Positions 1-64,000 of a stretch of DNA of 64,000 bases are shown one piece after another. How positions within the stretch are numbered: the first letter of the stretch is position 1; every line of letters starts with the position of its first letter. The stretch is from Bacteroidota bacterium (lineage in GTDB: Bacteria > Bacteroidota > Ignavibacteria > Kapaibacteriales > UBA2268). The stretch lies in the NCBI GenBank assembly GCA_004322215.1, contig SCSM01000021.1, positions 62,001 through 126,000 of the forward strand, given 5' to 3'. The translations under genes were made by a program, and so were the position numbers. The notes under the pieces are model-generated. The model did no database searches and was not told the origin of the DNA. It saw only the letters and a list, made by a program, of their open reading frames with translations.

Positions 1-1445
1 ACAGAATCGGTTGGCTTTTGAATTACCGGGTTTGCTCCTGATGGCTTTGTTTTTACTGACCACGAATAAGCCAACCTATCATTCTCTGCATCTGTAGCCA
101 TTACCGATAAGGTAATGTTATTCGCCGGTAATGTCAGGTAATCCGTATTAGCTCCCCAACTTGTGGCTGCGGGTGGGTGATTACTGCCATTATAAGGATA
201 GATAGTGGTAACTGAATTTACAACTTGAATGGTCATTCTTCCGTCACTCACATGTTTAATACCTGATTCCTTATAATCAGTTCCGCTCACGGTTCTGCAT
301 ATGCCATAATCCCCGTCAATCAAATTTTCTACGTTTATTGATTTGGTTCCTGAATTATTAATAATTACAATCGTCGGCATTTCATCTTTGAAATAAGCAA
401 GAACTTTGATTGTGGAATCATCACTCGAAGCATTTATTCTGACTGCACCTGGTCTGACGTATTTAAACACCTGCCGGAAATTCCAGAAATTCGGCAATTT
501 TAGAATCCTGTCAAATTTTAAATCAAGACAGCTCCCTATACCATAAATTTCCCAATATGATGTTTCCCCTTTAGTCATGTCATCGTAAAGTATATTCATG
601 TTGAGACTCATATACTCAGTCTGAGCAGTAATTTTCCCATGCTGTTTGGCGAAATCACGTATCTGGCTTCTAAAAGGGTCATTGGAACCATAAAGATGAT
701 AGGACAGCACATCGACATAGCTTAACATTATAGAGTCATCCTTTGTTGAATTGATATAATTCCAGCTTTCACTTGCCGACACACATTCGGGAAACTGAAT
801 TCTTGTTTTCAATCCCATAGCTTTCATTCTTGGTCCAAGTGTTTTTATCATATCTGAAACAACCGTGGCATAAAAGGAATTGTTATTTCCGGCTTCATTA
901 AGTATGCAAAAATAATTCGGTTCGATATTGTAATTTTCTTTTAGTCTAATAAGTACTGAAGTTGCATATTCAGAGAATTCGCCAGGGCTGAACTGCAGCC
1001 ATGCCGGTGCTGCACCTGAACTTCCCCCATTGAACAACGAAGGACTTACATACATATCAAACGGTTCGCCATTCTGCTCTACTTTGTTTTTAAAAGGCAG
1101 TACAAACTTTTCTATTTTTGCATCAAAACTTTTTAAATTGAATACATTCCAATTGTAATTAAAAGGGTCCCGGTCATCATTTTCCCACTCCCAAGCCCTT
1201 TCTTTGCTCCTGTTGCCGCTGGGAAATTCGAGCCGAAGACGGTTTAAACCCAGGTCATTTACCAAAACATCTATGAGTTCTTTACGGTTATCCTCCGTGA
1301 GCCATTCAGGAGAAAATGATGAAGCTCCCCAGCCCCTGATTGTCTGGTACTTAATATTTGTATCTATTGTAACAATTGTCGAATGAAGCTGTATAAAATT
1401 TGCAGTCAAGATAATTGTAATAAAATTTAAAATATTTTTTCTCAT
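1..1445 (-). CDS. GH30-like secreted glycoside hydrolase, 3' end cut by window edge
   Basis: The frame enters from the left edge, so the C-terminus is missing; 481 codons are visible from the ATG at 1445. Residues 1-22 look like a signal peptide. The sequence shows a GH30/clan-A pattern: IRGWGASSFSPEW near residues 37-48, a likely acid/base Glu184 in ILNEAG and a likely nucleophile Glu277 in AQTEYM, followed by a beta-rich side domain to about residue 420. From about 424 a PKD/cadherin-like module begins (ATDAENDRLAYSWS). Such enzymes cleave beta-linked polysaccharides outside the cell; the exact substrate cannot be read from the sequence. A T9SS sorting domain may lie beyond the edge. It is divergent from the hypothetical gene at 1534. 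Family assignment rests on motif reading, not a search. Confidence 0.78.
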   Translation of the reverse strand, partial: MRKNILNFITIILTANFIQLHSTIVTIDTNIKYQTIRGWGASSFSPEWLTEDNRKELIDVLVNDLGLNRLRLEFPSGNRSKERAWEWENDDRDPFNYNWNVFNLKSFDAKIEKFVLPFKNKVEQNGEPFDMYVSPSLFNGGSSGAAPAWLQFSPGEFSEYATSVLIRLKENYNIEPNYFCILNEAGNNNSFYATVVSDMIKTLGPRMKAMGLKTRIQFPECVSASESWNYINSTKDDSIMLSYVDVLSYHLYGSNDPFRSQIRDFAKQHGKITAQTEYMSLNMNILYDDMTKGETSYWEIYGIGSCLDLKFDRILKLPNFWNFRQVFKYVRPGAVRINASSDDSTIKVLAYFKDEMPTIVIINNSGTKSINVENLIDGDYGICRTVSGTDYKESGIKHVSDGRMTIQVVNSVTTIYPYNGSNHPPAATSWGANTDYLTLPANNITLSVMATDAENDRLAYSWSVKTKPSGANPVIQKPTDS

Positions 1446-1533
1446 TATTAATCAAATAATATATTATTTTTGAGACCTTTTTCTTATTAATGTGTCTTTA
1501 ATAATAAAATAAAGATAAATTTAAGAAATTATT

Positions 1534-2826
1534 ATGAAAAATACTTTTTTACACAGAATATTCCTTTTATCGACACTGATAATAATTTTATCTTCCGATA
1601 TTATTTCTCAAGTGATTTCATTCACAGCGTATAATTCACGATCTCTTAAGCCTGTAAAACTAGATAGTATATACATAATTAATTTTACTACAAATATAGA
1701 CACAATGCTTATCGGACGAGACACTATTGATTTATCCGACTTAACAGATGTAATTGATAATTATAGTGGAAATGGAAATTCAACTCAAATTAGTCAATGC
1801 TACCCAAGTTGTTTTGAAACCGGTACTCAATTTTCAATTTTTAATCCTGAGTACAACAAAATCAAAATAATTGTCAGTAATAGTCTTGGTTCAGTTCTTG
1901 CACAATATGAAGATTTTCTAAGCGATGGCTGCCACAATTTTACATTTGCTGGTGGTAATTTACAGCATGGTATCTATTTTATCACTCTATTAAGTAACTA
2001 TAATACTCAAACGGTTAAAGTTATAAAATTTGGGGAAATATCTAATAATTCTTGTTCAATCAATTATCAGGGAGAAACATCAAAATTTATAACCGAAGTT
2101 TTTTACGAAGGTGATAAATATTCTTACAAAGTATTTGCAAGAGGATACAAGCCGCTTGATATGTCAGAACCGGCAGATGTTTATGATGGAGAAAATTTTG
2201 CAATATCACTCAAGCCATTATCAAATTTTGATTTTACAAGAGTTGATGTTGAAGTATTTAATATTTCTGGTATTTTTGAAAATAAAAGTCAGTTTTCTGG
2301 GGATCGTGAGCCAAACATATGGTATGATACTATGGATATTGAATTATCATTTTCTTTTAAGGATAGCTTACCAAATTATAATATATTTTCTGGACATGGT
2401 ATTGAATATTTTGATTGTCGAAATATTATTTCAAATGGTGACTCAATTGGAATTTGTAAAGAAGAAATTATAGATGGTCAATTATCAGGCAATTTTAAAA
2501 CAAATAGTATTTATATTACTGCTTATTATGATAATGATAATGTTTTAATGGATATTAATTTTGTAAAATCCGATAAATGGCATCATAATTTTCAAGACTA
2601 TTTTACTGATGATAGCATTAATGAATTAATTATTGACAATATGTCTTGCTATTATGATAGTAATTCCAACTTATTTTGTATAAAAATAATTAAAATTGAA
2701 AATATAAAAATTGAAAGAAACTATTTACATGTGGGTGGAATAACGATAAATGGTAGAACAAGTAAGCTAGTTTCGATAATGGCTAAAGATGACTTACCAA
2801 ACTTATTTATTAAATTCATTAAGTAA
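1534..2826 (+). CDS. Unrecognised secreted protein with an internal T9SS-CTD-like module
   Basis: 430 residues with an N-terminal hydrophobic signal (about 5-26). The product is not recognised. Residues about 97-167 run through the pattern of a type-A T9SS sorting domain: an FxIFNPEYN start, an SLGSVLAQYE strand pair, then HGIYFITLL and a closing VKVIKF. Here the module is internal, followed by about 260 residues rich in Asn, Asp and aromatic residues with no recognised fold. Base composition is AT-richer than its neighbours, which may indicate transfer or relaxed selection. The gene converges on mreD with only 13 bp between stop codons. Surface or outer-membrane location is an inference from the signal peptide. 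Confidence 0.7.
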   Translation: MKNTFLHRIFLLSTLIIILSSDIISQVISFTAYNSRSLKPVKLDSIYIINFTTNIDTMLIGRDTIDLSDLTDVIDNYSGNGNSTQISQCYPSCFETGTQFSIFNPEYNKIKIIVSNSLGSVLAQYEDFLSDGCHNFTFAGGNLQHGIYFITLLSNYNTQTVKVIKFGEISNNSCSINYQGETSKFITEVFYEGDKYSYKVFARGYKPLDMSEPADVYDGENFAISLKPLSNFDFTRVDVEVFNISGIFENKSQFSGDREPNIWYDTMDIELSFSFKDSLPNYNIFSGHGIEYFDCRNIISNGDSIGICKEEIIDGQLSGNFKTNSIYITAYYDNDNVLMDINFVKSDKWHHNFQDYFTDDSINELIIDNMSCYYDSNSNLFCIKIIKIENIKIERNYLHVGGITINGRTSKLVSIMAKDDLPNLFIKFIK

Positions 2827-2839
2827 TTCAATAATACAA

Positions 2840-3364
2840 TTACACACCCTTCCTCTGCAATTTTACCAACATTGCAAAGACTGCAAATACAGTCGTGTAT
2901 AGCGAAGTAGCTAATCCGTATTTAAGAAAAAACGGGAAGAATGCGATTTCAGTTGACTTTATGTAAAAGAAAAAGTAAAACATGTTATGAACCAACGAAC
3001 TCACAAATACAATTGCAAGAAACCTGAAACTGCCAATCGTAACATTTTGCTTGTTCTCCTTGTAAAACCATCCCGCTACAAATGCCGCGGCTGTCTTGGC
3101 AAGTGCATTGGTGCCTATGACATCATGCGAAACAAAATCGAATAAAATCCCGCATAAAAAGCCGGCTATTATTCCGATGAACTGTCCTTCTGAAACTGCT
3201 ATCCATACACATAATATCAACAGGAAATCGGGTGTCAATGTGCCGACTGCAATGAAATCGAGAAGAACTATGTTAACCACTGACAAGATTAAAGCAGCTA
3301 TCGCATAATATGTAAACCTGTATGCAGGTGATTTCCTTCCTTTTTTATCAAATATTATTTTCAT
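2840..3364 (-). CDS. mreD: Rod shape-determining protein MreD
   Basis: 174 residues, the usual MreD size, with about five hydrophobic segments and the family pattern FIAVGTLTPDFLLILCVWIA followed by GIIAGFLCGILFDF. MreD is an inner-membrane component of the elongasome that works with MreC and MreB in lateral wall synthesis. It is the last gene of an mreB-mreC-mreD run on the minus strand. The 173-bp gap to mreC contains an AT-rich repeat. No pbp2 or rodA follows, although these often complete the cluster. Confidence 0.9.
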   Translation of the reverse strand: MKIIFDKKGRKSPAYRFTYYAIAALILSVVNIVLLDFIAVGTLTPDFLLILCVWIAVSEGQFIGIIAGFLCGILFDFVSHDVIGTNALAKTAAAFVAGWFYKENKQNVTIGSFRFLAIVFVSSLVHNMFYFFFYIKSTEIAFFPFFLKYGLATSLYTTVFAVFAMLVKLQRKGV

Positions 3365-3504
3365 TCTTAAAATTAATTATTTGCTTCTAATTTATTATTT
3401 CATTACGAAATAATTTAATATTTTCCATTTCTAAATCAATATAAAATGATTTTTTACAATTAAATTCGCATTATTGTTTAAAATTTTAAATTTATTCATT
3501 TTAT

Positions 3505-3541
3505 ATTCATTGAAAATTTAATATTAAAAATTGAAAATTAT
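3505..3541. repeat. Dispersed AT-rich repeat, copy in the mreC-mreD gap
   Basis: The motif TTCATTGAAAATTTAAT followed by AAATTGAAAATTATT matches the core of the tandem array at 15.8-16.3 kb. Its last bases run into the stop codon of mreC. Confidence 0.55.
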
Positions 3542-4395
3542 TTGGTATAACCTTTTCTCAATTTCAAAAGTTCATCCATTTGTTTGATTAGAGCTGTCCT
3601 TTCGGGATTCGGAAGATATTTAATCACAAATATTTCTTCCAAAGCACCGAAATTTACAAAAGACCTGACAGAAATAGTTTTGAAAATATTACCCGGCTCT
3701 TCTTTTATTTCTACCACTTTCCCGATTGGTACGTCTGGCGGATATTTATTGCTGAATGTAGATGTCAGAACAAGGTCGCCAAGCTTGACATCGTATGCTT
3801 TCGGGACATTCTTCAACTCAAATACTTCACCGCCCTCCCAGACAATAACACCGTCAATACCGCTGCGCTGTAATTTTGCAGCTATTTTAATATCCCTGTT
3901 CTCTATCATTTCTACAAGGGCAAAGTTTGATGTTGTACCGATTATCTCTCCAACCAATCCTGCATCATTTCTTACAGACATGCCTGCTTGAACGCTATCT
4001 GTGCTTCCCCTGTCTATCGTTAGATAATTTCTCAGTTCTATTGAATTTTTCCCCACTACTTCTGCAGGTATGTAAAATAATTCTTTCCCCTCTCTCAGTT
4101 TCAGAAGTTCTCTCAATCTCCTGTTCTCGATGACTGCATTTCTCATTTTCGTTACTTCTGTGGAGAGCTGGAGATTAAGTTGTCTGAGAGATTTATTTTC
4201 AGATTGCAAGGCACCCGGTTTGGGTATCCATGTGAAAACGCTTTGCATCCACCCGACTGTTCCTATTACAACTGTCCTGAAACCGCCAATCCTGGAAACG
4301 TCGCCGAGTGAAATTAATGATAATGAAATTATAACGAGAGCTACGAGTGTAAAGTATTCTTTGTATTTCGCTACAAAATTTATAAAACCCTGCAT
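3538..4395 (-). CDS. mreC: Rod shape-determining protein MreC
   Basis: 285 residues. One N-terminal transmembrane segment (about 14-32) is followed by a short coiled coil (about 64-100, ENKSLRQLNLQL through ENRRLRELLKL) and the two beta-barrel MreC domain, with the typical IDRGSTDSVQAGMSVRNDAGLVGEI stretch split over its first barrel. MreC is a periplasmic scaffold linking MreB filaments with the wall synthases. It is encoded between mreB (233-bp gap) and mreD (173-bp gap), wider spacing than usual for this operon. Confidence 0.93.
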   Translation of the reverse strand: MQGFINFVAKYKEYFTLVALVIISLSLISLGDVSRIGGFRTVVIGTVGWMQSVFTWIPKPGALQSENKSLRQLNLQLSTEVTKMRNAVIENRRLRELLKLREGKELFYIPAEVVGKNSIELRNYLTIDRGSTDSVQAGMSVRNDAGLVGEIIGTTSNFALVEMIENRDIKIAAKLQRSGIDGVIVWEGGEVFELKNVPKAYDVKLGDLVLTSTFSNKYPPDVPIGKVVEIKEEPGNIFKTISVRSFVNFGALEEIFVIKYLPNPERTALIKQMDELLKLRKGYTK

Positions 4396-4528
4396 TGTTA
4401 CTTCTGTCCTGAATCAGACACAATTTTTAAAATTTTAGTTATGGAAACAAATTTTGAAATTAATAATTACTAATCTTATAAAATGTTTTTACATACTACT
4501 AATTATATTAATATTCATTACAATTTAA

Positions 4529-4583
4529 ATATTTATTCATTGAAAATTTATTGCAAATATTAAATTGAAAATTCAAAATTATT
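4529..4583. repeat. Dispersed AT-rich repeat, copy in the mreB-mreC gap
   Basis: TATTCATTGAAAATTTATTG, then AAATTGAAAATTCAAAATTATTA after a short interruption. It shares the core of the 85-bp tandem array near 16 kb. The rest of this 233-bp gap is AT-rich sequence with no other recognised signal. Confidence 0.55.
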
Positions 4584-4628
4584 ACCCTATTAAATACTTA
4601 TTTTTTTCTAATAAAGTTAAGCAGATAA

Positions 4629-5654
4629 TTAATAACGAACACTCTTAATCAATACTGAAGAGTATTCATTCAAATTTTCTAGTACTTTACCTGTTCCTCT
4701 TACAACTGCAGTCAGGGGGTCTTCGGCAACATAAACAGGAAGCGATGTTTCGCGTCTGAGCCGTTCGTCCAATCCCTTGAGCAATGCCCCGCCACCGCTC
4801 AGCATAATTCCCCTGTCGTAAATGTCGGATGCCAATTCAGGTGGTGTCTTTTCCAATAAATTCAGAACCGCATTAACCACTTCATTGACACACTCGGCAA
4901 GTGCATCCCTGATTTGAACAGAACTAATCTGAATCATCTTTGGAATTCCTTTCAGCAAATCCCTCCCTTTTACCTCGAATTCTACCTCTTCGTCCAATTC
5001 TACTGCTGAACCAACCTGGCATTTAATCATTTCGGCTGTTCTTTCGCCTATAACAATATTATGAATTTTCCTGAAGTATTGTACTATGGCATCGGTCATT
5101 TCATCGCCGGCTATCCTTATTGATTCGTTGCTGACAATGCCTGACATTGAAATAACTGCTATTTCAGTTGTTCCTCCGCCGATGTCCACTATCAGGTTCC
5201 CTATCGGTTCATGTACGTTTAAACCAATGCCGATCGCACCGGCCATCGGCTCGGCAATCAGATGGACCTCTTTTGCTCCGGCATGTTCACAGCTATCCCG
5301 GACTGCCCTTTTCTCGACTTCGGTAATTCCCGATGGGATACTCACAACAACTCGTCTTGCCGGCTGCCAGCTTAATGAAACCTTCCTGATAAAAGCCCTT
5401 AGCATACCTTCTGCTATTTCAAAATCTGCTATTGCACCATCCCTTAAAGGCCTGATTATTTGAATGTCCCTGTGTGTTTTTCCAAGCATCGCCTGGGCAT
5501 CATGTCCTATTGCTATAATATGTTTAGTCTGACTGTCAAAGGCAACGATTGATGGCTCATTTAGCACTACCCCCTTACCTTTCATCCAGATAAGCGTGTT
5601 TGCCGTTCCTAAGTCAATGGCAACATCATTCGAAAAAAGCTGGAATAATCCCAT
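4629..5654 (-). CDS. mreB: Rod shape-determining protein MreB (bacterial actin)
   Basis: 341 residues, standard MreB length. Actin-fold nucleotide motifs are intact: phosphate 1 VAIDLGTANTLIW (11-23), phosphate 2 VDIGGGTTEIAV (156-167) and adenosine LSGGGALLKGLD (285-296). MreB forms membrane-associated filaments that guide elongation of the cell wall, so a rod shape is expected. The N-terminal MGLFQLFSND is the usual membrane-contact region. It is the first gene of the mre run. Confidence 0.97.
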   Translation of the reverse strand: MGLFQLFSNDVAIDLGTANTLIWMKGKGVVLNEPSIVAFDSQTKHIIAIGHDAQAMLGKTHRDIQIIRPLRDGAIADFEIAEGMLRAFIRKVSLSWQPARRVVVSIPSGITEVEKRAVRDSCEHAGAKEVHLIAEPMAGAIGIGLNVHEPIGNLIVDIGGGTTEIAVISMSGIVSNESIRIAGDEMTDAIVQYFRKIHNIVIGERTAEMIKCQVGSAVELDEEVEFEVKGRDLLKGIPKMIQISSVQIRDALAECVNEVVNAVLNLLEKTPPELASDIYDRGIMLSGGGALLKGLDERLRRETSLPVYVAEDPLTAVVRGTGKVLENLNEYSSVLIKSVRY

Positions 5655-5749
5655 CGCTTAAATAATCACTTTCTATTGTCAATTAATCAATTTAATAAGA
5701 TAACAAAAATACAATAAATATCTTATAATATTAAGGAAAAAAGGATTAA

Positions 5750-5775
5750 TTAATTTTCATTTTTTTGAAAATTAA
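5750..5775 (-). terminator. AT-rich inverted repeat after rsmI, possible terminator
   Basis: TTAATTTTCA and TGAAAATTAA form a 10-bp stem around a 6-T loop, 85 bp beyond the rsmI stop. On the minus strand it is followed by TTAATCCTTTTTTCC. The stem is weak (AT only) so termination is uncertain. Confidence 0.35.
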
Positions 5776-5859
5776 CCATAAAAAAACCGATTATTTGAAT
5801 TGTAATCTTATACAACTATTGATAATAATTCCTTGTTATAATTTATTTAAAATAGAATT

Positions 5860-6888
5860 TTAATCTCTTGTTTTTCTACCCGCGGAAAAATCTTTCCCTC
5901 TTGAACTTTTTCCTTTTGAATATTTTTCCCGTGAATCTCTTCCTCCTCTCGAATCTCTAACCCCTGAATCTCTTCTTCGTCTCGAATCCCTATCTCCTGA
6001 ATCTCTTCCTCCTCTCGAATCCCTGTCTTTGAAACTTCTTTCTCTTGTACCCTTTCCTCTTGAATCTCTATCCCTTGGACTTCTGTCTCTCGACGCTCTG
6101 TCCCGTGAATCTCTCCTGCCCCTGTCTCCTCTGAATCCGGACTTTGGTTTAAATTCTCTTTCCCTTCTCTCGTTAAAATAATTTCCTTCAAAGACAATTA
6201 CAAACTCTCCCTTGAATTTCAATTCTTTGAATTTTTCAAATAGCTCGCTAAATGTTCCGTAGTGATTAGTTTCGAAATGCATCGTCAGGTTGCATCCGAT
6301 ATAAGCACGGCGGTTAGGCATCAATTTTGAGCATGCCTCGAGAACCTGCAATATCCTGTATGGAGCTTCCAACAGTACGACCGTCCTTTTCTCATCTCTC
6401 AGATGTTTTAATTGCCAAATTCTGTCTTCACTGTCCCTGCTCAAAAATCCTGCATACAGAAATGTATTTATTGAAAATCCGCTCCTAACGATAGCTGCCA
6501 TTAAACTTGATGCACCCGGCACTACCTCGATATGATAATTCCTGTGAATCGCAGTTTTAACAAGTTGGTATCCCGGGTCGGCAAAAACCGGTGTACCGCA
6601 ATCGGAAATCAAGGCGAGTTTTTTTCCTTCTTCAAGTAATCCGATAATTTCCTGAGTCTTTGAATCTTCGTTTTGTTCGTTCAACTCAATAATATCACAT
6701 GTAAGATTATTCCTCTTTAATAGTTGAAATGCAGGTTTGGGTTCTTCGCAAATAACCAAATCGCAACTTTTCAGAACCTTTATTGCCCTGAAGCTTATAT
6801 CTTCATCATTTCCTATTGGTGTAGAAACGATATAGAGTATTCCCTGTTTTTTTTCTTCACTTTCAGTTGTTCTAATAATTTTTCCCAT
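5860..6888 (-). CDS. rsmI: RsmI-family 16S rRNA methyltransferase with Arg/Asp/Ser-rich tail
   Basis: 342 residues. Residues 16-236 match the tetrapyrrole-methylase fold of RsmI, which methylates the 2'-O of C1402 in 16S rRNA: YIVSTPIGNDEDISFRAIKVL (split 19-39), ISDCGTPVFADPG (94-106) and VVPGASSLMAAI (122-133). The usual AEDTRHT motif is replaced by CEEPKPA. From about residue 237 a 105-residue low-complexity tail repeats units such as RDSRGGRD and SRDR, unlike ordinary RsmI, which ends near 280-290. The tail is strongly basic/acidic mixed and should be disordered. The underlying DNA is an imperfect tandem repeat. tsaC lies 64 bp upstream behind a terminator. Confidence 0.88.
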   Translation of the reverse strand: MGKIIRTTESEEKKQGILYIVSTPIGNDEDISFRAIKVLKSCDLVICEEPKPAFQLLKRNNLTCDIIELNEQNEDSKTQEIIGLLEEGKKLALISDCGTPVFADPGYQLVKTAIHRNYHIEVVPGASSLMAAIVRSGFSINTFLYAGFLSRDSEDRIWQLKHLRDEKRTVVLLEAPYRILQVLEACSKLMPNRRAYIGCNLTMHFETNHYGTFSELFEKFKELKFKGEFVIVFEGNYFNERREREFKPKSGFRGDRGRRDSRDRASRDRSPRDRDSRGKGTRERSFKDRDSRGGRDSGDRDSRRRRDSGVRDSRGGRDSREKYSKGKSSRGKDFSAGRKTRD

Positions 6889-6901
6889 TTAGATTTGTTC
6901 T

Positions 6902-6938
6902 TGATAAAAAAAATGCCGTCTCTTTTCCGGAGACGGCA
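6902..6938 (-). terminator. Rho-independent terminator of tsaC
   Basis: On the minus strand GCCGTCTC (6937-6930) pairs perfectly with GAGACGGC (6922-6915) around a 7-nt loop, followed by ATTTTTTTATC. It lies 15 bp after the tsaC stop and just before the rsmI start. Confidence 0.85.
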
Positions 6939-6952
6939 CATAAAATTGTTAA

Positions 6953-7597
6953 TTAAGCATTTTCTATATCTACATATTCAAGTACTTTTGTTATACCTGC
7001 TCCATGCCTCATAATCCTGAATTCATCTGTCGTCATGTCAATAACAGTTGATTCGCCAAGAAAATTATATGCATCCGAACGAACCGCAACATCAACGAAT
7101 GGCATAAACTTCTTAATAAGCATTTCAGGGTCGCTTATTGATACCCCATCAGGAAATTTTGCCGAAATCGATATAATAGGCACATCCAGCTCTTTTAATA
7201 ATATTTGCGATAAATTGTGGACAGGCACACGAATTCCTGCTGTCTTTCTTTTCGGGTCCCATGCAAATTTCGGTACCTGTTTGGATGCAGGCAGTACAAA
7301 TGTATATGGACCTGGTATTAATCTTTTGATTGTTCTGTAAGCAGTATTGCTCACTTTTGCAAACTCTGATAAATTCGATAAGGAACCGCATAGAAAAGTC
7401 ATCGCTTTTTCCTCCGGTAATCTTCTTATTGCTCTTATCCTTCCGATTGCTTCTTTGTTTGATAGTTCACACCCTAACGTAAATCCCGTATCGGTAGGAT
7501 ATAATACCACCGCTCCTTGCCTCAAAGCATCTGCAACCTCGTAGATTTTTCTCATCTCGGGTGTCTTCGAGTGTATTGTAAGAACTTCTGATGTCAT
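6953..7597 (-). CDS. tsaC: L-threonylcarbamoyladenylate synthase (TsaC/YrdC/Sua5 family)
   Basis: 214 residues covering one YrdC domain; the extra C-terminal Sua5 domain is absent. The family motif VLYPTDTGFTLGC sits at about 31-43, followed by IRAIRRLPEEKAM and LIPGPYTFVLPA. The enzyme makes threonylcarbamoyl-AMP from threonine, bicarbonate and ATP, the first step of t6A37 tRNA modification. It ends in a clear terminator, so it is probably a single-gene unit. Some bacteria carry several YrdC paralogues, so the t6A role is inferred from family membership. Confidence 0.9.
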   Translation of the reverse strand: MTSEVLTIHSKTPEMRKIYEVADALRQGAVVLYPTDTGFTLGCELSNKEAIGRIRAIRRLPEEKAMTFLCGSLSNLSEFAKVSNTAYRTIKRLIPGPYTFVLPASKQVPKFAWDPKRKTAGIRVPVHNLSQILLKELDVPIISISAKFPDGVSISDPEMLIKKFMPFVDVAVRSDAYNFLGESTVIDMTTDEFRIMRHGAGITKVLEYVDIENA

Positions 7598-7714
7598 AAA
7601 TACCTCATAGATTTATTAATGAAATATTTTGATTAAGGAAGTATTGTATATTGTAATTTGCTGCATAATTTACATATTAACCAAAATCAAATCTAAAAGT
7701 ATAGTCTATTCAAT

Positions 7715-9178
7715 TTAATAATTATTGTCTTGGTTCTTATATTTTCTCCTAAAATAAATATAAAAAGGAATTCCGATTCCTACAAGTAAAATCCCAAAAA
7801 GCGAATTTATTATTTGTACCTTACCTGCAACATAGTTCTCAATATCATTTATTAATGTAAATACCACGAATGCTGTTGCAAAAATGACAAATATAGCAGG
7901 TATTACAGGATAACCGATTACTTTATAAGGTCTGTACCTGTCGGGCATCTTCTTTCTCAGAATAAATACTCCAAATGCTCCCAAACCATAAAATATCCAG
8001 CTTACGAAAATCAACATATCTGTAAGAATATCAAATGTTCCGCTCAACACAAGTAATGATGACCATACCGCCTGCAATATCAGTGCATTCCCCGGTGTCC
8101 TGTATTTTGGATGCACATTCCCGAATACCGGATATAACATCCCTTTGTGAGACATAGCATAATATACTCTTGCACTAACCATTATCGTACCGTTAGATGT
8201 ACCAAAAGTCGAAATCAAGACAGCAGCAGCAACGAATCCGCCACCGACCGAACCAAGCACTGTCTTTGCAACATCAGATGCTACAAGAGTGGAACCCGCC
8301 ATTTTTTCGACCGGTAATATATATAAATATGCAAGATTTATCAGTACATATACTACTATTACGATAATTGTTCCTATTGTTAACGCCAATGGAATATTCC
8401 TTTGTGGCTTTTTTACTTCACCTGCAATATAAGTAATGTTATTCCATCCGTCATAAGCCCAGAATGCGCCCGAAACCGCCGCTGTCAATCCTGCAAATAA
8501 ACCCATTCCGGTCATATTCATTGATGGCGAATCTTTCCAGAAATTTTCAAACGAGCCGTTACCTATTGCAAATCCAAGTATGACAAGAACTAGTATTGCA
8601 ATTACTTTTGCACTTGTGAAAAAACTCGTTACACGACCTCCTAACATTACACCCACATAATTTACTCCGCTAAGAAAAAATATCACGAAGATTGTAAGCA
8701 GTTTTACCCCAATGTTTTCCAATGGGAAAATACTTCCGATTAAAGGTATATGAATTATGAAACTTTGCTCAATATGGGTTGATAACCTTGGCAGAGTAAA
8801 GAAATATTGGGTGTAATCAGAAAAAATATAAGTTATTGAAGCTATCGAGCCGGTTTGTATGACAGCAAGAATAGCCCAGCCATAAAAGTATGCCATCCAA
8901 TCGCCATAAATTTCCTTGAAGAAAATATATTGCCCTCCGGTTTCGGTTATCATACCTGCAATTTCGGCATTTGTCAATGCACCAAAAAGCGTAATAACCC
9001 CGGCAATCACCCATACGGCAATCAACCATTCGGGAGAGCCAAGCTGTGAAGCCATCAATGCCGGCTTTTTAAATATGCCGGAACCGATTACGGCGCCGAC
9101 AACAATAGCAATAGTAGTAAATAATCCAAGAGTTGGAACTAGTGAGAGTTTTTCTTTACCTATACCAGAGTTCATCAA
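7715..9178 (-). CDS. APC-family amino acid permease/exchanger
   Basis: 487 residues with about 12 predicted membrane segments. The first helix carries [17 protein letters not shown], the unwound substrate-binding motif of the APC superfamily, and [20 protein letters not shown] is typical of the LAT/SteT branch of amino acid exchangers. It should transport amino acids across the inner membrane; the substrate is not readable. A paralogue lies at 36499-38034. Alternative first codon: Met2, one codon downstream. Confidence 0.9.
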
Positions 9179-9267
9179 TTATCAATATTAGCTAAACGAA
9201 TCATTTACTTCATTAGCAAATATAAGGAAAGTGTTAGTAAATGTCATTTATTCATATAGAATTCATT

Positions 9268-9507
9268 TTACGAATAATTTTTGCTATCGAGGTATAGTGT
9301 ATCCGGGCAAAGGTCCTGCCCTGTTTCCCATTGAATTGAGCCTAAGAACGGTTTTACTTTGCGGAATTTTTCATAATCTTTTAATTCACGAAAAACCTCG
9401 TATGATAAAAATGGTTTTATATTAAATTTTTTCTTCTCTCCATTTGTAAATTCAATAATCAAATGGAAATCTTTTGTCGGTTTAACGTTTTTAACTCTTG
9501 GATTCAT
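9268..9507 (-). CDS. DUF2442 domain protein
   Basis: 79 residues. The pattern VKNVKPTKDFHLIIEFTNGE, then FNIKPFLSYEVFRELKDYE and a closing QWETGQDLCPDTLY, is that of DUF2442. Members are small proteins commonly encoded beside DUF4160, as here (8-bp gap), and the pair is often suspected to be a toxin-antitoxin-like module. No activity can be inferred from the sequence. It belongs to the accessory island at 9.2-10.9 kb. Confidence 0.85.
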   Translation of the reverse strand: MNPRVKNVKPTKDFHLIIEFTNGEKKKFNIKPFLSYEVFRELKDYEKFRKVKPFLGSIQWETGQDLCPDTLYLDSKNYS

Positions 9508-9515
9508 AATTTTTT

Positions 9516-9785
9516 TTATCTTAGTGGTTCAATCTGAAATACCTGCTGACCGTTTACTGCTAAATCCCAATTAGCTAATAGTTCATCCCTGTGTAACTCT
9601 ATCCATGCCTGAACCAGTTTCATCTTACTTGAAGGTAAACTGCCTTCAAGAACTTTCGAGTTCTTCAAACTGATAACAGCTTCATGTTCTTGGTACTTCA
9701 CGTGTATATGCGGAAGTTTATGTTTTTTCCTGTCACGGAAATACATCATAATTATTATTCCATAGAACATTGATATAACAGGCAT
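9516..9785 (-). CDS. DUF4160 domain protein
   Basis: 89 residues with the DUF4160 signature: MPVISMFYGIIIMMYFRD, then LPHIHVKYQEHEAVISL and WIELHRDELLANWDLA. It precedes the DUF2442 gene and both are probably co-transcribed. The family is widespread in genomic islands, and its function is not established. The ATG at 9785 starts exactly at the conserved MPVIS, so the start is secure. Confidence 0.87.
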   Translation of the reverse strand: MPVISMFYGIIIMMYFRDRKKHKLPHIHVKYQEHEAVISLKNSKVLEGSLPSSKMKLVQAWIELHRDELLANWDLAVNGQQVFQIEPLR

Positions 9786-9906
9786 CTTATAATCCTCTAC
9801 ACTAAATATTCAAAACAAATTTATTAATATTGACGCATTTTTACAAGTTTGTAATTTCTAATTATTTAATTTCAAACCCAAATTGCTTTTCTATACTTTT
9901 CATTGC

Positions 9907-10247
9907 TTAGAAAATCTTTAAAACTAAAGATAATGATTTCTTAATCTTGAACATTTCATTTTCACTAAGTTTTCCGATTTTTCTGACAAATCTTTCTTCG
10001 GAAATCGAGCGAACTTGTAAACAATCTGCTGATGAGGATTTTTCAAGGTTATTAAATTGTTTGGATTTATTCTGACCATCCAGGGAGCTGATGTAAACTT
10101 ATCCTTCCAGTCAGTCAACGGAACGATTACCCTCAAAGGCAGAATTCCCAATTCATCGTCATTAACAATCACTGCGGGCCTGGTTTTCCTGATTTCTGCC
10201 CCGACAGATGGGTCCAGATTTATCAGCCAAATTTCACCCCACTTCAT
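9907..10247 (-). pseudogene. mazF: MazF/PemK-type endoribonuclease, frameshifted
   Basis: From the ATG at 10247 the frame reads MKWGEIWLINLDP, KTRPAVIVNDDELG and LPLRVIVPLTDW, the N-terminal half of a MazF toxin. After about 10055 this frame becomes nonsense and would end at 9924. The +1 frame instead reads EKSSSADCLQVRS, SISEERFVRKIGKLS and a proper MazF end, stopping at 9907. One extra A near the TTTAATAACC stretch (10046-10055) would restore a 113-residue MazF. The start at 10247 overlaps the antitoxin gene by 14 bp, the usual arrangement. Single-base loss could be real decay or an assembly error in a short A run. Confidence 0.85.
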
Positions 10248-10449
10248 AAAAATCCACAGAATCAAGACTATTGAATGAGCGCAGTTCTTTGTTTTTCTTA
10301 TACTCACCAATCAGTTCACGTGCAGCATCCGAAAGAGAATTGCTTTTGGGAATTTCATTTCTTATTGATTCAAGGGCTTTCTCAACGAGAAAAATCCTTT
10401 TGTCAACCGGTAATGTATAAATCTCATTCAGGAGTACTTTTGTTGTCAT
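10234..10449 (-). CDS. Putative antitoxin of the mazF-like module
   Basis: 71 residues: LLNEIYTLPVDKRIFLVEKALESIRNE followed by a charged C-terminus (DAARELIGEYKKNKELRSF). This resembles small addiction-module antitoxins with an N-terminal helical DNA-binding/dimer region and a disordered tail. It lies directly upstream of and overlaps the mazF-like toxin by 14 bp. If the toxin is truly dead the antitoxin is an orphan. Confidence 0.7.
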   Translation of the reverse strand: MTTKVLLNEIYTLPVDKRIFLVEKALESIRNEIPKSNSLSDAARELIGEYKKNKELRSFNSLDSVDFYEVG

Positions 10450-10525
10450 TTATTCATCCTTGACTTATTAAATATCAACTAATATAATGAAACGAATTTT
10501 GAGAACAAATTATTTTATTATAGTA

Positions 10526-10807
10526 TTATAAATACTGATATGGAGTCCAGCCATAATACTTTTCAAAGAGCAGGTCTATGCTTGTGAAACGTCCTATTTC
10601 ATCATCATATTTTCGCACACCGAAATCACCCGGGTTCGATTTTCTGTCCTTTTCCTTGCCGAGCCATGTTTGGCGGTTGTTCCAACCTGATTGTTCAATT
10701 CCACCAAACGGATAAGAATCATACTGTGTTTCAAATATAAAACCCCCATTATCATTGTCTTTGAGTATAGAGCGAATCGAGCCGAGATGGTCTGTTAGAT
10801 TATACAT
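10526..10807 (-). pseudogene. RHS-repeat core domain remnant
   Basis: 93 residues that begin MYNLTDHLGSIRSIL and continue with QYDSYPFGG, WLGKEKD, DFGVRKYDDEIGRF and FEKYYGWTPYQYL. This is the conserved RHS-associated core, normally found near the C-terminus of proteins over 1000 residues long and followed by NNP and a variable toxin tip. Here a stop comes directly after YQYL, and upstream an in-frame TGA lies six codons before the Met. Both ends are therefore missing. It is probably a leftover of an RHS/wall-associated element. Confidence 0.8.
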
Positions 10808-10908
10808 CTTCTTCCAGTTAACTCAAAATGAATAATCGAAATATTTTCCCACAAAAATAGGAAAATATTAATTTAATCATCTCTATTTTTTAAACAAATG
10901 AAATTACT

Positions 10909-11301
10909 TTATCCTTTCCTGAACGCAGTCTTCAGGAAATTCCCAAACGATAATGATTCATCATCTGTTTCGATTGGCTTTTGCTTCAGCATCTCTTTTG
11001 TGATTGCAGTGGAATCATCTTTATTTATTAAATCGGGTAATTGATTTGGCTTCGAATAATCGTGTACAAGTGATACATGGTGGTCGGTAACTCCTAATAA
11101 CAATTTCTTATTTTCTGCCTGAACGATGTATAAATGTGCCTTGGGAGAAAGTGACATTCTCGACATGATTGATAATTCACTGTTCAGTTTTTTTTGCTTT
11201 GTTTTCTTTGCAACACGCTTAATGATTAAAAGAATGGCGCCGAGAACGGCAACCAACAAAACCAACGATAAAAACGATTTTAATAATGCACTTTCCGGCA
11301 T
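10909..11301 (-). CDS. fliO: Flagellar biosynthesis protein FliO
   Basis: 130 residues: one N-terminal membrane segment (about 8-28), a basic patch KRVAKKTKQKK, then the small FliO beta domain with LSPKAHLYIVQAENKKLLLGVTDHHVSLVHD (recognisable although split here by function). FliO assists assembly of the FliPQR export gate. It is the fourth gene of fliLMNO. The normal next genes fliPQR are absent and replaced by the RHS/toxin island. Confidence 0.85.
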   Translation of the reverse strand: MPESALLKSFLSLVLLVAVLGAILLIIKRVAKKTKQKKLNSELSIMSRMSLSPKAHLYIVQAENKKLLLGVTDHHVSLVHDYSKPNQLPDLINKDDSTAITKEMLKQKPIETDDESLSFGNFLKTAFRKG

Positions 11302-11355
11302 AACATAGCTCCATCTATAAATCGGACTTCCATTTCTTTTTACTTATTCAATCAT

Positions 11356-11437
11356 TTGTCATTCTGAGAGCACGGAAGAATCCCATTTATCTTAAAAATA
11401 GATTCTTCATTTCACTTCGTTCCATTCAGAATGACAA
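11356..11437. repeat. 82-bp palindromic MITE/REP-like element between fliN and fliO
   Basis: Perfect 12-bp terminal inverted repeats TTGTCATTCTGA (11356-11367) and TCAGAATGACAA (11426-11437) enclose inner inverted repeats GAAGAATC (11375-11382) and GATTCTTC (11401-11408). The whole can fold into one long hairpin. The internal words (ACTTCGTTCCATTCAGAATGAC) resemble short dispersed palindromes common in this group. There is no coding capacity. Confidence 0.8.
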
Positions 11438-11445
11438 TCCATAAT

Positions 11446-11874
11446 TTACCTTTTTATTGCACGCATCCTGTCGGTCGGGTCAATCAAAGTTGTAATTCTT
11501 ATACCGAAATGCTTGTCAATCACGACTACTTCGCCTTCAGCTACTTTCTTCCCGTTAATCAACACATCAACCGGCTCGCTCACCAGTTTATCGAATTCCA
11601 CGACTGAACCTCTTCCCAATCTAATTATATCCCTGATAAGCATGTTCGACCTGCCTAACTCGATTGATACAGGCAGTTGCAAATCATAAAGCAGCTCTAA
11701 CTTAGGGTCAAGCGGTGAAAATATCGTCTGTTCCCCGCTATACTCCATCTCCGGGAATTTCACGTCCCCTGCTTCGAGCGCTCCACCCTTGGTTGCGACT
11801 GCATTTGCATCGTTAGCATTCGCCTCTGCATCGTTGCTTATCATTGAATCAATTTCTTCCTGCGACATTGCCAT
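11446..11874 (-). CDS. fliN: Flagellar motor switch protein FliN
   Basis: 142 residues. The C-terminal SpoA domain is typical: LYDLQLPVSIELGRSNMLIRD, then LGRGSVVEFDKLVSEPVDVL and EGEVVVIDKHFGIRI (about 60-140). A 55-residue Ala/Asn/Asp-rich linker precedes it, and the N-terminus carries MSQEEIDSMI, similar to the CheY-binding peptide of FliM. It forms the C-ring with FliM and the export dock with FliH. Its start lies 2 bp after the fliM stop, so the two are translationally linked. Confidence 0.95.
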   Translation of the reverse strand: MAMSQEEIDSMISNDAEANANDANAVATKGGALEAGDVKFPEMEYSGEQTIFSPLDPKLELLYDLQLPVSIELGRSNMLIRDIIRLGRGSVVEFDKLVSEPVDVLINGKKVAEGEVVVIDKHFGIRITTLIDPTDRMRAIKR

Positions 11875-11876
11875 AT

Positions 11877-12908
11877 TTAACTCTCCTCTTTAAAGGAAAT
11901 ATCCTCCATGACTAAATCCTCTTCCGTGAGTTGACGTGTAATCCTTACAGCTTTTTTCCCTTCCACGCTGCCGGGTCTGGCAGCTAATTTTCTTTTATCC
12001 GCTATTATAACTTCTAATTCCTGGTTTATTCTTTTATTGAGTTTAATTATATCCCCTGTCTTCAAATCGAGCAGTTCCCTTACCGATATTGCTGCCTTGC
12101 CAAGCTCTGCTATTACCGGCAGATATGTTGTCGTCATCTGCTGTTTCATAATTGACATATTCTCGCGAATACGTGCAGGACTAAGCTTAAGCACACTCGT
12201 AGAAATCTGTTGCCTATTGAGACGAGCCATCACTTCTTCCAATGCAAATGTCGGGAAGCACAAATTCATCAGGTATGTATTTACACCGATATTCACATCG
12301 AGCGAAACTACTATAACAATTTCAGATGCCGGTGCAATCTGGACGAAATCCGCTTCCATCTCGAGACGCTGGTACTTGAAATTCAAATCGGCAATAGACC
12401 TCCATGCATTCCTCAAATCGGACAGAGCATGCTCTATGACATTTCTTATCACTGCCTGCTCGATAGGTGTGATTGCCCTCACCTTTGGCGGTGCATCCGT
12501 CCCGCCTCCGAGCATTCTTTCTATCACGGTGAGAGCAAGTTGAGGACTGACCTCGAGAATGCCGCTCCCGTCTGTTCCTTCTATATCGAAAATATATATA
12601 CAGCTTGGATTTGATACAGATAGAATAAACTCGGAATAAAACAACTGGTCAACTGAAGTAACGTTAATTGAAACTATGGTCTGAAGTTTTGACACAAGGT
12701 AATATCCGAAAACCTCCGCGAAATTTTCGTGAACTGTTTGCAGCGTCCTCACCTGGTTTTTCGATATCCTGTTCGGCCGCCTGAAATCATAATTTGAAAT
12801 CTCTCCTTTAGTTACCTTGCCGCTCAGAATATCATCGACATCAACTGTCCCCGAAGTCATCTCGGACAGCAGATTGTCAATCTCATTTTGTGATAAAACG
12901 TCAGACAT
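11877..12908 (-). CDS. fliM: Flagellar motor switch protein FliM
   Basis: 343 residues. N-terminal CheY-binding motif LSQNEIDNLLSEM (5-17), middle CheC-like domain with RMLGGGTDAP, and C-terminal SpoA domain (about 250-320) with LLDLKTGDIIKLNKRI. FliM is the C-ring core that converts phospho-CheY binding to rotation reversal, so chemotaxis proteins should exist elsewhere. It lies 16 bp after fliL. Confidence 0.96.
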   Translation of the reverse strand: MSDVLSQNEIDNLLSEMTSGTVDVDDILSGKVTKGEISNYDFRRPNRISKNQVRTLQTVHENFAEVFGYYLVSKLQTIVSINVTSVDQLFYSEFILSVSNPSCIYIFDIEGTDGSGILEVSPQLALTVIERMLGGGTDAPPKVRAITPIEQAVIRNVIEHALSDLRNAWRSIADLNFKYQRLEMEADFVQIAPASEIVIVVSLDVNIGVNTYLMNLCFPTFALEEVMARLNRQQISTSVLKLSPARIRENMSIMKQQMTTTYLPVIAELGKAAISVRELLDLKTGDIIKLNKRINQELEVIIADKRKLAARPGSVEGKKAVRITRQLTEEDLVMEDISFKEES

Positions 12909-12924
12909 AAATAAACATTAAATT

Positions 12925-13542
12925 TTACTGAATAATAAATTCCTGCAAAATTGCTTCTTTCAATACCATCTTATTTGACAAAAAAACCTGCACGAGTTTC
13001 GAATTAATTGCACCCTGCAGCGAATCGCGCCTAACAGACTGAAGTTCCTGAACGGTCATTGAACCTAACAGGTTATTCACCGCCCCCTTAACAGATGAAA
13101 GAGGTCTTAGCATTAATGGGCTTTCTTCCGGTTTATCCTTTTTGATTTCCTTCATTTGTTCATCATTCACGTAGAAATCAAGACCTATGTCAACAACGAC
13201 AAATTGATTTGACATACTCGGGTTAGTCGTAATCCTTCCAGTTGACAGAAATCTTTCGTTCTCTTCTTTCTTGATTTCCTCAGGATTGAAATCCTTGTCT
13301 TTGTTGACTTCTTCAAGCTTTGCTTTATCGCCCTCGCCGTTTATTGCCATTTTCTGCAAATCCGGCTTGATAATCAGCATATAAACGACAATCAGGAGTA
13401 TAAACAATACGACTACGGTTCCGCCAACCATAATCAACATTTTCATCAAGCTCATTTCACCCGGTTTCTTGGGTGGCTTTTCAGCTTTTTCTTTCTCCTG
13501 CGATTCAGTCCCTTCAGCTTCTTTTTCTTTTGCCATTTTCAA
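12925..13542 (-). CDS. fliL: Flagellar basal body-associated protein FliL
   Basis: 205 residues: a charged cytoplasmic N-terminus (KEKEAEGTESQEKEKAE), one membrane segment about 34-57, and a periplasmic FliL domain with FVVVDIGLDFYVND and a C-terminal LQEFIIQ. FliL surrounds the stator and modulates torque. It is the first gene of fliLMNO. The start could also be the second Met at 13536. The 208-bp gap to ugd upstream probably contains the operon promoter, but no convincing consensus was found. Confidence 0.88.
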   Translation of the reverse strand: MKMAKEKEAEGTESQEKEKAEKPPKKPGEMSLMKMLIMVGGTVVVLFILLIVVYMLIIKPDLQKMAINGEGDKAKLEEVNKDKDFNPEEIKKEENERFLSTGRITTNPSMSNQFVVVDIGLDFYVNDEQMKEIKKDKPEESPLMLRPLSSVKGAVNNLLGSMTVQELQSVRRDSLQGAINSKLVQVFLSNKMVLKEAILQEFIIQ

Positions 13543-13750
13543 TAAAATTTCTAATTGTGGAAAAAAATATTTTCACAAATTTAATAATCGGCTAATTGTT
13601 TGAAAATATTTAGTTTTTCGGTATAAAAAAGTATGCCAATGTAAAAGATGTGCAATTATCAGGTGTTTATAAAATCGAATCCGGATAATTGCAATAAATT
13701 TGAATAAAATACACCATTCTTTTGGCGAATATTGGGCAACAAATTGATGT

Positions 13751-15100
13751 TTAATCCTTTATCTTCGAATTTATCCTTTTCCTGCCTATGCAATAATATT
13801 CAAATCCTGATTTCGACATTTCTTCGAGGTTGTAAAGATTTCTGCCGTCAAAAATGATTGGATTTAATAATATTGATTTAAGCTTCATAAAATCAGGTTT
13901 CCTGAATACGTTCCACTCTGTCGCAATCACTAATGCTTCTGCTTTCTCGAGGCAATCGTATATTCCGGTTGCATAGCTGATTTTCTCACCGTATAATGAT
14001 TTCGTATTAGCCATTGCCTCCGAATCATAAACCTTAACTTTTGCACCTTTATCGAGAAACATATCGAGCAATCTGAATGCAGGTGCTTCCCTCGTATCGT
14101 CGGTGTTCGGTTTGAATGCCAGCCCCCATAATGCAAATTGTTTGTTTTTGATGTTACCCCCGAAACGCTTCAATATTAAATTGAAAAAACGTTCAATCTG
14201 GTTTTCATTCACTTCCTGAGCGGCTTTTACAATTTTCATCGGGGTTTCTGCCGAATCGGTCGAATGTATCAATGCCTTAACATCCTTTGGGAAACAGGAG
14301 CCGCCGTATCCGATTCCTGCAAATAAAAATCTCTTGCCTATCCTGCTGTCAGAGCCGATTCCGATTCTGACATTCTCTATGTCTGCTCCGACTTTCTCGC
14401 AATATTCCGACAAATCATTCATAAATGAAATTTTTGTTGCAAGGAATGAGTTTGCCGCATACTTTGTCACTTCTGCACTTTTTATGTCCATTATCAGAAT
14501 CGGGTTACCGCTGCGGACAAACGGTTCATACAAATCCCGCATTAACTCTTCTGCATTCTTGCTCGATGTCCCGATTACTACCCTCTCCGGCTTCAGTGCA
14601 TCTTCAACAGCAAATCCTTCACGCAAAAATTCAGGATTGCTCACAACTTCAATTTTATTCCCGGGTATCTTTTCATCGAATATCGCTTTTACCTTATCCG
14701 CAGTTCCTACTGGCACAGTGCTCTTATTAATTATTATTTTATCATTTTCCAATTTATTTATGAGCATTATTTCAGCTATATCGCCTGCACATTTAAGTAC
14801 ATGCTGCAAATCTGCTGAACCGTCTTCATTCGGCGGCGTTGGCAAACACAGAAATATCAGTTGGCAATTCAGTATTGCATCTTCAAGCCGTGTTGTGAAA
14901 TGGATCCTTCCCTCATCAAGATTCTTTTTCAAATATCTATCCAGGCCCGGCTCAAATATAGGTGCAATCCCCTTTTTCAGCATCTCGATTTTTTCTTCTA
15001 TAATATCCACACAATACACATCATTCCCGGTTTCGGCAAAGCAGGTGCCGCTCACCAAACCCACATATCCCGTTCCAATCACACCGACATTATAAGACAT
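13751..15100 (-). CDS. ugd: UDP-glucose 6-dehydrogenase
   Basis: 449 residues. NAD-binding Rossmann motif VGVIGTGYVGLVSG (5-18), the CLPTPP segment (85-90) and catalytic Cys269 in GYGGSCFPKD. The enzyme oxidises UDP-glucose to UDP-glucuronate with two NAD+, supplying sugars for capsule, exopolysaccharide or LPS. A paralogous UDP-ManNAc dehydrogenase function cannot be excluded, but the overall motif spacing fits UGDH. It stands between pth and the flagellar genes with gaps of 63 and 208 bp. Confidence 0.93.
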   Translation of the reverse strand: MSYNVGVIGTGYVGLVSGTCFAETGNDVYCVDIIEEKIEMLKKGIAPIFEPGLDRYLKKNLDEGRIHFTTRLEDAILNCQLIFLCLPTPPNEDGSADLQHVLKCAGDIAEIMLINKLENDKIIINKSTVPVGTADKVKAIFDEKIPGNKIEVVSNPEFLREGFAVEDALKPERVVIGTSSKNAEELMRDLYEPFVRSGNPILIMDIKSAEVTKYAANSFLATKISFMNDLSEYCEKVGADIENVRIGIGSDSRIGKRFLFAGIGYGGSCFPKDVKALIHSTDSAETPMKIVKAAQEVNENQIERFFNLILKRFGGNIKNKQFALWGLAFKPNTDDTREAPAFRLLDMFLDKGAKVKVYDSEAMANTKSLYGEKISYATGIYDCLEKAEALVIATEWNVFRKPDFMKLKSILLNPIIFDGRNLYNLEEMSKSGFEYYCIGRKRINSKIKD

Positions 15101-15163
15101 TAATACTATCCAACCTTTCTTCTATCACTTTTATTAAATTTGTCAAATTTATTATTCTAAACA

Positions 15164-15799
15164 CTATTTACTTTCATTATTATTGACTGAATCCTTTTTC
15201 TCATTATCCTTCATCCACAATTTTTCCGAATTAACATCAGTCATTGCCTTGGTCTTGCCAAATTGAATAAGATACTCGATTGCTTCAACTGCTTTATTTA
15301 CCATCACATTTTTTTCCTCGAGTTCTGAATCTAAAAAATCAGATAATACATAATCAACCATTCCCCCCTGTGGGAAATTCTTTCCGATTCCGCATCTCAA
15401 CCTGAAGAAATCCTCGTTATCGAGTGCTTCTATAACTGACGCAACTCCATTATGTCCCCCGTCGCTTCCTCCCTGCCTAATATGAACTCTGCCCAATGGA
15501 AAATTGTACTCATCGCATACCACAACGATTCTTTTTACAGGTACATCATAATTCCCGAGTATCTCAGATATTGCTTCTCCTGATGCATTCATATAAGTAA
15601 CCGGAAGCACAACGAGTGCAAGCTGATCAGCTATTCGTAAAGAAGCATGATAGCTCTTTGAAAACATTTTCATCAACGGCTTTTTATGTTTGCTGCAAAG
15701 CTCAGCGGCTACCATCCAGCCGACATTATGCCTGTTCCCCGAATACTTAGCCCCGGGATTTCCCAAACATACTATCAGCCAGTCAACCTTTTTCTCCAT
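15164..15799 (-). CDS. pth: Peptidyl-tRNA hydrolase
   Basis: 211 residues. Motifs CLGNPGAKYSGNRHNVGW with catalytic His24, PVTYMNASGEAI and VVCDEYNFPLGRVHIRQGGS, then GGHNGVASVIEAL. Pth frees tRNA from prematurely released peptidyl-tRNA. A charged tail of about 15 residues (NEKKDSVNNNESK) extends beyond the usual end. The order prs-rplY-pth is common in Bacteroidota, but here a tandem repeat of about 430 bp and a terminator separate it from rplY. Confidence 0.95.
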   Translation of the reverse strand: MEKKVDWLIVCLGNPGAKYSGNRHNVGWMVAAELCSKHKKPLMKMFSKSYHASLRIADQLALVVLPVTYMNASGEAISEILGNYDVPVKRIVVVCDEYNFPLGRVHIRQGGSDGGHNGVASVIEALDNEDFFRLRCGIGKNFPQGGMVDYVLSDFLDSELEEKNVMVNKAVEAIEYLIQFGKTKAMTDVNSEKLWMKDNEKKDSVNNNESK

Positions 15800-15829
15800 T
15801 TTTTTTTATTATATAAACAATTATTATTT

Positions 15830-16260
15830 TTACTAATGCCAAATTATTATTGCCAATTTTTCTGCTTTTATCATTTTAAATTTTTTCATTGAAAATTTAT
15901 TGAAAATTGAAAATTATTATTAGTACCAATTTATTATTTCCGAATTTTTGTTTTTATCATTTTAAATTTTTTCATTGAAAATTTATTGAAAATTGAAAAT
16001 TATTATTTGTACCAATTTATTATTTCCGAATTTTTGTTTTATCATTTTAAATTTTTCATTGAAAATTTATTGAAAATTGAAAATTATTATTAGTATCAAT
16101 CTATTATTTCCGAATTTTTGTTTTATCATTTTATATTTTTTCATTGAAAATTTATTGAAAATTGAAAATTATTATTTGTACCAATCTATTATTTCTGAAT
16201 TTTTGTTTTATCATTTTAAATTTTTTCATTGAAAATTTATTGAAAATTGAAAATTATAAA
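15830..16260. repeat. Tandem repeat, five copies of about 85 bp
   Basis: The core TCATTGAAAATTTATTGAAA begins at 15886, 15972, 16056, 16141 and 16226, giving periods of 86, 84, 85 and 85 bp. Each copy also contains ACCAATTTATTATTTCCGAA and TTTTGTTTTATCATTTTAAA. The first copy is degenerate upstream. The array fills most of the 547-bp rplY-pth gap. No spacers differ between copies, so it is a satellite-like array, not a CRISPR. Related single copies lie at 3.5, 4.5 and 20.0 kb. Confidence 0.9.
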
Positions 16261-16285
16261 TTGAAAATTCTTTTAAACATATTCT

Positions 16286-16324
16286 ATAAAAAAAAGGTAT
16301 CCCCGCTTCATAAGAATACCTTTT
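16286..16324 (-). terminator. Rho-independent terminator of rplY
   Basis: On the minus strand AAAAGGTAT (16324-16316) pairs with ATACCTTTT (16300-16292) around a 15-nt loop and is followed by a run of eight T residues overlapping the stem end. It lies 22 bp after the rplY stop. Confidence 0.75.
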
Positions 16325-16346
16325 ATAAATAATAAGCTTAAAGAAA

Positions 16347-17012
16347 TCAGTCTTCTTTTTTGGACTCTTTCTTTCCTTCCTTCTTCTCTTCTTTCTTCTC
16401 TCCTCCTTCTTCTGCTGCAGCGGCTCCTTCTTCAACCTTCTCGGCTGGTGTTTCTTCCTTAATAAGTCTGGGATGGAGACATGAAACTATAACAGTGTCG
16501 AGAGCAACATCAAAGTGTATGCCTTCTCTCTGGATGTCCTTCACATGCACTGACTTTCCGATTGACAAATTAGAAATGTCTATCTCGAACGAATCGGGCA
16601 TATCTGAAGGTAAGCAATGCAGCTTTACCTTATGCGTAGTATGCTGAAGCACACCCCCGTCCCTTACTCCTATCGCCTGTCCTTTGAGTATAATTGGAAC
16701 TTCTACGCCCATCATCTTGCCGCTCTTCACTCCGAATAAGTCGAAATGCAGTAACTTATCTGTTACAGGATGGAAAGCAATATCTTTCAGAACACATTCC
16801 AGCGGCTGTGTTGAATCGTCAATATATAAATCGAAAATTTTCTTGTGAGCAGTGTAAACAATTGGTCTAAGAGCCAACGGATGTGCTGCAAGTGGAATTG
16901 ACTCGCTCCCTTCTGAATAGTAAATACCGGGTATCATTCCGCTTGACCTGACAAGCTTTGACCCCTTCTTGCCGGTTCCCCGTTTAACTGCTTTTAATGT
17001 AATCTCACTCAT
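16347..17012 (-). CDS. rplY: 50S ribosomal protein L25/CTC
   Basis: 221 residues. The N-terminal 5S-rRNA-binding L25 domain (about 1-92: GTGKKGSKLVRSSGMIPGIYY, split at the loop, and HFDLFGVKSGK) is followed by the TL5/CTC domain to about 183 and a Glu/Lys/Ala-rich tail (EEKKEGKKESKKED). The long CTC form is usual in this group. It lies 32 bp downstream of prs. Confidence 0.95.
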   Translation of the reverse strand: MSEITLKAVKRGTGKKGSKLVRSSGMIPGIYYSEGSESIPLAAHPLALRPIVYTAHKKIFDLYIDDSTQPLECVLKDIAFHPVTDKLLHFDLFGVKSGKMMGVEVPIILKGQAIGVRDGGVLQHTTHKVKLHCLPSDMPDSFEIDISNLSIGKSVHVKDIQREGIHFDVALDTVIVSCLHPRLIKEETPAEKVEEGAAAAEEGGEKKEEKKEGKKESKKED

Positions 17013-17044
17013 TTTTTTTATCCTTAAAACATCTATTTATAAAA

Positions 17045-17983
17045 TTATCTTTCTATCTCAAATAAAGAACTTATCGAACGGTTATCATGCGTCCTTATAA
17101 TCGCCTCTGCAAGCAATTCCGCTACCGATACAACCTCGATTTTCTTACATTCCTTTTTCAATTGTATTGTGTCTGTTACAAACAACTTTTCTATCGCCTT
17201 CGAATTTTCTATTTTTTCCAATGCCTTTCCTGAAAATACCGGGTGAACGCATATTCCATTTATTGATTTTGCTCCTTTATCCTTCAGCACTTCCGCACAT
17301 TGTACGAATGTCGAGCCGGTGTCAATCAGGTCATCCACTATAACGACATTCTTATCTTTTACCTCACCTATCACGCTTACGATTTCTGCAACGTTGTGAG
17401 CCGGACGTCTCTTGTCAACCAGCACTAAATCTCCGCCAATCCTCTTGGAATATGCCCTCGCTGTTTTCACTCCGCCCACGTCAGGTGCCGCTATTGCAAG
17501 ATTATCGAGATTCAGCTTACTCAATGCCTTGATTAAAACCGGAGATGCATACAAATGGTCCAGCGGAATATCGAAAAAACCCTGTATCTGCGATGAGTGC
17601 AGGTCAATCGTAATCACCCTGTCGGCTCCCGCCCTTACAATCAGGTTCGCATAAAGCTTTGCCGAAATCGAGACTCTCGGCTGGTCCTTCCTGTCCTGCC
17701 TTGCTCCGCCATAATAAGGAATCACGGCTGTTACCCTTTGTGCCGATGCCCGCTTAGCCGCATCAATCATCAGAAGCAATTCCATCAGGTTATCCGACGG
17801 TGCATTTGTTGACTGAATTATAAACAAATCAATTCCGCGTACATTTTCCTCAAACTTAACCCAAATCTCACCATCGCTGAAATTCCTTATTGTAACTTCA
17901 GACAAATGAATTCCCTGGTGTTCGGCAACCTTTTGTGCCAGGGCTATGTTTGAGCGTCCTGATGCGACTTTGAAATGAGCCAT
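17045..17983 (-). CDS. prs: Ribose-phosphate pyrophosphokinase
   Basis: 312 residues, class I PRPP synthetase. Visible motifs: GRSNIALAQKVAEHQGI, the PRPP loop VIVDDLIDTGSTFVQ, and the catalytic loop region VLVDKRRPAHN, in which the usual K-R pair is kept. It makes PRPP from ribose-5-phosphate and ATP for nucleotide, His and NAD synthesis. The start lies 31 bp after the tRNA-Gln gene, so read-through from the tRNA promoter is likely. Confidence 0.96.
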   Translation of the reverse strand: MAHFKVASGRSNIALAQKVAEHQGIHLSEVTIRNFSDGEIWVKFEENVRGIDLFIIQSTNAPSDNLMELLLMIDAAKRASAQRVTAVIPYYGGARQDRKDQPRVSISAKLYANLIVRAGADRVITIDLHSSQIQGFFDIPLDHLYASPVLIKALSKLNLDNLAIAAPDVGGVKTARAYSKRIGGDLVLVDKRRPAHNVAEIVSVIGEVKDKNVVIVDDLIDTGSTFVQCAEVLKDKGAKSINGICVHPVFSGKALEKIENSKAIEKLFVTDTIQLKKECKKIEVVSVAELLAEAIIRTHDNRSISSLFEIER

Positions 17984-18014
17984 TGTAAATTCTCAAATAA
18001 CAATCAAACTAATG

Positions 18015-18086
18015 CTGGGGCGGAGGGATTCGAACCTTCGAATGTCGGCTCCAAAGGCCGATGCCTTACCACTTGGCTACGCCCCA
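18015..18086 (-). tRNA. tRNA-Gln (UUG anticodon)
   Basis: 72 nt on the minus strand, from T at 18086 to discriminator G at 18015. Acceptor stem TGGGGCG pairs with CGCCCCA. The anticodon stem TCGGC/GCCGA encloses the loop CTTTGGA, giving UUG at positions 34-36. T arm GGTTCGAATCC is present. CCA is not encoded. It precedes prs-rplY-pth. Confidence 0.95.
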
Positions 18087-18197
18087 ATCTTTTGGTTTAT
18101 AGAGAACTACAAAATTAATATTTTTCTATAAGTTAACCAAATTTATTACAATTATTGTCTGAACTGTGATATGTTTGATTAGTGTGATTTTATTATT

Positions 18198-18246
18198 CCC
18201 TCATCCTTTTTTCCTTCTCCCGCTGGGAGAAGGGCAGCCGTGAGGG
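18198..18246. repeat. Composite palindrome
   Basis: Outer arms CCCTCA (18198-18203) and TGAGGG (18241-18246) enclose inner arms CCTTCTCCC (18213-18221) and GGGAGAAGG (18225-18233) with a GCT loop. It resembles intergenic palindromes dispersed in many bacterial genomes. Confidence 0.7.
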
Positions 18247-18277
18247 AGATGCTTCGACCGAGTTTAACCCGAACTTG

Positions 18278-18321
18278 ATGCTGGACCCAGCATGAGAGTA
18301 ACCCCATGCTTCAGAATGGGG
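18278..18321. repeat. Two adjacent hairpins
   Basis: ATGCTGG (18278-18284) pairs with CCAGCAT (18287-18293), then CCCCAT (18302-18307) pairs with ATGGGG (18316-18321). Both arms share the word ATGC/CCAT style composition with the preceding palindrome and form a consecutive series. Confidence 0.6.
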
Positions 18322-18506
18322 GGAGGACTCATCTATACATCACTCAGTTTCACAACACTAAAGTGTGGTGTTATTAAAATCCTCTAATCCTACAAATCCT
18401 AATTCTGACATTTTTTAAAATCCTTTTAAAACCGTTTTCTTTTTATATCATTACCACAACCTTAATTTTGTCCCGCATGTTCTTTGATATTCCGAAATCG
18501 GTAAAT

Positions 18507-18530
18507 GTAGGGGTAATTCACGAATTGCCC
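18507..18530. repeat. GTAGGGGTAATTC inverted repeat
   Basis: GGGTAATTC (18511-18519) and GAATTGCCC (18522-18530) are nearly complementary arms around CA. Similar words with this layout are dispersed repeats in several phyla. Confidence 0.55.
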
Positions 18531-18606
18531 GGTAGGGATTATTCAATTAAAATATCCGCCATTCAGAATTCAGCATTAATTTTAATCTGTCTAAAATGTC
18601 TTATCC

Positions 18607-18781
18607 AATAGGACATCAATAGGACAATACAAGACAAAAAGTGTCAGAAATCAGTCAAAATAGGACAAATATTACATATTCGCAATATTATAATCCATTA
18701 TAAATCAACTATTATTCCCCAAAAGCAATCCAAAAATTATAAAATATTGGACAAAATAGGACAAAATAGGACAAATATTCC
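18607..18781. repeat. AATAGGACA direct repeats, partly 10-11 bp phased
   Basis: Exact AATAGGACA at 18607, 18618, 18659, 18755 and 18765, plus a variant TATTGGACA at 18745. The triplet 18745/18755/18765 has 10-bp period and the pair 18607/18618 11 bp. The copies at 18659 and 18765 continue identically as AATAGGACAAATATT. Helical phasing suggests a protein-binding array; no partner is identified. Confidence 0.7.
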
Positions 18782-18816
18782 CTCTTAGTAATAAATAATT
18801 AGTAATTAGTAATTAA

Positions 18817-19848
18817 TTAGAATTCAGGGTGTATTAATTTAATCAGGTAAAACACCAATGCACTCATTATTGCTGATAGCGGTATAGTAACAATCCACGA
18901 TACAACTATTCTCGCAGCAACAATCCATTTAATGTTGGTAAAACTCGTAGTCGAACCGACTCCTATTATTGAGCCGGCTATAGTGTGTGTAGTGGAAACA
19001 GGAATTCCGAGTGTCGTTGCCAAAAACAAAGTCGTTGCTCCTGCAGTTTCCGCACAGAATCCGTGTACGGGCTTCAACCGTGTGATTTTCATACCCATGG
19101 TCTTAACGATTCTCCAACCGCCCATTGCTGTACCGATTCCCATAGCGAGATGACAGGAAAGTATTATCCACAGTGTTTTAAATTCAGTAATGCTTAATTG
19201 TACATCATTAGTGAAAATTCCGGCAGCTACAAGTACAGCCATAATGATACCCATTGTCTTTTGTGCGTCGTTGCCGCCATGCCCCAGTGAATACATTGCC
19301 GCTGAAAACAACTGTCCCTTCCTAAATACACTGTCAACTTTCCTGGGGTGCCACTTTTTGAAAATATGATAAACAGCCACCATAATACCAAATCCAAGTA
19401 CAGCACCAATAACAGGTGCCAGCGGTATGAAAGCCATCGCCTCGGTTAGCTTTTCCCAGCGGATTACTCCAAACCCCGAGTGTGCAATTCCCGCTCCTGC
19501 CAGACCGCCAAGCAAAGCATGTGATGAACTCGTCGGCAATCCAAACCACCAGGTAATTAAATCCCAGAATATAGCTCCTGCAAGTGCAGCCAGAACAACA
19601 TAAAGAAAAGCCGGGTCTAATGAATCAATTCTGACAATTTTTGAAACTGTATTTGCAACTTTGGGAGCGAATACGAACATAGCTACGAAATTGAAAAATG
19701 CAGCCCACATAACTGCAAATTTAGGTGATAATACTTTGGTTGATACTATTGTTGCAATTGAATTTGCTGAGTCGTGGAATCCGTTTATTATATCAAAAAA
19801 TAATGCAGTCGCAATTGAAAATATAACTACAGCCATTGTCCAATCCAT
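18817..19848 (-). CDS. pit: Low-affinity inorganic phosphate transporter Pit family
   Basis: 343 residues with about ten membrane segments. The two Pit repeats each carry their signature: NGFHDSANSIATIVSTKVL near the N-terminus with GLPTSSSHALLGGLAGAG, and GHGGNDAQKTMGI with GIPVSTTHTIAGSIIGVG in the second half. It should move Pi (as metal phosphate or with cations) into the cell. The DUF47 gene 178 bp upstream encodes the usual partner. Confidence 0.95.
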   Translation of the reverse strand: MDWTMAVVIFSIATALFFDIINGFHDSANSIATIVSTKVLSPKFAVMWAAFFNFVAMFVFAPKVANTVSKIVRIDSLDPAFLYVVLAALAGAIFWDLITWWFGLPTSSSHALLGGLAGAGIAHSGFGVIRWEKLTEAMAFIPLAPVIGAVLGFGIMVAVYHIFKKWHPRKVDSVFRKGQLFSAAMYSLGHGGNDAQKTMGIIMAVLVAAGIFTNDVQLSITEFKTLWIILSCHLAMGIGTAMGGWRIVKTMGMKITRLKPVHGFCAETAGATTLFLATTLGIPVSTTHTIAGSIIGVGSTTSFTNIKWIVAARIVVSWIVTIPLSAIMSALVFYLIKLIHPEF

Positions 19849-19944
19849 ATTTCCGCCTATTCTATCTTTCTTTGTATTTTGATATAAATTAAATATATAA
19901 TTTTCAAATTTTTAATTTTAACTCAATAATTGTTCCTTTATTTT

Positions 19945-20012
19945 CAATTAATAAATTTAAAAGATTGAAAATTCAGTGAAAATTAAAAATTAGAAATTGA
20001 AAATTTAATTGC
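19945..20012. repeat. Dispersed AT-rich repeat, copy in the pit-DUF47 gap
   Basis: GATTGAAAATTCAGTGAAAATT and AAATTGAAAATTTAATT words, diverged from the core of the tandem array at 15.8-16.3 kb. The copy separates two genes that are normally tightly linked. Confidence 0.45.
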
Positions 20013-20026
20013 ATTTTAATTGAAGA

Positions 20027-20650
20027 TTACGCATTATCTACAACAATTCTCTCAATCACGTTAGCAAGGTCTTCGCATCTGTCAACTGCTCTTTCGAGCC
20101 GGGCAAACACTTCTTTCCATTTCACTATTTCGAGTGCATTTCCTTCCTTGAAAAGCTTAACGATAGCCATCCTGTGAACTTCATCAGCCCTGTTCTCAAG
20201 CTCGTGGATTTTCATGCAGCTTTTCTTAACGCTGTCATTATGTTTCAAATCTCTTAATCCCTTAACAGCAGTAACGAGCTCGTTTGTTGACAGATTGAGT
20301 ATTTCTGCAAAATCGAAAATATCGGTTCTGAGTTCCTGTATATCATAAAGCAGTATGCACTGTGCCGCAGCATTAAGGTTGTCGGCAATGTCATCGAGCC
20401 GTTTGGTTAATGTTAGAATGTCAGTCCTCTCGAACGGAGTTATAAATGTCTTATGTAGTGCCTCTGTACATTCGAGAGTTACTTTATCGGCTTCCAATTC
20501 GTATTCCTTAATCTTCCTAACGTAATCTTCAAAATTAGTCTTTTGTGTTGTGAACCGCATAAACTCATAACACATCATCACGTCAATATTAATCACTTTC
20601 TCGAAAAAATCGAAAAAAGAGTATTCTTTGGGTAATATTTTTTTAAACAT
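20027..20650 (-). CDS. DUF47 (PhoU-like) Pit accessory protein
   Basis: 207 residues, all-helical PhoU-like pattern: YELEADKVTLECTEALHKTF, split before FERTDILTLTKRLDDIADNL, then ENRADEVHRMAI and ERAVDRCEDLANVIERIVV. The two conserved E/D-rich metal-binding helices are present. DUF47 proteins are encoded with Pit transporters and are thought to regulate them. It lies directly upstream of pit on the same strand. Confidence 0.92.
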   Translation of the reverse strand: MFKKILPKEYSFFDFFEKVINIDVMMCYEFMRFTTQKTNFEDYVRKIKEYELEADKVTLECTEALHKTFITPFERTDILTLTKRLDDIADNLNAAAQCILLYDIQELRTDIFDFAEILNLSTNELVTAVKGLRDLKHNDSVKKSCMKIHELENRADEVHRMAIVKLFKEGNALEIVKWKEVFARLERAVDRCEDLANVIERIVVDNA

Positions 20651-20957
20651 AATTCTCCTGTGGTAAACTCGTTAACACAAAATTAACAAATTTTCAGTTC
20701 CTTATTGATTGTTTTAAAAATGAATATTCGATTACACCATCATAAGTTTTTGAAAAATATAACGTATTATAATATTAATTGTCTAAATAATTGACTGAGT
20801 AAATAAAGTACAACATTGGTATTACAAATTAATTTAATAGAAATGTTAAACATAATTATAAACTTAATTTATACAAATGAAAAATAGTTGAATAAAAATA
20901 CTTAAATAAAAAAATTAAAAAAATAATTAACTATTAAAAAAGAGTAGGAGTGAATTA
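20651..20957. other. Divergent 307-bp AT-rich intergenic region
   Basis: It separates the DUF47-pit unit (minus) from the small membrane protein-tauE unit (plus), so two promoters should lie here. No consensus promoter or inverted repeat stands out. The only clear signal is the Shine-Dalgarno AGGAG at 20946-20950, seven bases before the ATG at 20958. Confidence 0.6.
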
Positions 20958-21254
20958 ATGAAGTTTAATGATATCAAATCAATCCTTCCGTGGATAATAA
21001 TCCTATTCGTACTTTTCCCCTTGTCATTTTTCCTTGGAGTCGAAAAGGAGGGTTTGCTCAATGTGAGGGTGGACACAAGCGATTTGGAAGGGATACGTCT
21101 CTGGTTAACAAATCTATACAATGACCACAGGTTTCTGTTTGCTGTGGTCGTTACATTAACAATGGCTACTGTCGGAATCACTATCGCATTTCTGACTGAC
21201 ATAATTCTGAAAGTACTTGGTTTGGAAGTAAGTAAAATTCAACATCATGAGTGA
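20958..21254 (+). CDS. Small two-helix membrane protein linked to TauE-type exporter
   Basis: 98 residues with membrane segments at about 10-27 and 58-85, separated by a short extracytoplasmic or cytoplasmic stretch (VRVDTSDLEGIRLWLTNLY). A clear AGGAG ribosome site precedes the ATG. Not recognised as a named family. It ends 11 bp before the TauE/SafE-type gene, so the two are probably one operon and may act together. Confidence 0.72.
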   Translation: MKFNDIKSILPWIIILFVLFPLSFFLGVEKEGLLNVRVDTSDLEGIRLWLTNLYNDHRFLFAVVVTLTMATVGITIAFLTDIILKVLGLEVSKIQHHE

Positions 21255-21265
21255 AAGGATAAAAT

Positions 21266-22321
21266 ATGGATATGTTTAATGTTTATCTTCCAATTGCTCA
21301 GATGGAGTTTAATGTTTTGTTGCTGATGGCAATTGGATTTTGCGTCGGAGTGCTTGGCGGGTTCTTCGGTGTTGGCGGTGCATGGATTGTTACTCCAGCA
21401 CTTAATATCTTCGGATTCCCGATGCCTTTGGCAATCGGGACTGATTTTGCACATATTTTCGGTAAGTCAATTGTAGCTACCCGAAAACACGGGAAAATGG
21501 GAAATGTTGACTGGAAATTAGGAATAACTACCATGGTTGGTACAGTTCCCGGCGTTTGGATTGGTGCCCAGTTGATTATGTATCTTGATAAATTAGGGAA
21601 ACAATCCGGTCAGGATATTGTCGGTTCTTCAGTGAGATGGACTTATATTATTATGCTTCTCGGATTGGGTATATTCATGTCTTATGATTATTTCGTTCTC
21701 AGGAAAAAGAAAGAGGCAAAAAAGCTGCAACCAGGTGCTGTCCATGAAAAATCATTAATAGATAAAATCAGAGCATGGAAATTTCTTGCGATTTCCTATC
21801 CGAAATCCAATATTGAATCAATATCAATTTTAATTGTGTTTGCGGTATTTTTCTTTTGCGGTTTCATATCGGGATTTCTCGGAGTGGGCGGTGGTTTCAT
21901 CAGGATGCCCTCGCTGGTTTACCTGATAGGTGTACCGACTGCACTTGCAGTGGGAACAGATTTGTTCATTGTCATGCTCGATGGAGCTTATGGCTGCTTC
22001 CTTTATTCATTCTACGGGAGAACAGAATTATTAGCAGCAGTGTTTATGCTATTCGGCGCCTCAATAGGAGCGCAGATTGGTGTTACGGCTGTGAAATATA
22101 TAAGAGGATATGGAATTCGGCTTTTATTTGCCATCATGGTATTTTTTGCGGGTATATCGGTTGTATTAAAACAAATGGATTCAATAATGAACAGTCCGGG
22201 ATTGAAAACCGCCTCCGGCTGGGTTATAATGGGTTCAGCATCTGTAATGTGTTTAATTATTATTATAAGATTAATCGTATCTGCAAGAAAGGAAATTCAG
22301 CAGAAAAAAGCAGGTTTGTAA
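21266..22321 (+). CDS. TauE/SafE family anion (sulfite/organosulfonate) exporter
   Basis: 351 residues, 8-9 membrane segments in two related halves. Each half has the DUF81 signature: GVLGGFFGVGGAWIVTPAL with AIGTDFAHIFGKS, then GFISGFLGVGGGFIRMPSL with AVGTDLFIV. The long loop between the halves (KKEAKKLQPGAVHEKS) is characteristic of the subgroup also found in sulfate-reducing bacteria. Sulfur-oxyanion export is inferred from family; the actual substrate is unknown. Confidence 0.9.
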   Translation: MDMFNVYLPIAQMEFNVLLLMAIGFCVGVLGGFFGVGGAWIVTPALNIFGFPMPLAIGTDFAHIFGKSIVATRKHGKMGNVDWKLGITTMVGTVPGVWIGAQLIMYLDKLGKQSGQDIVGSSVRWTYIIMLLGLGIFMSYDYFVLRKKKEAKKLQPGAVHEKSLIDKIRAWKFLAISYPKSNIESISILIVFAVFFFCGFISGFLGVGGGFIRMPSLVYLIGVPTALAVGTDLFIVMLDGAYGCFLYSFYGRTELLAAVFMLFGASIGAQIGVTAVKYIRGYGIRLLFAIMVFFAGISVVLKQMDSIMNSPGLKTASGWVIMGSASVMCLIIIIRLIVSARKEIQQKKAGL

Positions 22322-22330
22322 ATTTTCAGA

Positions 22331-22358
22331 TTAACCCGTCACTTAAAAGGCGGGTTAA
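22331..22358. terminator. Bidirectional stem-loop between convergent tauE-type gene and rfbC
   Basis: TTAACCCG (22331-22338) pairs with CGGGTTAA (22351-22358) around a 12-nt loop. It lies 9 bp after the exporter stop and 10 bp beyond the rfbC stop. The T tracts are poor, so efficiency is uncertain. Confidence 0.65.
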
Positions 22359-22368
22359 TAAATTATTA

Positions 22369-22941
22369 TTAATCCTTATATTCAAATAAAGAAAATTCTT
22401 TTTTCTTTTGCCATTCATTAAGAGTCATTCCCTTTTTATCCTTTTCAGAAAGGATCGGATTTCCAAGGGGCCATTTTATTCCGATATCAGGGTCTTTCCA
22501 CAATAAACATCCTTCACCCTTCCCATTCCACAATGCCGAGCATTTGTATTGAACATCAACAGTATCGCTTAGTGCAACGAATCCGTTTGCAAATCCCGGT
22601 GGCACCCAAAGAACTTTTTTATTATAGTCAGACAATTCAATACCGAAATATTTACCGAATGCCGGAGAATTTTTGCGAATATCAACTTCAGCAAAATAGG
22701 CAGTACCTGAAATTACTCTTATAAGTTTTCCCTGAAGCGGTTCCCATTGAAAATGCATGCCTCTCAGAACACCTGCCATAGAATGAGAAAAATTATCCTG
22801 AACGAAAACATCCGTTATACCAAGTGCCTTAAATTCATCAGCCCTGAAAGTTTCCATGAAAAAACCCCTGTTGTCTTTGTGTATTTCAGTTTCAAAGACA
22901 ATCAATCCGTTTAATTCTCTTGTTAGAAGTCTTAAACCCAA
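22369..22941 (-). CDS. rfbC: dTDP-4-dehydrorhamnose 3,5-epimerase
   Basis: 190 residues, cupin fold. Motifs: FETEIHKDNRGFFMETFRADEF, split before FVQDNFSHS, the catalytic-His segment VLRGMHFQWEP, and VPPGFANGFVALSD. It epimerises dTDP-4-keto-6-deoxyglucose at C3 and C5 on the way to dTDP-L-rhamnose. The other rhamnose genes (rfbA, B, D) are not adjacent. Its start is 7 bp downstream of the unknown membrane protein at 22949. Confidence 0.93.
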   Translation of the reverse strand: MGLRLLTRELNGLIVFETEIHKDNRGFFMETFRADEFKALGITDVFVQDNFSHSMAGVLRGMHFQWEPLQGKLIRVISGTAYFAEVDIRKNSPAFGKYFGIELSDYNKKVLWVPPGFANGFVALSDTVDVQYKCSALWNGKGEGCLLWKDPDIGIKWPLGNPILSEKDKKGMTLNEWQKKKEFSLFEYKD

Positions 22942-22948
22942 TTACGCC

Positions 22949-23947
22949 TCAATTCTTTTTATTGAAATATTTATCCGATGATTTTTTATTTATAAATACT
23001 CTTAATAAATTTTCAATATCCTTTGAACTGCCGAAATCTTTGCCGAGCATGAGCATCTCCTGTTGTGAGCCGGTTTGCTCGAGAACAAATTCCTCTTCCT
23101 GTCTAGAATACATTAATGTTACAGCATAAACAATCAACAGCGAAAATTCCAAGCCCAAAGCAAACAGTACAAGAGATGGCTCAGTTGGAGGTATAAATTT
23201 CAAACCTCTTAGACCGATAATGATAATAAGAATAGCAGCACCGATATAAACCAGTCCGAGTACAGCATTACTGTATTGTACTGTGAAATAATATCGCATA
23301 TACATTCTAATACCGTCATTAACATGGAATAATCTATATAGGAAACCGGCATTAAGCCATTTAACTGCTTTATGCAGAGTTCTCAGGTCTTCTATTGTCA
23401 TATTCCATTCTTCAGAATATGATTGAAGACTACGCAAATCCGCATTAAGTATATCATTAAATATTTCCTTATAATTTTCATCGGAATGATAACCGTATTT
23501 TAACTGAGATATTTTTTCAATAGTATTTACAACTTCACGGTCAATTTTCTGTCTCATATAACCGAGACTTTCCGGAAGAAGAGATGAAATAATGATAGAT
23601 AATGCCAAGCCGAATAAAGCTGACTGAAGTACGAGGGTAAGAAAAGGATTAAACCAATATCTTGCCTCGAGGGATGTATCTTTGTTTAAATCAATAGCCC
23701 AGTTAAAAATATATGACACGACTGATTTATCCTGGGAAGATTCTATAAAATATTGCATTGATGTACCGGTATCATTATAAACTGTACCGCGGAGGAAATC
23801 ATGGAAGAACCATTGCAAAATAGGAAGCAGGAGTATCATTGCAAGAGCCAGTCCGCAAAATGTAATTAAATAGAAAATTATCATCTGAGTGAAATTATGT
23901 TCAGAAAGTTCGAAGTAAGTTTTTGATATTTTAATATTATCCTGCAT
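22949..23947 (-). CDS. Unrecognised four-helix membrane protein
   Basis: 332 residues. Hydrophobic segments are at about 22-47, 101-123, 229-248 and 258-280. Between the second and third lies a soluble helical block with an acidic/basic pattern (MRQKIDREVVNTIEKISQLKYG, split here, and YKEIFNDILNADLRSLQSY). The C-terminus is charged. No family is recognised. Being 7 bp upstream of rfbC it may be part of an envelope polysaccharide or transport unit, but that is only context. Confidence 0.7.
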   Translation of the reverse strand: MQDNIKISKTYFELSEHNFTQMIIFYLITFCGLALAMILLLPILQWFFHDFLRGTVYNDTGTSMQYFIESSQDKSVVSYIFNWAIDLNKDTSLEARYWFNPFLTLVLQSALFGLALSIIISSLLPESLGYMRQKIDREVVNTIEKISQLKYGYHSDENYKEIFNDILNADLRSLQSYSEEWNMTIEDLRTLHKAVKWLNAGFLYRLFHVNDGIRMYMRYYFTVQYSNAVLGLVYIGAAILIIIIGLRGLKFIPPTEPSLVLFALGLEFSLLIVYAVTLMYSRQEEEFVLEQTGSQQEMLMLGKDFGSSKDIENLLRVFINKKSSDKYFNKKN

Positions 23948-24098
23948 TAATTATACCGTTATCGTTTTACATTAAGTTTTGTTATTTATTTAAATATACA
24001 ATTCTATAAAGCATAAATTTAAAAAAATAAAACTAATTTGACTCAATTTTTCATAATTTCGCATTTTATTTTTTGATTATTATCGAGTGATATAGATT

Positions 24099-25253
24099 AT
24101 GATATATTTCAATAATGCAGCAACAAGTTATCCAAAACCGAAGGTGGTTTTTGAGGCAGTAAACGAATATTTTAATGCTCCGACCTGCCATTCGGCAAGG
24201 ACAGGATTGGAAGTAGACGAGGACGACAAAGCGACTAATGCGAGGCAGAAACTTGCAAAATTATTTAATGTACAGGATTATAATCAGATTGTATTCACTT
24301 CCGGTAGTACAGAAGCATTAAATCTTGCTATCAACGGAATCGGCTTGAAGAAAGGTTCACATGTCGTTTCGACAGTGATAGAACATAATTCTGTAATCAG
24401 GCCATTGAAACATCTCGAAAGAGATGAAGGTGTTGAAGTTGATTTTGTCGGGTGCGATGAATTTACTTACGTAGAACCGTCTAAAATTGAAGAAGCAATT
24501 AAACCCAATACAAAAGCGGTTGTTGTCAATCACAGTTCTAATGTAACGGGTTCGATTCTCGATTTGGATTCTATTTCAAAAATAGCACATAAGCATGATG
24601 CTATTATTATAGTAGATGCATCCCAATCGGCAGGAAATATTCCGATAGATATTAGCGGCTGGGACATTGACCTTATCTCCTTCACAGGACATAAATCACT
24701 TTATGGGATCCAGGGTATCGGTGGATTATATTTAAAGAAAGGTCTGAATGTTAAGCCATTGAAGGTAGGAGGAACGGGTGTTAAAAGTGAAGTATTGACT
24801 CAACCGACAGAAATGCCATTGTATTATGAAGCCGGAACTCCGAACAATCCGGGTATTGTTTCTCTTGATGCAGGAGTGGGCTATATCTTAGAAAAAGGAA
24901 TAGATGTTTTAAGAAAAAGAAAAACAGAAATTGTTAAAACATTTATTAAGGAATTTGAAAATTATCCTGAAATAGACATTTATACTCGAGGAGAAAAGAA
25001 CAGCTATGTAAATTTCTGTTTCAATATAAAAGGAATGGTTCCTGAAGAAGTTGGATATGTACTCGATAGTTCTTACGATATTACAGTAAGGACAGGATTG
25101 CATTGCGCCCCTCTTATTTTGAAACCATTGGGTGTATATCCATGGGGAACAGTCAGGGTAAGTCCTTCATTTTTTACAACAGATAATGAAGTTGATAAAT
25201 TCATCGAAGCAATTAAAGAAACTGTTAAAACATTTGTAAGAAAAGGGAAATAA
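24099..25253 (+). CDS. Cysteine desulfurase-like class V aminotransferase
   Basis: 384 residues. Opens with YFNNAATSYPKP; has FTSGSTEALNLAI, the PLP-lysine in SFTGHKSLYG, and the active cysteine in VRTGLHCAP. This layout matches the cysteine desulfurase family protein group (SufS-related, TIGR01977 type) that takes sulfur from cysteine. No sufBCD or iscU lies nearby, so the sulfur acceptor is unknown. Short C-terminal tail. It stands alone between divergent and convergent minus-strand genes. Confidence 0.9.
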   Translation: MIYFNNAATSYPKPKVVFEAVNEYFNAPTCHSARTGLEVDEDDKATNARQKLAKLFNVQDYNQIVFTSGSTEALNLAINGIGLKKGSHVVSTVIEHNSVIRPLKHLERDEGVEVDFVGCDEFTYVEPSKIEEAIKPNTKAVVVNHSSNVTGSILDLDSISKIAHKHDAIIIVDASQSAGNIPIDISGWDIDLISFTGHKSLYGIQGIGGLYLKKGLNVKPLKVGGTGVKSEVLTQPTEMPLYYEAGTPNNPGIVSLDAGVGYILEKGIDVLRKRKTEIVKTFIKEFENYPEIDIYTRGEKNSYVNFCFNIKGMVPEEVGYVLDSSYDITVRTGLHCAPLILKPLGVYPWGTVRVSPSFFTTDNEVDKFIEAIKETVKTFVRKGK

Positions 25254-25294
25254 TTATCATCATTATTTATTAAATGAGTAATTCTATATCTAAA

Positions 25295-25966
25295 TTAATT
25301 TTTCAATTTTATGATTGGTTTATTTAACCATTTCTTTTTGTTTTCTTTATCAAGTTTCATGAAAAGAAAATAACAGATTAATGTGAATAACATTCCGATT
25401 ATTGAACCGAAATACACATCAATAAAGAAGTGCTGAACAAGATATACTCTCGATATGCCGACAAGTAATGCAACAAAAAAATAAAAAATTCCGATTTTCT
25501 TATTTTGAGTAATGATGCTCAATAAGAAAAACAAAGAAAATGCCGAGGCAGAATGTCCCGAAGGAAAACTGTTATATGATAGTATATGAACCCCAGGGGC
25601 ATAATGCAACAGGACATTATCTCCAAAGAAAAGTTTTGGTCTTGGTGTATCAGCAATTCTTTTAATTATTTGTGCTGCTATACCGCTTGCGGCATAACCG
25701 GAAATTGCAAATAAAAAATATCTTCCGTTAACAAAAAGTAATAATAGCAAGCCAACAGCAATGTATGTTAAACCGTCGCCGAAATATGTCATATACTTGA
25801 AAAAGAAATCAAGTGTCGGATTATGCAAGGAATTCAGCCAGAGCAGAAAATCACCCTTTTTCATAATTAGCAAAGGATAAAGACCGGCAATTAGAAAAGC
25901 GAGATATAAAGAAAAAAAATAAGAATTTTTCCTTATTAGAAATTTAAATTCATCAATAATTTTCAT
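25295..25966 (-). CDS. PAP2-superfamily membrane phosphatase
   Basis: 223 residues with about six membrane segments. The three acid phosphatase motifs are intact: KRIADTPRP, PSGHSASAF and SRVYLVQHFFIDV. Likely dephosphorylates a lipid phosphate such as undecaprenyl pyrophosphate or phosphatidate at the periplasmic face. The start is 9 bp downstream of the DnaJ-domain gene on the same strand. Confidence 0.93.
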   Translation of the reverse strand: MKIIDEFKFLIRKNSYFFSLYLAFLIAGLYPLLIMKKGDFLLWLNSLHNPTLDFFFKYMTYFGDGLTYIAVGLLLLLFVNGRYFLFAISGYAASGIAAQIIKRIADTPRPKLFFGDNVLLHYAPGVHILSYNSFPSGHSASAFSLFFLLSIITQNKKIGIFYFFVALLVGISRVYLVQHFFIDVYFGSIIGMLFTLICYFLFMKLDKENKKKWLNKPIIKLKN

Positions 25967-25975
25967 ACAGTGATT

Positions 25976-26332
25976 TTAATAATCAATTACCATTTTGCCT
26001 TGCTGACTGCTTTTTGTCTTTTTTTCAAAATAAGGAATTTTCAGCGTATTATAAAGTAACAATTCATTAAGAAATAAATTATTTAAAAGTATGCTGTATT
26101 GCAGCCGGTTATCGAGATTACCCAGCACATTGTATGCCTCGGCAATTTCATAGAATCTTCTAAGATTATCCGGTGTGTTACCGCAAATATCGGGATGGAA
26201 GACACGGCTCAACCGATAATATGCTTTTTTAATATCATTGGATGAAGCGGTCCTCTGAATTCTCAGTATTTTATAATAATCTTTAATTGCCATGTCATAA
26301 ACCAAAATTACACAGTTAAATATTAACTGCAT
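25976..26332 (-). CDS. Short J-domain (DnaJ-like) protein
   Basis: The true start is probably the Met at 26293, giving 105 residues beginning [12 protein letters not shown]; the upstream 13 codons are not domain-like. The J domain holds [19 protein letters not shown] with the essential HPD motif. The remaining 40 residues have no glycine/phenylalanine or zinc region, so it is a type III J protein that may stimulate DnaK ATPase. It overlaps no neighbour and precedes the PAP2 gene by 9 bp. Confidence 0.85.
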
Positions 26333-26367
26333 CTAATTCAAATTTAGCATTATTAAAGCCGTCCGTC

Positions 26368-26388
26368 AATCCGTAGAAATACTGGATT
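26368..26388. terminator. Small hairpin, possible terminator after the T9SS-tail gene
   Basis: AATCCGTA and TACTGGATT pair with one bulged T around GAAA. It is 7 bp beyond the 26395 stop. On the minus strand no good T run follows; on the plus strand TTTTGTTATT follows. Confidence 0.35.
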
Positions 26389-26394
26389 TTGTTA

Positions 26395-26664
26395 TTAATG
26401 CATTATTATTAAACCTATTGTCTTATATTCATTCTCTGCCCACAGGACAGCATAGTATAATCCTTCTTTTAAATCATAAGTATTGTAAACACGCTTATAA
26501 TTTCCTTTTTCTTGTTTTTCACTGAATATCTTGTCAATGATATTTCCCATATGGTCGTATAGTTCTAATTTCACTAACGCAGATTGCTTGAGTTCATAAC
26601 TGAATGTTACATATTTATCAGTTGGATTTGGATATGCCTCAAAGTTACCAATATATGTTTGCAT
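26395..26664 (-). CDS. Orphan type-A T9SS sorting domain, likely frameshifted tail of the upstream frame
   Basis: 89 residues made almost wholly of a T9SS C-terminal sorting domain: FEAYPNPTDKYVTFSYELKQ, then VKLELYDHMGNIID and LKEGLYYAVLWAE. There is no signal peptide. The frame remains open upstream to about 26718 and reads KKLCYSGSCLSEKLK before the Met, which looks like genuine coding sequence. The 26667-26894 frame is joined to it by a -1 shift at an A6 run. It is thus probably the 3' part of one protein. Confidence 0.7.
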   Translation of the reverse strand: MQTYIGNFEAYPNPTDKYVTFSYELKQSALVKLELYDHMGNIIDKIFSEKQEKGNYKRVYNTYDLKEGLYYAVLWAENEYKTIGLIIMH

Positions 26665-26666
26665 TT

Positions 26667-26894
26667 TTAATTTTTCAGATAAACAAGAACCTGAATAACA
26701 TAATTTTTTATCGTCGGAATATTATAAAAATTATTTGGAATATCATATTCGCCATACCAAAGATTATGTGTAAAATTCATATTCATAGCTTCATCAAGTT
26801 TTCTTCCGGGATTATAAAAATTAAATCCACGAATAAAATGATTAAAATCTTTTTGGGTTCTCTTTTCCTCCCTCTCATCTTGCTCCCATCCCAT
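26667..26894 (-). CDS. N-terminal part of a small T9SS-tailed protein
   Basis: 75 residues starting MGWEQDEREEKRTQ behind the strongest ribosome site of the window (AAGGAGG, 7 nt upstream of ATG). No family is recognised and no signal peptide is seen. The phrase NLWYGEYDIPNNFYNIPT suggests the end of a T9SS cargo. After A AAA AAT (26709-26703) the zero frame stops within 13 codons while the -1 frame continues into the sorting domain at 26395. Either the gene is broken by an indel or a programmed -1 frameshift makes a product of about 165 residues. Confidence 0.5.
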   Translation of the reverse strand: MGWEQDEREEKRTQKDFNHFIRGFNFYNPGRKLDEAMNMNFTHNLWYGEYDIPNNFYNIPTIKNYVIQVLVYLKN

Positions 26895-27137
26895 ATTTTC
26901 CTCCTTTTCTGTCTACTTTTTTTTAGGGCGGGGCACGCCAAGCACCCGCATATTAAGTAAATAGAAAACGCCCCACTCGGAGCGCCTCATTATTGTTCCT
27001 AATATGCTATTTTTTTGGCGGCTTATAACATAGAACTACAACAATGCTACGCTTATTAAATCATAAAACTATAATTATACTACAAAATAATAACATTACT
27101 TCCAAATATTTTTATATTGAGGAAAAAATATATTTTA

Positions 27138-29264
27138 TCACCCTATCTTCACAACACTTGTGATTTCAACATCCGTTTCGGCAGGTAATTCCGTATAACT
27201 GATAACACTCAGCATCGGGAACTGGGACCTTACGAGCCGGTAAAGATACGGCCTGATTTGGGCAGAGGAGATAACAAGTGGCAGATGTCCAGCGAGAGTG
27301 ATTTCGTCTAAAGATTCATTTAAGCTTTTTTGAAGCTCTCTTATTATATCCGGAGATAAGCCAAGAGTAATGCTTGTGCTTGCCTGTGAATTCGATTGCA
27401 ATGCGTTAGTCATTAATTGCTCAATTTGAGGGTCGAGTGAAATAGCATGTACAACGCCATTTTGGTCCTGGTAGAGTTTCTTGATTGTTTCCGATAAATT
27501 ATGTCTTACATATTCGGTAAGCACATCAATGTTTTTCGTTACTTTGAAATATTCGAGGAGCGATTCGAGAATGATCGGTAAATCGCGAACGGGAATTTGC
27601 TCTCTCAATAGGTTCTGTAGTACTTTTTGCACAACAGAAACAGGCATAGTTTCCGGCTTTACTTCTTCGACGAGTACAGGGTAATCATCTTTGAGATTTT
27701 CGATGAGATGCTTGACATCCTGGCGTGTAAGCATTTTATCTGAATTTCGTTTTAACAGTTCGGTAAGATGTGTGGTAAGAACCGTAGCCGCTTCAACTAC
27801 AGTATAACCCATAATTTCAGCATTTTCTCTTTCTGATATAGTTATCCAGGTAGCCGGCAAACCGAAGACCGGCTCAGTAACCGTGATACCCGAAATCTCA
27901 CCTTCTGCAGTACCGGGATTCATAGCAAGGAGCATGCTTGGATGGAGAATATTCCGGGATATTTCATTACCCCTGATTTTAATGACATATTCTTCCGGCT
28001 CAAGTTGCAGATTATCACGAACACGGACAGGAGGAAGAATGATACCGAGTTCATTTGCGAGCTGACGTCGAACATTGGTAATGCGTTTGAATACATCTCC
28101 ACCCTGGGATTCATCAACGAGTGAAATCAATGAATATCCGAGTTCAATTTCAACAGGGTCAACTTTCAATAATTCTTCAACTGGCTGCTCTTCGGGTTTT
28201 TTGGCTTTTTCGGCTTCGGCAAGTTCCTGCCGAAGTTCTTCATCGGCTTTCCGCTTGATTTGCTGATTTCTAAGATAAGCCAAACCACCTGCTAAGCCTG
28301 ATAGAATCAAAAACGGGAGCATGGGAAATCCTGGCATGAAAGCAAATAATACCATTGCAAAAGAAGCGACAGCCAATGCACGGGGCTTTTTACCAAACTG
28401 GGCACCGAGTTCTACGTCGAGCTTTTCTGCAGAAGCAGAACGGGTAACAACCAAACCACCGGCAACAGAAATTAAAAGAGCAGGTATTTGAGTTACAAGT
28501 CCGTCACCGATTGTCAAAATTGTATATGTTGAAAGAGCTGTGGTTAAATCCATGCCTCTTTGTGCAACACCGATAGCAAAACCACCCACAATATTTATTG
28601 CAACAATAACGAGACCAGCTATGGCATCGCCGCGAATAAACTTTGCAGCACCATCCATAGCACCGTAGAAATCGGATTCTTTAGTTAATGATTCCCTTCG
28701 GTTTCGGGCTTCGATTTCATCAATATAACCGGCATTCAAGTCTGCATCAATACTCATTTGCTTTCCGGGCAGGGCATCCAGAGTAAATCTTGCGGCAACT
28801 TCTGCGATTCTCGTTGAACCTTTGATAACGACTATGAAGTTAATAACCAATAAGATTAAAAAGATAATAATACCGACAACATAATTCCCGCTGATTACGA
28901 ATGTACCAAATGCCTGAATTATTTTTCCGGCTTCCGCCTGGCCTAATATTAATCTCGTAGCTGTAACATTCAGACCCAGGCGAAACAGAGTTGTTATAAG
29001 TAAAATAGTTGGAAAAGAAGAAAAATCGAGAGGGCGAATAAGATAAACTGCAACAAGAAGTATCAGAACAGATAACGATATATTAGTTGCCAATAATAGA
29101 TCGAGTAAAAAAGTAGGCAAAGGAATAATAAGAAGCCCGATTATTAACAGAACCCCTAATGCAAGGAGCAAATCCGGGCTTTTTCTCAAAAAAGGAATTG
29201 TCCTTGTCTGGAAACCTGTCATTGCTCTCGAAGGAGGTGCCATTATTTGCGTACTTTTAGCCAT
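27138..29264 (-). CDS. flhA: Flagellar biosynthesis protein FlhA
   Basis: 708 residues. The N-terminal half has about eight membrane helices, with the FHIPEP-family segment RPLDFSSFPTILLITTLFRL and GDAIAGLVIVAINIVGGFAIG. The C-terminal cytoplasmic domain (about 360-708) includes the export-gate ring region, LLTQDVKHLIENL-type helices (here LTRQDVKHLIENL) and the HLPLVISSAQIRPYLYRL segment. FlhA is the nonameric export gate of the flagellar type III apparatus. It is isolated: no flhB, flhF or fliPQR nearby. Confidence 0.96.
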   Translation of the reverse strand: MAKSTQIMAPPSRAMTGFQTRTIPFLRKSPDLLLALGVLLIIGLLIIPLPTFLLDLLLATNISLSVLILLVAVYLIRPLDFSSFPTILLITTLFRLGLNVTATRLILGQAEAGKIIQAFGTFVISGNYVVGIIIFLILLVINFIVVIKGSTRIAEVAARFTLDALPGKQMSIDADLNAGYIDEIEARNRRESLTKESDFYGAMDGAAKFIRGDAIAGLVIVAINIVGGFAIGVAQRGMDLTTALSTYTILTIGDGLVTQIPALLISVAGGLVVTRSASAEKLDVELGAQFGKKPRALAVASFAMVLFAFMPGFPMLPFLILSGLAGGLAYLRNQQIKRKADEELRQELAEAEKAKKPEEQPVEELLKVDPVEIELGYSLISLVDESQGGDVFKRITNVRRQLANELGIILPPVRVRDNLQLEPEEYVIKIRGNEISRNILHPSMLLAMNPGTAEGEISGITVTEPVFGLPATWITISERENAEIMGYTVVEAATVLTTHLTELLKRNSDKMLTRQDVKHLIENLKDDYPVLVEEVKPETMPVSVVQKVLQNLLREQIPVRDLPIILESLLEYFKVTKNIDVLTEYVRHNLSETIKKLYQDQNGVVHAISLDPQIEQLMTNALQSNSQASTSITLGLSPDIIRELQKSLNESLDEITLAGHLPLVISSAQIRPYLYRLVRSQFPMLSVISYTELPAETDVEITSVVKIG

Positions 29265-29514
29265 CTGGTTTTATTCATTGATTAATAATACACTACTTTA
29301 ATCCCGTGATAAATCCGGTAATTTTAAATATTGCTATATTTATATGAAATATTAATAACTTAATAGATATTCTATTTTACTTTATTATAAATTTATTTTA
29401 TTTGAATTGATATTTTACAAAATGTTTGCCAATGTTTTAATTTGTTTGAAATAGATATTAAATTAGTATCGAAAAATATTGAGGAAAGCATAAATCAGGT
29501 TTAGTTGTACAGAG

Positions 29515-30327
29515 ATGAAAATAATAAAATATATAACTTTGTTATTAAATTTATTCTTTTTAACAAATTGCGATGATAATACATCCCCACCACAAGATAC
29601 AATAAATTATTATCCACTTAATAATGGGAATTACTGGGTATATGACAGTTATGACCTGGATATTAATAATAAAAAAATCATCGGAACTGAAAGGAGGGAT
29701 TCAATCATTGTAAATGATATAATTGAGTATGAAGGTAAATCGGCATATCAATTACAGGTATTCAGGAATAATATTTTATTCGATACATTATATTTTTCAC
29801 AGGAGAGTTCCAAAGTTTATATGATTTTCGATGAAAATGAAATTGATGTGCCCGGATTTAATAAAAAATGGTTTTTGATTGCTGACTTTTCAAAAATAAA
29901 TGATACTGAATGGCATATCTATGATACCATACTGGAAAATTATCCTTTCAATTTCAGGGACAGCACTTTATTCACAACATATCATCAAACATTGAACGGG
30001 AAACTTGAGAGTACAGAAAATTATCAATTAAATAATAAATCATATAAGAGTATGCTGTTCCAGGTAAGATATGACAAGCGTCTATACTTTATGTATAAAT
30101 TTCCTGATGATGTAAGTGTCAAAGAGTTAGAAGTGAACCGTATAACAAAGAGATTGTTGCATTTTACTTTTGCAGAAAACCTGGGATTGGTACAAATCAA
30201 GTATGACCCTTATGAAACATCATTCAGCACGAATCCTTCAACAAGCTTTACTCTATCAGCAGAATTTAACGGCAGACAAAGCGATTTGATTTATTATAGA
30301 ATTATAATAAATGAAAATAAGGATTAA
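29515..30327 (+). CDS. Unrecognised lipoprotein
   Basis: 270 residues with a lipoprotein signal: hydrophobic run then LFFLTNC, Cys19 followed by DDN. The mature part begins with YYPLNNGNYWVYDSYDLD, a pattern common to putative surface lipoproteins of this phylum, and has alternating beta-like strands. No catalytic motif is seen. Likely attached to the outer membrane. It converges on the glycosyltransferase gene at 30330 with 2 bp between stops. Confidence 0.72.
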   Translation: MKIIKYITLLLNLFFLTNCDDNTSPPQDTINYYPLNNGNYWVYDSYDLDINNKKIIGTERRDSIIVNDIIEYEGKSAYQLQVFRNNILFDTLYFSQESSKVYMIFDENEIDVPGFNKKWFLIADFSKINDTEWHIYDTILENYPFNFRDSTLFTTYHQTLNGKLESTENYQLNNKSYKSMLFQVRYDKRLYFMYKFPDDVSVKELEVNRITKRLLHFTFAENLGLVQIKYDPYETSFSTNPSTSFTLSAEFNGRQSDLIYYRIIINENKD

Positions 30328-30329
30328 CG

Positions 30330-31949
30330 TTAATATTTCTTTTTCCAGATTTGATTGGTGCCGAATTGCTTGTATAAAGCATAATTATCATGAATAAAAT
30401 TATCGAGTACGAATACGCCGGAACTTATGCTACTTTCATTTTGCTCAGTAAATTCATTGTTTTCACATAAAACAAGATAGTTAACATTATTTTTCTGTAA
30501 ATCGTTAATAATTTCTTTCTGAACTTTATGAGTTGTTGCTATCCCCGGATGAAGTTCGTGATATTTTGTACAAGCATCCTTTCCGGATAAAAAGTAAAAC
30601 ATCAAATCATTAAGAAGAATCCTATCGTGGGAATAATTTCCGACAAATATTTTTTCATTCTGAGGAATCGAAAATTTCAAATAATTAACTGCCTTCTCAA
30701 AATTATCAGCTTTTGAGCGTACATCGCATATATATTTTAATTCATGAGATTTATACCAATAAGTATTTTTTGAAATATAACTTTTATAAATCATTTTTAA
30801 TCTGTTTTCAACGGGCATTGATAATGTAAGTGTTATTGTTATAATATATATGAACTTTTGCCATTTGAATTTGCTCTCGAAAAATAAGAATACAATCAGT
30901 ATGAGTGCAATCGCCATGGTAGAAAAGAGGTGCTCTTTTTCAGAACGAACTGATGCCTGGCTGTAAAATATCAAGCCGGAAAGCAATAATATTAATTTTA
31001 TGAAAAATACATTTGTATTTTCGTTGATTCGCTTTCCTAATACAATTGAAATTAATTTCCAAAATGTTATAAAATAAACGACCAATGGAATATAGAAAAC
31101 GATGCTGTCAACAAACAGCTCAATTATTCTTGTTTGTGAATATCCGGTCATATCGGTTGCAATCAGAAAAGGCATCGGAAGTTGTAATGTACGGAACCTG
31201 GGATAAATTTCAGATGGAGCATAAATTAGTTGTTGATATAAATCCCTGAATGATACATTTACCAGGAAATATATTACAGCCGGTAAAAGTGCAATGACGA
31301 TAATAAGAATATAAAAAAACAGATACTTTAATAATAAATAAAAACTTATTTTATATTCTTTCAAATCTTTAATTAAATGGAAATAAATAAAGATTGATAT
31401 TATTACCGAGATAAAAATATAAGCACCGAATTCAATACGGAAATATGCCGTTAAACCGGTAATTATTCCACTAATAATGAGATTAAGGGTTTTCTTAGTT
31501 TCAATAAATTTAATTACAAATAATAGACTCAATATACCCATTCCAAGAGCTAAAGGGACAGATTTCCCATAAAATGAGCAATAGCCGGTCCAAATTACTA
31601 TAAAAATGAAAACGAGATAAGAATAATTAATCTTCAGATATTTTTTTGCAATCAAAAAAGCAATTACAGGTGGTAAGAGCATAAAGGCAATCGAAAATAA
31701 TCTTTCATTAAAAATTGTCCAGCCGGCAATGTTAAGAAGAAAAGCAAGGATATAAAAGTAACCGGGTGCGTATAAAGTCCAGAAATCTCGGTAAGGTATA
31801 TCTCCCTGGGCAACTCTTTTAGCCCCGTAAATTCCTATTGCTTCGTCGTAAATATTAAGTTTATAATTAGAACCAAGGAATAAATAAATTAATCCTATTG
31901 CAAGAAGAATGATTATTGATATGTATAATTTTTTATTATTTACTGTCAT
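30330..31949 (-). CDS. GT-C/PMT-like membrane glycosyltransferase
   Basis: 539 residues with about 11 membrane segments in the N-terminal two thirds and a soluble C-terminal domain. The first extracytoplasmic loop has YDEAIGIYGAKRVAQGDIPY, the acidic DE catalytic motif typical of lipid-linked GT-C enzymes, followed by the W-LYAPGYFYI helix. It probably transfers a sugar from a polyprenyl-phosphate carrier to lipid or protein in the periplasm. Acceptor and donor are unknown. Confidence 0.78.
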   Translation of the reverse strand: MTVNNKKLYISIIILLAIGLIYLFLGSNYKLNIYDEAIGIYGAKRVAQGDIPYRDFWTLYAPGYFYILAFLLNIAGWTIFNERLFSIAFMLLPPVIAFLIAKKYLKINYSYLVFIFIVIWTGYCSFYGKSVPLALGMGILSLLFVIKFIETKKTLNLIISGIITGLTAYFRIEFGAYIFISVIISIFIYFHLIKDLKEYKISFYLLLKYLFFYILIIVIALLPAVIYFLVNVSFRDLYQQLIYAPSEIYPRFRTLQLPMPFLIATDMTGYSQTRIIELFVDSIVFYIPLVVYFITFWKLISIVLGKRINENTNVFFIKLILLLSGLIFYSQASVRSEKEHLFSTMAIALILIVFLFFESKFKWQKFIYIITITLTLSMPVENRLKMIYKSYISKNTYWYKSHELKYICDVRSKADNFEKAVNYLKFSIPQNEKIFVGNYSHDRILLNDLMFYFLSGKDACTKYHELHPGIATTHKVQKEIINDLQKNNVNYLVLCENNEFTEQNESSISSGVFVLDNFIHDNYALYKQFGTNQIWKKKY

Positions 31950-32122
31950 TATTAATAATAATTATAATAATTCGGTATTTTATTTTATTCGCAAACTAAG
32001 AAATTTTTAAAAAAATAAAATATCATATTTACAATTGCGTATTCAGGAATACAAATATTTTATATTTAGATTTTTTTATTAACTTGCATTTTTTGAAAAG
32101 TATTAAATATTTTTGGTGATAA

Positions 32123-32482
32123 ATGACAAAGCAAAATCCGAAAACAGTTAAACATAGCGGAACTCATAAAACCGGTTCAGCGTCGAGGTTAGCAAAGCAA
32201 TCAAAAAAGAAACCAAAATGGGAAATTCCATTTTTGAGGAAGAATGCAATTATTGCAGCAATAGGACTTGGAGTGATAATAATCGGTTATTTACTGATGT
32301 CAACAGGAATTACAAATGAGCCGGCAGTTCCAAACGGGAAATGGAACAATCCGATGGCTGTATCCGTTGCACCGATTTTACTTGTTATCGGTTATTGCAT
32401 TATAATTCCATTTGCATTAATTAAATATTACGGTAAAAAGGGAGAATCAGAAATCCCCGCAGAAGAAAAACCAAAACAATAA
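32123..32482 (+). CDS. DUF3098 family membrane protein
   Basis: 119 residues: a basic N-terminus (KKKPKWEIPFLRK), membrane helices at 42-59 and 80-101 and a charged tail. The pattern, IPFLRKNAIIAAIGLGVIIIGYLLMS followed by VAPILLVIGY, matches DUF3098, a family found mainly in Bacteroidota. Function unknown. Its TAA overlaps the era ATG (TAATG), so the genes are translationally coupled. Confidence 0.82.
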   Translation: MTKQNPKTVKHSGTHKTGSASRLAKQSKKKPKWEIPFLRKNAIIAAIGLGVIIIGYLLMSTGITNEPAVPNGKWNNPMAVSVAPILLVIGYCIIIPFALIKYYGKKGESEIPAEEKPKQ

Positions 32483-33375
32483 TGACTAAGAAAGCTGGCT
32501 ATGTCTCGATTGTCGGTAAACCTAATGCCGGTAAATCAACTTTAATTAATACAATTCTCAAAATAAAATTATCTATTGTTACACCAAAACCACAAACAAC
32601 GAGAAAAAACATTCTCGGTATTTATTCTACCAATAATACCCAAATAATATTTGTTGACACACCCGGTTTTATCAAACCACGTTATGAATTGCAAAAATCA
32701 TTAGTTAATAGTATAATTGAGTCAATACAGGGAACAGACTTAATTCTTGTAATATTCGATGTAAATGACAGAGACAAAATTGATTTTATAATATCAGGGG
32801 ATTTATTCAAAATCATCAGAGAACAGAATAAACCGGCTTTTTTAATAATTAACAAGCTTGATTTACTTAAGGATATAAAAGAATTATTACCCTTGATTGC
32901 CGAATTCAGCAAAATAAATTTATTTAATGAAATAATTCCAATTTCTGCAATCAAGGATACAAACATTGATGAGCTTTTGAAAACAATCGAAAAATATCTT
33001 CCTGAATCAGAATTTTTATTTGATACTGAAATTATCAGTACACAAAACGACAGATTCTTTGCATCTGAAATCATCAGGGAAAAAATCTTTTTCAGCTATG
33101 GTGATGAATTGCCATATTCTACAGAAATACTTATTAATGAATTTAAGGAACGTGAAAAAGGGAAATGGTACATATCAGCAGACATAATAATCGAACGTGA
33201 ATCGCAAAAGAAAATTATAATCGGGAAAAAAGGGGAGAAACTCAAATCGGTAGGGGAGATGGCAAGGCATAGCATTGAACAGTTTATTCGGCATCCTGTT
33301 TATCTGGAATTATTTGTTAAAGTCAGACCAAAATGGAGGGATAATAAAACAGTTCTGAAATCACTGGGATACTGA
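32482..33375 (+). CDS. era: GTPase Era
   Basis: 297 residues. G1 GKPNAGKST (12-20), G3 DTPGF, G4 NKLD and a C-terminal KH domain with IGKKGEKLKSVGEMARHSIE. Era binds the 3' end of 16S rRNA during 30S assembly. It overlaps the upstream DUF3098 gene by one base and converges on the minus-strand glycosyltransferase with 6 bp between. Confidence 0.96.
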   Translation: MTKKAGYVSIVGKPNAGKSTLINTILKIKLSIVTPKPQTTRKNILGIYSTNNTQIIFVDTPGFIKPRYELQKSLVNSIIESIQGTDLILVIFDVNDRDKIDFIISGDLFKIIREQNKPAFLIINKLDLLKDIKELLPLIAEFSKINLFNEIIPISAIKDTNIDELLKTIEKYLPESEFLFDTEIISTQNDRFFASEIIREKIFFSYGDELPYSTEILINEFKEREKGKWYISADIIIERESQKKIIIGKKGEKLKSVGEMARHSIEQFIRHPVYLELFVKVRPKWRDNKTVLKSLGY

Positions 33376-33381
33376 TAAACA

Positions 33382-35094
33382 TCAAATCGGCTTATCGAGC
33401 AAACGTTCTGAATTTTTTCTGCCGAATATTATATAATTATTTGTTTTTGAGATTATGCTTCTTGTCAATATTAAATCTTTCATTACGGCAGATTTTATCA
33501 CCAAATTCGGATGAGTATAATATACTATAAACAAATCAGGATATTCATCTGCAATTCTCAAATTTTCATAGTTAATATTATTTTCAGGAAGAGAAACAGG
33601 AATAAATGTTTTTCCACTTTTCCATCCACTAAGCCAACCGCTTGTGTACCAGTCAAGCTGAAAATTGACAGAATCTTCCGGGTTGTTAGAATGATAAAAA
33701 TAAATAAATGATTTTGATTCGGTTGCATTGAGTACTTCTGCTGTTTTTGCAGCTCCAAAAGATTCACCGGAAGGGGTTGCAATGTTCAAAAGAATAATTT
33801 TAAATATCAAAAGGTAGGAAATTGCAGTTACAACATAATTCATAATAATTGGCGAATAATTTTCTAAGTGTTTTTCTGGTAAAAGTAGTCCTGCGATAAT
33901 CGAAACGACTATTAAAATAAAGTATAGCAATGCAAATAACGTTTGTTTATCACCACTAAGTAATAATTCGACTTCATAACGCAATTCAAATATGAATGAC
34001 CAAAGGAAAAATGAAATCAGTATTGTTACAATCAACCATTTTATCCTTCCTGAACCGGTTAAGATTTGCATTTTCTCGAAAAATCGCAATGAAAGTAAAA
34101 TCGCGACCGGAAGAAAATAAATCATATTGGCAGGATGCTCCCCGGGAATTAAAAACAATAGTATAAAAAATATTATATACCAGACAACAAAGGATTTTAT
34201 CAAATACTTTCCATGTTCAGTATTTGCAGAATAATCATTTCTTTTAAAAATCATATAAATTATGATATATAATCCAAAAATAGAAACAGGATTATTAATG
34301 ATTATTTGATTAAAGTTATGAATTAATCCAATAAAAGTAATCTTAGAAAATTCTGTGAAAGTATGATAATTGAAAAGAAAATGACTGAAGCCGGAATTAT
34401 GATTGAGATATATTATAGAGTTAAATAATAAAGAAATAATTATAGCAATTAATGTATGTATGACCAATAAATTAAATAATTTTCTTTTGTCTTTGTCAAA
34501 AAATAGATTTATAATAAAAAAAACAGGAATTAATGATGCGATAAAATTAGTCAACATTGAAAATATAAACGAAATTGAGAATAGTATCGAAAATACTAAT
34601 TTTTCTTTTTTCTCACCCGGTTCTATTACCTTCAATAAAAAAAATAATGAAGCAAGAATAAAAGAAATTCCGGGTATATCAGATGTTGCCTGCCGGGCAA
34701 AATTATTCCATAAGATTGTTCCGGATAAAAGAAATAAAGCAATTATCGAATATGAGTAATTCAGGAGTCTTCTTGAAATCAGGTAGAAAAAAACAAGAGC
34801 CATAGCTGAACAAAGAGCAGAAAAAAGCCGAACAGTAAAAGTATTTTCTCCAAGGACAAATACGACTGCTGTAATCATCCATGCAGGAAAAAGGGATTTT
34901 GGATTTGCATAAGAACCGACAATTTTATTTACATTGTATTCTGAATTTACATTTTTCAGGATGGATTTCGCAAACATAGCATTTCTGCCTTCTTCATTTG
35001 GCTGAATCTCAGAGGAGCCCAGTCTAAGAAAAACAGTTAATGCCAAAAAAAGTATTATAGCAATTGCCTTATGTTGATTTGGAGTAAGAGTCAT
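33382..35094 (-). CDS. ArnT/PMT-like (GT39) membrane glycosyltransferase
   Basis: 570 residues with about 12 membrane segments. The first loop carries PNEEGRNAMFAKSILKN, the E-E/R motif of ArnT-like enzymes, and FARQATSDIPGISFI follows in a later helix region. The soluble C-terminal end has WYTSGWLSGWKSGK. It probably moves a lipid-linked sugar to an envelope acceptor. It is 18 bp after mlaE and shares its strand, and a second GT-C enzyme lies at 30.3-31.9 kb. Confidence 0.85.
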   Translation of the reverse strand: MTLTPNQHKAIAIILFLALTVFLRLGSSEIQPNEEGRNAMFAKSILKNVNSEYNVNKIVGSYANPKSLFPAWMITAVVFVLGENTFTVRLFSALCSAMALVFFYLISRRLLNYSYSIIALFLLSGTILWNNFARQATSDIPGISFILASLFFLLKVIEPGEKKEKLVFSILFSISFIFSMLTNFIASLIPVFFIINLFFDKDKRKLFNLLVIHTLIAIIISLLFNSIIYLNHNSGFSHFLFNYHTFTEFSKITFIGLIHNFNQIIINNPVSIFGLYIIIYMIFKRNDYSANTEHGKYLIKSFVVWYIIFFILLFLIPGEHPANMIYFLPVAILLSLRFFEKMQILTGSGRIKWLIVTILISFFLWSFIFELRYEVELLLSGDKQTLFALLYFILIVVSIIAGLLLPEKHLENYSPIIMNYVVTAISYLLIFKIILLNIATPSGESFGAAKTAEVLNATESKSFIYFYHSNNPEDSVNFQLDWYTSGWLSGWKSGKTFIPVSLPENNINYENLRIADEYPDLFIVYYTHPNLVIKSAVMKDLILTRSIISKTNNYIIFGRKNSERLLDKPI

Positions 35095-35112
35095 ACAACT
35101 TAATCAATTATT

Positions 35113-35892
35113 TTAAACAACATATCCAAACAGGGCATCAATAATAAGAATAGCAGCCGCAGAAATCGTAAATGCCCTGACAGTGCTATTCCCGACACCT
35201 TCAGCACCTCCTGATGTAGCAAAGCCAACATGACATCCTACAAGTGCAGTTACTCCCCCAAAGATTAATGATTTGGAAAGACTGATAAAAATCTCTTTCA
35301 TCTGGAAGTAATCCTGTATTGAAATAAAAAATTCGTGAAACGAAAAATCAAATTTGAAAGAGGTCATGATATAACCGCCAATTAAAGCCACAACATTAGA
35401 AAAAACAGCAAGAACAGGCATCATCATCAATGCGGCAAGTACACGCGGCATAGCAAGGAATCTGCTTTTATCAATTGCCATCATTTCGAGGGCATCAATC
35501 TGTTCAGATACGTTCATAGTGCCGATTTGTGCTGCAATTGCACCTCCTACCCTTCCCGCAATAACGAGGGCCGTAAGGACGGGAGTTAATTCTGTGAATA
35601 CAGCTGTAGCAATAGAAGCACCGAGATAACCCCGTGTAATATTAATCAAGCTGAATTTCTCAAACAGTAGAGTTGCTTCGAGTGCGGCAATTGCACCGGT
35701 AAAAGAGCCAATCAGTATAACCAAAGGCAAAGAATCAGAACCGATGATTGCCATTTGCTCGACAACGAGTTTTCTATCCTTAAAAGCACGGGGGAAATAG
35801 CCAATGACTTTACCTAACAAAATTATTAATTGTCCGAACTCTCTCAAAAAGTTAAGCACTTTTCGCCCCAAACGGGCTATTAATTTTAACAT
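35113..35892 (-). CDS. mlaE: MlaE-type ABC transporter permease
   Basis: 259 residues with five membrane helices. The MlaE signature is clear: LPLVILIGSFTGAIAALEAT, FTELTPVLTALVIAGRVGGA, and MNVSEQIDALEMMAIDK. It is the permease of the phospholipid/lipid transport complex between the membranes. The ATPase MlaF and MCE-domain MlaD normally adjoin but are not seen here; they may be elsewhere. A GT39-type gene follows by 18 bp. Confidence 0.93.
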   Translation of the reverse strand: MLKLIARLGRKVLNFLREFGQLIILLGKVIGYFPRAFKDRKLVVEQMAIIGSDSLPLVILIGSFTGAIAALEATLLFEKFSLINITRGYLGASIATAVFTELTPVLTALVIAGRVGGAIAAQIGTMNVSEQIDALEMMAIDKSRFLAMPRVLAALMMMPVLAVFSNVVALIGGYIMTSFKFDFSFHEFFISIQDYFQMKEIFISLSKSLIFGGVTALVGCHVGFATSGGAEGVGNSTVRAFTISAAAILIIDALFGYVV

Positions 35893-36019
35893 TCGATTTT
35901 CCTCTTTTGAGTAATTACAGGTATTTTTTTTGCAAATCTAATTATAATTTGTAAATTAATTTAGTTGGTTATTTAGTAATGACATAATTAATTCTGCAAA
36001 TCAAATATTTAAAAATAAA

Positions 36020-36496
36020 ATGAGGTCAGTAAAAATGAGTAAAATGAAGCTATTAATACCAGTATTAGTCGGGCTTTTTATCATTTCGGAAATAATACCA
36101 GCCCAGGTAGCTAAGGATTTTGATACGGTACTTGGAAACTGGCTAACAGCCAAAGGAGACGCAAAAGTTCAGATATACAAGAAAAATAATAAATATTATG
36201 GGAAAATAATCTGGCTGAAAACTCCAAATGATGAACATGGAAAGCCAAAAGTTGATAAAGAGAATCCTGACGAAAGCTTAAAGAAAAGGCCCATTATCGG
36301 CTTAGAAATTTTAACCGATTTTGTTTATGATGGGGATTACACATGGGTTGACGGAGATATATACGACCCTAAATCCGGTGATTCATATAGCTGCAAAATG
36401 TATCTCAGCAAGGATTACAAAACTCTCGAAGTCAGAGGATATATCGGTATCTCATTATTCGGAAGGACAGAGACATGGAAAAGGGTTGACGATTAA
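36020..36496 (+). CDS. DUF2147 family secreted protein
   Basis: 158 residues from 36020; a better start is the ATG at 36035, preceded by GAGG, giving 153 residues. After a signal peptide comes the DUF2147 pattern: GNWLTAKGDAKVQIYKKNNKYYGKIIWL (split at GDA), ENPDESLKKRPIIGLEIL and SCKMYLSKDYKTLEVRGYIG. Periplasmic or exported, beta-barrel-like. Function unknown. Isolated between mlaE (divergent) and an APC permease (convergent, 2 bp). Confidence 0.85.
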   Translation: MRSVKMSKMKLLIPVLVGLFIISEIIPAQVAKDFDTVLGNWLTAKGDAKVQIYKKNNKYYGKIIWLKTPNDEHGKPKVDKENPDESLKKRPIIGLEILTDFVYDGDYTWVDGDIYDPKSGDSYSCKMYLSKDYKTLEVRGYIGISLFGRTETWKRVDD

Positions 36497-36498
36497 TT

Positions 36499-38034
36499 TT
36501 AATTATTGACTTTTTTCCAAATGAAATAAACAGGCAAGCCCAAAAATACAATGATTAATCCCGGCCAAGTGTAATTTGGTTTGTAGATTAATAAAATTAC
36601 CATTATTATTATTGCAGAGATGATGTATATAACAGGAATAAACGGATAACCAAATGCCTTATAAGGTCTCTCAGAGTCAGGTCTTTTCCTTCTCAATATA
36701 AAAATTCCGGCTATTGTGAAAATGTAAAACAAAAGAACAGTGAATACCACATAATCAAGAAGGTCGCTGTAGGTGCCTGACAGACAGAGAAGGCAAGCCC
36801 AGACACATTGAATAATCAAAGCTAATCCCGGCACATTATTTTTATTTAAATTGCCTGCTGATTTGAAAAAAAGACCATCCTGAGCCATTGAATAATAAAC
36901 TCTTGCTCCTGCAAGGATTAATCCGTTATTGCAACCGAATGTTGAAATCATTATAAGAATTGCCATAATGACAGAACCGGAATTGCCGAATACGACCTGC
37001 ATGAATGCTGTTCCGACTCGTTCATCGGTAGCAAATTGGATTCCTCTTTCTGCTACTGTGACACCATGCTCGATGCCTCTCAAAGGGAGAACATTCATAT
37101 ATGCAACATTTGCAAGTATGTATAATAATGATACTAAAGTTGTTCCGAGGAAAAGACTTAATGGGATATTTTTTTTCGGGTTAATGGTCTCACCGGCAAT
37201 GAAAGTTATGTTGTTCCAGGCATCAGATGAAAACAATGAGCCAACCATCGCAGTTCCCAGAGCAGCTATTACAGCGAAACCGGTCAAATTTGTAATATCC
37301 AAACCAGAAGCTTTTGAAGTATCCCATAGAATATTCATATTAAAAGTGAATGCTTCAACATTTCTTACCAGAAAAATTCCGATAATAATCAATCCGAGCA
37401 GTGCCACTGCTTTAGTCATAGTAAAAATATTTTGAACGAATTTACCTGTGTTGATGCCATTCAGATTAATTATAGTCTGAATTATAAGCATGGCTATCGC
37501 CAAAAGCTGGGGAGAGTTGATTTTAATAAAACCAAGATTGAGGAGAATATTTTTTTCAGAAAACCATGGAATTAGTACACCTGTAAATTTAGCAAATGCA
37601 ACAGCTACAGCAGCAATCGTACCGCTTTGGATGACAAGGAATAAAGTCCAGCCATACAGGAACCCCACAAGCGGATTATAAGCTTCTCTCAAATACACAT
37701 ACTGTCCGCCAGCTTTGGGCATCATTCCTGCGAGCTCTCCATAGCTTAGAGCAGCCATTACAGTCATCAAACCTGATAAAAGCCATGCAATTATAACCCA
37801 TCCCGGCGAACCAAGATTACGAGCCATATCTGCACTGACAATGAAAATGCCTGAACCAATCATGGAGCCGATTACAATTGCAGTAGAATCGAAAAGGGTC
37901 AATGATTTTTTTAAATTACCATTTCTGTCAGCATCAGCTATTTTATTTTCATTCATCAGGTTTTGATATTTTGAAAAAATAATAACTGCAAAGTTACAAG
38001 ATAATGACGAAATTTTACTTAAACAGAACCTCAA
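36499..38034 (-). CDS. APC-family amino acid permease/exchanger, second copy
   Basis: 511 codons are open from 38034, but the likely start is the ATG at 37956 (485 residues, MNENKIADADRNG). The first helix has AIVIGSMIGSGIFIVSADMA; DAWNNITFIAGETINPKKNI marks the LAT-like branch. Twelve membrane segments. Paralogue of the gene at 7715-9178, about the same length. Substrate not readable. Confidence 0.9.
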   Translation of the reverse strand: MRFCLSKISSLSCNFAVIIFSKYQNLMNENKIADADRNGNLKKSLTLFDSTAIVIGSMIGSGIFIVSADMARNLGSPGWVIIAWLLSGLMTVMAALSYGELAGMMPKAGGQYVYLREAYNPLVGFLYGWTLFLVIQSGTIAAVAVAFAKFTGVLIPWFSEKNILLNLGFIKINSPQLLAIAMLIIQTIINLNGINTGKFVQNIFTMTKAVALLGLIIIGIFLVRNVEAFTFNMNILWDTSKASGLDITNLTGFAVIAALGTAMVGSLFSSDAWNNITFIAGETINPKKNIPLSLFLGTTLVSLLYILANVAYMNVLPLRGIEHGVTVAERGIQFATDERVGTAFMQVVFGNSGSVIMAILIMISTFGCNNGLILAGARVYYSMAQDGLFFKSAGNLNKNNVPGLALIIQCVWACLLCLSGTYSDLLDYVVFTVLLFYIFTIAGIFILRRKRPDSERPYKAFGYPFIPVIYIISAIIIMVILLIYKPNYTWPGLIIVFLGLPVYFIWKKVNN

Positions 38035-38294
38035 AACTGACTTACATTAAATATTACATTCTATTACCTGATATTTGATTTTTCAAGCATAAATGCTGAT
38101 TTTAATCACTCCTTTTTATTTGATAATAAAAAAAAATTTGTTAATTTGATAAAATATTTTAATGAGAAATATTTCTATACAAGAAATAAATTAAATAAAA
38201 GGAGAGAATTGCCTTCAATCAACCTGAAATTAGTGAACACGAGGAACTCGAATACGGGGAGAAGCTAAACAGTAACCCTATCTCGAACGGAAGG

Positions 38295-38786
38295 GTGCTT
38301 ATACTCAACCAGTCTTATGAACCGGTTAGCGTATGTAGTGCCAAGAAAGCCATAATACTTATCTTCTTGACTAAAGCAGAAATTGTAGCAAAACGAGATG
38401 GGAAAGTTGTCCGTTCGATTAACTATTCAATGCCATTCCCCAGCGTCATTCGTCTTGCACGTTACATCAAGGTCCCATTTAAGAAAATTGAACTTTCGAG
38501 ACGCAACATTCTCAAAAGGGATGGGTTCAGATGCCAGTATTGCGGTACAAAATCGCATGAACTTACAATTGACCATATTATTCCGAAATCGCGTGGTGGT
38601 TCGGATTCCTGGGACAATCTTGTCAGTGCCTGCAAAAGTTGTAATAATAAAAAAGCCGACAGGACACCTGAAGAAGCCGGAATACATCTGATAAAAAGAC
38701 CAAGGAGACCTCATCATATACTATTCATCACACAGTACATGGGTAAAGTTGATGAAAACTGGAAGCCGTTTCTTTTTATGGAATAA
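38295..38786 (+). CDS. HNH endonuclease family protein
   Basis: 163 residues from a GTG at 38295 (RVLILNQSYEPVSVC context). The zinc/HNH core is RDGFRCQYCGTKSHELTIDHIIPKSRGG, split for length, with SACKSCNNKKAD completing the second zinc pair. Widely distributed single-gene HNH proteins; the target is unknown. The frame is open upstream to 38199 and reads a plausible acidic stretch (EISEHEELEYGEKLNSNPIS) with no ATG, GTG or TTG, right after AAAAGGAGAGA. An ATT codon at 38208 may therefore be the real start. Confidence 0.88.
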   Translation: MLILNQSYEPVSVCSAKKAIILIFLTKAEIVAKRDGKVVRSINYSMPFPSVIRLARYIKVPFKKIELSRRNILKRDGFRCQYCGTKSHELTIDHIIPKSRGGSDSWDNLVSACKSCNNKKADRTPEEAGIHLIKRPRRPHHILFITQYMGKVDENWKPFLFME

Positions 38787-38880
38787 TACAGTTACATAAT
38801 CTACCTTCAGTAATTATTTTCTATTTAATTTTTATTCTTATTATTTTTTCTGAAATTCGTAATCAATTATTTATGAATAT

Positions 38881-40377
38881 TTGATTTCAATCATGAAAAA
38901 ATTATCTAAATTAATAAAGAATCTAACTTTTACACAAATTATTGGGAATACTAATAAAGAAATCAAATCAATTGAAAATGATTCCCGAAAATGCAATAAA
39001 GGTTCATTGTTTGTTGCTATTAGGGGAACTAATTCTGATGGACATAATTATATCGGTATTGCAATAAAACAAGGAACAGAAGTAATTGTTTGTGAAGAAT
39101 TAGATTCATCAGTCGAAATTAAAGATAATATAACATTCATAATTGTTGAAAATTCAAGGTTGGCTCTTGCCGAATTAGCACATGCCCTGTATGATTTTCC
39201 AACACGAGATATGAATGTAATCGGCATAACAGGAACAAACGGCAAGACAACAATCACATTTTTAATTAAATCAATACTCGATAACGCAGGTGAAAAGAGT
39301 GCTATTATTGGAACTACCGGAATTTATATTGGCGATAGTAAACTTCCGTCCACACACACGACACCTGACCCATTACAACTTTGCAATTATTTATCACAAA
39401 TGAAATCGGAAGGGGTAAAATATGTTATTATGGAAGTGTCATCACATGCTCTTTCGCAAAACAGAGTAACAGGAATAACTTTTGATATTGCGGCATTTAC
39501 CAATCTTACCCATGACCATCTGGATTATCATCATACATTAGAAGATTATGCATCAGCAAAAAAACTGCTTTTTCAAATGCTGAAACCGGAAGGTATCGCT
39601 ATAGTAAATGGTGATGATGAGCATGCAGATTTTATTTTAAAAAATATTTCTGCAAAAAATTTAAAAATAGGGAGGAAAGAATTTAATGATGTTATCATTA
39701 CCGGTGAGAATTTGAATCTAGATGAAACTGTTTTTAAATTAAAAATTAATTCTAAAAAATATTTAAATATTAAGACAAATTTACTAGGAAGGTTTAATAT
39801 CGATAATTCAGCGATGGCTGCAGTAATTTGCCATCAGATAGGAATTTCGGATAAAACAATTGTTGACTCATTGCAGAATGTATCGGGCGCTCCGGGAAGG
39901 ATGCAGAAAATAATATTAAAAAACGGTGCAATTGCTTTGGTTGATTATGCCCACACACCGGACGCACTTGAAAAAGCATTGAATTCATGTAGGGAAGCAA
40001 TGAATTCGGCAGGATTGATAAATAATAAATTGATTTGTGTTTTCGGCTGTGGTGGTGATAGAGATAAAACTAAAAGACCAATAATGGGTAAATTATCATC
40101 TCGGATTGCAGATTTTTCAATAATAACTGATGACAATCCAAGAACAGAGGATTCAGCTAAAATTATCCGGGATATTTATTATGGAATTGATAATGGCAAC
40201 AAGAAAAAAGTAATTCAAATTTCTAATCGAGCTGAAGCAATTAAATATGCCTTTTCAATTTCAAAAGATAATGATATTATTCTAGTTGCAGGGAAAGGTC
40301 ACGAAACTTATCAAATCATCGGTGAAGTCAAGCATCATTTTGATGATAATGAAGAGCTGATGAAATTCACAGATTAA
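38881..40377 (+). CDS. murE: UDP-MurNAc-L-Ala-D-Glu:diaminopimelate ligase MurE
   Basis: 498 residues from TTG at 38881; the ATG at 38893 is preferred (494 residues). ATP loop GITGTNGKTTITFL, substrate site HTTPDP and SSHALSQNRV, and the DNPR motif (DDNPRTEDSAKII) that specifies meso-diaminopimelate. It adds the third residue of the peptidoglycan stem. The usual division/cell-wall cluster (murF, mraY, ftsI) is not adjacent. Confidence 0.95.
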   Translation: MISIMKKLSKLIKNLTFTQIIGNTNKEIKSIENDSRKCNKGSLFVAIRGTNSDGHNYIGIAIKQGTEVIVCEELDSSVEIKDNITFIIVENSRLALAELAHALYDFPTRDMNVIGITGTNGKTTITFLIKSILDNAGEKSAIIGTTGIYIGDSKLPSTHTTPDPLQLCNYLSQMKSEGVKYVIMEVSSHALSQNRVTGITFDIAAFTNLTHDHLDYHHTLEDYASAKKLLFQMLKPEGIAIVNGDDEHADFILKNISAKNLKIGRKEFNDVIITGENLNLDETVFKLKINSKKYLNIKTNLLGRFNIDNSAMAAVICHQIGISDKTIVDSLQNVSGAPGRMQKIILKNGAIALVDYAHTPDALEKALNSCREAMNSAGLINNKLICVFGCGGDRDKTKRPIMGKLSSRIADFSIITDDNPRTEDSAKIIRDIYYGIDNGNKKKVIQISNRAEAIKYAFSISKDNDIILVAGKGHETYQIIGEVKHHFDDNEELMKFTD

Positions 40378-40442
40378 TTGAACAATTTATAAATTATTTC
40401 GTAATTAGAATCGAATATTTATAACATAGAGTAAAAAAAAAA

Positions 40443-40904
40443 ATGAAAAACAGAACAACAAAACAAAGTATTGATGAATTTCTGTCCTCAAACTCAATTG
40501 CAATTGCAGGTGTTTCGAGAAATCCTAAGAAGTTCGGTTATATGGTATATAATGAATTGAAACAAAAAGGTTTTAATGTTTATCCCATGAATCCTAATGT
40601 AGATTCAATTGATGGAGAGAAATGCTATTCGGGACTTAATGCACTTCCATTATCCCCGGATGCACTGATTATTCTTACCCCAAAACATGAAACCGATAGC
40701 ATTGTTCAGCAGTCAATTGAACAAGGTATCAGGAATATCTGGATTCAGCAAGGTACCGAAACAAAACAAACATTAGACATGATTTCGAGTGTAGAAGGAA
40801 ATTTCATTATGGGTGAATGTATTTTTATGTTCGTTGAACCCGTTAAGAGTATTCATAGCTTCCACAGGTTTGTTAATAAGCTGTTTGGAGCATATCCGAG
40901 ATAA
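40443..40904 (+). CDS. CoA-binding domain protein (YccU-like)
   Basis: 153 residues, a single Rossmann-type CoA-binding domain: SNSIAIAGVSRNPKKFGYMVYNEL, then VYPMNPN, KCYSGLNALP and IWIQQGTET. Similar to stand-alone CoA-binding proteins of the YccU family whose role is not established. It is 65 bp after murE and probably not functionally linked. Confidence 0.88.
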   Translation: MKNRTTKQSIDEFLSSNSIAIAGVSRNPKKFGYMVYNELKQKGFNVYPMNPNVDSIDGEKCYSGLNALPLSPDALIILTPKHETDSIVQQSIEQGIRNIWIQQGTETKQTLDMISSVEGNFIMGECIFMFVEPVKSIHSFHRFVNKLFGAYPR

Positions 40905-41128
40905 GAGATTCCTCGAAATTGTAATAAATTTACAAATAGTTTTGTGATTAATAATCATTGAATTTCATAATGAATAATTAATTCCAATACTTATAAATTA
41001 ATGTAATTCCGTTATTCACCGTTTTACCTTCAAAATTCATTTTATTATTTCGTTTATTTTAAATAAATTGCTATTCTTTGAATTTTGAAATGTTATAAAA
41101 ACAATAGAATTGTAAGTATGGAGAATTT

Positions 41129-43258
41129 ATGAAAGTTTACGAACCCCAGGACATTAGGAATATTGCATTAATTGGTCATGCTAATTCAGGTAAAACAAGT
41201 TTATCTGAATCTATATTATTTGAATCGGGATTTATTAACCGCAAGGGAACTATAGAAGAAAACAATACAGTATCTGACAATTTTGAACTTGAACATGAAA
41301 GACATTGTTCAATTTTGTCAACTACTATGTTTGCAGAATGGAACAATCATAAAATCAATATTATTGACACACCGGGATATGATGATTATATCGGTGAAAT
41401 GTGTGCCGCTATAAGAATTGCAGACTCCGGACTGATAGTAATCAATTCACACAACGGAGTAGAAATCGGAAGCGAAAACGCATGGGACAATGCAAAGAAA
41501 TATAATACACCAATTATATTTGTTATCAATAAAGTAGATGTTGACCAGGCAAATTTCGATGAAACCATTGACGAAGTAAAGCATGTTTTCGGCGGTTCGG
41601 CAAAACTTGTTCAATATCCTCTCCAAACCGGTGCAGGATTCAATTCTATTATTGATATTGTCTCTATGTCTATGTTTGAATTTGGTAATGATGGCGGTAA
41701 GCCAACCCGGAAAGATATACCTGAATCCGAAAAAAACAAAGCTGAATCTCTGAGAAATGAACTGACTGAAAGCGTTGCCGAAACAAGCGAAGAACTTATG
41801 AATAAGTATTTCGAGAACGGAGAATTGAGCAGTGAGGATTTTACAACCGGCTTAAAGAAAGCCATAAGGGAAAGACAAATATTCCCAATTCTATGTGCAT
41901 CAGGAAAAAAAGGTACAGGCGTAACGCATCTTATGGATTTTATTGTTGATTTTTTACCATCGCCTCTTGACTTACCTCCTCAAATATCTGTCGAAGACAA
42001 AGAAATAAAATGTGATGTCAAAGGTTCTACGGTATTATTCACATTCAAACTTTTATCTGAAGCCCATCTTGGAGATATGACATTTTTTAGGGTATATTCC
42101 GGGAAGGTTGCACCGGGGACTGATTTAGTCAATGAGACAAACGGAACATCCGAACGTTTCAATCAGACTTTTATAGTTAATGGAAAAAAGAGGGTTGAAG
42201 TACCTCAAATTCTAACAGGAGATATCGGAGCAACTGTAAAATTGAAAAACACCAGGATTAATGACACACTTCACGAAAAAGGAAAGTACCTGACAATTAA
42301 ACCTATTCAGTATCCTAATCCGAGAGTAAGGACTGCAGTGGTTCCAAAGACCAAAGGCGAAGAAGAAAAAGTCGGAATGGGATTGAACAACCTTCATCTT
42401 GAAGACCCGACATTAGTGATTGAACATTCACAGGAACTAAGGCAAACGATTCTCCATGCACAGGGTGAACTTCACCTGAGTGCCGCAAAATGGAGACTCG
42501 AACACAGGTATAAAGTTGAAACCGAGTTTAATGAGCCGCGTGTTCCATACCGAGAGACTATACAGAAACAAGTCAAAGGAAGTTACAGGCATAAGAAGCA
42601 GACAGGAGGAGCTGGACAGTTTGCCGAAGTTCACATGCTCATTGAACCATGGGTTGAAGGAATGCCTAATCCCGAAGCTTTGTCAGTCAGGGGTAAAGAC
42701 CTTCATGATTTAGATTGGGGAGGCAAGCTCGAGTTTCTTAACTGTATAGTCGGTGGTGTGATTGACCAAAGATTTTTACCTGCTATACTCAAAGGTGTAA
42801 TGGAAAAGATGCAGTTTGGCCCTCTTACCGGATGCTATGTCCGGGATATTCGGGTTGCTATTTATGACGGCAAGATGCACCCGGTTGATTCCAACGAAGC
42901 CGCATTCAAAACAGCAGGCATGATGGTATTTAAGGAGAATTTTGTTCAGGCAAGCCCGAAAATTCTTGAGCCGATATATAACATTGAAATCAAAGTTCCT
43001 GACGATTATGTCGGTGATGTAATGAGCGACCTCCCGACGAGAAGAGGTATAATTCTTGGTATAGAATCAATCGGAAGATACCAAATAATCAAAGCGAGGA
43101 TGCCGTTAGCCGAACTCGACAGATACTCTGCAGGATTGCGTTCGATGACAGCAGGAAAGGCAACTTACACACAGGAATTTGCCGAGTACCAGACTGTTCC
43201 CGCAAACGTTCAGCAAGAGTTGATCGAAGCTCACAAGAAACAGCAGACAGAAGAGTAG
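41129..43258 (+). CDS. EF-G-2 type elongation factor-like GTPase
   Basis: 709 residues with all five EF-G domains. G1 is GHANSGKT (canonical EF-G has AHIDAGKT), and G3 reads DTPGYDDYIGEM, with Tyr in place of the catalytic His. This is the pattern of the second EF-G type known from Thermus. G4 is NKVD. Domain IV has the loop region GGAGQFAEVHM. Such paralogues bind ribosomes but their role is not settled. A canonical fusA should exist elsewhere. The gene stands alone. Confidence 0.92.
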   Translation: MKVYEPQDIRNIALIGHANSGKTSLSESILFESGFINRKGTIEENNTVSDNFELEHERHCSILSTTMFAEWNNHKINIIDTPGYDDYIGEMCAAIRIADSGLIVINSHNGVEIGSENAWDNAKKYNTPIIFVINKVDVDQANFDETIDEVKHVFGGSAKLVQYPLQTGAGFNSIIDIVSMSMFEFGNDGGKPTRKDIPESEKNKAESLRNELTESVAETSEELMNKYFENGELSSEDFTTGLKKAIRERQIFPILCASGKKGTGVTHLMDFIVDFLPSPLDLPPQISVEDKEIKCDVKGSTVLFTFKLLSEAHLGDMTFFRVYSGKVAPGTDLVNETNGTSERFNQTFIVNGKKRVEVPQILTGDIGATVKLKNTRINDTLHEKGKYLTIKPIQYPNPRVRTAVVPKTKGEEEKVGMGLNNLHLEDPTLVIEHSQELRQTILHAQGELHLSAAKWRLEHRYKVETEFNEPRVPYRETIQKQVKGSYRHKKQTGGAGQFAEVHMLIEPWVEGMPNPEALSVRGKDLHDLDWGGKLEFLNCIVGGVIDQRFLPAILKGVMEKMQFGPLTGCYVRDIRVAIYDGKMHPVDSNEAAFKTAGMMVFKENFVQASPKILEPIYNIEIKVPDDYVGDVMSDLPTRRGIILGIESIGRYQIIKARMPLAELDRYSAGLRSMTAGKATYTQEFAEYQTVPANVQQELIEAHKKQQTEE

Positions 43259-43268
43259 CAGATTAAAT

Positions 43269-43496
43269 TTATAATATTGATATAAATTCTTCGTGGGAAA
43301 TTTTTGCTTGCTTTTATATTCCACTTAAAGCACCAACAGCCAATATTTTGTGCAATGGAACAGCACATCCGGTTTTCCCTGATTCAGAAAATTTAACCAT
43401 AATAACATGATTGCTTTTTTGTCTCACTAATATAAAATTTAATTTTTCAATGGCACGGATTATTTCTTTACCGGAAATTCTGGGGAATTTAGGCAT
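43269..43496 (-). pseudogene. hicA: HicA mRNA interferase toxin with premature stop codon
   Basis: The ATG at 43496 overlaps the hicB stop (ATGCCTAA). It reads MPKFPRISGKEIIRAIEKLNF, then QKSNHVIM with the catalytic His, VPLHKILAVGALSGI and a TAA at 43316-43314. Beyond the stop the same frame continues KQAKISHEEFISIL and ends at 43269, the usual HicA C-terminus. One base change has thus removed 15 residues of a 75-residue toxin, or the truncated form is still expressed. The dsRBD-like core including His remains. Confidence 0.8.
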
Positions 43497-43704
43497 ATTC
43501 AAGCTCAAACGATGAAAAATATGTTCGTGGTTTTGTACTTATTGGAAATTCTTCAAGATATAACTCAGTTGCTTCCTTGAGATTTTCTATGGCTTCTTCA
43601 ATCGTCGGACCTTGACTGACAATACCAACTTCAGGGCATTCAGCAACATATATGTCATCTTCAAGATGAACAACTGCCGTAAAAAATGTTTTAGCCATAA
43701 TCAC
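43489..43704 (-). CDS. hicB: HicB-type antitoxin
   Basis: 71 residues: FTAVVHLEDDIYVAECPEVG then GPTIEEAIENLKEATELYLEEFP, the degraded RNase H-like HicB core. No C-terminal DNA-binding extension is present, so autoregulation may be weak. Start Met may be the third residue (43698). It lies directly upstream of hicA and overlaps it. Confidence 0.88.
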   Translation of the reverse strand: MIMAKTFFTAVVHLEDDIYVAECPEVGIVSQGPTIEEAIENLKEATELYLEEFPISTKPRTYFSSFELEYA

Positions 43705-43784
43705 ATTCCAAATAAAATATTAATTTGAACTTTAAACAATATTCAATCTTATATATTTTTTCAGGTCAATATTAAATACCATTC

Positions 43785-44840
43785 TTATGCTTTTACACTT
43801 TCAACTTCCTTCTCGGGATAGCCCATTAATCTGCTCACAATGCTTAATGTCGGGAAATGCTCGAATACAAGTTTCAATATTACCATTAATGGCACTGATA
43901 TCATCATCCCGGGAACTCCCCACAAATAACCCCAAAATACCAAGCCGAAGATTACTGTTACAGTATTCAGTCTCAACCTTGTACCCATGATTTTTGGTTC
44001 AATAATGCTCCCATTGATAAATAATATCACAAAAATAAAAATGAAAAAGAATAGAATCTTGTTGATGGAATCGAACTGGATAATTGCCATCAGTACAGGG
44101 AAAACAGTTGCAATGATTGAACCAAAAGAAGGAATATAAAGGACAAGATATGTTATGAAACCCCAGAATATTGCAAACTTCACTCCAAATATTAAACATA
44201 TCAAAGTTACAAGTAATCCTGAACCAATATTAATCAATGTTTTTAAAATCATGTATGAAAATATTGATTTTTGAACTTTCTCATAAGTATCAAGCAAGGT
44301 CGTGCTTTTATCTCCACCGACATACTTCACATATCTTTTATATCCGGACATTCCTGAAAGAAGTACAATATAATAAATCGCAAACATAACAAAAGAGCCG
44401 GAAAAGGAACTAATGCTTTTTAAGACGGTCCCTGCAGTATTGGAGAACCACTCACTTTTTGGTATTTCATTTATTTGTTTATATAAGTATTCTGTGTTAA
44501 TTGCTCCACCTGTTATTGACTGAATCCAGTTGAAAAAGCCCTCAACCTTGGACTGAAACCTGAAAATCAGATAATCTTTCTGAGATGCAATATCAGTTGA
44601 TGTCTGATAAATAATGTTCAGAAACCCAAAAATTATTCCAAGCGTTATTATCGAAACAGCAGGAAGAATAAGAAATGAAGGTACTTTGATTTTTCTGAGG
44701 AGTTCAATTAAGGGTTGAAACATTACAGCCAATAGAAATGCTAAAACAAGGGGTAACAGTATTGATGAAAGCACCGACAACAAATAGAAAATCAGTACAA
44801 AAAGAAATATCAGTAAAATTGTCTTTGTCGTCGAATCCAT
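43785..44840 (-). CDS. AI-2E family transporter (PerM-like)
   Basis: 351 residues with about eight membrane segments. Family features: LVLAFLLAVMFQPLIELLRK near the N-terminus, then FGVKFAIFWGFITYLVLYIPSFGS and GYLWGVPGMMISVPLMVIL. Members export or exchange varied small molecules; autoinducer-2 transport is only one proposed role. It starts 15 bp after the FliK-like gene on the same strand. Confidence 0.92.
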   Translation of the reverse strand: MDSTTKTILLIFLFVLIFYLLSVLSSILLPLVLAFLLAVMFQPLIELLRKIKVPSFLILPAVSIITLGIIFGFLNIIYQTSTDIASQKDYLIFRFQSKVEGFFNWIQSITGGAINTEYLYKQINEIPKSEWFSNTAGTVLKSISSFSGSFVMFAIYYIVLLSGMSGYKRYVKYVGGDKSTTLLDTYEKVQKSIFSYMILKTLINIGSGLLVTLICLIFGVKFAIFWGFITYLVLYIPSFGSIIATVFPVLMAIIQFDSINKILFFFIFIFVILFINGSIIEPKIMGTRLRLNTVTVIFGLVFWGYLWGVPGMMISVPLMVILKLVFEHFPTLSIVSRLMGYPEKEVESVKA

Positions 44841-44855
44841 AATTTTCTCATTAAT

Positions 44856-46136
44856 TTATACAACTATTGAAAAATTTGTCGGTGGTTGTCTGCCGTTTTC
44901 GTAACCACCCGATTTTGTTCGCTTACCATCTTCTACTACGATTGACTGAACATTTTTGTTATGCAAATTTAATTTTTCTTTTAATGAGTTCAAATGTTTA
45001 GTAAACAAAACAGCCAAATCTTTTGAATCTGTCAAAAAGTTTATGTTAATTGCTCCCGAGGTGAAATCACCGGATGTAATAATTTCACCCAGTTCGGGAG
45101 TTGCAGTAATAATAGAAAATTTGATAATTTTTTTTTCTGATTGCTTCGGTGCAGAAATACCTCTGATTATTATCTTTGCCATTGAATAAGTATTTTGATT
45201 TTGGAACGGCAGATAAAAATACAGTGCTGAATTATTATTTATTCCAAATGTATTGAGGAAATGCTGCCCTTCAATCACTTGAACAAGTCTTTTTGAAATT
45301 TCTTTTGCCTTTTTGATTTCCCTGGATATCTCATTATCGGGGATTAGTAAAATGGAAATTAGATTTTCATATAATGACTTTTCTTCAGTATTTCCAGGGT
45401 CAATCAGAAATACTTCTAATAATCTGTTTACTTGTACAGATTCTGATTTAAGCATTCTGAAAAACGATTCAATATTATTCTTAACCGCATCCGGCAATTG
45501 CGGAACAGATTGTTCAAGCTCTTTAAGTAAATTCAAAACAAAAATATTTCCTGAGAGGACAGGAGCAATTTTCATAAATATTCTCGAATCTACAGGTAGC
45601 TTGTTTTCGAGCATGAACATGATTGCAGAAAGAATAATATCCGAATTGTGCTCTTTCCTGATAGAATCGTCAAGCGAGGTAAAGGAATTTTCAATAATCA
45701 ATCCTTCATCCCTGTGAATATGTGTGCGATGCTTCTTCAGATATCTGATTAATTCTATAAAGAAAAGTCTTTCGGGTAAATCGAGAATTCTCAGTATTTC
45801 GTTGTCTGACAGTTCCAAACCGTTTTTCACGATTGATACTGAATGTATTCTCAGGACTAAATTCGGAGCAATTTCATGAACTTTCAGGAAAACTACATCC
45901 CCTTTTTTCAACCGTCCATGAATGAATGCATGGACTGTCCCCGTGGGTAGCTGAACAATTGCTTCCTGCGAAGAAAGCACTTCGAGAATCGTTGCCTGAA
46001 GAATTTCGCCCACTCTAAGTTGAACATCCTTTGTTCTTTGACTCAAAGGCAATCTCAGGTAATCCTTCTCTTTCCTTTCTTCGGGATTAAGCGGCTTTAT
46101 GCCACCGCCTTCAGCTATTCCCGGGAAATCAGCCAT
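44856..46136 (-). CDS. FliK-like hook-length control/flagellar protein (putative)
   Basis: 426 residues. N-terminal region (about 40-110) is an OB-like strand set: RVGEILQATILEVLSSQEAIVQL, split at 20, and LKKGDVVFLKVHEIAPNLVLRI. The C-terminal region (about 340-400) has ATPELGEIITSGDFTSGAININFL and KHLNSLKEKLNL, resembling the Flg_hook domain of FliK, with LNPPELG changed to TPELG. The middle is helical. The combination is seen in divergent FliK proteins, so this is a reasoned but unsearched assignment. It lies next to an AI-2E transporter, not other flagellar genes. Confidence 0.55.
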   Translation of the reverse strand: MADFPGIAEGGGIKPLNPEERKEKDYLRLPLSQRTKDVQLRVGEILQATILEVLSSQEAIVQLPTGTVHAFIHGRLKKGDVVFLKVHEIAPNLVLRIHSVSIVKNGLELSDNEILRILDLPERLFFIELIRYLKKHRTHIHRDEGLIIENSFTSLDDSIRKEHNSDIILSAIMFMLENKLPVDSRIFMKIAPVLSGNIFVLNLLKELEQSVPQLPDAVKNNIESFFRMLKSESVQVNRLLEVFLIDPGNTEEKSLYENLISILLIPDNEISREIKKAKEISKRLVQVIEGQHFLNTFGINNNSALYFYLPFQNQNTYSMAKIIIRGISAPKQSEKKIIKFSIITATPELGEIITSGDFTSGAININFLTDSKDLAVLFTKHLNSLKEKLNLHNKNVQSIVVEDGKRTKSGGYENGRQPPTNFSIVV

Positions 46137-46317
46137 TACTTAAAACAAATAAATTAAATATAACAAATTCCAAGCCAAATATCTTATTAAATATGTATTT
46201 AGTAATTAATCCATATAATTAATTTTCGGCATTTTTATTTAAAAATGTATTAAATTAACAATCCCGAAATACGGAAATGCTGTAATTATTTTTATTATAA
46301 ATGGAAAACAGCTTTAC

Positions 46318-49300
46318 TTGATTGTTATTTTCGGCGATGTGATGTGTGAGAAATTTTTTACCGGAATAGATATCGGTTCAACTACTTCAAAAGTTGTTGT
46401 TCTCGACAGTTCAAATCAAATAGTCTTTTCTGACTACCGAAGGCATTATGGTAATATCAAAGGTACTCTTCTCGAAGTTCTGGACAGTTCCAGAAAAGAA
46501 ATAGCAAATAAGGAATTGAGTATCGCGATTACAGGAAGTGCTGGAATGGGCTTGTCTGAACAGGTTGGTATTCCATTTGTCCAGGAACTGATTGCATCGG
46601 CAGAATACACTTCAAAATTTTATCCCGAATCTAAAACTCTGATCGATATTGGAGGGGAGGATTCCAAAATAATCTTCTTCAATGAAAAGACAGGACATGA
46701 TATTCGCATGAACGCATCATGCGCGGGTGGCACCGGTGCTTTCATTGACCAGATGGCTACCTTGCTTAATATCTCACTCGATAAGTTGAATGAACTGGCT
46801 CGAATCTCAAAAGAAATTCATCCGATTGCATCACGTTGCGGAGTTTTCGCAAAAACTGACGTGCAAAATCTTCTCAGCAGGGAAATTCCAAAGGAAGATA
46901 TTTCCGCATCAGTATTTCATGCAATCGCTATTCAAATTAAAAATTCACTCCTTCACGGCTCGGAAGTCTTCCCAAAAGTGATTTTTTCAGGAGGTCCACT
47001 TACTTTTTTGAAAGAGTTAAGGGAAATGGTAATAAGAATTTTCGGATTCGATAAAGAACAAATAATTAATATGTCAAATCCCGAATTACTCGCAGCTTCA
47101 GGAACAGCATTAGCAATGAACATTGACAGATACAATACAGATATAAATTCATTTATAAGCAAATTGTCAGAGGATAAAAAAACAAAGAAAATCTATCTCA
47201 ATGGACTTCCACCCTTGTTTTCTGATACTGTAGAAATTTTAAGATGGAAACATAATAAATCAAATGCTAAAGCGAAACGAATTTCATTAAAAGAATTAAA
47301 TGGAAAAAATGCTTTTCTGGGAATTGATTCCGGTTCAACAACGACAAAGATTGTATTGATTGATGAACAGGGACGAATTGCTTATAATTTTTATAGGAAT
47401 AACAATGCTAATCCGATTGGTACTGTAAAAGAAGGATTAACCGATCTGAAAAAAATAGCCGATAAAGATAATATTCAATTGAATATCAGCTCAAGTGCAG
47501 TTACCGGTTATGGTGAAGACCTCATAAAAGCCGCATTCGACCTCGATTTCGGGATTGTCGAGACATTATCACATTACCGGGCTGCGAAAGTATTTAACAA
47601 AGATGTGTCTTTCATACTCGACATCGGCGGTCAGGACATGAAAGCGATTTTTGTCAAGGATGGAATCATTAATAACATTGAAGTCAACGAAGCATGTTCA
47701 TCGGGCTGTGGCTCATTCATTGAAACATTTGCAAATTCTTTGAATTATACGGTAAATAAATTTGCAGAGATTGCTGTCAAATCTACAAAGCCCTGTGATT
47801 TGGGGACAAGATGTACAGTCTTTATGAATTCAAAAGTAAAGCAGTCATTCAGGGAAGGAGCCGCACCTGAGGATATTTCTGCAGGACTTGCTTATTCAGT
47901 AATCAATAACTGCCTTCATAAAGTACTTAAAATCTTTGATAATAAAATTTTGGGTGAAAATATAATCGTTCAGGGAGGAACATTTAAAAATATAGCGGTT
48001 CTGAAAGCTTTCGAGAATGTACTTGGTAAAAAAGTAATTAATCCTGATATCTCTGAACTGATGGGTGCTTACGGTGCAGCTTTGACAGCACACGATAAAT
48101 TCAGTAATGGTGAAAATCTGACAGCCACATTCAGAAATTTTGATAATCTCAATACTCTTGGAAATTACGATGTAAAATTCATTCACTGCAAAGGATGTGA
48201 AAATGCCTGCACTGTGAGCAAGCTGAATTTCGGAAATGGTAATATTTATAACACAGGCAACAAGTGCGAAAAGATATATTCTAATTCGGGCAGAAAAAAT
48301 GAAAAAGGATTCAACATCCCTGATTACAAGTATGATTTGCTGTTCAACAGGCAGCTTAAACCCGATTCAAAACCGATAGTGAAAATCGGAATTCCAAGAG
48401 TATTGAATTTTTATGAAAACTTCCCTTTTTGGGCAAAACTATTCTTTGATTGCGGAATTGAAATTAAACTTTCCGATAAATCTTCGAATGAACTGTGTAA
48501 TTCGGGTACAGGGACGGTTATGTCAGAAAACATTTGCTATCCAGCGAAAATTGTTCACGGACATATAATGAATTTAATAAATTCAGGAGTTGACAGGATA
48601 TTTTATCCGATTGTAACTTTTGAGAAGAATGAATTTCCCGAAACATCAAATTGCTATAATTGCCCTATTGTATCTGGCTATCCCGATGTAATCAGAAGTT
48701 CAATTCAACCTGAGAAAAAATATAAAGTGAAATTTGATACACCGAATATTAATTTCAAAAATATAGAATTACTTGAATCAGCTTGCTTTAAATACCTTAA
48801 ACAATTCAATATTAAAAAGAAAACATTCAAAAGGGCTTTCAGTAATGCATTGAAAGAGCATGAAAATTTCAAAGGGCAAATATTAAAAAAAGGGAAAGAA
48901 GTAATTAATAGTGCCGGTTCAAATGGAAGAGGAATAATGCTCCTTTCCGGAAGACCATATCAAATTGATAATTTAATCAATCACGGAATACCTGAAATGA
49001 TTTGCGATTTCGGTTATGATGTTTTGACCGAAGACTCTGTTCCATTAGAAAATAATCAACAATTGGACGATTTAGGTGTATTATCCCAGTGGGCATACCC
49101 GAACCGGCTCTTCAGAGTTGTTAAATGGGCGGGAATGCAAAGGAATGTCGAGTATGTCCAATTGAACAACTTCGGTTGTGGTCCCGATACGATTGCAATA
49201 GATGAAACAAAAGAAATAATCGAATCATACAAAAAGAATTTCACCATAATCAGAATTGATGAGTTGACAAGCACCGGCTCATTAAAACTGCGAATACGTT

Positions 49301-50622
49301 CACTTGTTGAATCATTAAGATTAAGAAATAATGCATCAATATTAAATACCCAAATAAAAAGAAAAACGACAAAACCATTTTTGGAGGAAGACAGAAATCG
49401 AACAATTCTTGTCCCATATTTTTCACCATTTCATTCGGCTTATCTTACAGGACCATTTTCTGCAATGGGATACAAAGCAGAAATTCTGCCCCCATCAGAC
49501 CACGAATCCGTTGAATTAGGATTAAAATATGTAAATAATGAAATCTGCTATCCTGCCACACTGGTGATAGGCGATATATTGAAAGCGTTGAAATCAGGCA
49601 TTTATGATTCAAATGAAATTGCAGTCGGAATAACTCAGACAGGTGGACAGTGCAGGGCTTCGAATTATCTTTCATTAATAAAGAAAGCATTGGTTAAAAC
49701 AGGTTATGCAGATGTTCCAGTAGTTGGTATCACACTTGCAAAAACAATGAATGAACAGCCGGGTTTCAAATTAAACAAAGTTAAAATGACTGTCCTGGGA
49801 ATTACAAGTATCCTATTCGGAGATGCAATTTCTCAAATGTATCATTCAATTGCTCCAAGAGAAAAGAATAAAGGTGATGCCTGGAATATAGCTGAAAAAT
49901 ACAATTCAACCATTACACCATTTATTGAAAAAAATGATGTGAAAAATATTTTGAAGCATTTATCATATTCAGTCAATGAATTCAATAACATAATACTTGC
50001 AAAATCAAATGTTCCGAAAATCGGAATTGTCGGTGAAGTTTATGTGAAATACAACCCTATGGGTAATCATAAAATAGCTGATGAGATGACACAAAAAGGG
50101 ATTGAAGTAGTATATCCGCCATTGATTAATATGTTTGTCCAATGGCTTGTGAACGTACATTACAAACATAACCTGAAGATAGATAAAAAGCCGGTTGCAA
50201 AGAAATTTGCTTATCTCCTTGAAAAATATTTTGACCGCAGGTGCAATCAATTCGATAATGTAATGAAGAATTTTAAATTCTTCACGCCAAGACATCATAT
50301 CAGAGAGATAGCAAAGAAAGCTGAAAAAATAATGAATATGTCGAATCATTATTTTGGCGAAGGGTGGTTGATTTCAGGAGAAATATTAACATTTGCCGAA
50401 AATGGAATCAAGAACATACTCTGTATGCAGCCATTCGGATGTATAGCCAATCATATCGTTGCACGCGGCGTTGAGAAATCAATCAGGGATTTACATCCTG
50501 ACTTGAATCTTCAATTCCTCGATATTGACGCCGGCAACAGCCAGGTGAATCTGCAGAACAGATTACATTTGTTGATTAAGAAAGCGGAAGAAGAAATTAA
50601 AGAAAATTTGGTTAAAATATAA
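46318..50622 (+). CDS. Giant acyl-CoA dehydratase activase (double ASKHA plus DUF2229-like parts)
   Basis: 1434 residues from TTG at 46318; the ATG at 46342 (Met9) is a likely start. Domain 1 (about 12-265) is a BadF/BadG/HgdC-type ATPase: GIDIGSTTSKVVVLD, LIDIGGEDSKIIFF, and iron-sulfur Cys135 (NASCAGGTGAF) and Cys174 (ASRCGVFAKTD). Domain 2 (about 333-605) repeats it: GIDSGSTTTKIVLID, LDIGGQDMKAI, EACSSGCGSF and GTRCTVFMNSKVKQ. A Cys cluster HCKGCENAC precedes a DUF2229/COG3580-like part (about 680-1000) with VMSENICYPAKIVHGH, and a COG3581-like end. This architecture belongs to 2-hydroxyacyl-CoA dehydratase activator systems. No separate HgdAB-type dehydratase subunits flank it. Confidence 0.9.
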   Translation: MIVIFGDVMCEKFFTGIDIGSTTSKVVVLDSSNQIVFSDYRRHYGNIKGTLLEVLDSSRKEIANKELSIAITGSAGMGLSEQVGIPFVQELIASAEYTSKFYPESKTLIDIGGEDSKIIFFNEKTGHDIRMNASCAGGTGAFIDQMATLLNISLDKLNELARISKEIHPIASRCGVFAKTDVQNLLSREIPKEDISASVFHAIAIQIKNSLLHGSEVFPKVIFSGGPLTFLKELREMVIRIFGFDKEQIINMSNPELLAASGTALAMNIDRYNTDINSFISKLSEDKKTKKIYLNGLPPLFSDTVEILRWKHNKSNAKAKRISLKELNGKNAFLGIDSGSTTTKIVLIDEQGRIAYNFYRNNNANPIGTVKEGLTDLKKIADKDNIQLNISSSAVTGYGEDLIKAAFDLDFGIVETLSHYRAAKVFNKDVSFILDIGGQDMKAIFVKDGIINNIEVNEACSSGCGSFIETFANSLNYTVNKFAEIAVKSTKPCDLGTRCTVFMNSKVKQSFREGAAPEDISAGLAYSVINNCLHKVLKIFDNKILGENIIVQGGTFKNIAVLKAFENVLGKKVINPDISELMGAYGAALTAHDKFSNGENLTATFRNFDNLNTLGNYDVKFIHCKGCENACTVSKLNFGNGNIYNTGNKCEKIYSNSGRKNEKGFNIPDYKYDLLFNRQLKPDSKPIVKIGIPRVLNFYENFPFWAKLFFDCGIEIKLSDKSSNELCNSGTGTVMSENICYPAKIVHGHIMNLINSGVDRIFYPIVTFEKNEFPETSNCYNCPIVSGYPDVIRSSIQPEKKYKVKFDTPNINFKNIELLESACFKYLKQFNIKKKTFKRAFSNALKEHENFKGQILKKGKEVINSAGSNGRGIMLLSGRPYQIDNLINHGIPEMICDFGYDVLTEDSVPLENNQQLDDLGVLSQWAYPNRLFRVVKWAGMQRNVEYVQLNNFGCGPDTIAIDETKEIIESYKKNFTIIRIDELTSTGSLKLRIRSLVESLRLRNNASILNTQIKRKTTKPFLEEDRNRTILVPYFSPFHSAYLTGPFSAMGYKAEILPPSDHESVELGLKYVNNEICYPATLVIGDILKALKSGIYDSNEIAVGITQTGGQCRASNYLSLIKKALVKTGYADVPVVGITLAKTMNEQPGFKLNKVKMTVLGITSILFGDAISQMYHSIAPREKNKGDAWNIAEKYNSTITPFIEKNDVKNILKHLSYSVNEFNNIILAKSNVPKIGIVGEVYVKYNPMGNHKIADEMTQKGIEVVYPPLINMFVQWLVNVHYKHNLKIDKKPVAKKFAYLLEKYFDRRCNQFDNVMKNFKFFTPRHHIREIAKKAEKIMNMSNHYFGEGWLISGEILTFAENGIKNILCMQPFGCIANHIVARGVEKSIRDLHPDLNLQFLDIDAGNSQVNLQNRLHLLIKKAEEEIKENLVKI

Positions 50623-50638
50623 TAAATCAATTTAATAA

Positions 50639-52771
50639 CTATCCAACAACCTGAAACTTGACTGTATAATTTTTTAAATCGGTAAATATTCTAAGATAAT
50701 ATACACCAATTTGAAGCCGGCTGCAATCAATGTTTAAGGTATTTTTATATTTAAATTTATTTTCATTGATTACGCAATTATATTCCATTCCTATAATATC
50801 ATATATGGAAATTTTCTTGATTATTACGGATTCAGGAATATCAACTACTAAATTGGAAGACACAGGATTAGGATATGAATTGAAATATACGGTTACGATT
50901 GTATCATAATCATAGTAACCATCCTCTTCATCATTAATATATTTATAAATTCTACCTCCGCTGCCGGCTGCATAAACGGTTGTGTCATCTATTGCAATAA
51001 TACTATTAAAGTTGCAATAATCACTAAATTCCCTTAACCAGGTTTCGCCGCCATCTGTTGTTTTATAAATAAATCCATTTGAAGCTAACCACCCAGTATT
51101 TTCATCACAAAATGATACGTCATATAGAAAAAAATTGCTATCATTTGTAGATTTTGAATTCCAGGTTTCACCGCCATCAGTTGTTTTAATTAAAGTATTA
51201 TATCCCCCAACAATCCATCCGATATTAGAATTAAGGAATTCAATGTTTTCAACTAAATTGTTGGCAAAATACTGTTCATACCAATTCTTTCCACCATCAA
51301 CAGTTTTATACAATCGAGCATAGTCACTTAATGACCAACCGGTATCTTTATTTATAAAGAATAATTTTGATATATATCTGATATCTGTTGTTAATTTTGA
51401 ATGGTAATTAGTACTATCAAAAAACCAACTTTTACCTCCATCAGTTGTTCTATAAGATAAATCAGAAAGAAAAGAACCATATCCATTAAGGGTATCAAAA
51501 AAACACAGGTCTGTTATAACGGGTCGAAATTCATCAACCTTCCAATTTACACCGCTATCTTTTGTTGAACACAATATAGTGCTTTCAAAGATGTTATTTT
51601 CACCAATTAAATAAATAAACCTTGTATCCAAACAGAATATATTATTTAAATCAGACAAATCGAGTAACTCATAAGAACTTTGTTGCCAATTTTTTCCACC
51701 GTCAGATGTTTTAATAAAATATATACCATTAGAACATGTGCCAATTACGAATCCATTATTTCTATCTGAAAAGTAAATTTTTTTTAACCAGTTGTTGCTT
51801 CCACCTATTTGATGAAACCAGTTTTCACCTCCATCTGTTGTTTTCATAATTAATCCACCGGTCCCAGTACACCAACCAATTTCAGGATTTATAAAATCAA
51901 CTGATGTTATATTATTTCCGGAAAATTTGGTTTTTCTTACCCAAGTCTCACCTCCGTCAGTAGTTTTGACAATATTTCCCCTCCAACCCACAGCCCAACC
52001 GATGTTTTCATTAATAAAATTAATAACCCATAATTTATCTTTATCCATATAAGAATTTTGGACCCAATTTATCCCCCCATCGGTAGTTTTATAAAAACAG
52101 TGAAGGTCTGATTCAACAATCCACCCAATATTTTCATTGATGAAAAATAAATCTACATCACCTCTAATTTCATCAGGAGATTTAATCCAGTCGATACCTC
52201 CATTGGTTGTTTTATATGTATAATTTAGAAAAATCCATCCGATTTCATTATTTAGAAAAAATATATTAAGGTTTCTTCCATTTATAATACCATCTACATC
52301 TTTTAAAAGTTTCCAGTTTAAACCACCATTTGTTGTTTTGTATATTTCACCGGAAAAATGATTAACTTCTAAAAATATCCATCCTGTATATTTATTAATA
52401 AATGAAATGTCTCTAATGAATTTATTATCTTGTTCAAAAAATTTCTGCCAACTATTACCACCATCAGTGGTTTTGAGTAAACAATTATTCCCTGCTATCC
52501 ATCCGTTACTTTCATCGAACATTTGAATTTTAATTAACTGATTTTTTGTATCGCTTAATTGAAAAAACCAGTGATTTCCACCATCGGTTGTTTTTAGTAT
52601 TGTACCGCTGTCTCCTACTGCCCAGCCGACATTTTCGTTTACAAAATCTATCCCATATAAATTATTTCCGGTAGGTAATGGACTAATTAATTTCCATTTG
52701 TTTGATAATAATTCATTGGTGAATGATATAAGAATAAGAACCAGTAATAATGAAGTTTTCATTTGATTCAA
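50639..52771 (-). CDS. YCF48-like repeat protein with T9SS sorting domain
   Basis: 710 residues. Signal peptide 1-23. Thirteen copies of a strand-turn unit centred on KTTDGGxxW (variants KTTNGG, KTVDGG, KDSG) with INENIGWAVG-type partners follow each other at about 40-50 residues, giving two or more beta-propellers related to photosystem II assembly factor YCF48 and BNR repeats. A type-A T9SS sorting domain ends the protein (SYPNPVSSNLVVDI to GVYYLRIF). Likely exported to the surface or medium. The gene is AT-rich and converges on the activase with 16 bp. Confidence 0.9.
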   Translation of the reverse strand: MNQMKTSLLLVLILISFTNELLSNKWKLISPLPTGNNLYGIDFVNENVGWAVGDSGTILKTTDGGNHWFFQLSDTKNQLIKIQMFDESNGWIAGNNCLLKTTDGGNSWQKFFEQDNKFIRDISFINKYTGWIFLEVNHFSGEIYKTTNGGLNWKLLKDVDGIINGRNLNIFFLNNEIGWIFLNYTYKTTNGGIDWIKSPDEIRGDVDLFFINENIGWIVESDLHCFYKTTDGGINWVQNSYMDKDKLWVINFINENIGWAVGWRGNIVKTTDGGETWVRKTKFSGNNITSVDFINPEIGWCTGTGGLIMKTTDGGENWFHQIGGSNNWLKKIYFSDRNNGFVIGTCSNGIYFIKTSDGGKNWQQSSYELLDLSDLNNIFCLDTRFIYLIGENNIFESTILCSTKDSGVNWKVDEFRPVITDLCFFDTLNGYGSFLSDLSYRTTDGGKSWFFDSTNYHSKLTTDIRYISKLFFINKDTGWSLSDYARLYKTVDGGKNWYEQYFANNLVENIEFLNSNIGWIVGGYNTLIKTTDGGETWNSKSTNDSNFFLYDVSFCDENTGWLASNGFIYKTTDGGETWLREFSDYCNFNSIIAIDDTTVYAAGSGGRIYKYINDEEDGYYDYDTIVTVYFNSYPNPVSSNLVVDIPESVIIKKISIYDIIGMEYNCVINENKFKYKNTLNIDCSRLQIGVYYLRIFTDLKNYTVKFQVVG

Positions 52772-52863
52772 TTAAAAATATAATTAATTAAAATCAGCAA
52801 AAATTTTTACTAATTTAATTATAAATTATAAAATATTTGATATTATTTATTTAGAACTAATTC

Positions 52864-55623
52864 TCAATTACCTTTATACTCGATTCCTTTTATAATCCAA
52901 TCGGGAGCCGGCTTTTTCTTTAAGTAGGTATCGAAAAATTCCTTCATCCTGATTGCATAATCGAGCTTATTCTGGTATTTCTGCAAAATATGCGGCTCGT
53001 TCCTGTATTGGAGCATGATGCAATTCTTGCTCAACCTCCTCATAGCAAGAAAAAGCTCAATGCCCTGCTGCCATGGCACCGCGTTGTCAATGTCGCCGAA
53101 TTCAATTAACAATGGAGTTTGAATTTTTTGTGCCTGGAACACAGGTGAATTTCTGATGTATGCATCGAGAGAATCCCACAAATTTCCTCCAATGCGGCTT
53201 TGCTCCCGTTCATATTGGAATTGCCTCGCCAAGCCGGATTCAAGCCGTATGCCGCTATAGGCGCTCGTCATGTTTCCGACAGGAGCACCTGCACAAGCCG
53301 CAGCAAAAAGATTAGTCTTTGTTATAAGGTAAGCTGTCTGGTAACCTCCCCAGGAATGTCCCTGTATTCCGATTGCAGTTGAATCGGCAACTCCCATGTC
53401 AATTAGTTTCCTGACAGCGGGTACTACACAATTATATGCATCATCCCCCGGAGTTCCAGTTTTATACTTAATGTCTGTAACCAAAATTATGTAATCATCG
53501 CCTGCATAGAGTGGATAACAAGGGCGATGGTTATTCCTAACAGGATAGAATGTATTGAAATCATCGGATAACTTTTCATAATAATAAACCAACACCGGAT
53601 ATCTTTTCCCTTCAGTAAAATCATCCGGCTTAATGTAATATCCCATCAATGTATCTCCATATCCGCTTACCCAGTTAATCAGCTCGGCTTTACCCCAGAG
53701 AAAATCATTCATCTGTGGATTAACATCGCTGATTTTCTTGGACTCTGTAAACATTGAATCGGCAGCCCAAAGGTCCGGGAACATATCATATTTTTGTTTG
53801 GAGTATAATATTACATTAGAATTTTTTGATTTGGCTATGTAAGTGAATCTGCAATCTTCCTGGGCAAGTTTTTCAAGCCCGAGCATATCGAAAGTAACGC
53901 GATACAAACCCTGGTATTTTTGCTTTTTATGAAATCCCTGAACCCAAAGCACATCGGTCTTTTTATAATATTCTTTATCCGGTTCCAGATCCACAACTCT
54001 GAATCTCAAATCGTTGAATCTGCCGTCAGCAGCAGTTTGATTCACATAACTGTAACCCATTATGGTAAAGAAACGCCATATATCATATTTGTCGTATATC
54101 AGGACAGCTTCGTCATTTTCCATCCAGCCGGCAATTCCATAGCTCGGAGCTTCCGTCGGCATATCGAATTCATCGTTATAGAAATTAAATTTTAGCTCAG
54201 CGGTTAAATTCACCAAAGTATCGAGACGATTGTCATAAAGCAGCCATGCTTTATCTTTGAAATAAAGTACATATTTTCCCAGAGGTGAGATATAAGCTTT
54301 TTCATGCAGTTTAGATACAAGTTTCTTCTTATCACCTGTTCTCAGATTAATTGAATATAAGTCAGTTGGTACATCTCCTTCCCATGTTGATTCCACGAGA
54401 TAGGGCTTCTCATCATAGCCAATCGTATAAAAAGGATTTTCGGCAAATTCGACATCTTTTACATTTTCGTCAGTAAGCGGAATAAAAGTTTTTAGGTCGA
54501 AATGATAAACAGCAAGCCATGTTTTGTCTTTATTGTATTCATACCATTTCTTTTGGTTAGTTTTTATTCGCGGGTCATTCCAGTGCCACAAATCAAGTTC
54601 CGTTTTTTTCAAAATCGTATCAATATTAAAAAATGTCGTATCATTATATTTCACTTCATTTTTTTTAGCTGAAGTATCTTTTAAAGGTTTCAATCCGAAA
54701 AATAATCTGCCGTTGTCTTTTGTCCATCTCAGTTCATTTTTAAAAGGAATTTTCCATTCTTTTGATAAACTGTCTGCACTGATAATAACATTATTGATTT
54801 TGGAATACGGGTTCCACGTATTGATTGAACAAGAATCCGGCTCACCGTCTTTTTTCTTTACAGCAGATATATAAGCAAGATCACTGTATTTGGTTGACCA
54901 TGTAATATTTGAGTACATCCCGCTATCAATCGTTGAAATTCTTTGCGGGAGTAAATATCCACCTGTCAAATCAAGTGCGTAAACACCATTTCTTACTGAA
55001 GGTTCTTCATAAATAATATATGCAAAATTTTTGGATAAGCTGTCAAAATCAAATTCTATAACGCCAGGGAAGGTGAGCTCAGAACCGGATTGTAATTGTC
55101 TTAAGATTAATTCAGTCCCCAAAATCTTGTTTTTCGATTGCTCCGGCTTAGGTGGATTCATATCGTAATATTTATAAGCAAGCCATTTCCCGTCATTCGA
55201 TAAGATAAATTTTTCAATGTTATCAAATTTTACAATTTTTCCTGTTCCGGTATTTAATATACCCATTCCCTTTTTTGGTTTATTCAGATCTGCATTCTCA
55301 GATTCCCACTGCTTCGGCGGTATCGAATAAATAACCCATTCGCTGTTCGGCGAAATTACGGGTTTCTCCGCTCGCTGGACAACAAATTGCACAGAATCAG
55401 CAGCTATTGACTGAACTACAATATTCGGGTCTCCCCTGTCGGGTGCAGCCGTGTAGCAGGCATATTTTCCGTCATCGGATATTTTTGCTGAAGTTATTGA
55501 TTTGAACTTCATAACATCAGCAAATGTTAACGGTTTTTTCCCTTTCCCATAAAGTGAACAGGTACTTGAGATAATAAATAATATTAGAAGTAAGATAGAC
55601 GATTGTTTTACTTTATAAACCAT
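52864..55623 (-). CDS. S9 family serine peptidase (prolyl oligopeptidase/DPP type)
   Basis: 919 residues with a signal peptide (about 1-25). The N-terminal two thirds form WD/TolB-like propeller strands (SDDGKYACYT, SNDGKWLAYKY). The C-terminal alpha/beta hydrolase carries the nucleophile in GIQGHSWGGYQ (near residue 750), the Asp in EFGDIDNAVPW and the His in NEPHIL. It should cleave peptides, probably in the periplasm. No T9SS tail; it ends with WIIKGIEYKGN. Confidence 0.92.
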   Translation of the reverse strand: MVYKVKQSSILLLILFIISSTCSLYGKGKKPLTFADVMKFKSITSAKISDDGKYACYTAAPDRGDPNIVVQSIAADSVQFVVQRAEKPVISPNSEWVIYSIPPKQWESENADLNKPKKGMGILNTGTGKIVKFDNIEKFILSNDGKWLAYKYYDMNPPKPEQSKNKILGTELILRQLQSGSELTFPGVIEFDFDSLSKNFAYIIYEEPSVRNGVYALDLTGGYLLPQRISTIDSGMYSNITWSTKYSDLAYISAVKKKDGEPDSCSINTWNPYSKINNVIISADSLSKEWKIPFKNELRWTKDNGRLFFGLKPLKDTSAKKNEVKYNDTTFFNIDTILKKTELDLWHWNDPRIKTNQKKWYEYNKDKTWLAVYHFDLKTFIPLTDENVKDVEFAENPFYTIGYDEKPYLVESTWEGDVPTDLYSINLRTGDKKKLVSKLHEKAYISPLGKYVLYFKDKAWLLYDNRLDTLVNLTAELKFNFYNDEFDMPTEAPSYGIAGWMENDEAVLIYDKYDIWRFFTIMGYSYVNQTAADGRFNDLRFRVVDLEPDKEYYKKTDVLWVQGFHKKQKYQGLYRVTFDMLGLEKLAQEDCRFTYIAKSKNSNVILYSKQKYDMFPDLWAADSMFTESKKISDVNPQMNDFLWGKAELINWVSGYGDTLMGYYIKPDDFTEGKRYPVLVYYYEKLSDDFNTFYPVRNNHRPCYPLYAGDDYIILVTDIKYKTGTPGDDAYNCVVPAVRKLIDMGVADSTAIGIQGHSWGGYQTAYLITKTNLFAAACAGAPVGNMTSAYSGIRLESGLARQFQYEREQSRIGGNLWDSLDAYIRNSPVFQAQKIQTPLLIEFGDIDNAVPWQQGIELFLAMRRLSKNCIMLQYRNEPHILQKYQNKLDYAIRMKEFFDTYLKKKPAPDWIIKGIEYKGN

Positions 55624-55803
55624 AAGTATATAAATAAAAAATTATTTGACATTTCAATTTAACATAACTTTAAATTTAATAATTTATTGAAACAATTTCA
55701 GAAAAATTTAACCAATTCTCTAATAATAGTAACAAGAATAGAACAAATTTCACTTCAATTCGTTATTTTGTAAGTAATAGAAGTTCATTAAAAAGAAGAA
55801 CAA

Positions 55804-57117
55804 ATGAATTATTCCGAAATGAAAAATATACTGATTTATATTACTTTGTTATTTATTTATCAAAGTATTGTTAATGCACAGGATACGAAAAGTACAAATT
55901 CCGAATTACAGTTTTATCTCGATGTAATATGTTTCAAAGGTGAGACAGATACAGCAGCACGGGTTGATATATTCACAGTCGTGCCTTACCAATCACTTAA
56001 TTTCATAAAAATTGATGAGAAATATATGTCTCAATATGATATTGTGATTAAAGCTTTGGACAGCAATAAAAATGTAAAGGAAGAAAAGCGTATTCACAGA
56101 ACTATAAAAGCAGAAGATTACAGCACAGCACAGGGCGGAACAGGTAAATTCGATTTCTCACAGCAGATATTGAATCTGCCAAAAGGGAATTATGAATTTA
56201 AGGTTTTATTAATTGATAATAATGTTAATGAAACCAATGAAAAATCAAGAACCTTGTCAGTATTGAATTTTTCAGATTACCCCTTTTCAATAAGCGGGAT
56301 TTTATTATTGTCATCGATTGAAGAACAAAGCGGGAAATATAAGATAACACCTTACATATCCGATAATGTAGGTGATTTGAAAGAAGGATTCTTTACATTT
56401 TTCGAATCTTACAACAAATCCGGGAGCGATTCGGCAGACTTTATTTATCAAATCACTGATAAAGATGGAAAGGTTCTTATTCAATCGCCAAAAACCAGGA
56501 AATATGTCGGAAAAAGTAAAACACAACTTTATTTGAAAATTCCAAATAATGAATCTATCAGCCAGGGGACATATAACCTGAGAATAATTGCAATGAAGCC
56601 GATGAACGACACAATCGTAAAGTCAGAATATTATCTTGCAGCAGCCGAAAGGTCACTTGGATTTTTCAGAACTATGCTTGGATTCAATATTGCGGACTTA
56701 AATAAAGCAGTAAAACAATTACGGTATGTCGCACAACCTGACGATATTGATTTTATTGACTCGGCTCAAACGATGGATGAAAAACAAAGAAGATTTAAGG
56801 AATTTTGGGATAAATTGGACCCGACACCAAATACAGAAAGAAACGAAGCATTTGAAGAATATTATTCCAGGGTTGATTATGCCAATAAAGAATTCAAATC
56901 CTACAATGAAGGTTGGCTGACTGATATGGGAATGGTCTATATCATTTTCGGCAAACCATTTCAGATTGAACATTCAACACCCGGAACAATAGGAAGAAAA
57001 TACGAGAGATGGACTTATCTAAACAACAGGCAGTTTTCATTCGTTGATAATACCGGTTTCGGTGATTTCAGATTATATTATCCTCCGACAGTAACAGAAA
57101 GATACAAATACAAATGA
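55804..57117 (+). CDS. GWxTD domain-containing protein
   Basis: 437 residues from 55804, alternatively from the ATG at 55819 that begins the signal peptide (MKNILIYITLLFIYQSIVNAQ). The C-terminal part has YNEGWLTDMGMVYIIFGKP, the GWxTD motif that names the family, and a beta-rich region before it. Function is unknown; these proteins are frequent in Chlorobi/Ignavibacteria. The stop overlaps the ispD start (ATGA), suggesting translational coupling. Confidence 0.88.
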   Translation: MNYSEMKNILIYITLLFIYQSIVNAQDTKSTNSELQFYLDVICFKGETDTAARVDIFTVVPYQSLNFIKIDEKYMSQYDIVIKALDSNKNVKEEKRIHRTIKAEDYSTAQGGTGKFDFSQQILNLPKGNYEFKVLLIDNNVNETNEKSRTLSVLNFSDYPFSISGILLLSSIEEQSGKYKITPYISDNVGDLKEGFFTFFESYNKSGSDSADFIYQITDKDGKVLIQSPKTRKYVGKSKTQLYLKIPNNESISQGTYNLRIIAMKPMNDTIVKSEYYLAAAERSLGFFRTMLGFNIADLNKAVKQLRYVAQPDDIDFIDSAQTMDEKQRRFKEFWDKLDPTPNTERNEAFEEYYSRVDYANKEFKSYNEGWLTDMGMVYIIFGKPFQIEHSTPGTIGRKYERWTYLNNRQFSFVDNTGFGDFRLYYPPTVTERYKYK

Positions 57118-57779
57118 TGAAATGTGCAGCAATAATACCGGCAGCAGGCATTGGGACTCGATTCGGCGGCTCTATGCCAAAGCAATTCAGCGAATACGAA
57201 AGTATTCCAATTCTGATTCACACTCTCAAGCTTTTTGAAAGAATACCGGAAGTTAATTCTGTCATCGTGGCAATTACACCCTCATGGGAAGAATATACCA
57301 ATGAAATGATTGTTGTTCATGGTTTGAATAAAGTTAAAAAGATTGTAGCAGGCGGTAAGGAAAGGCAGGATTCCGTTTCGAATGCTCTCAATACACTCCT
57401 TCCAAATGAGTATGATGTAATATTGATTCATGATGCAGTCAGACCTTTTGTATCACCGGAACTTGTACGAAAAATTATTAGGATAGCCGATGAAACCGGT
57501 GCGGTGATACCTGCACTGAAACCGAAAGAAACAATCAAGCAAATTGACGAAAAGGGTATGGTTATAAAAACGCTCGACAGAACAATATTGTGTGCAGTAC
57601 AAACACCACAGGGTTTTAAAGCCGATATAATCTTATCATCCTATAAAAAAGCAATGAAAAATAATTTTTATGCAACTGATGATGCAGCACTTGTAGAGTA
57701 TTCAGGTTTTCCTGTCCAGGTAATTGACGGTGAGGAAACCAACATAAAAATAACAACTCAATTCGACATCCACTTTTAA
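57114..57779 (+). CDS. ispD: 2-C-methyl-D-erythritol 4-phosphate cytidylyltransferase
   Basis: 221 residues. Nucleotide site IIPAAGIGTRFGGSMPKQF, then AGGKERQDSVSNAL and IHDAVRPFVSPELV. It transfers CMP to MEP in the MEP isoprenoid pathway. It starts with a double ATG; the first overlaps the stop of the GWxTD gene. A bidirectional hairpin follows at 57790. Confidence 0.95.
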   Translation: MMKCAAIIPAAGIGTRFGGSMPKQFSEYESIPILIHTLKLFERIPEVNSVIVAITPSWEEYTNEMIVVHGLNKVKKIVAGGKERQDSVSNALNTLLPNEYDVILIHDAVRPFVSPELVRKIIRIADETGAVIPALKPKETIKQIDEKGMVIKTLDRTILCAVQTPQGFKADIILSSYKKAMKNNFYATDDAALVEYSGFPVQVIDGEETNIKITTQFDIHF

Positions 57780-57789
57780 TATAAAAAGC

Positions 57790-57814
57790 AATCCCAATCT
57801 TAGGGATTGGGATT
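57790..57814. terminator. Bidirectional terminator between ispD and the T9SS protein
   Basis: AATCCCAATC (57790-57799) pairs perfectly with GATTGGGATT (57805-57814) around TTAGG. On the minus strand a T run (GCTTTTTAT) follows, so it best ends the convergent gene at 57843; it also ends ispD on the plus strand. Confidence 0.85.
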
Positions 57815-57842
57815 CTATACAAAAACTTATTAAAGAAATTCC

Positions 57843-59990
57843 TTAGGGCATCACTATAAATTTAACTGCATTTGAAATACCAATGCCTGTTAATTTCACG
57901 AAATACACACCGGGACTTACTTTCAGATTATTGTGATTCAGCATGTTCCACGCAAAGCTATGTGTGCCAATTGCTAAGTTACGTGAGCAAAGATTAATAA
58001 CTCTATTACCGTTAACATCATATATATCGAGAGAAACTGCGGCATTTTTTTCCAGTGATAATTCAATATTCACATTTGTTGTTGCAGGATTAGGGGATAA
58101 TGTCAATGAATTGATGAATGTCACAGTTTCATTAACATCAGTTGCTTGAATACTCTTCATAACTCCAATACCTGAATTATAGAATGAACCGCTCATTGTA
58201 TTTTGAACCTTGAAATCCCTGACCATATAATAAACAATTCCATCGCGGATTTCAGGGTCAGTGAAACTTGTGTCTGAAAGCAGAACTTCATTAATTTTTG
58301 TGAAGGGACCATCTTTGCTTGATGAAAGATAAACATTGTATAAATATTCACCCTGGTTATCAGATTTTTCCCAGCTTATTTCAACGTGCTCGCCGGCAGG
58401 TTGAATCACAGATAAATTTTTTGCCGGGGAAACAGTTCCCATATACATCCTCAATGTCGGGTCACCCATTAAAGCAACATGAGCCATTAGATTACCATAA
58501 GTATAAACAACACCATTCTTATAACGAGGTGTATAGCATATATTTGGTATATAGGTTTGACCATTATTTTGAGACAGCATTGTAGAGTAACCAATCGGTA
58601 AACCGAGTGCCATGTGGTGGAGATACCATTGAGGTCTTCCTGCCCAGGCACAAGTAAGTATGGATGGACTACTACATAGTCCGGCTCTAAGGAAATTGTT
58701 TTGTGAATCCCAGTCACCGAAATATGAACCAAAAAGCATTGTGAATATTGCTTTCTTTTGGTTTGTATCAGCAAAATTTGTTGTATTTCCAATCTTATCG
58801 GCACTGGTATACCACCCTGCTCCACATCCGTAAGCCCAAAGGTAATTATCAGTCTTTAAATTTGTAAACCAATCAACATTTTTTATACTGTCCATTCCAA
58901 AGAATGGAGCGAAGTTCCTCCAGCCACTTGCTCCAAAGCCCATTTCAAGACCGCCTTCATTTGCAGCAGAATATGAGGGCTGAAAATTAATATCAACAAG
59001 ACTTCTCATTACGTAAGACATTTCACCTGACCTGTATAAATGGTCTTTGTCGAGATATTCACCGAGTAAATCCTCTTCAGTTTTTTTAAAAGCCGGCATA
59101 TTATAAAAATCAACCCTGCCGATTCTCAAAACAACATCACCTTCCCTGATATATGTTTGGTCGAATTTACCGTCACCCGGAATGTTCCTGTTCTCATTCC
59201 TGGATGGTTTTAATACACCATTACTATCTGTATTAACATAACTATCGGTCCAGTATGTATCATCTAAAATACCATAATAAACATCAGCGGGCCAGGCACC
59301 CTGATGATTATCGTGGGCATCGGGACCAAAATTTCCTGTATATGGAACGGGCACTCTTCCAAATAAAAATACTGTATTTATGGATTTATCTTTTGCATAC
59401 TCCTGCTTGATTATATTTCTTACAACTGTTGGACTGACATTGTTGTTTGAATCGCTTCGTGTAACATATTGTATATTAACATTCCAACCCTCAGTAAGCA
59501 AATCATCTTTTAATCTGTCAATTTTATTTTGGAAATAAAATTGAAGATTGGATTCGACGATTAAAAGGACAGTTCCATAGGATTCAATTGGCTTTACTTC
59601 AATTCCTGCATATATATAACCGGCGGCAAAATATTTAAGTGTATCCTTTCCTTCTAATTTTATGGAATAAGCAAGAACCTGGTATTCATAGCCATCACCT
59701 ACAGTAACATTATTGTCGATAAAGGAAGTTTTTGTACTGTCGAGAATAGCAATTTCATTACCCCAATAATTTGATTCTTTAACTTTCCTGTAAACATGGT
59801 ATTCTTTGGAATATCCAGCCGTTTTCCAATTTATTTTAATGCTTGGAGTCTCAGTTTTAGATACTTCTGCAGTAAGAAAAACAACGAAATCCTTAGAATC
59901 GAGAGAATATAGATTTCTAAATGAAAACAATGAAAGAATAAATATTAAAAAAATCAATTGTTTTATAAATGTTGTAAAAAATTTTTTCAT
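57843..59990 (-). CDS. Gingipain-like (C25-type) T9SS-secreted protein, probably inactive
   Basis: 715 residues. Signal peptide (about 1-30), FN3-like module (about 35-130), a C25-like core (about 140-515) with VFLFGRVPVPYTG, LRIGRVDF and the AHVALMGDPTLRMY end motif, a second FN3 (about 520-620) and a T9SS sorting domain (633-715, LSPNPATTNVNIEL to GVYFVKLTG). Where gingipains have GHG and a following Cys, this protein has YGCGAG (387-392) and MLFGSYFGDWD (418-428), so the His-Cys dyad seems replaced. The gene converges on ispD. Confidence 0.7.
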   Translation of the reverse strand: MKKFFTTFIKQLIFLIFILSLFSFRNLYSLDSKDFVVFLTAEVSKTETPSIKINWKTAGYSKEYHVYRKVKESNYWGNEIAILDSTKTSFIDNNVTVGDGYEYQVLAYSIKLEGKDTLKYFAAGYIYAGIEVKPIESYGTVLLIVESNLQFYFQNKIDRLKDDLLTEGWNVNIQYVTRSDSNNNVSPTVVRNIIKQEYAKDKSINTVFLFGRVPVPYTGNFGPDAHDNHQGAWPADVYYGILDDTYWTDSYVNTDSNGVLKPSRNENRNIPGDGKFDQTYIREGDVVLRIGRVDFYNMPAFKKTEEDLLGEYLDKDHLYRSGEMSYVMRSLVDINFQPSYSAANEGGLEMGFGASGWRNFAPFFGMDSIKNVDWFTNLKTDNYLWAYGCGAGWYTSADKIGNTTNFADTNQKKAIFTMLFGSYFGDWDSQNNFLRAGLCSSPSILTCAWAGRPQWYLHHMALGLPIGYSTMLSQNNGQTYIPNICYTPRYKNGVVYTYGNLMAHVALMGDPTLRMYMGTVSPAKNLSVIQPAGEHVEISWEKSDNQGEYLYNVYLSSSKDGPFTKINEVLLSDTSFTDPEIRDGIVYYMVRDFKVQNTMSGSFYNSGIGVMKSIQATDVNETVTFINSLTLSPNPATTNVNIELSLEKNAAVSLDIYDVNGNRVINLCSRNLAIGTHSFAWNMLNHNNLKVSPGVYFVKLTGIGISNAVKFIVMP

Positions 59991-60030
59991 AATACCTCCA
60001 CAATATATTTTTTAGTTAAAATTATTTTTT

Positions 60031-60930
60031 TCAAATCATAAATAGTAAAATTAATAAATAAATATAAACCGCAGGTGCAACAAACAAAATGCTGTCGAAT
60101 CTATCGAGTATTCCTCCGTGACCGGGCAATATTGCAGAACTATCCTTGATACCGGCATCCCGTTTCAAAAGGGACTCTGCCAAATCGCCTATTTGACCGA
60201 TTATTCCAATGACAGCACCAATGATTACCGAATGCATAATGGGAAATTTGGGAATTAATAAAATTGATGCTGCAGCAAATCCGATAATTGCACCGAAAAA
60301 TCCCGCAACAGAACCTTCCCAGCTTTTCTTGGGGCTTATTCTTGGAAATAATTTATGTTTCCCCCATTTTACCCCAATGAAATAAGCAGCAGAATCACTA
60401 ATCCAAACAGAAATAAAAATACTTGCAACAAGCCAGCCGCAATAAATGTCCTTTTTCAAAATTGTCAAGCCAAAATCATCCTTCAAATTAATTAAATGAT
60501 TTGTGAAATATAGCTCATCGAACAAACGGTAAAACTCCCTGATTCCAATCAAACAAGTGAATGAAACAGCTATGTATAAGAAACCTGAAAAAGTTGTTGA
60601 TACATTAAATATACCGTTAGGTTTGTTACGCCAAAGCTCAAGTGTTAATATTAATAAGGCAAATAGTGCAAATAATACAATCAGCCAATTTAAATCTGAA
60701 AACTTGTTTCCGGAATAAAATAAGAACATAAAGCAAATACCTGCAATAATTCCGGGAATTTTATTCGGGAAAGCATGTTTCTTTTCGGCAATTTTATAAA
60801 ACTCCCATAGGGCAACGGAACTGATAATAACGATAGTAATAAAAAAAACATAGCCGCCGAGATAAATAATAAGAAAAGCAAGCGGTATGCCTACAAATGC
60901 TACAATTACTCTTTTTACAAGTTCGTTCAA
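60031..60930 (-). CDS. cdsA: Phosphatidate cytidylyltransferase
   Basis: 299 residues with about eight membrane helices. The CdsA signature is complete: SPKKSWEGSVAGFFGAIIG and LLKRDAGIKDSSAILPGHGG, then ILDRFDSILFVAP. It makes CDP-diacylglycerol from CTP and phosphatidate for all phospholipids. Divergent from the HAD phosphatase; the frs/uppS-dxr genes that often accompany cdsA are not next to it. Confidence 0.95.
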   Translation of the reverse strand: MNELVKRVIVAFVGIPLAFLIIYLGGYVFFITIVIISSVALWEFYKIAEKKHAFPNKIPGIIAGICFMFLFYSGNKFSDLNWLIVLFALFALLILTLELWRNKPNGIFNVSTTFSGFLYIAVSFTCLIGIREFYRLFDELYFTNHLINLKDDFGLTILKKDIYCGWLVASIFISVWISDSAAYFIGVKWGKHKLFPRISPKKSWEGSVAGFFGAIIGFAAASILLIPKFPIMHSVIIGAVIGIIGQIGDLAESLLKRDAGIKDSSAILPGHGGILDRFDSILFVAPAVYIYLLILLFMI

Positions 60931-61093
60931 TTAATTTTCCTTATCTGCTAAACTTTGCAAAATTATAAAGTTTTTTTTTGTTTCCATTAAAAAGATTCCA
61001 TAAGAACTAATATTATACGACATAGAAGTCAATTTTTTGTTAAATTTACCGAAAATAAAGTAAATATATTTAATTGACAGAAAAATTTTAGTA

Positions 61094-61822
61094 GTGAAAA
61101 AATCTGAAGAATTAAAATTAGCTGTGTTCTCCGATTTCGATGGTACAGTTACCAAACTGGACATTGGTGATGAGATATTCAAAATATTTGGCAAATTCGA
61201 GCCATATCATAATTTATTGAGGGAAGGAAAACTCAATATCAAAGATTACTGGAAAAAAGTATGCAGTGAACTAAATCCCGGGACAAATGAAGAAACGATT
61301 AAAAAATATGCTGAACAGCAAGAAGTTGATTCATATTTCAAGGACTTCGCAGAATTTTGCAAGGATAATCAAATACCTTTATCAATTTTAAGTGACGGAT
61401 TTGATACATATATCAAACCAATCATAAATAAATCGGGATTAGAACAAGTTAATATTTTATGCAACAAGTTAATATTCAACAATGGCTCTCCTCCTGAACC
61501 GGTCTATCCTTATGCAAGCGAATCCTGCACATGTGATTGTGCATCATGCAAACGAAATTCGATGATAAACAGTGTCGATGACAAAACAGTACTTGTATAT
61601 ATCGGCGATGATTACTCCGATTTTTGCGGAGCAGAACATTCTGACATAGTTTTTGCTAAAAAGAATCTTGCTGCATATTGCAACGAAAACAGGATACCAC
61701 ATTATCCTTATTCAACTTTTTTTGATATATTAAGAATAATGAGGAAAATTGTAAAAAATAAAAAGTATAAATTCAGGCATCAGGCAAAAATTAAGAGAAA
61801 ACAAGCGTTCGAAGCAGAGTAA
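61094..61822 (+). CDS. HAD-IB phosphatase (MtnX/phosphoserine-phosphatase-like)
   Basis: 242 residues from GTG at 61094. HAD motifs: DFDGTVT (14-20, nucleophile Asp14), LSDGFD in the core and GDDYSDFCGA near 177. A Cys cluster CTCDCASCK occurs about residue 143-151, comparable to the CxxC position in MtnX-like enzymes but richer. Substrate unknown. It lies 8 bp before a histidine kinase gene, so the two are likely co-transcribed. Confidence 0.85.
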   Translation: MKKSEELKLAVFSDFDGTVTKLDIGDEIFKIFGKFEPYHNLLREGKLNIKDYWKKVCSELNPGTNEETIKKYAEQQEVDSYFKDFAEFCKDNQIPLSILSDGFDTYIKPIINKSGLEQVNILCNKLIFNNGSPPEPVYPYASESCTCDCASCKRNSMINSVDDKTVLVYIGDDYSDFCGAEHSDIVFAKKNLAAYCNENRIPHYPYSTFFDILRIMRKIVKNKKYKFRHQAKIKRKQAFEAE

Positions 61823-61830
61823 TATTATTA

Positions 61831-63429
61831 ATGAGATTAAAAACAAAAATACCGTTTAGAACTATTAAAAGGAATTCAATATTCCTTTTAACTTTTATTC
61901 TTGTTGCTTTTGCAATATCAGCCGGCGAGCCAAAATATAATAAAGATTTTCAGACAAAAATAGATTACCTGATAATCAACAAAGATACAATTTCAAAAGA
62001 GACCTGGAATGATATTGTCATTTCTCAGAAGGATACAATTACGTTCATATATCATTGTGAAGCAAAAGATACAAGTAAGCCATTTCTGTTCAATATAAAA
62101 TTGCAGAATGAAGATGATATCAACATAAGGTCATCACGTTCAAGAATCGCATTGTATTTCGGTTTGCCTGAAGGCAAATACGATTTGACTATTTATTCAT
62201 TTTCACAAAGATGGACATCGTATCCGGCATTCCTTAAATTCGAGGTGAACAATAAAGAAGACTCGCTTCGAAATGAAATCGAAAAATTAAAGAAAGCAAA
62301 TACAAGTCTGATAGAAAAAAAGGGAGACCCATCAAATTTTGTAATTAATAAATCCCATTTGTTAATAGGATTGATTGTTATACCTGTCCTTGCAGGAATA
62401 ATAATCATCATGGTTAAATTCAAAAAAAGGAAAAAACTATCAGAATCATATATTTTATTCGAACCTGAAGAAGAAATAAATCAAAAAATATATTTAGAGG
62501 ATGAAAAAATGGAAATTCCAACGCCAACTCCTGCATCTGAAAAGCCGACTTATGATGAGCTTTTCATGGAAAACCAATCTTTCAAAGACGAGATTGAAGC
62601 ATTAAGGGCACAGATTAATGTTCTGCAAAGCAGAAGTTATGAGTTGAACAAGCAGAATAAAGAGCTCGAAGAAAAAGCCGAAAAACTTTCAAAAGGCAAG
62701 AAAGAGCTCGAAGACCTCCAGAAGCAAAAGGATGAATTGTTTGCCGTTATCATTCACGACATCAAAAATCCTGTTGCACTGATTAAAAGCTTGGTAGAGC
62801 TTCTTAGGTCTTATGATTTGACGGCGACCGAGCAACAGGAAATCATAGATGACATTTTCGAGACTACCACAAAGATTGTGAGTTTGTCGCAGGAGGTTTC
62901 GCGAATTCTATCACTCGAATCCACTGCTATTACACTAAATCTCGAGCAATACAATATCAATGAAATACTTAATGATGTATTCCGAAGGAATTCAGTTGCT
63001 TCGAAGAGTAAAAACATTTCAATGCTGCTCGATTTGGGAAATGATATTCCACAAATTGAGCTCGATTATCAGAAAGTGGATGAAATAATTGATAACCTTA
63101 TATCGAATGCAATTAAGTTCTCGCACAGTGGAGGTGAGATTCGCATCAAATCAATTAATGCGGAAGACAATGTTGTGGTTGAAATAAGCGATAACGGATT
63201 GGGTTTATCAGAAATTGATATTCAAAAGGCATTCCAGAGAGGAGCGCGGCTAAGCGCCAAACCGACAGCTAATGAACCATCGTCCGGTCTCGGTTTGTGG
63301 ATTGTCCGAAAACTTGTGGAGGCACACAATGGAAGAGTCTGGGTACGAAGTGCATTAGGCAAGGGTTCCACATTTGCTTTTGCATTACCTGTTACTTCAT
63401 TGAGAAAAGGAAATGGAAACGGGAAGTAG
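61831..63429 (+). CDS. Sensor histidine kinase
   Basis: 532 residues. N-terminal signal/TM (about 15-31), a periplasmic beta-rich sensor (32-175) resembling a C-terminal Y_Y_Y-type module (KFEVNNKED end), one membrane helix (176-196), a Pro/Glu linker and a coiled coil (about 245-300), then HisKA with phospho-accepting His309 in VIIHDIKNPV and HATPase_c with NLISNAIKFSHSGG, DNGLGLS and GLGLWIV. No response regulator gene follows in the window. The upstream HAD gene is 8 bp away. Confidence 0.9.
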   Translation: MRLKTKIPFRTIKRNSIFLLTFILVAFAISAGEPKYNKDFQTKIDYLIINKDTISKETWNDIVISQKDTITFIYHCEAKDTSKPFLFNIKLQNEDDINIRSSRSRIALYFGLPEGKYDLTIYSFSQRWTSYPAFLKFEVNNKEDSLRNEIEKLKKANTSLIEKKGDPSNFVINKSHLLIGLIVIPVLAGIIIIMVKFKKRKKLSESYILFEPEEEINQKIYLEDEKMEIPTPTPASEKPTYDELFMENQSFKDEIEALRAQINVLQSRSYELNKQNKELEEKAEKLSKGKKELEDLQKQKDELFAVIIHDIKNPVALIKSLVELLRSYDLTATEQQEIIDDIFETTTKIVSLSQEVSRILSLESTAITLNLEQYNINEILNDVFRRNSVASKSKNISMLLDLGNDIPQIELDYQKVDEIIDNLISNAIKFSHSGGEIRIKSINAEDNVVVEISDNGLGLSEIDIQKAFQRGARLSAKPTANEPSSGLGLWIVRKLVEAHNGRVWVRSALGKGSTFAFALPVTSLRKGNGNGK

Positions 63430-63598
63430 TTTTTAGTGAATAGTGAATAAAGAATAGTGAATAATTTATTCTTTTGGATTGGATGAGTGTCATTCTGTAT
63501 TTGGTTCGGAATCCACTTACTCTGTCACACTGAGCGAACTCGAAGGGCTTATTATTTTACACGAAAACGCAAAGGATTTCCATACCAAATCTGAAATA
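63430..63598. other. Intergenic repeats after the histidine kinase
   Basis: TAGTGAATA occurs three times (63434, 63441, 63455). A GTCATTCTG word (63489) and CACACTGAGCGAACTCGAAGG (63526-63546) resemble one arm each of the dispersed palindrome between fliN and fliO, but they do not form a perfect inverted repeat. No gene is seen. Confidence 0.5.
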
Positions 63599-64000
63599 CT
63601 ATTTTATCCAGTCGAAATAATTATCGGAATGAATGAACTGAAAATGAGAACCTGGATAATTTTTCTGCCATCCCACAGGTTCTTTAACTTTTTGTTCTTT
63701 CCATTTGAATTCTGTTGCTGTGAGCTTACCATCCTTCTCTTCAATCCAGTCAATTTCCTGCCTGTCGTAAGTTCGCCAAAAGTAATTATTGCAGTAATAC
63801 AGGTTATCATTCTGGTATTTGATTCTTTCACTGATAATATAATTTTCCCAAAGTCTGCCAACATCATCCCTTTGATTTAGCATAGCGAAATTGTTGATTA
63901 TTCCATTCCTTATTCCGTTATCGAGGAAATACCATTTTGAACTTTTACTTACTTCTTTTCTCAAATTCCTCGAAAAACCAGTTACTTTATGTAAAATAAA
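63599..64000 (-). CDS. DUF4143-type AAA ATPase, C-terminal part, cut by window edge
   Basis: The frame is open from the right edge (codon starting at 64000) and reads KVTGFSRNLRKEVSKSSKWYF (split at FSRN), LDNGIRNGIINN and DVGRLWENYIISERIK, ending WIK at 63599. This is the C-terminal DUF4143 region of ATPases widespread in bacteria, whose role is unclear. The N-terminal AAA domain lies beyond the window. Confidence 0.85.
   Translation of the reverse strand, partial: FILHKVTGFSRNLRKEVSKSSKWYFLDNGIRNGIINNFAMLNQRDDVGRLWENYIISERIKYQNDNLYYCNNYFWRTYDRQEIDWIEEKDGKLTATEFKWKEQKVKEPVGWQKNYPGSHFQFIHSDNYFDWIK

Follow-up and report, generated by a model that had tools for sequence, protein, structure and literature searches.

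A class-wide duplicate of the 16S rRNA methyltransferase RsmI with an arginine-rich, predicted-disordered tail in one of its subclades

The rsmI2 locus and its product

The DNA analysed here is a stretch of 64,000 nucleotides from a Bacteroidota bacterium, referred to throughout as the window. It contains a gene that we name rsmI2 (5860-6888; the gene and the parts of it described below all lie on the minus strand)—an open reading frame with an ATG start whose 342-residue product is a paralogue within the RsmI family of class III TP_methylase proteins, with a C-terminal tail that is predicted to be disordered. The folded methyltransferase core (NTD and CTD) spans residues 16-237 (6178-6843), as supported by a profile match (the A1 profile, described below), an AlphaFold2 model, and Foldseek. 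Within the core, the motif CEEPKPA can be read directly at residues 47-53 (6730-6750) in place of AEDTRHT, as an earlier sequence-only reading of this DNA had pointed out. The AdoMet-binding loop GTPVFADPG follows at residues 98-106 (6571-6597), where residue comparison equates the conserved D104 with D100 of E. coli RsmI; further on, GCNLTMHFETNHYG at residues 198-211 (6256-6297) is the RsmI2 counterpart of RELTK..E in canonical RsmI, with E197 replaced by N and K200 by M.

The remainder of the protein is the tail, residues 238-342 (105 aa; codons 5863-6177), which runs from FNERREREFKPKSGFRGDRGRRDSRDRASRDRSPRDRDSRGKGTRERSFKDRDSRGGRDSGDRDSRRRRDSG to GRKTRD and is rich in R, D, S, G, and K. 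Its coding DNA includes an imperfect tandem array with periods of 33, 18, and 15 bp (TRF; 5928-6024), so that both the Arg/Asp/Ser-type tail of about 105 residues and the repetitive DNA beneath it, as first read from the sequence, are borne out. An overlapping 116-aa frame at 5847-6197, also on the minus strand, is E/R/I-rich and reads the tail repeat in its +1 frame; it carries 0 to 6 stops in relatives and is an unconserved by-product of the repeat. Upstream of rsmI2 lies an ORF (6953-7597, minus strand) that we take to be a Sua5/TsaC-like gene. The gene order around rsmI2, with Sua5 and MreB adjoining, is conserved solely within the genus and in a single nearby genome, and the neighbouring genes are therefore uninformative as a functional clue.

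By profile scores the window protein is a clear RsmI relative: it reaches 190.9 bits against the TIGR00096 equivalog (cut-off 167.9; profile positions 1-228 of 275) and 101 bits against PF00590, while the TIGR00096 scores at loci L016 and L108 are 187.2 and 221.1 bits. The closest solved structures found by sequence search are those of E. coli RsmI (9pzg and 5hw4), and Foldseek matches the core to 3kwp, 9pzg, and 5hw4. In the AlphaFold2 model, built from a ten-row alignment, pLDDT means of 10-residue blocks range from 59 to 95 in the core, and pLDDT stays under 50 at residues 239-342, which matches the expectation for disorder. No Pfam family other than TP_methylase was found in RsmI2, tail included. 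The sequence-only reading had held that known RsmI proteins end near 280-290 residues without such a tail; this is incomplete, as proteins of that length end in the helix-turn-helix domain RsmI_C (PF23016), which we found in a proteobacterial RsmI and whose position the long tail takes. PF23016 is absent from both RsmI paralogues of the source genome; its absence, shared by the canonical RsmI, is thus not discriminating.

A second RsmI copy and its active-site signature

Three TP_methylase proteins are encoded in the source genome. Besides the window protein there is an intact RsmI of canonical type (238-242 aa; loci L002 and L043), which has SEDTRHT and lacks a tail, and a 518-aa protein that is only distantly related (28.8 bits against the RsmI2 profile) and probably a uroporphyrinogen-type methylase. 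The tailed gene was at first read as an RsmI with an added tail, but the coexistence of an intact canonical RsmI makes it a paralogue, RsmI2. Almost all of 40 relatives have both copies; the orthologues are 49-84% identical to the window gene product, the canonical copies 31-40%. RsmH, the N4-methyltransferase that also acts on C1402, is present.

The A1 profile, made from 22 orthologue cores, was searched against 197 genomes from the class and a phylum set of 395. Strong RsmI2 matches occur across the whole order, with two genera of family f2 (g22 and g31) as exceptions. Most of the remaining orders in the class also have clear copies, the majority of them tail-less (ORFs of 224-260 aa). The near-complete genomes G024 and G033 of the two excepted genera (loci L061 and L062) have canonical RsmI without RsmI2, which was either lost or never there, and RsmI2 is thus dispensable; in genus g35, which belongs to that family too, G091 and G099 have RsmI2 with tails of 350-360 aa. 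At 19 loci comprising second-ranked matches in the class and matches in other classes of the phylum, the canonical EDTR is present in every case, and the EE type therefore appears restricted to the class within this sample. A tree of 124 cores, obtained by a quick search with SH-aLRT support and no bootstrap, places RsmI2 (71 rows) in one clade apart from canonical RsmI (SH-aLRT 99), and the canonical copies of the order (RsmI1; 32 rows) are set off by a branch of their own (SH-aLRT 99). RsmI2 is, then, an ancient duplicate of the 16S rRNA C1402 2'-O-methyltransferase RsmI that is spread through a class of Ignavibacteria-like bacteria and usually occurs alongside the canonical enzyme. No description of this paralogue was found in the part of the literature that was searched. 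As a separate observation, genomes of family f22 (G054, G063, G072, and others) each give a single RsmI-like match that is unusually weak (E about 1e-25 to 1e-31); their RsmI may have diverged or been replaced.

RsmI2 shares with RsmI (YraL; TIGR00096; PDB 5hw4, 9pzg) its fold, its family, and the residues I21, T95, D100, and R174 (numbering of E. coli RsmI), and E203 is also retained. It differs in forming a separate clade that coexists with canonical RsmI, in lacking RsmI_C, in the long R-rich, predicted-disordered tail of one subclade, and in a set of substitutions that we counted in 53 canonical and 71 RsmI2 proteins. D45, R47, P146, E197, and K200 are invariant in the canonical set; in RsmI2 we find D45E (66/71, against ED in 53/53 canonical proteins), R47K (59/71), P146S (54/71), N or D at position 197 (69/71, with E retained once), and M or L at position 200 (63/71, with K in none). 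Additionally, A124 is replaced by S in 67 of 71, and Y169 mostly by L or M. The AdoMet pocket is kept: the equivalents of D100 and T95 are conserved at 99% and 90%, and G94, P96, D100, and P101 are nearly invariant. In E. coli RsmI, mutation of D100 abolishes AdoMet binding, Y169 is dispensable for that binding, and R174 contacts the C1402 phosphate in a docking model (PMC5053481). With its AdoMet residues retained and their neighbours replaced, the cofactor site of RsmI2 appears intact in surroundings that are consistently different.

The tail-less RsmI2 proteins of other orders carry the identical EE..K / N(D)..M(L) signature, from which it follows that the motif changed before the tail arose and independently of it. 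This divides an earlier suggestion that tail and motif together point to altered rRNA recognition: the motif fits altered RNA recognition, but a single joint change of motif and tail is ruled out.

The same residues bear on what RsmI2 could still do. E197 and K200 may be catalytic, and the activity could thus have been lost. RsmI2 might then be a non-catalytic paralogue, a ribosome-assembly or RNA-chaperone protein that has the RsmI fold without methylation and touches RNA mainly through its basic tail; the loss of E197, K200, D45, and R47 would fit such a protein, as would the strong basicity and predicted disorder of the tail. A dead enzyme, however, has no need of a nearly invariant G94, P96, D100, and P101, and the AdoMet-pocket residues are retained in tail-less RsmI2 of other orders too, so we consider this unlikely. 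Somewhat less likely again is a redundant or conditional C1402 2'-O-methyltransferase whose tail makes up for the missing RsmI_C. The score above the TIGR00096 equivalog cut-off, the resemblance in fold to structures of RsmI, the 30S complex 9pzg among them, and the retention of R174 and E203 are compatible with such an enzyme; yet a canonical copy coexists that likewise does without RsmI_C and has no tail either, and the RsmI2-specific changes at universal positions are near-fixed across the class.

Composition, distribution, and retention of the tail

Counted from where the core match stops (106 aa), the window tail is 29% R, 8% K, 20% D/E, and 28% G/S, with a net charge of +19. The repeat unit changes from genome to genome—RDSRGG in the window, ERRPDGERSGGFN in G012, KFGDKKFGDR in G029, SSEDRPKREYTPR in G019, GGERRSGGFRDD in G031, and RGG-like units in G013 and G079—and long RsmI2 tails measure 30 to 364 aa. 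Among complete tails of 25 aa or more, 42 of 43 are net positive (the exception is G034); four tails are net-negative, three of which end at a contig boundary. At loci L116, L119, L063, L030, and L026 a strongly acidic D/E block precedes the basic R-rich part, giving a polyampholyte layout, and some of these proteins also have acidic N-terminal extensions.

All long tails on RsmI2 (25 aa or more) belong to a single subclade (51 sequences; SH-aLRT 95). On the quick tree the tail state has to change three times within RsmI2, consistent with one gain and two losses (G006, and the pair G036/G027). The short ends inside the tailed clade, of 5 aa in G006, 18 aa in G036, and 11 aa in G027, indicate that a long tail is not strictly required. 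In all 29 genomes with both copies the C-terminal extension of RsmI2 exceeds that of RsmI1 (median 106 versus 3 aa). Tail-less RsmI2 proteins commonly have a short basic tip (PTERRK, KKIDRRR, RRVERKR), and a basic end may be the ancestral state of RsmI2.

The sequence-only reading had also named what would speak for a recent, unselected repeat expansion, namely absence of the tail in close relatives together with frame-disrupting indels there; the congeners have the opposite. The tail is in frame in all three of them, and in a frame-blind DNA alignment of the four congeneric tails every indel is a multiple of 3, with codon phase kept at 100%. Differences among congeners at codon positions 1, 2, and 3 are 0.18-0.34, 0.20-0.30, and 0.28-0.51 in the tail, highest at the third position, compared with 0.04-0.15, 0.02-0.08, and 0.34-0.59 in the core. 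Where calculable, dN/dS is 0.13-0.33 for the tail and 0.03-0.10 for the core; the tail values are rough owing to low-complexity alignments, and several core dS values are saturated. From these alignments, the tail is seen to be under purifying selection that is relaxed relative to the core. In the tailed subclade, frame and composition are retained, whereas repeats expand and contract and so keep changing the sequence and length of the tail.

Within its genome the tail also stands apart. When 864 kb of the source genome (about a fifth; 1115 stop-to-stop ORFs of at least 100 aa) were scanned for composition, the window tail was the sole 60-aa segment with at least 62% R/D/G/S/K; with no second such segment in that sample, it is not a genome-wide habit. 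A genome search with the tail as query recovered only the tail and that of one congener; because the known tails of G001 and G002 escaped it, we draw no conclusion from that search. Taken together, the data support a tail that is real, predicted to be disordered, exceptional in its genome, and selectively retained. A functionless, unselected expansion at a tolerant protein end, to which the imperfect DNA repeats, the varying unit and length, and the short ends in G006, G036, and G027 could be referred, is improbable given the tail's retention in one large clade and never on RsmI1 (29/29 pairs), its in-frame indels and purifying codon-position pattern, the constancy of composition and positive charge under changing sequence, and the lack of a similar segment elsewhere in the 864 kb.

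Proposed function and comparison with known systems

On balance we lean towards RsmI2 being a methyltransferase with a different RNA target and an RNA-tethering tail. After the duplication, the canonical RsmI would have stayed on C1402; because that site is served by the retained copy, RsmI2 would act, still as an AdoMet-dependent RNA methyltransferase, on another nucleotide or another RNA. The arginine-rich tail probably holds RNA: it would serve as a tether without sequence specificity that raises the local concentration of the enzyme on rRNA or other RNA, its flexible charge doing what RsmI_C may do in other bacteria. The mixed R/D charge could also permit weak self-association, and we infer RNA binding or condensate formation as candidate roles for the tail. 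A more specific version, which we put forward tentatively and with rather less confidence, is a lineage-specific RNA 2'-O-methyltransferase with a non-C1402 target, delivered by a fast-evolving R-rich tail in a layout convergent with that of fibrillarin and its GAR domain.

This likeness to fibrillarin is one of architecture only. Fibrillarin has a class I fold, unrelated to that of RsmI2, and works in an RNP complex; most RsmI2 tails are R/D/S/G-mixed and not the pure RGG of a GAR domain. Fibrillarin is the eukaryotic rRNA 2'-O-methyltransferase with an arginine-rich disordered GAR domain, and GAR-like regions were reported to be absent from the 212 bacterial proteomes surveyed in one study (PMC7608942). 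SR proteins, which combine an RS-dipeptide domain with an RRM, resemble RsmI2 in letters only, through the mixed R-D-S composition, and RsmI2 does not qualify as one of them. The putative methyltransferase 1wyz from Bacteroides thetaiotaomicron is likewise an RsmI-like protein of the TP_methylase fold from Bacteroidota; it is too distant to be an orthologue (E 6e-13 versus 2e-39 for E. coli RsmI; 18-20% identity).

Both copies exceed the TIGR00096 cut-off, and automatic annotation would thus label both as the C1402 methyltransferase—an unassigned RNA-modification enzyme of a whole bacterial class may therefore be concealed by an established name. From a duplicate that spans a class and has universal residues replaced, one would predict an RNA methylation site that has yet to be mapped. 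Additionally, a single conserved enzyme whose ends vary from 5 to 364 aa provides a natural series well suited to testing bacterial disordered regions in which composition stays and sequence does not.

Other low-complexity or repetitive stretches also occur. The main DEAD-box helicase of the source genome (L137; C20:548715-549215) has a C-terminal tail of about 55 aa that is basic and low in complexity, as the RsmI2 tail is, and is composed of K, R, N, and S; it differs in being K/N-rich without an R-D repeat and in belonging to an unrelated enzyme. Basic C-terminal tails of known DEAD-box helicases tether RNA unspecifically. Near position 3370 of locus L209 (C37 of the source genome) a 633-aa ORF also ends in a basic C-terminal tail (PRRDGKPQQQRPQRKRKK). 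Finally, the window itself holds an AT-rich tandem array at 15845-16257, with an 85-bp unit in 4.8 copies and 94% matches, which is intergenic in appearance.

Follow-up and report, generated by a model that had tools for sequence, protein, structure and literature searches.

The locus described here raises the question of whether a programmed -1 frameshift joins a small protein to a type IX secretion system (T9SS) sorting tail, or whether what is seen is a broken gene. The whole locus lies on the - strand of a window of 64,000 nt (35% GC), by which we mean the entire stretch of DNA that was analysed. The original prediction described a zero frame with a strong Shine-Dalgarno at 26667-26894 that stops 13 codons past a slippery heptamer, and this is what the - strand sequence contains. 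The zero frame opens at the ATG at 26894 with AAAAGGAGGAAAATATG, is preceded by AAGGAGGAAAATATG and ends after 75 codons at a TAA (26669-26667), within a stop-to-stop frame of only 81 codons. Inside it lies ATAAAAAATTATG, in which the A6 run occupies 26709-26704 and the T is at 26703. With 26709 as the third base of a zero-frame codon, A AAA AAT (26709-26703) is in register as an X XXY YYZ heptamer, and there are 13 codons from AAA AAT to the zero-frame stop. The -1 frame from the heptamer, KKLCYSGSCLSEKLK, has no stop until the TAA that ends at 26395.

This -1 frame does continue into a T9SS sorting domain, as had been predicted. It scores 35.9 bits with Por_Secre_tail (PF18962; cut-off 27, E 9.1e-9) and 30.6 bits with TIGR04183 (cut-off 23, E 2.5e-7); the tail frame thus carries the C-terminal sorting domain that defines T9SS type A cargo. 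The window's genome is rich in such tails, with 148 matches to this one at E ≤ 1. In the zero frame, the best Pfam match is DUF5394 (E 0.13, under the cut-off) and NCBIfam yields none, and by eye the frame start, MGWEQDEREEKRTQKD, contains neither a hydrophobic stretch nor an N-terminal Sec signal peptide. A search of 25000-28000 for structured RNA in Rfam gave just a chance snoRNA (E 0.94).

The 75-aa frame was used as a query against 100 genomes, consisting of the window's own genome (G000) and 99 relatives. Matches at E ≤ 10 are found in 38 of the 100. The sole strong match outside the window (80% over residues 13-68, E 6e-29) is in G003, a genome of the same genus that we take to be Ignavibacteria bacterium RIFOXYC2_FULL_35_21, with its contig C37 taken to be MHAY01000037.1; it sits in an open frame of 1455 codons. 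The G003 gene, on C91, runs uninterrupted for 1439 codons, has a T9SS tail and a start that by eye resembles a signal peptide, MKTIYYLFLLVIGGNLFAQ, and is an intact homologue that holds both parts of the locus in one frame. The original prediction had held that a homologue with a single uninterrupted frame would count against a programmed slip, and G003 supplies one. C91 is the close homologue used throughout and the only one of its kind to span both arms described below; the remaining matches are weaker (best 2.3e-6) and shorter and were inspected in part, namely those on C60 and C8 of G003 and in G064.

When the window is compared with the G003 gene by blastn, two ungapped matches are obtained. 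In the left arm (26690..26855), window 26855-26690 is identical to the gene start at 141 of 166 bp, and its protein to G003 codons 36-90 at 45 of 55 residues; this arm is read in the zero frame and includes the heptamer. In the right arm (26395..26702), window 26702-26395 is identical to the last 308 bp of the gene, stop included, at 251 positions, and its protein to the last 102 codons at 82 of 102 residues; this arm carries the sorting domain, its frame being offset by -1 from that of the left arm. The left and right matches share 13 bp of the window (26690..26702), which places the deletion junction, and the sequence TATGTTA is identical in both G003 arms. In G003 the distance between the arms is 3754 bp, which is 1 mod 3, so that a deletion of such length accounts for the observed -1 offset of the tail. 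The tail frame owes its openness to being the end of a real gene and not to the heptamer. Residues 110-1300, the core of the long gene, have matches in 34 of the 100 genomes, with none at E ≤ 1e-5 in G000 versus three in G003, and the core is also absent from G001 and G002 in the same search. The assembly of G000, rated 96.7% complete, holds the core in none of its 47 contigs.

Upstream of the left arm lies a filler of 80 bp (26856..26935; 77.5% purine), which includes the Shine-Dalgarno-like AAGGAGG as well as the opening 13 codons of the 75-aa frame from its ATG at 26894, MGWEQDEREEKRT. It occupies the place of the gene's signal-peptide end. No credible match was obtained by blastn of the filler against the G003 gene region, and a search of the filler in G000-G003 returned no significant match except itself. 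T9SS cargoes cross the inner membrane first by Sec, via an N-terminal signal peptide (PMC11285876). Because the filler replaces the signal-peptide region, even a frameshifted product would lack the Sec signal of such cargoes.

The remnant is flanked by flhA (27138-29264) and, on the other side, by a dnaJ-like gene (25976-26332). The flank downstream of flhA (26936..27053) is 82% identical over 118 columns to the corresponding site in G001 (L061) and is unmatched at the empty G002 site; read by eye, it contains a terminator-like hairpin, GCGCTCC-GAGT-GGGGCGT followed by TTTTCT. The right flank of the site (26321..26390) is common to G001 and G002, with 80% identity over 70 columns to the former and 76% over 83 columns to the latter (window 26407 to 26325). 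Between the same flanks, G001 carries a WD40/T9SS gene (409 aa), a truncated gene (183 aa), a WD40 gene (330 aa) and a fragment of a tail (62 aa). In G002, flhA directly neighbours the dnaJ-like gene, and no gene of this kind separates them. In G003, about 10 kb lie between the two, which are oppositely oriented, and the long gene is elsewhere. A decaying gene module is thus present at the flhA/dnaJ-like site in two of the four genus genomes examined. A contig scan with the dnaJ-like protein gave five loci, one of which (that of G003) is a close relative. Across the interval corresponding to window 25976-29264, all four genus genomes differ: remnant, decayed module, empty and rearranged.

We conclude with high confidence that the locus is a pseudogene remnant, in which the two ends of a larger gene for a secreted protein have been joined out of frame. 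Judged from these alignments, the ancestor would have been a gene some 1440 codons long, situated between flhA and the dnaJ-like gene and encoding a large T9SS-secreted protein that began with a signal peptide, ended in a C-terminal sorting domain and had an uncharacterised core in between. About 3.75 kb would then have been deleted between the short direct repeats TATGTTA, taking out roughly codons 90-1337 and joining the gene start to the tail out of frame, with the junction (26702-26690) just downstream of the A6 run. A second break at about 26856 would have taken away the signal peptide and anything upstream of it, and the leftovers would be the 75-aa frame, the heptamer within it and the open tail frame. 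We infer slippage or microhomology recombination as the mechanism of the deletion, and likewise the order of the two breaks. The remnant is presumably functionless, although the 75-aa frame might be translated, given its strong Shine-Dalgarno-like site. Most likely, then, this is real DNA of an ordinary kind that records ordinary gene decay. The original prediction had offered an indel as its simpler alternative, and the broken gene of that proposal stands while the base gained or lost in A6 does not, the A6 run being unchanged in G003.

The divergence of the two arms bears on the history of this remnant. Between the window and G003, Ks is 0.41 for the left arm, 0.79 for the right arm and 2.24 for flhA, values that are rough for the short stretches and near saturation for flhA; the corresponding Ka/Ks ratios are 0.32, 0.16 and 0.02. 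Judged by flhA alone, the arms are closer than the host genomes, which suggests that the gene was shared horizontally and that the deletion came later, in the window's lineage. The right arm is still without stops, and the deletion is therefore probably recent. Its lack of a stop in 101 codons, together with the Ka/Ks of 0.16, so indicates either recent decay or a tail that was constrained until recently.

Related long and short forms were seen in the same genomes. In a recurring gene pair, the first gene encodes a WD40-propeller T9SS protein of about 430 aa and the second a T9SS protein of about 1440-1770 aa (L035:3886-9506, L036:982-7453, L037:1-3872 and L039:2065-11062). For the long protein P0003, the tail is the sole Pfam domain, and no convincing PDB match was obtained. 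A piece of about 70 bp (approximately FLxSESVVxxxxVTLNSGIRNI) is found in four truncated long-gene starts in G001 and G003, after differing points (L061:3895-4003, L037 near 3874-3980, L088:1356-2027 and L089 near 1500-1570). One of these, on C79 of G003 (L088:1356-2027), is an in-frame short form of 223 aa with a signal-peptide-like start and the 70-bp piece, and it ends with the last 152 bp of the long-gene tail region, 91% identical to C91. In G064 (L039:3388-3861), a truncated copy of 157 aa lies upstream of the full-length gene and shares 96.8% identity over 463 bp with the beginning of that gene.

A broader reading would be that genes for large T9SS cargoes in this family time and again lose all but their start and tail, that some of the products are kept as working secreted small proteins, for example that on C79 of G003, and that the window holds a failed, out-of-frame case. 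We consider this unlikely; if true, it would describe a route for new small secreted proteins in Ignavibacteria.

It is very unlikely that the junction is an assembly error and that the genome really carries the full gene. The gene family has several copies in G003, which could favour such an error, yet the core is missing from every contig of a nearly complete assembly, two separate breaks would be needed, and the 7-12 bp shared at the junction are probably short for an assembler to join on. More improbable still is a functional short derivative, that is, a new cytosolic 75-aa peptide made from the Shine-Dalgarno-like site. The strength of this site and the existence of short forms such as the in-frame relative on C79 speak for it. 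Against it, no homologue of the first 13 codons was found in G000-G003, the tail is out of frame, the signal peptide is absent, and there is no sign of selection on the joined product.

Programmed -1 frameshifting at A AAA AAT, yielding a short product in the cytosol and a long one that bears the T9SS tail, is to be discarded in favour of the deletion remnant. The register of the heptamer is right, the -1 frame is open into an intact sorting domain and the Shine-Dalgarno-like site is strong. However, the junction is downstream of the heptamer, which belongs to the left arm. G003 has the same heptamer unchanged and reads it in the zero frame within the 1439-codon gene; slipping by -1 at that point in G003 would yield KKLCYSGQRC before a stop is reached, without entering the tail. 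The homologue comparison proposed with the original prediction therefore bears out conservation of the heptamer itself and not of the two-frame layout, which is absent from this sole close homologue. Both frames are the ends of one gene. No stimulatory structure was detected downstream, all three stretches folding no better than shuffled sequences do (z -0.21, 0.26 and -0.16). The heptamer is also commonplace: in window ORFs of 150 codons or more, A AAA AAT occurs in register 19 times, a count no higher than chance expectation, and in-register X XXY YYZ heptamers with Y = A or T occur 135 times in the same ORFs. The best-studied slippery heptamer of this type, A AAA AAG, is present in 68 E. 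coli genes (PMC9307594), and hence a slippery heptamer by itself says little. A literature search combining type IX secretion, frameshift and sorting domain found nothing. In addition, the product would have no signal peptide, although T9SS cargoes use Sec (PMC11285876). On three grounds, namely the homologue, the RNA folding and the lack of a signal peptide, the programmed slip is rejected. With it goes the regulated addition of a tail to a T9SS cargo, for which this locus had been put forward: the candidate mechanism is removed, as the locus consists of the two ends of one gene.

Equally rejected is a single-base sequencing or assembly error in A6 that split an otherwise intact gene: homopolymer runs are prone to error and a one-base change would unite both frames, but A6 is identical in G003, and the joined frame would still be without about 1250 core residues and the signal peptide, leaving the larger structure unexplained.

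Of the known systems compared, T9SS type A cargo (PF18962 / TIGR04183) shares with the right arm a true sorting domain, while the remnant, unlike such cargo, has neither signal peptide nor core and carries its tail out of frame. In programmed -1 frameshift cassettes such as E. coli dnaX, the heptamer consists of A residues and follows the X XXY YYZ register. The locus has this register of A residues in common with dnaX-type cassettes; in contrast to them, it shows no downstream structure beyond that of shuffled sequences, no two-frame product tied to the heptamer in the homologue and no conserved arrangement. Where a deletion junction falls next to an A-rich run, the result can evidently look like a frameshift cassette, each frame staying open as a piece of the same real gene. 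In bacteria, pseudogene remnants arise by deletion between short direct repeats. The locus resembles these deletion pseudogenes without notable difference: its ends are joined at a short shared sequence, the frame is lost, the neighbours are intact and a relative has an intact homologue; here the join happens to lie beside a slippery-looking A6T, with the tail in the -1 frame.
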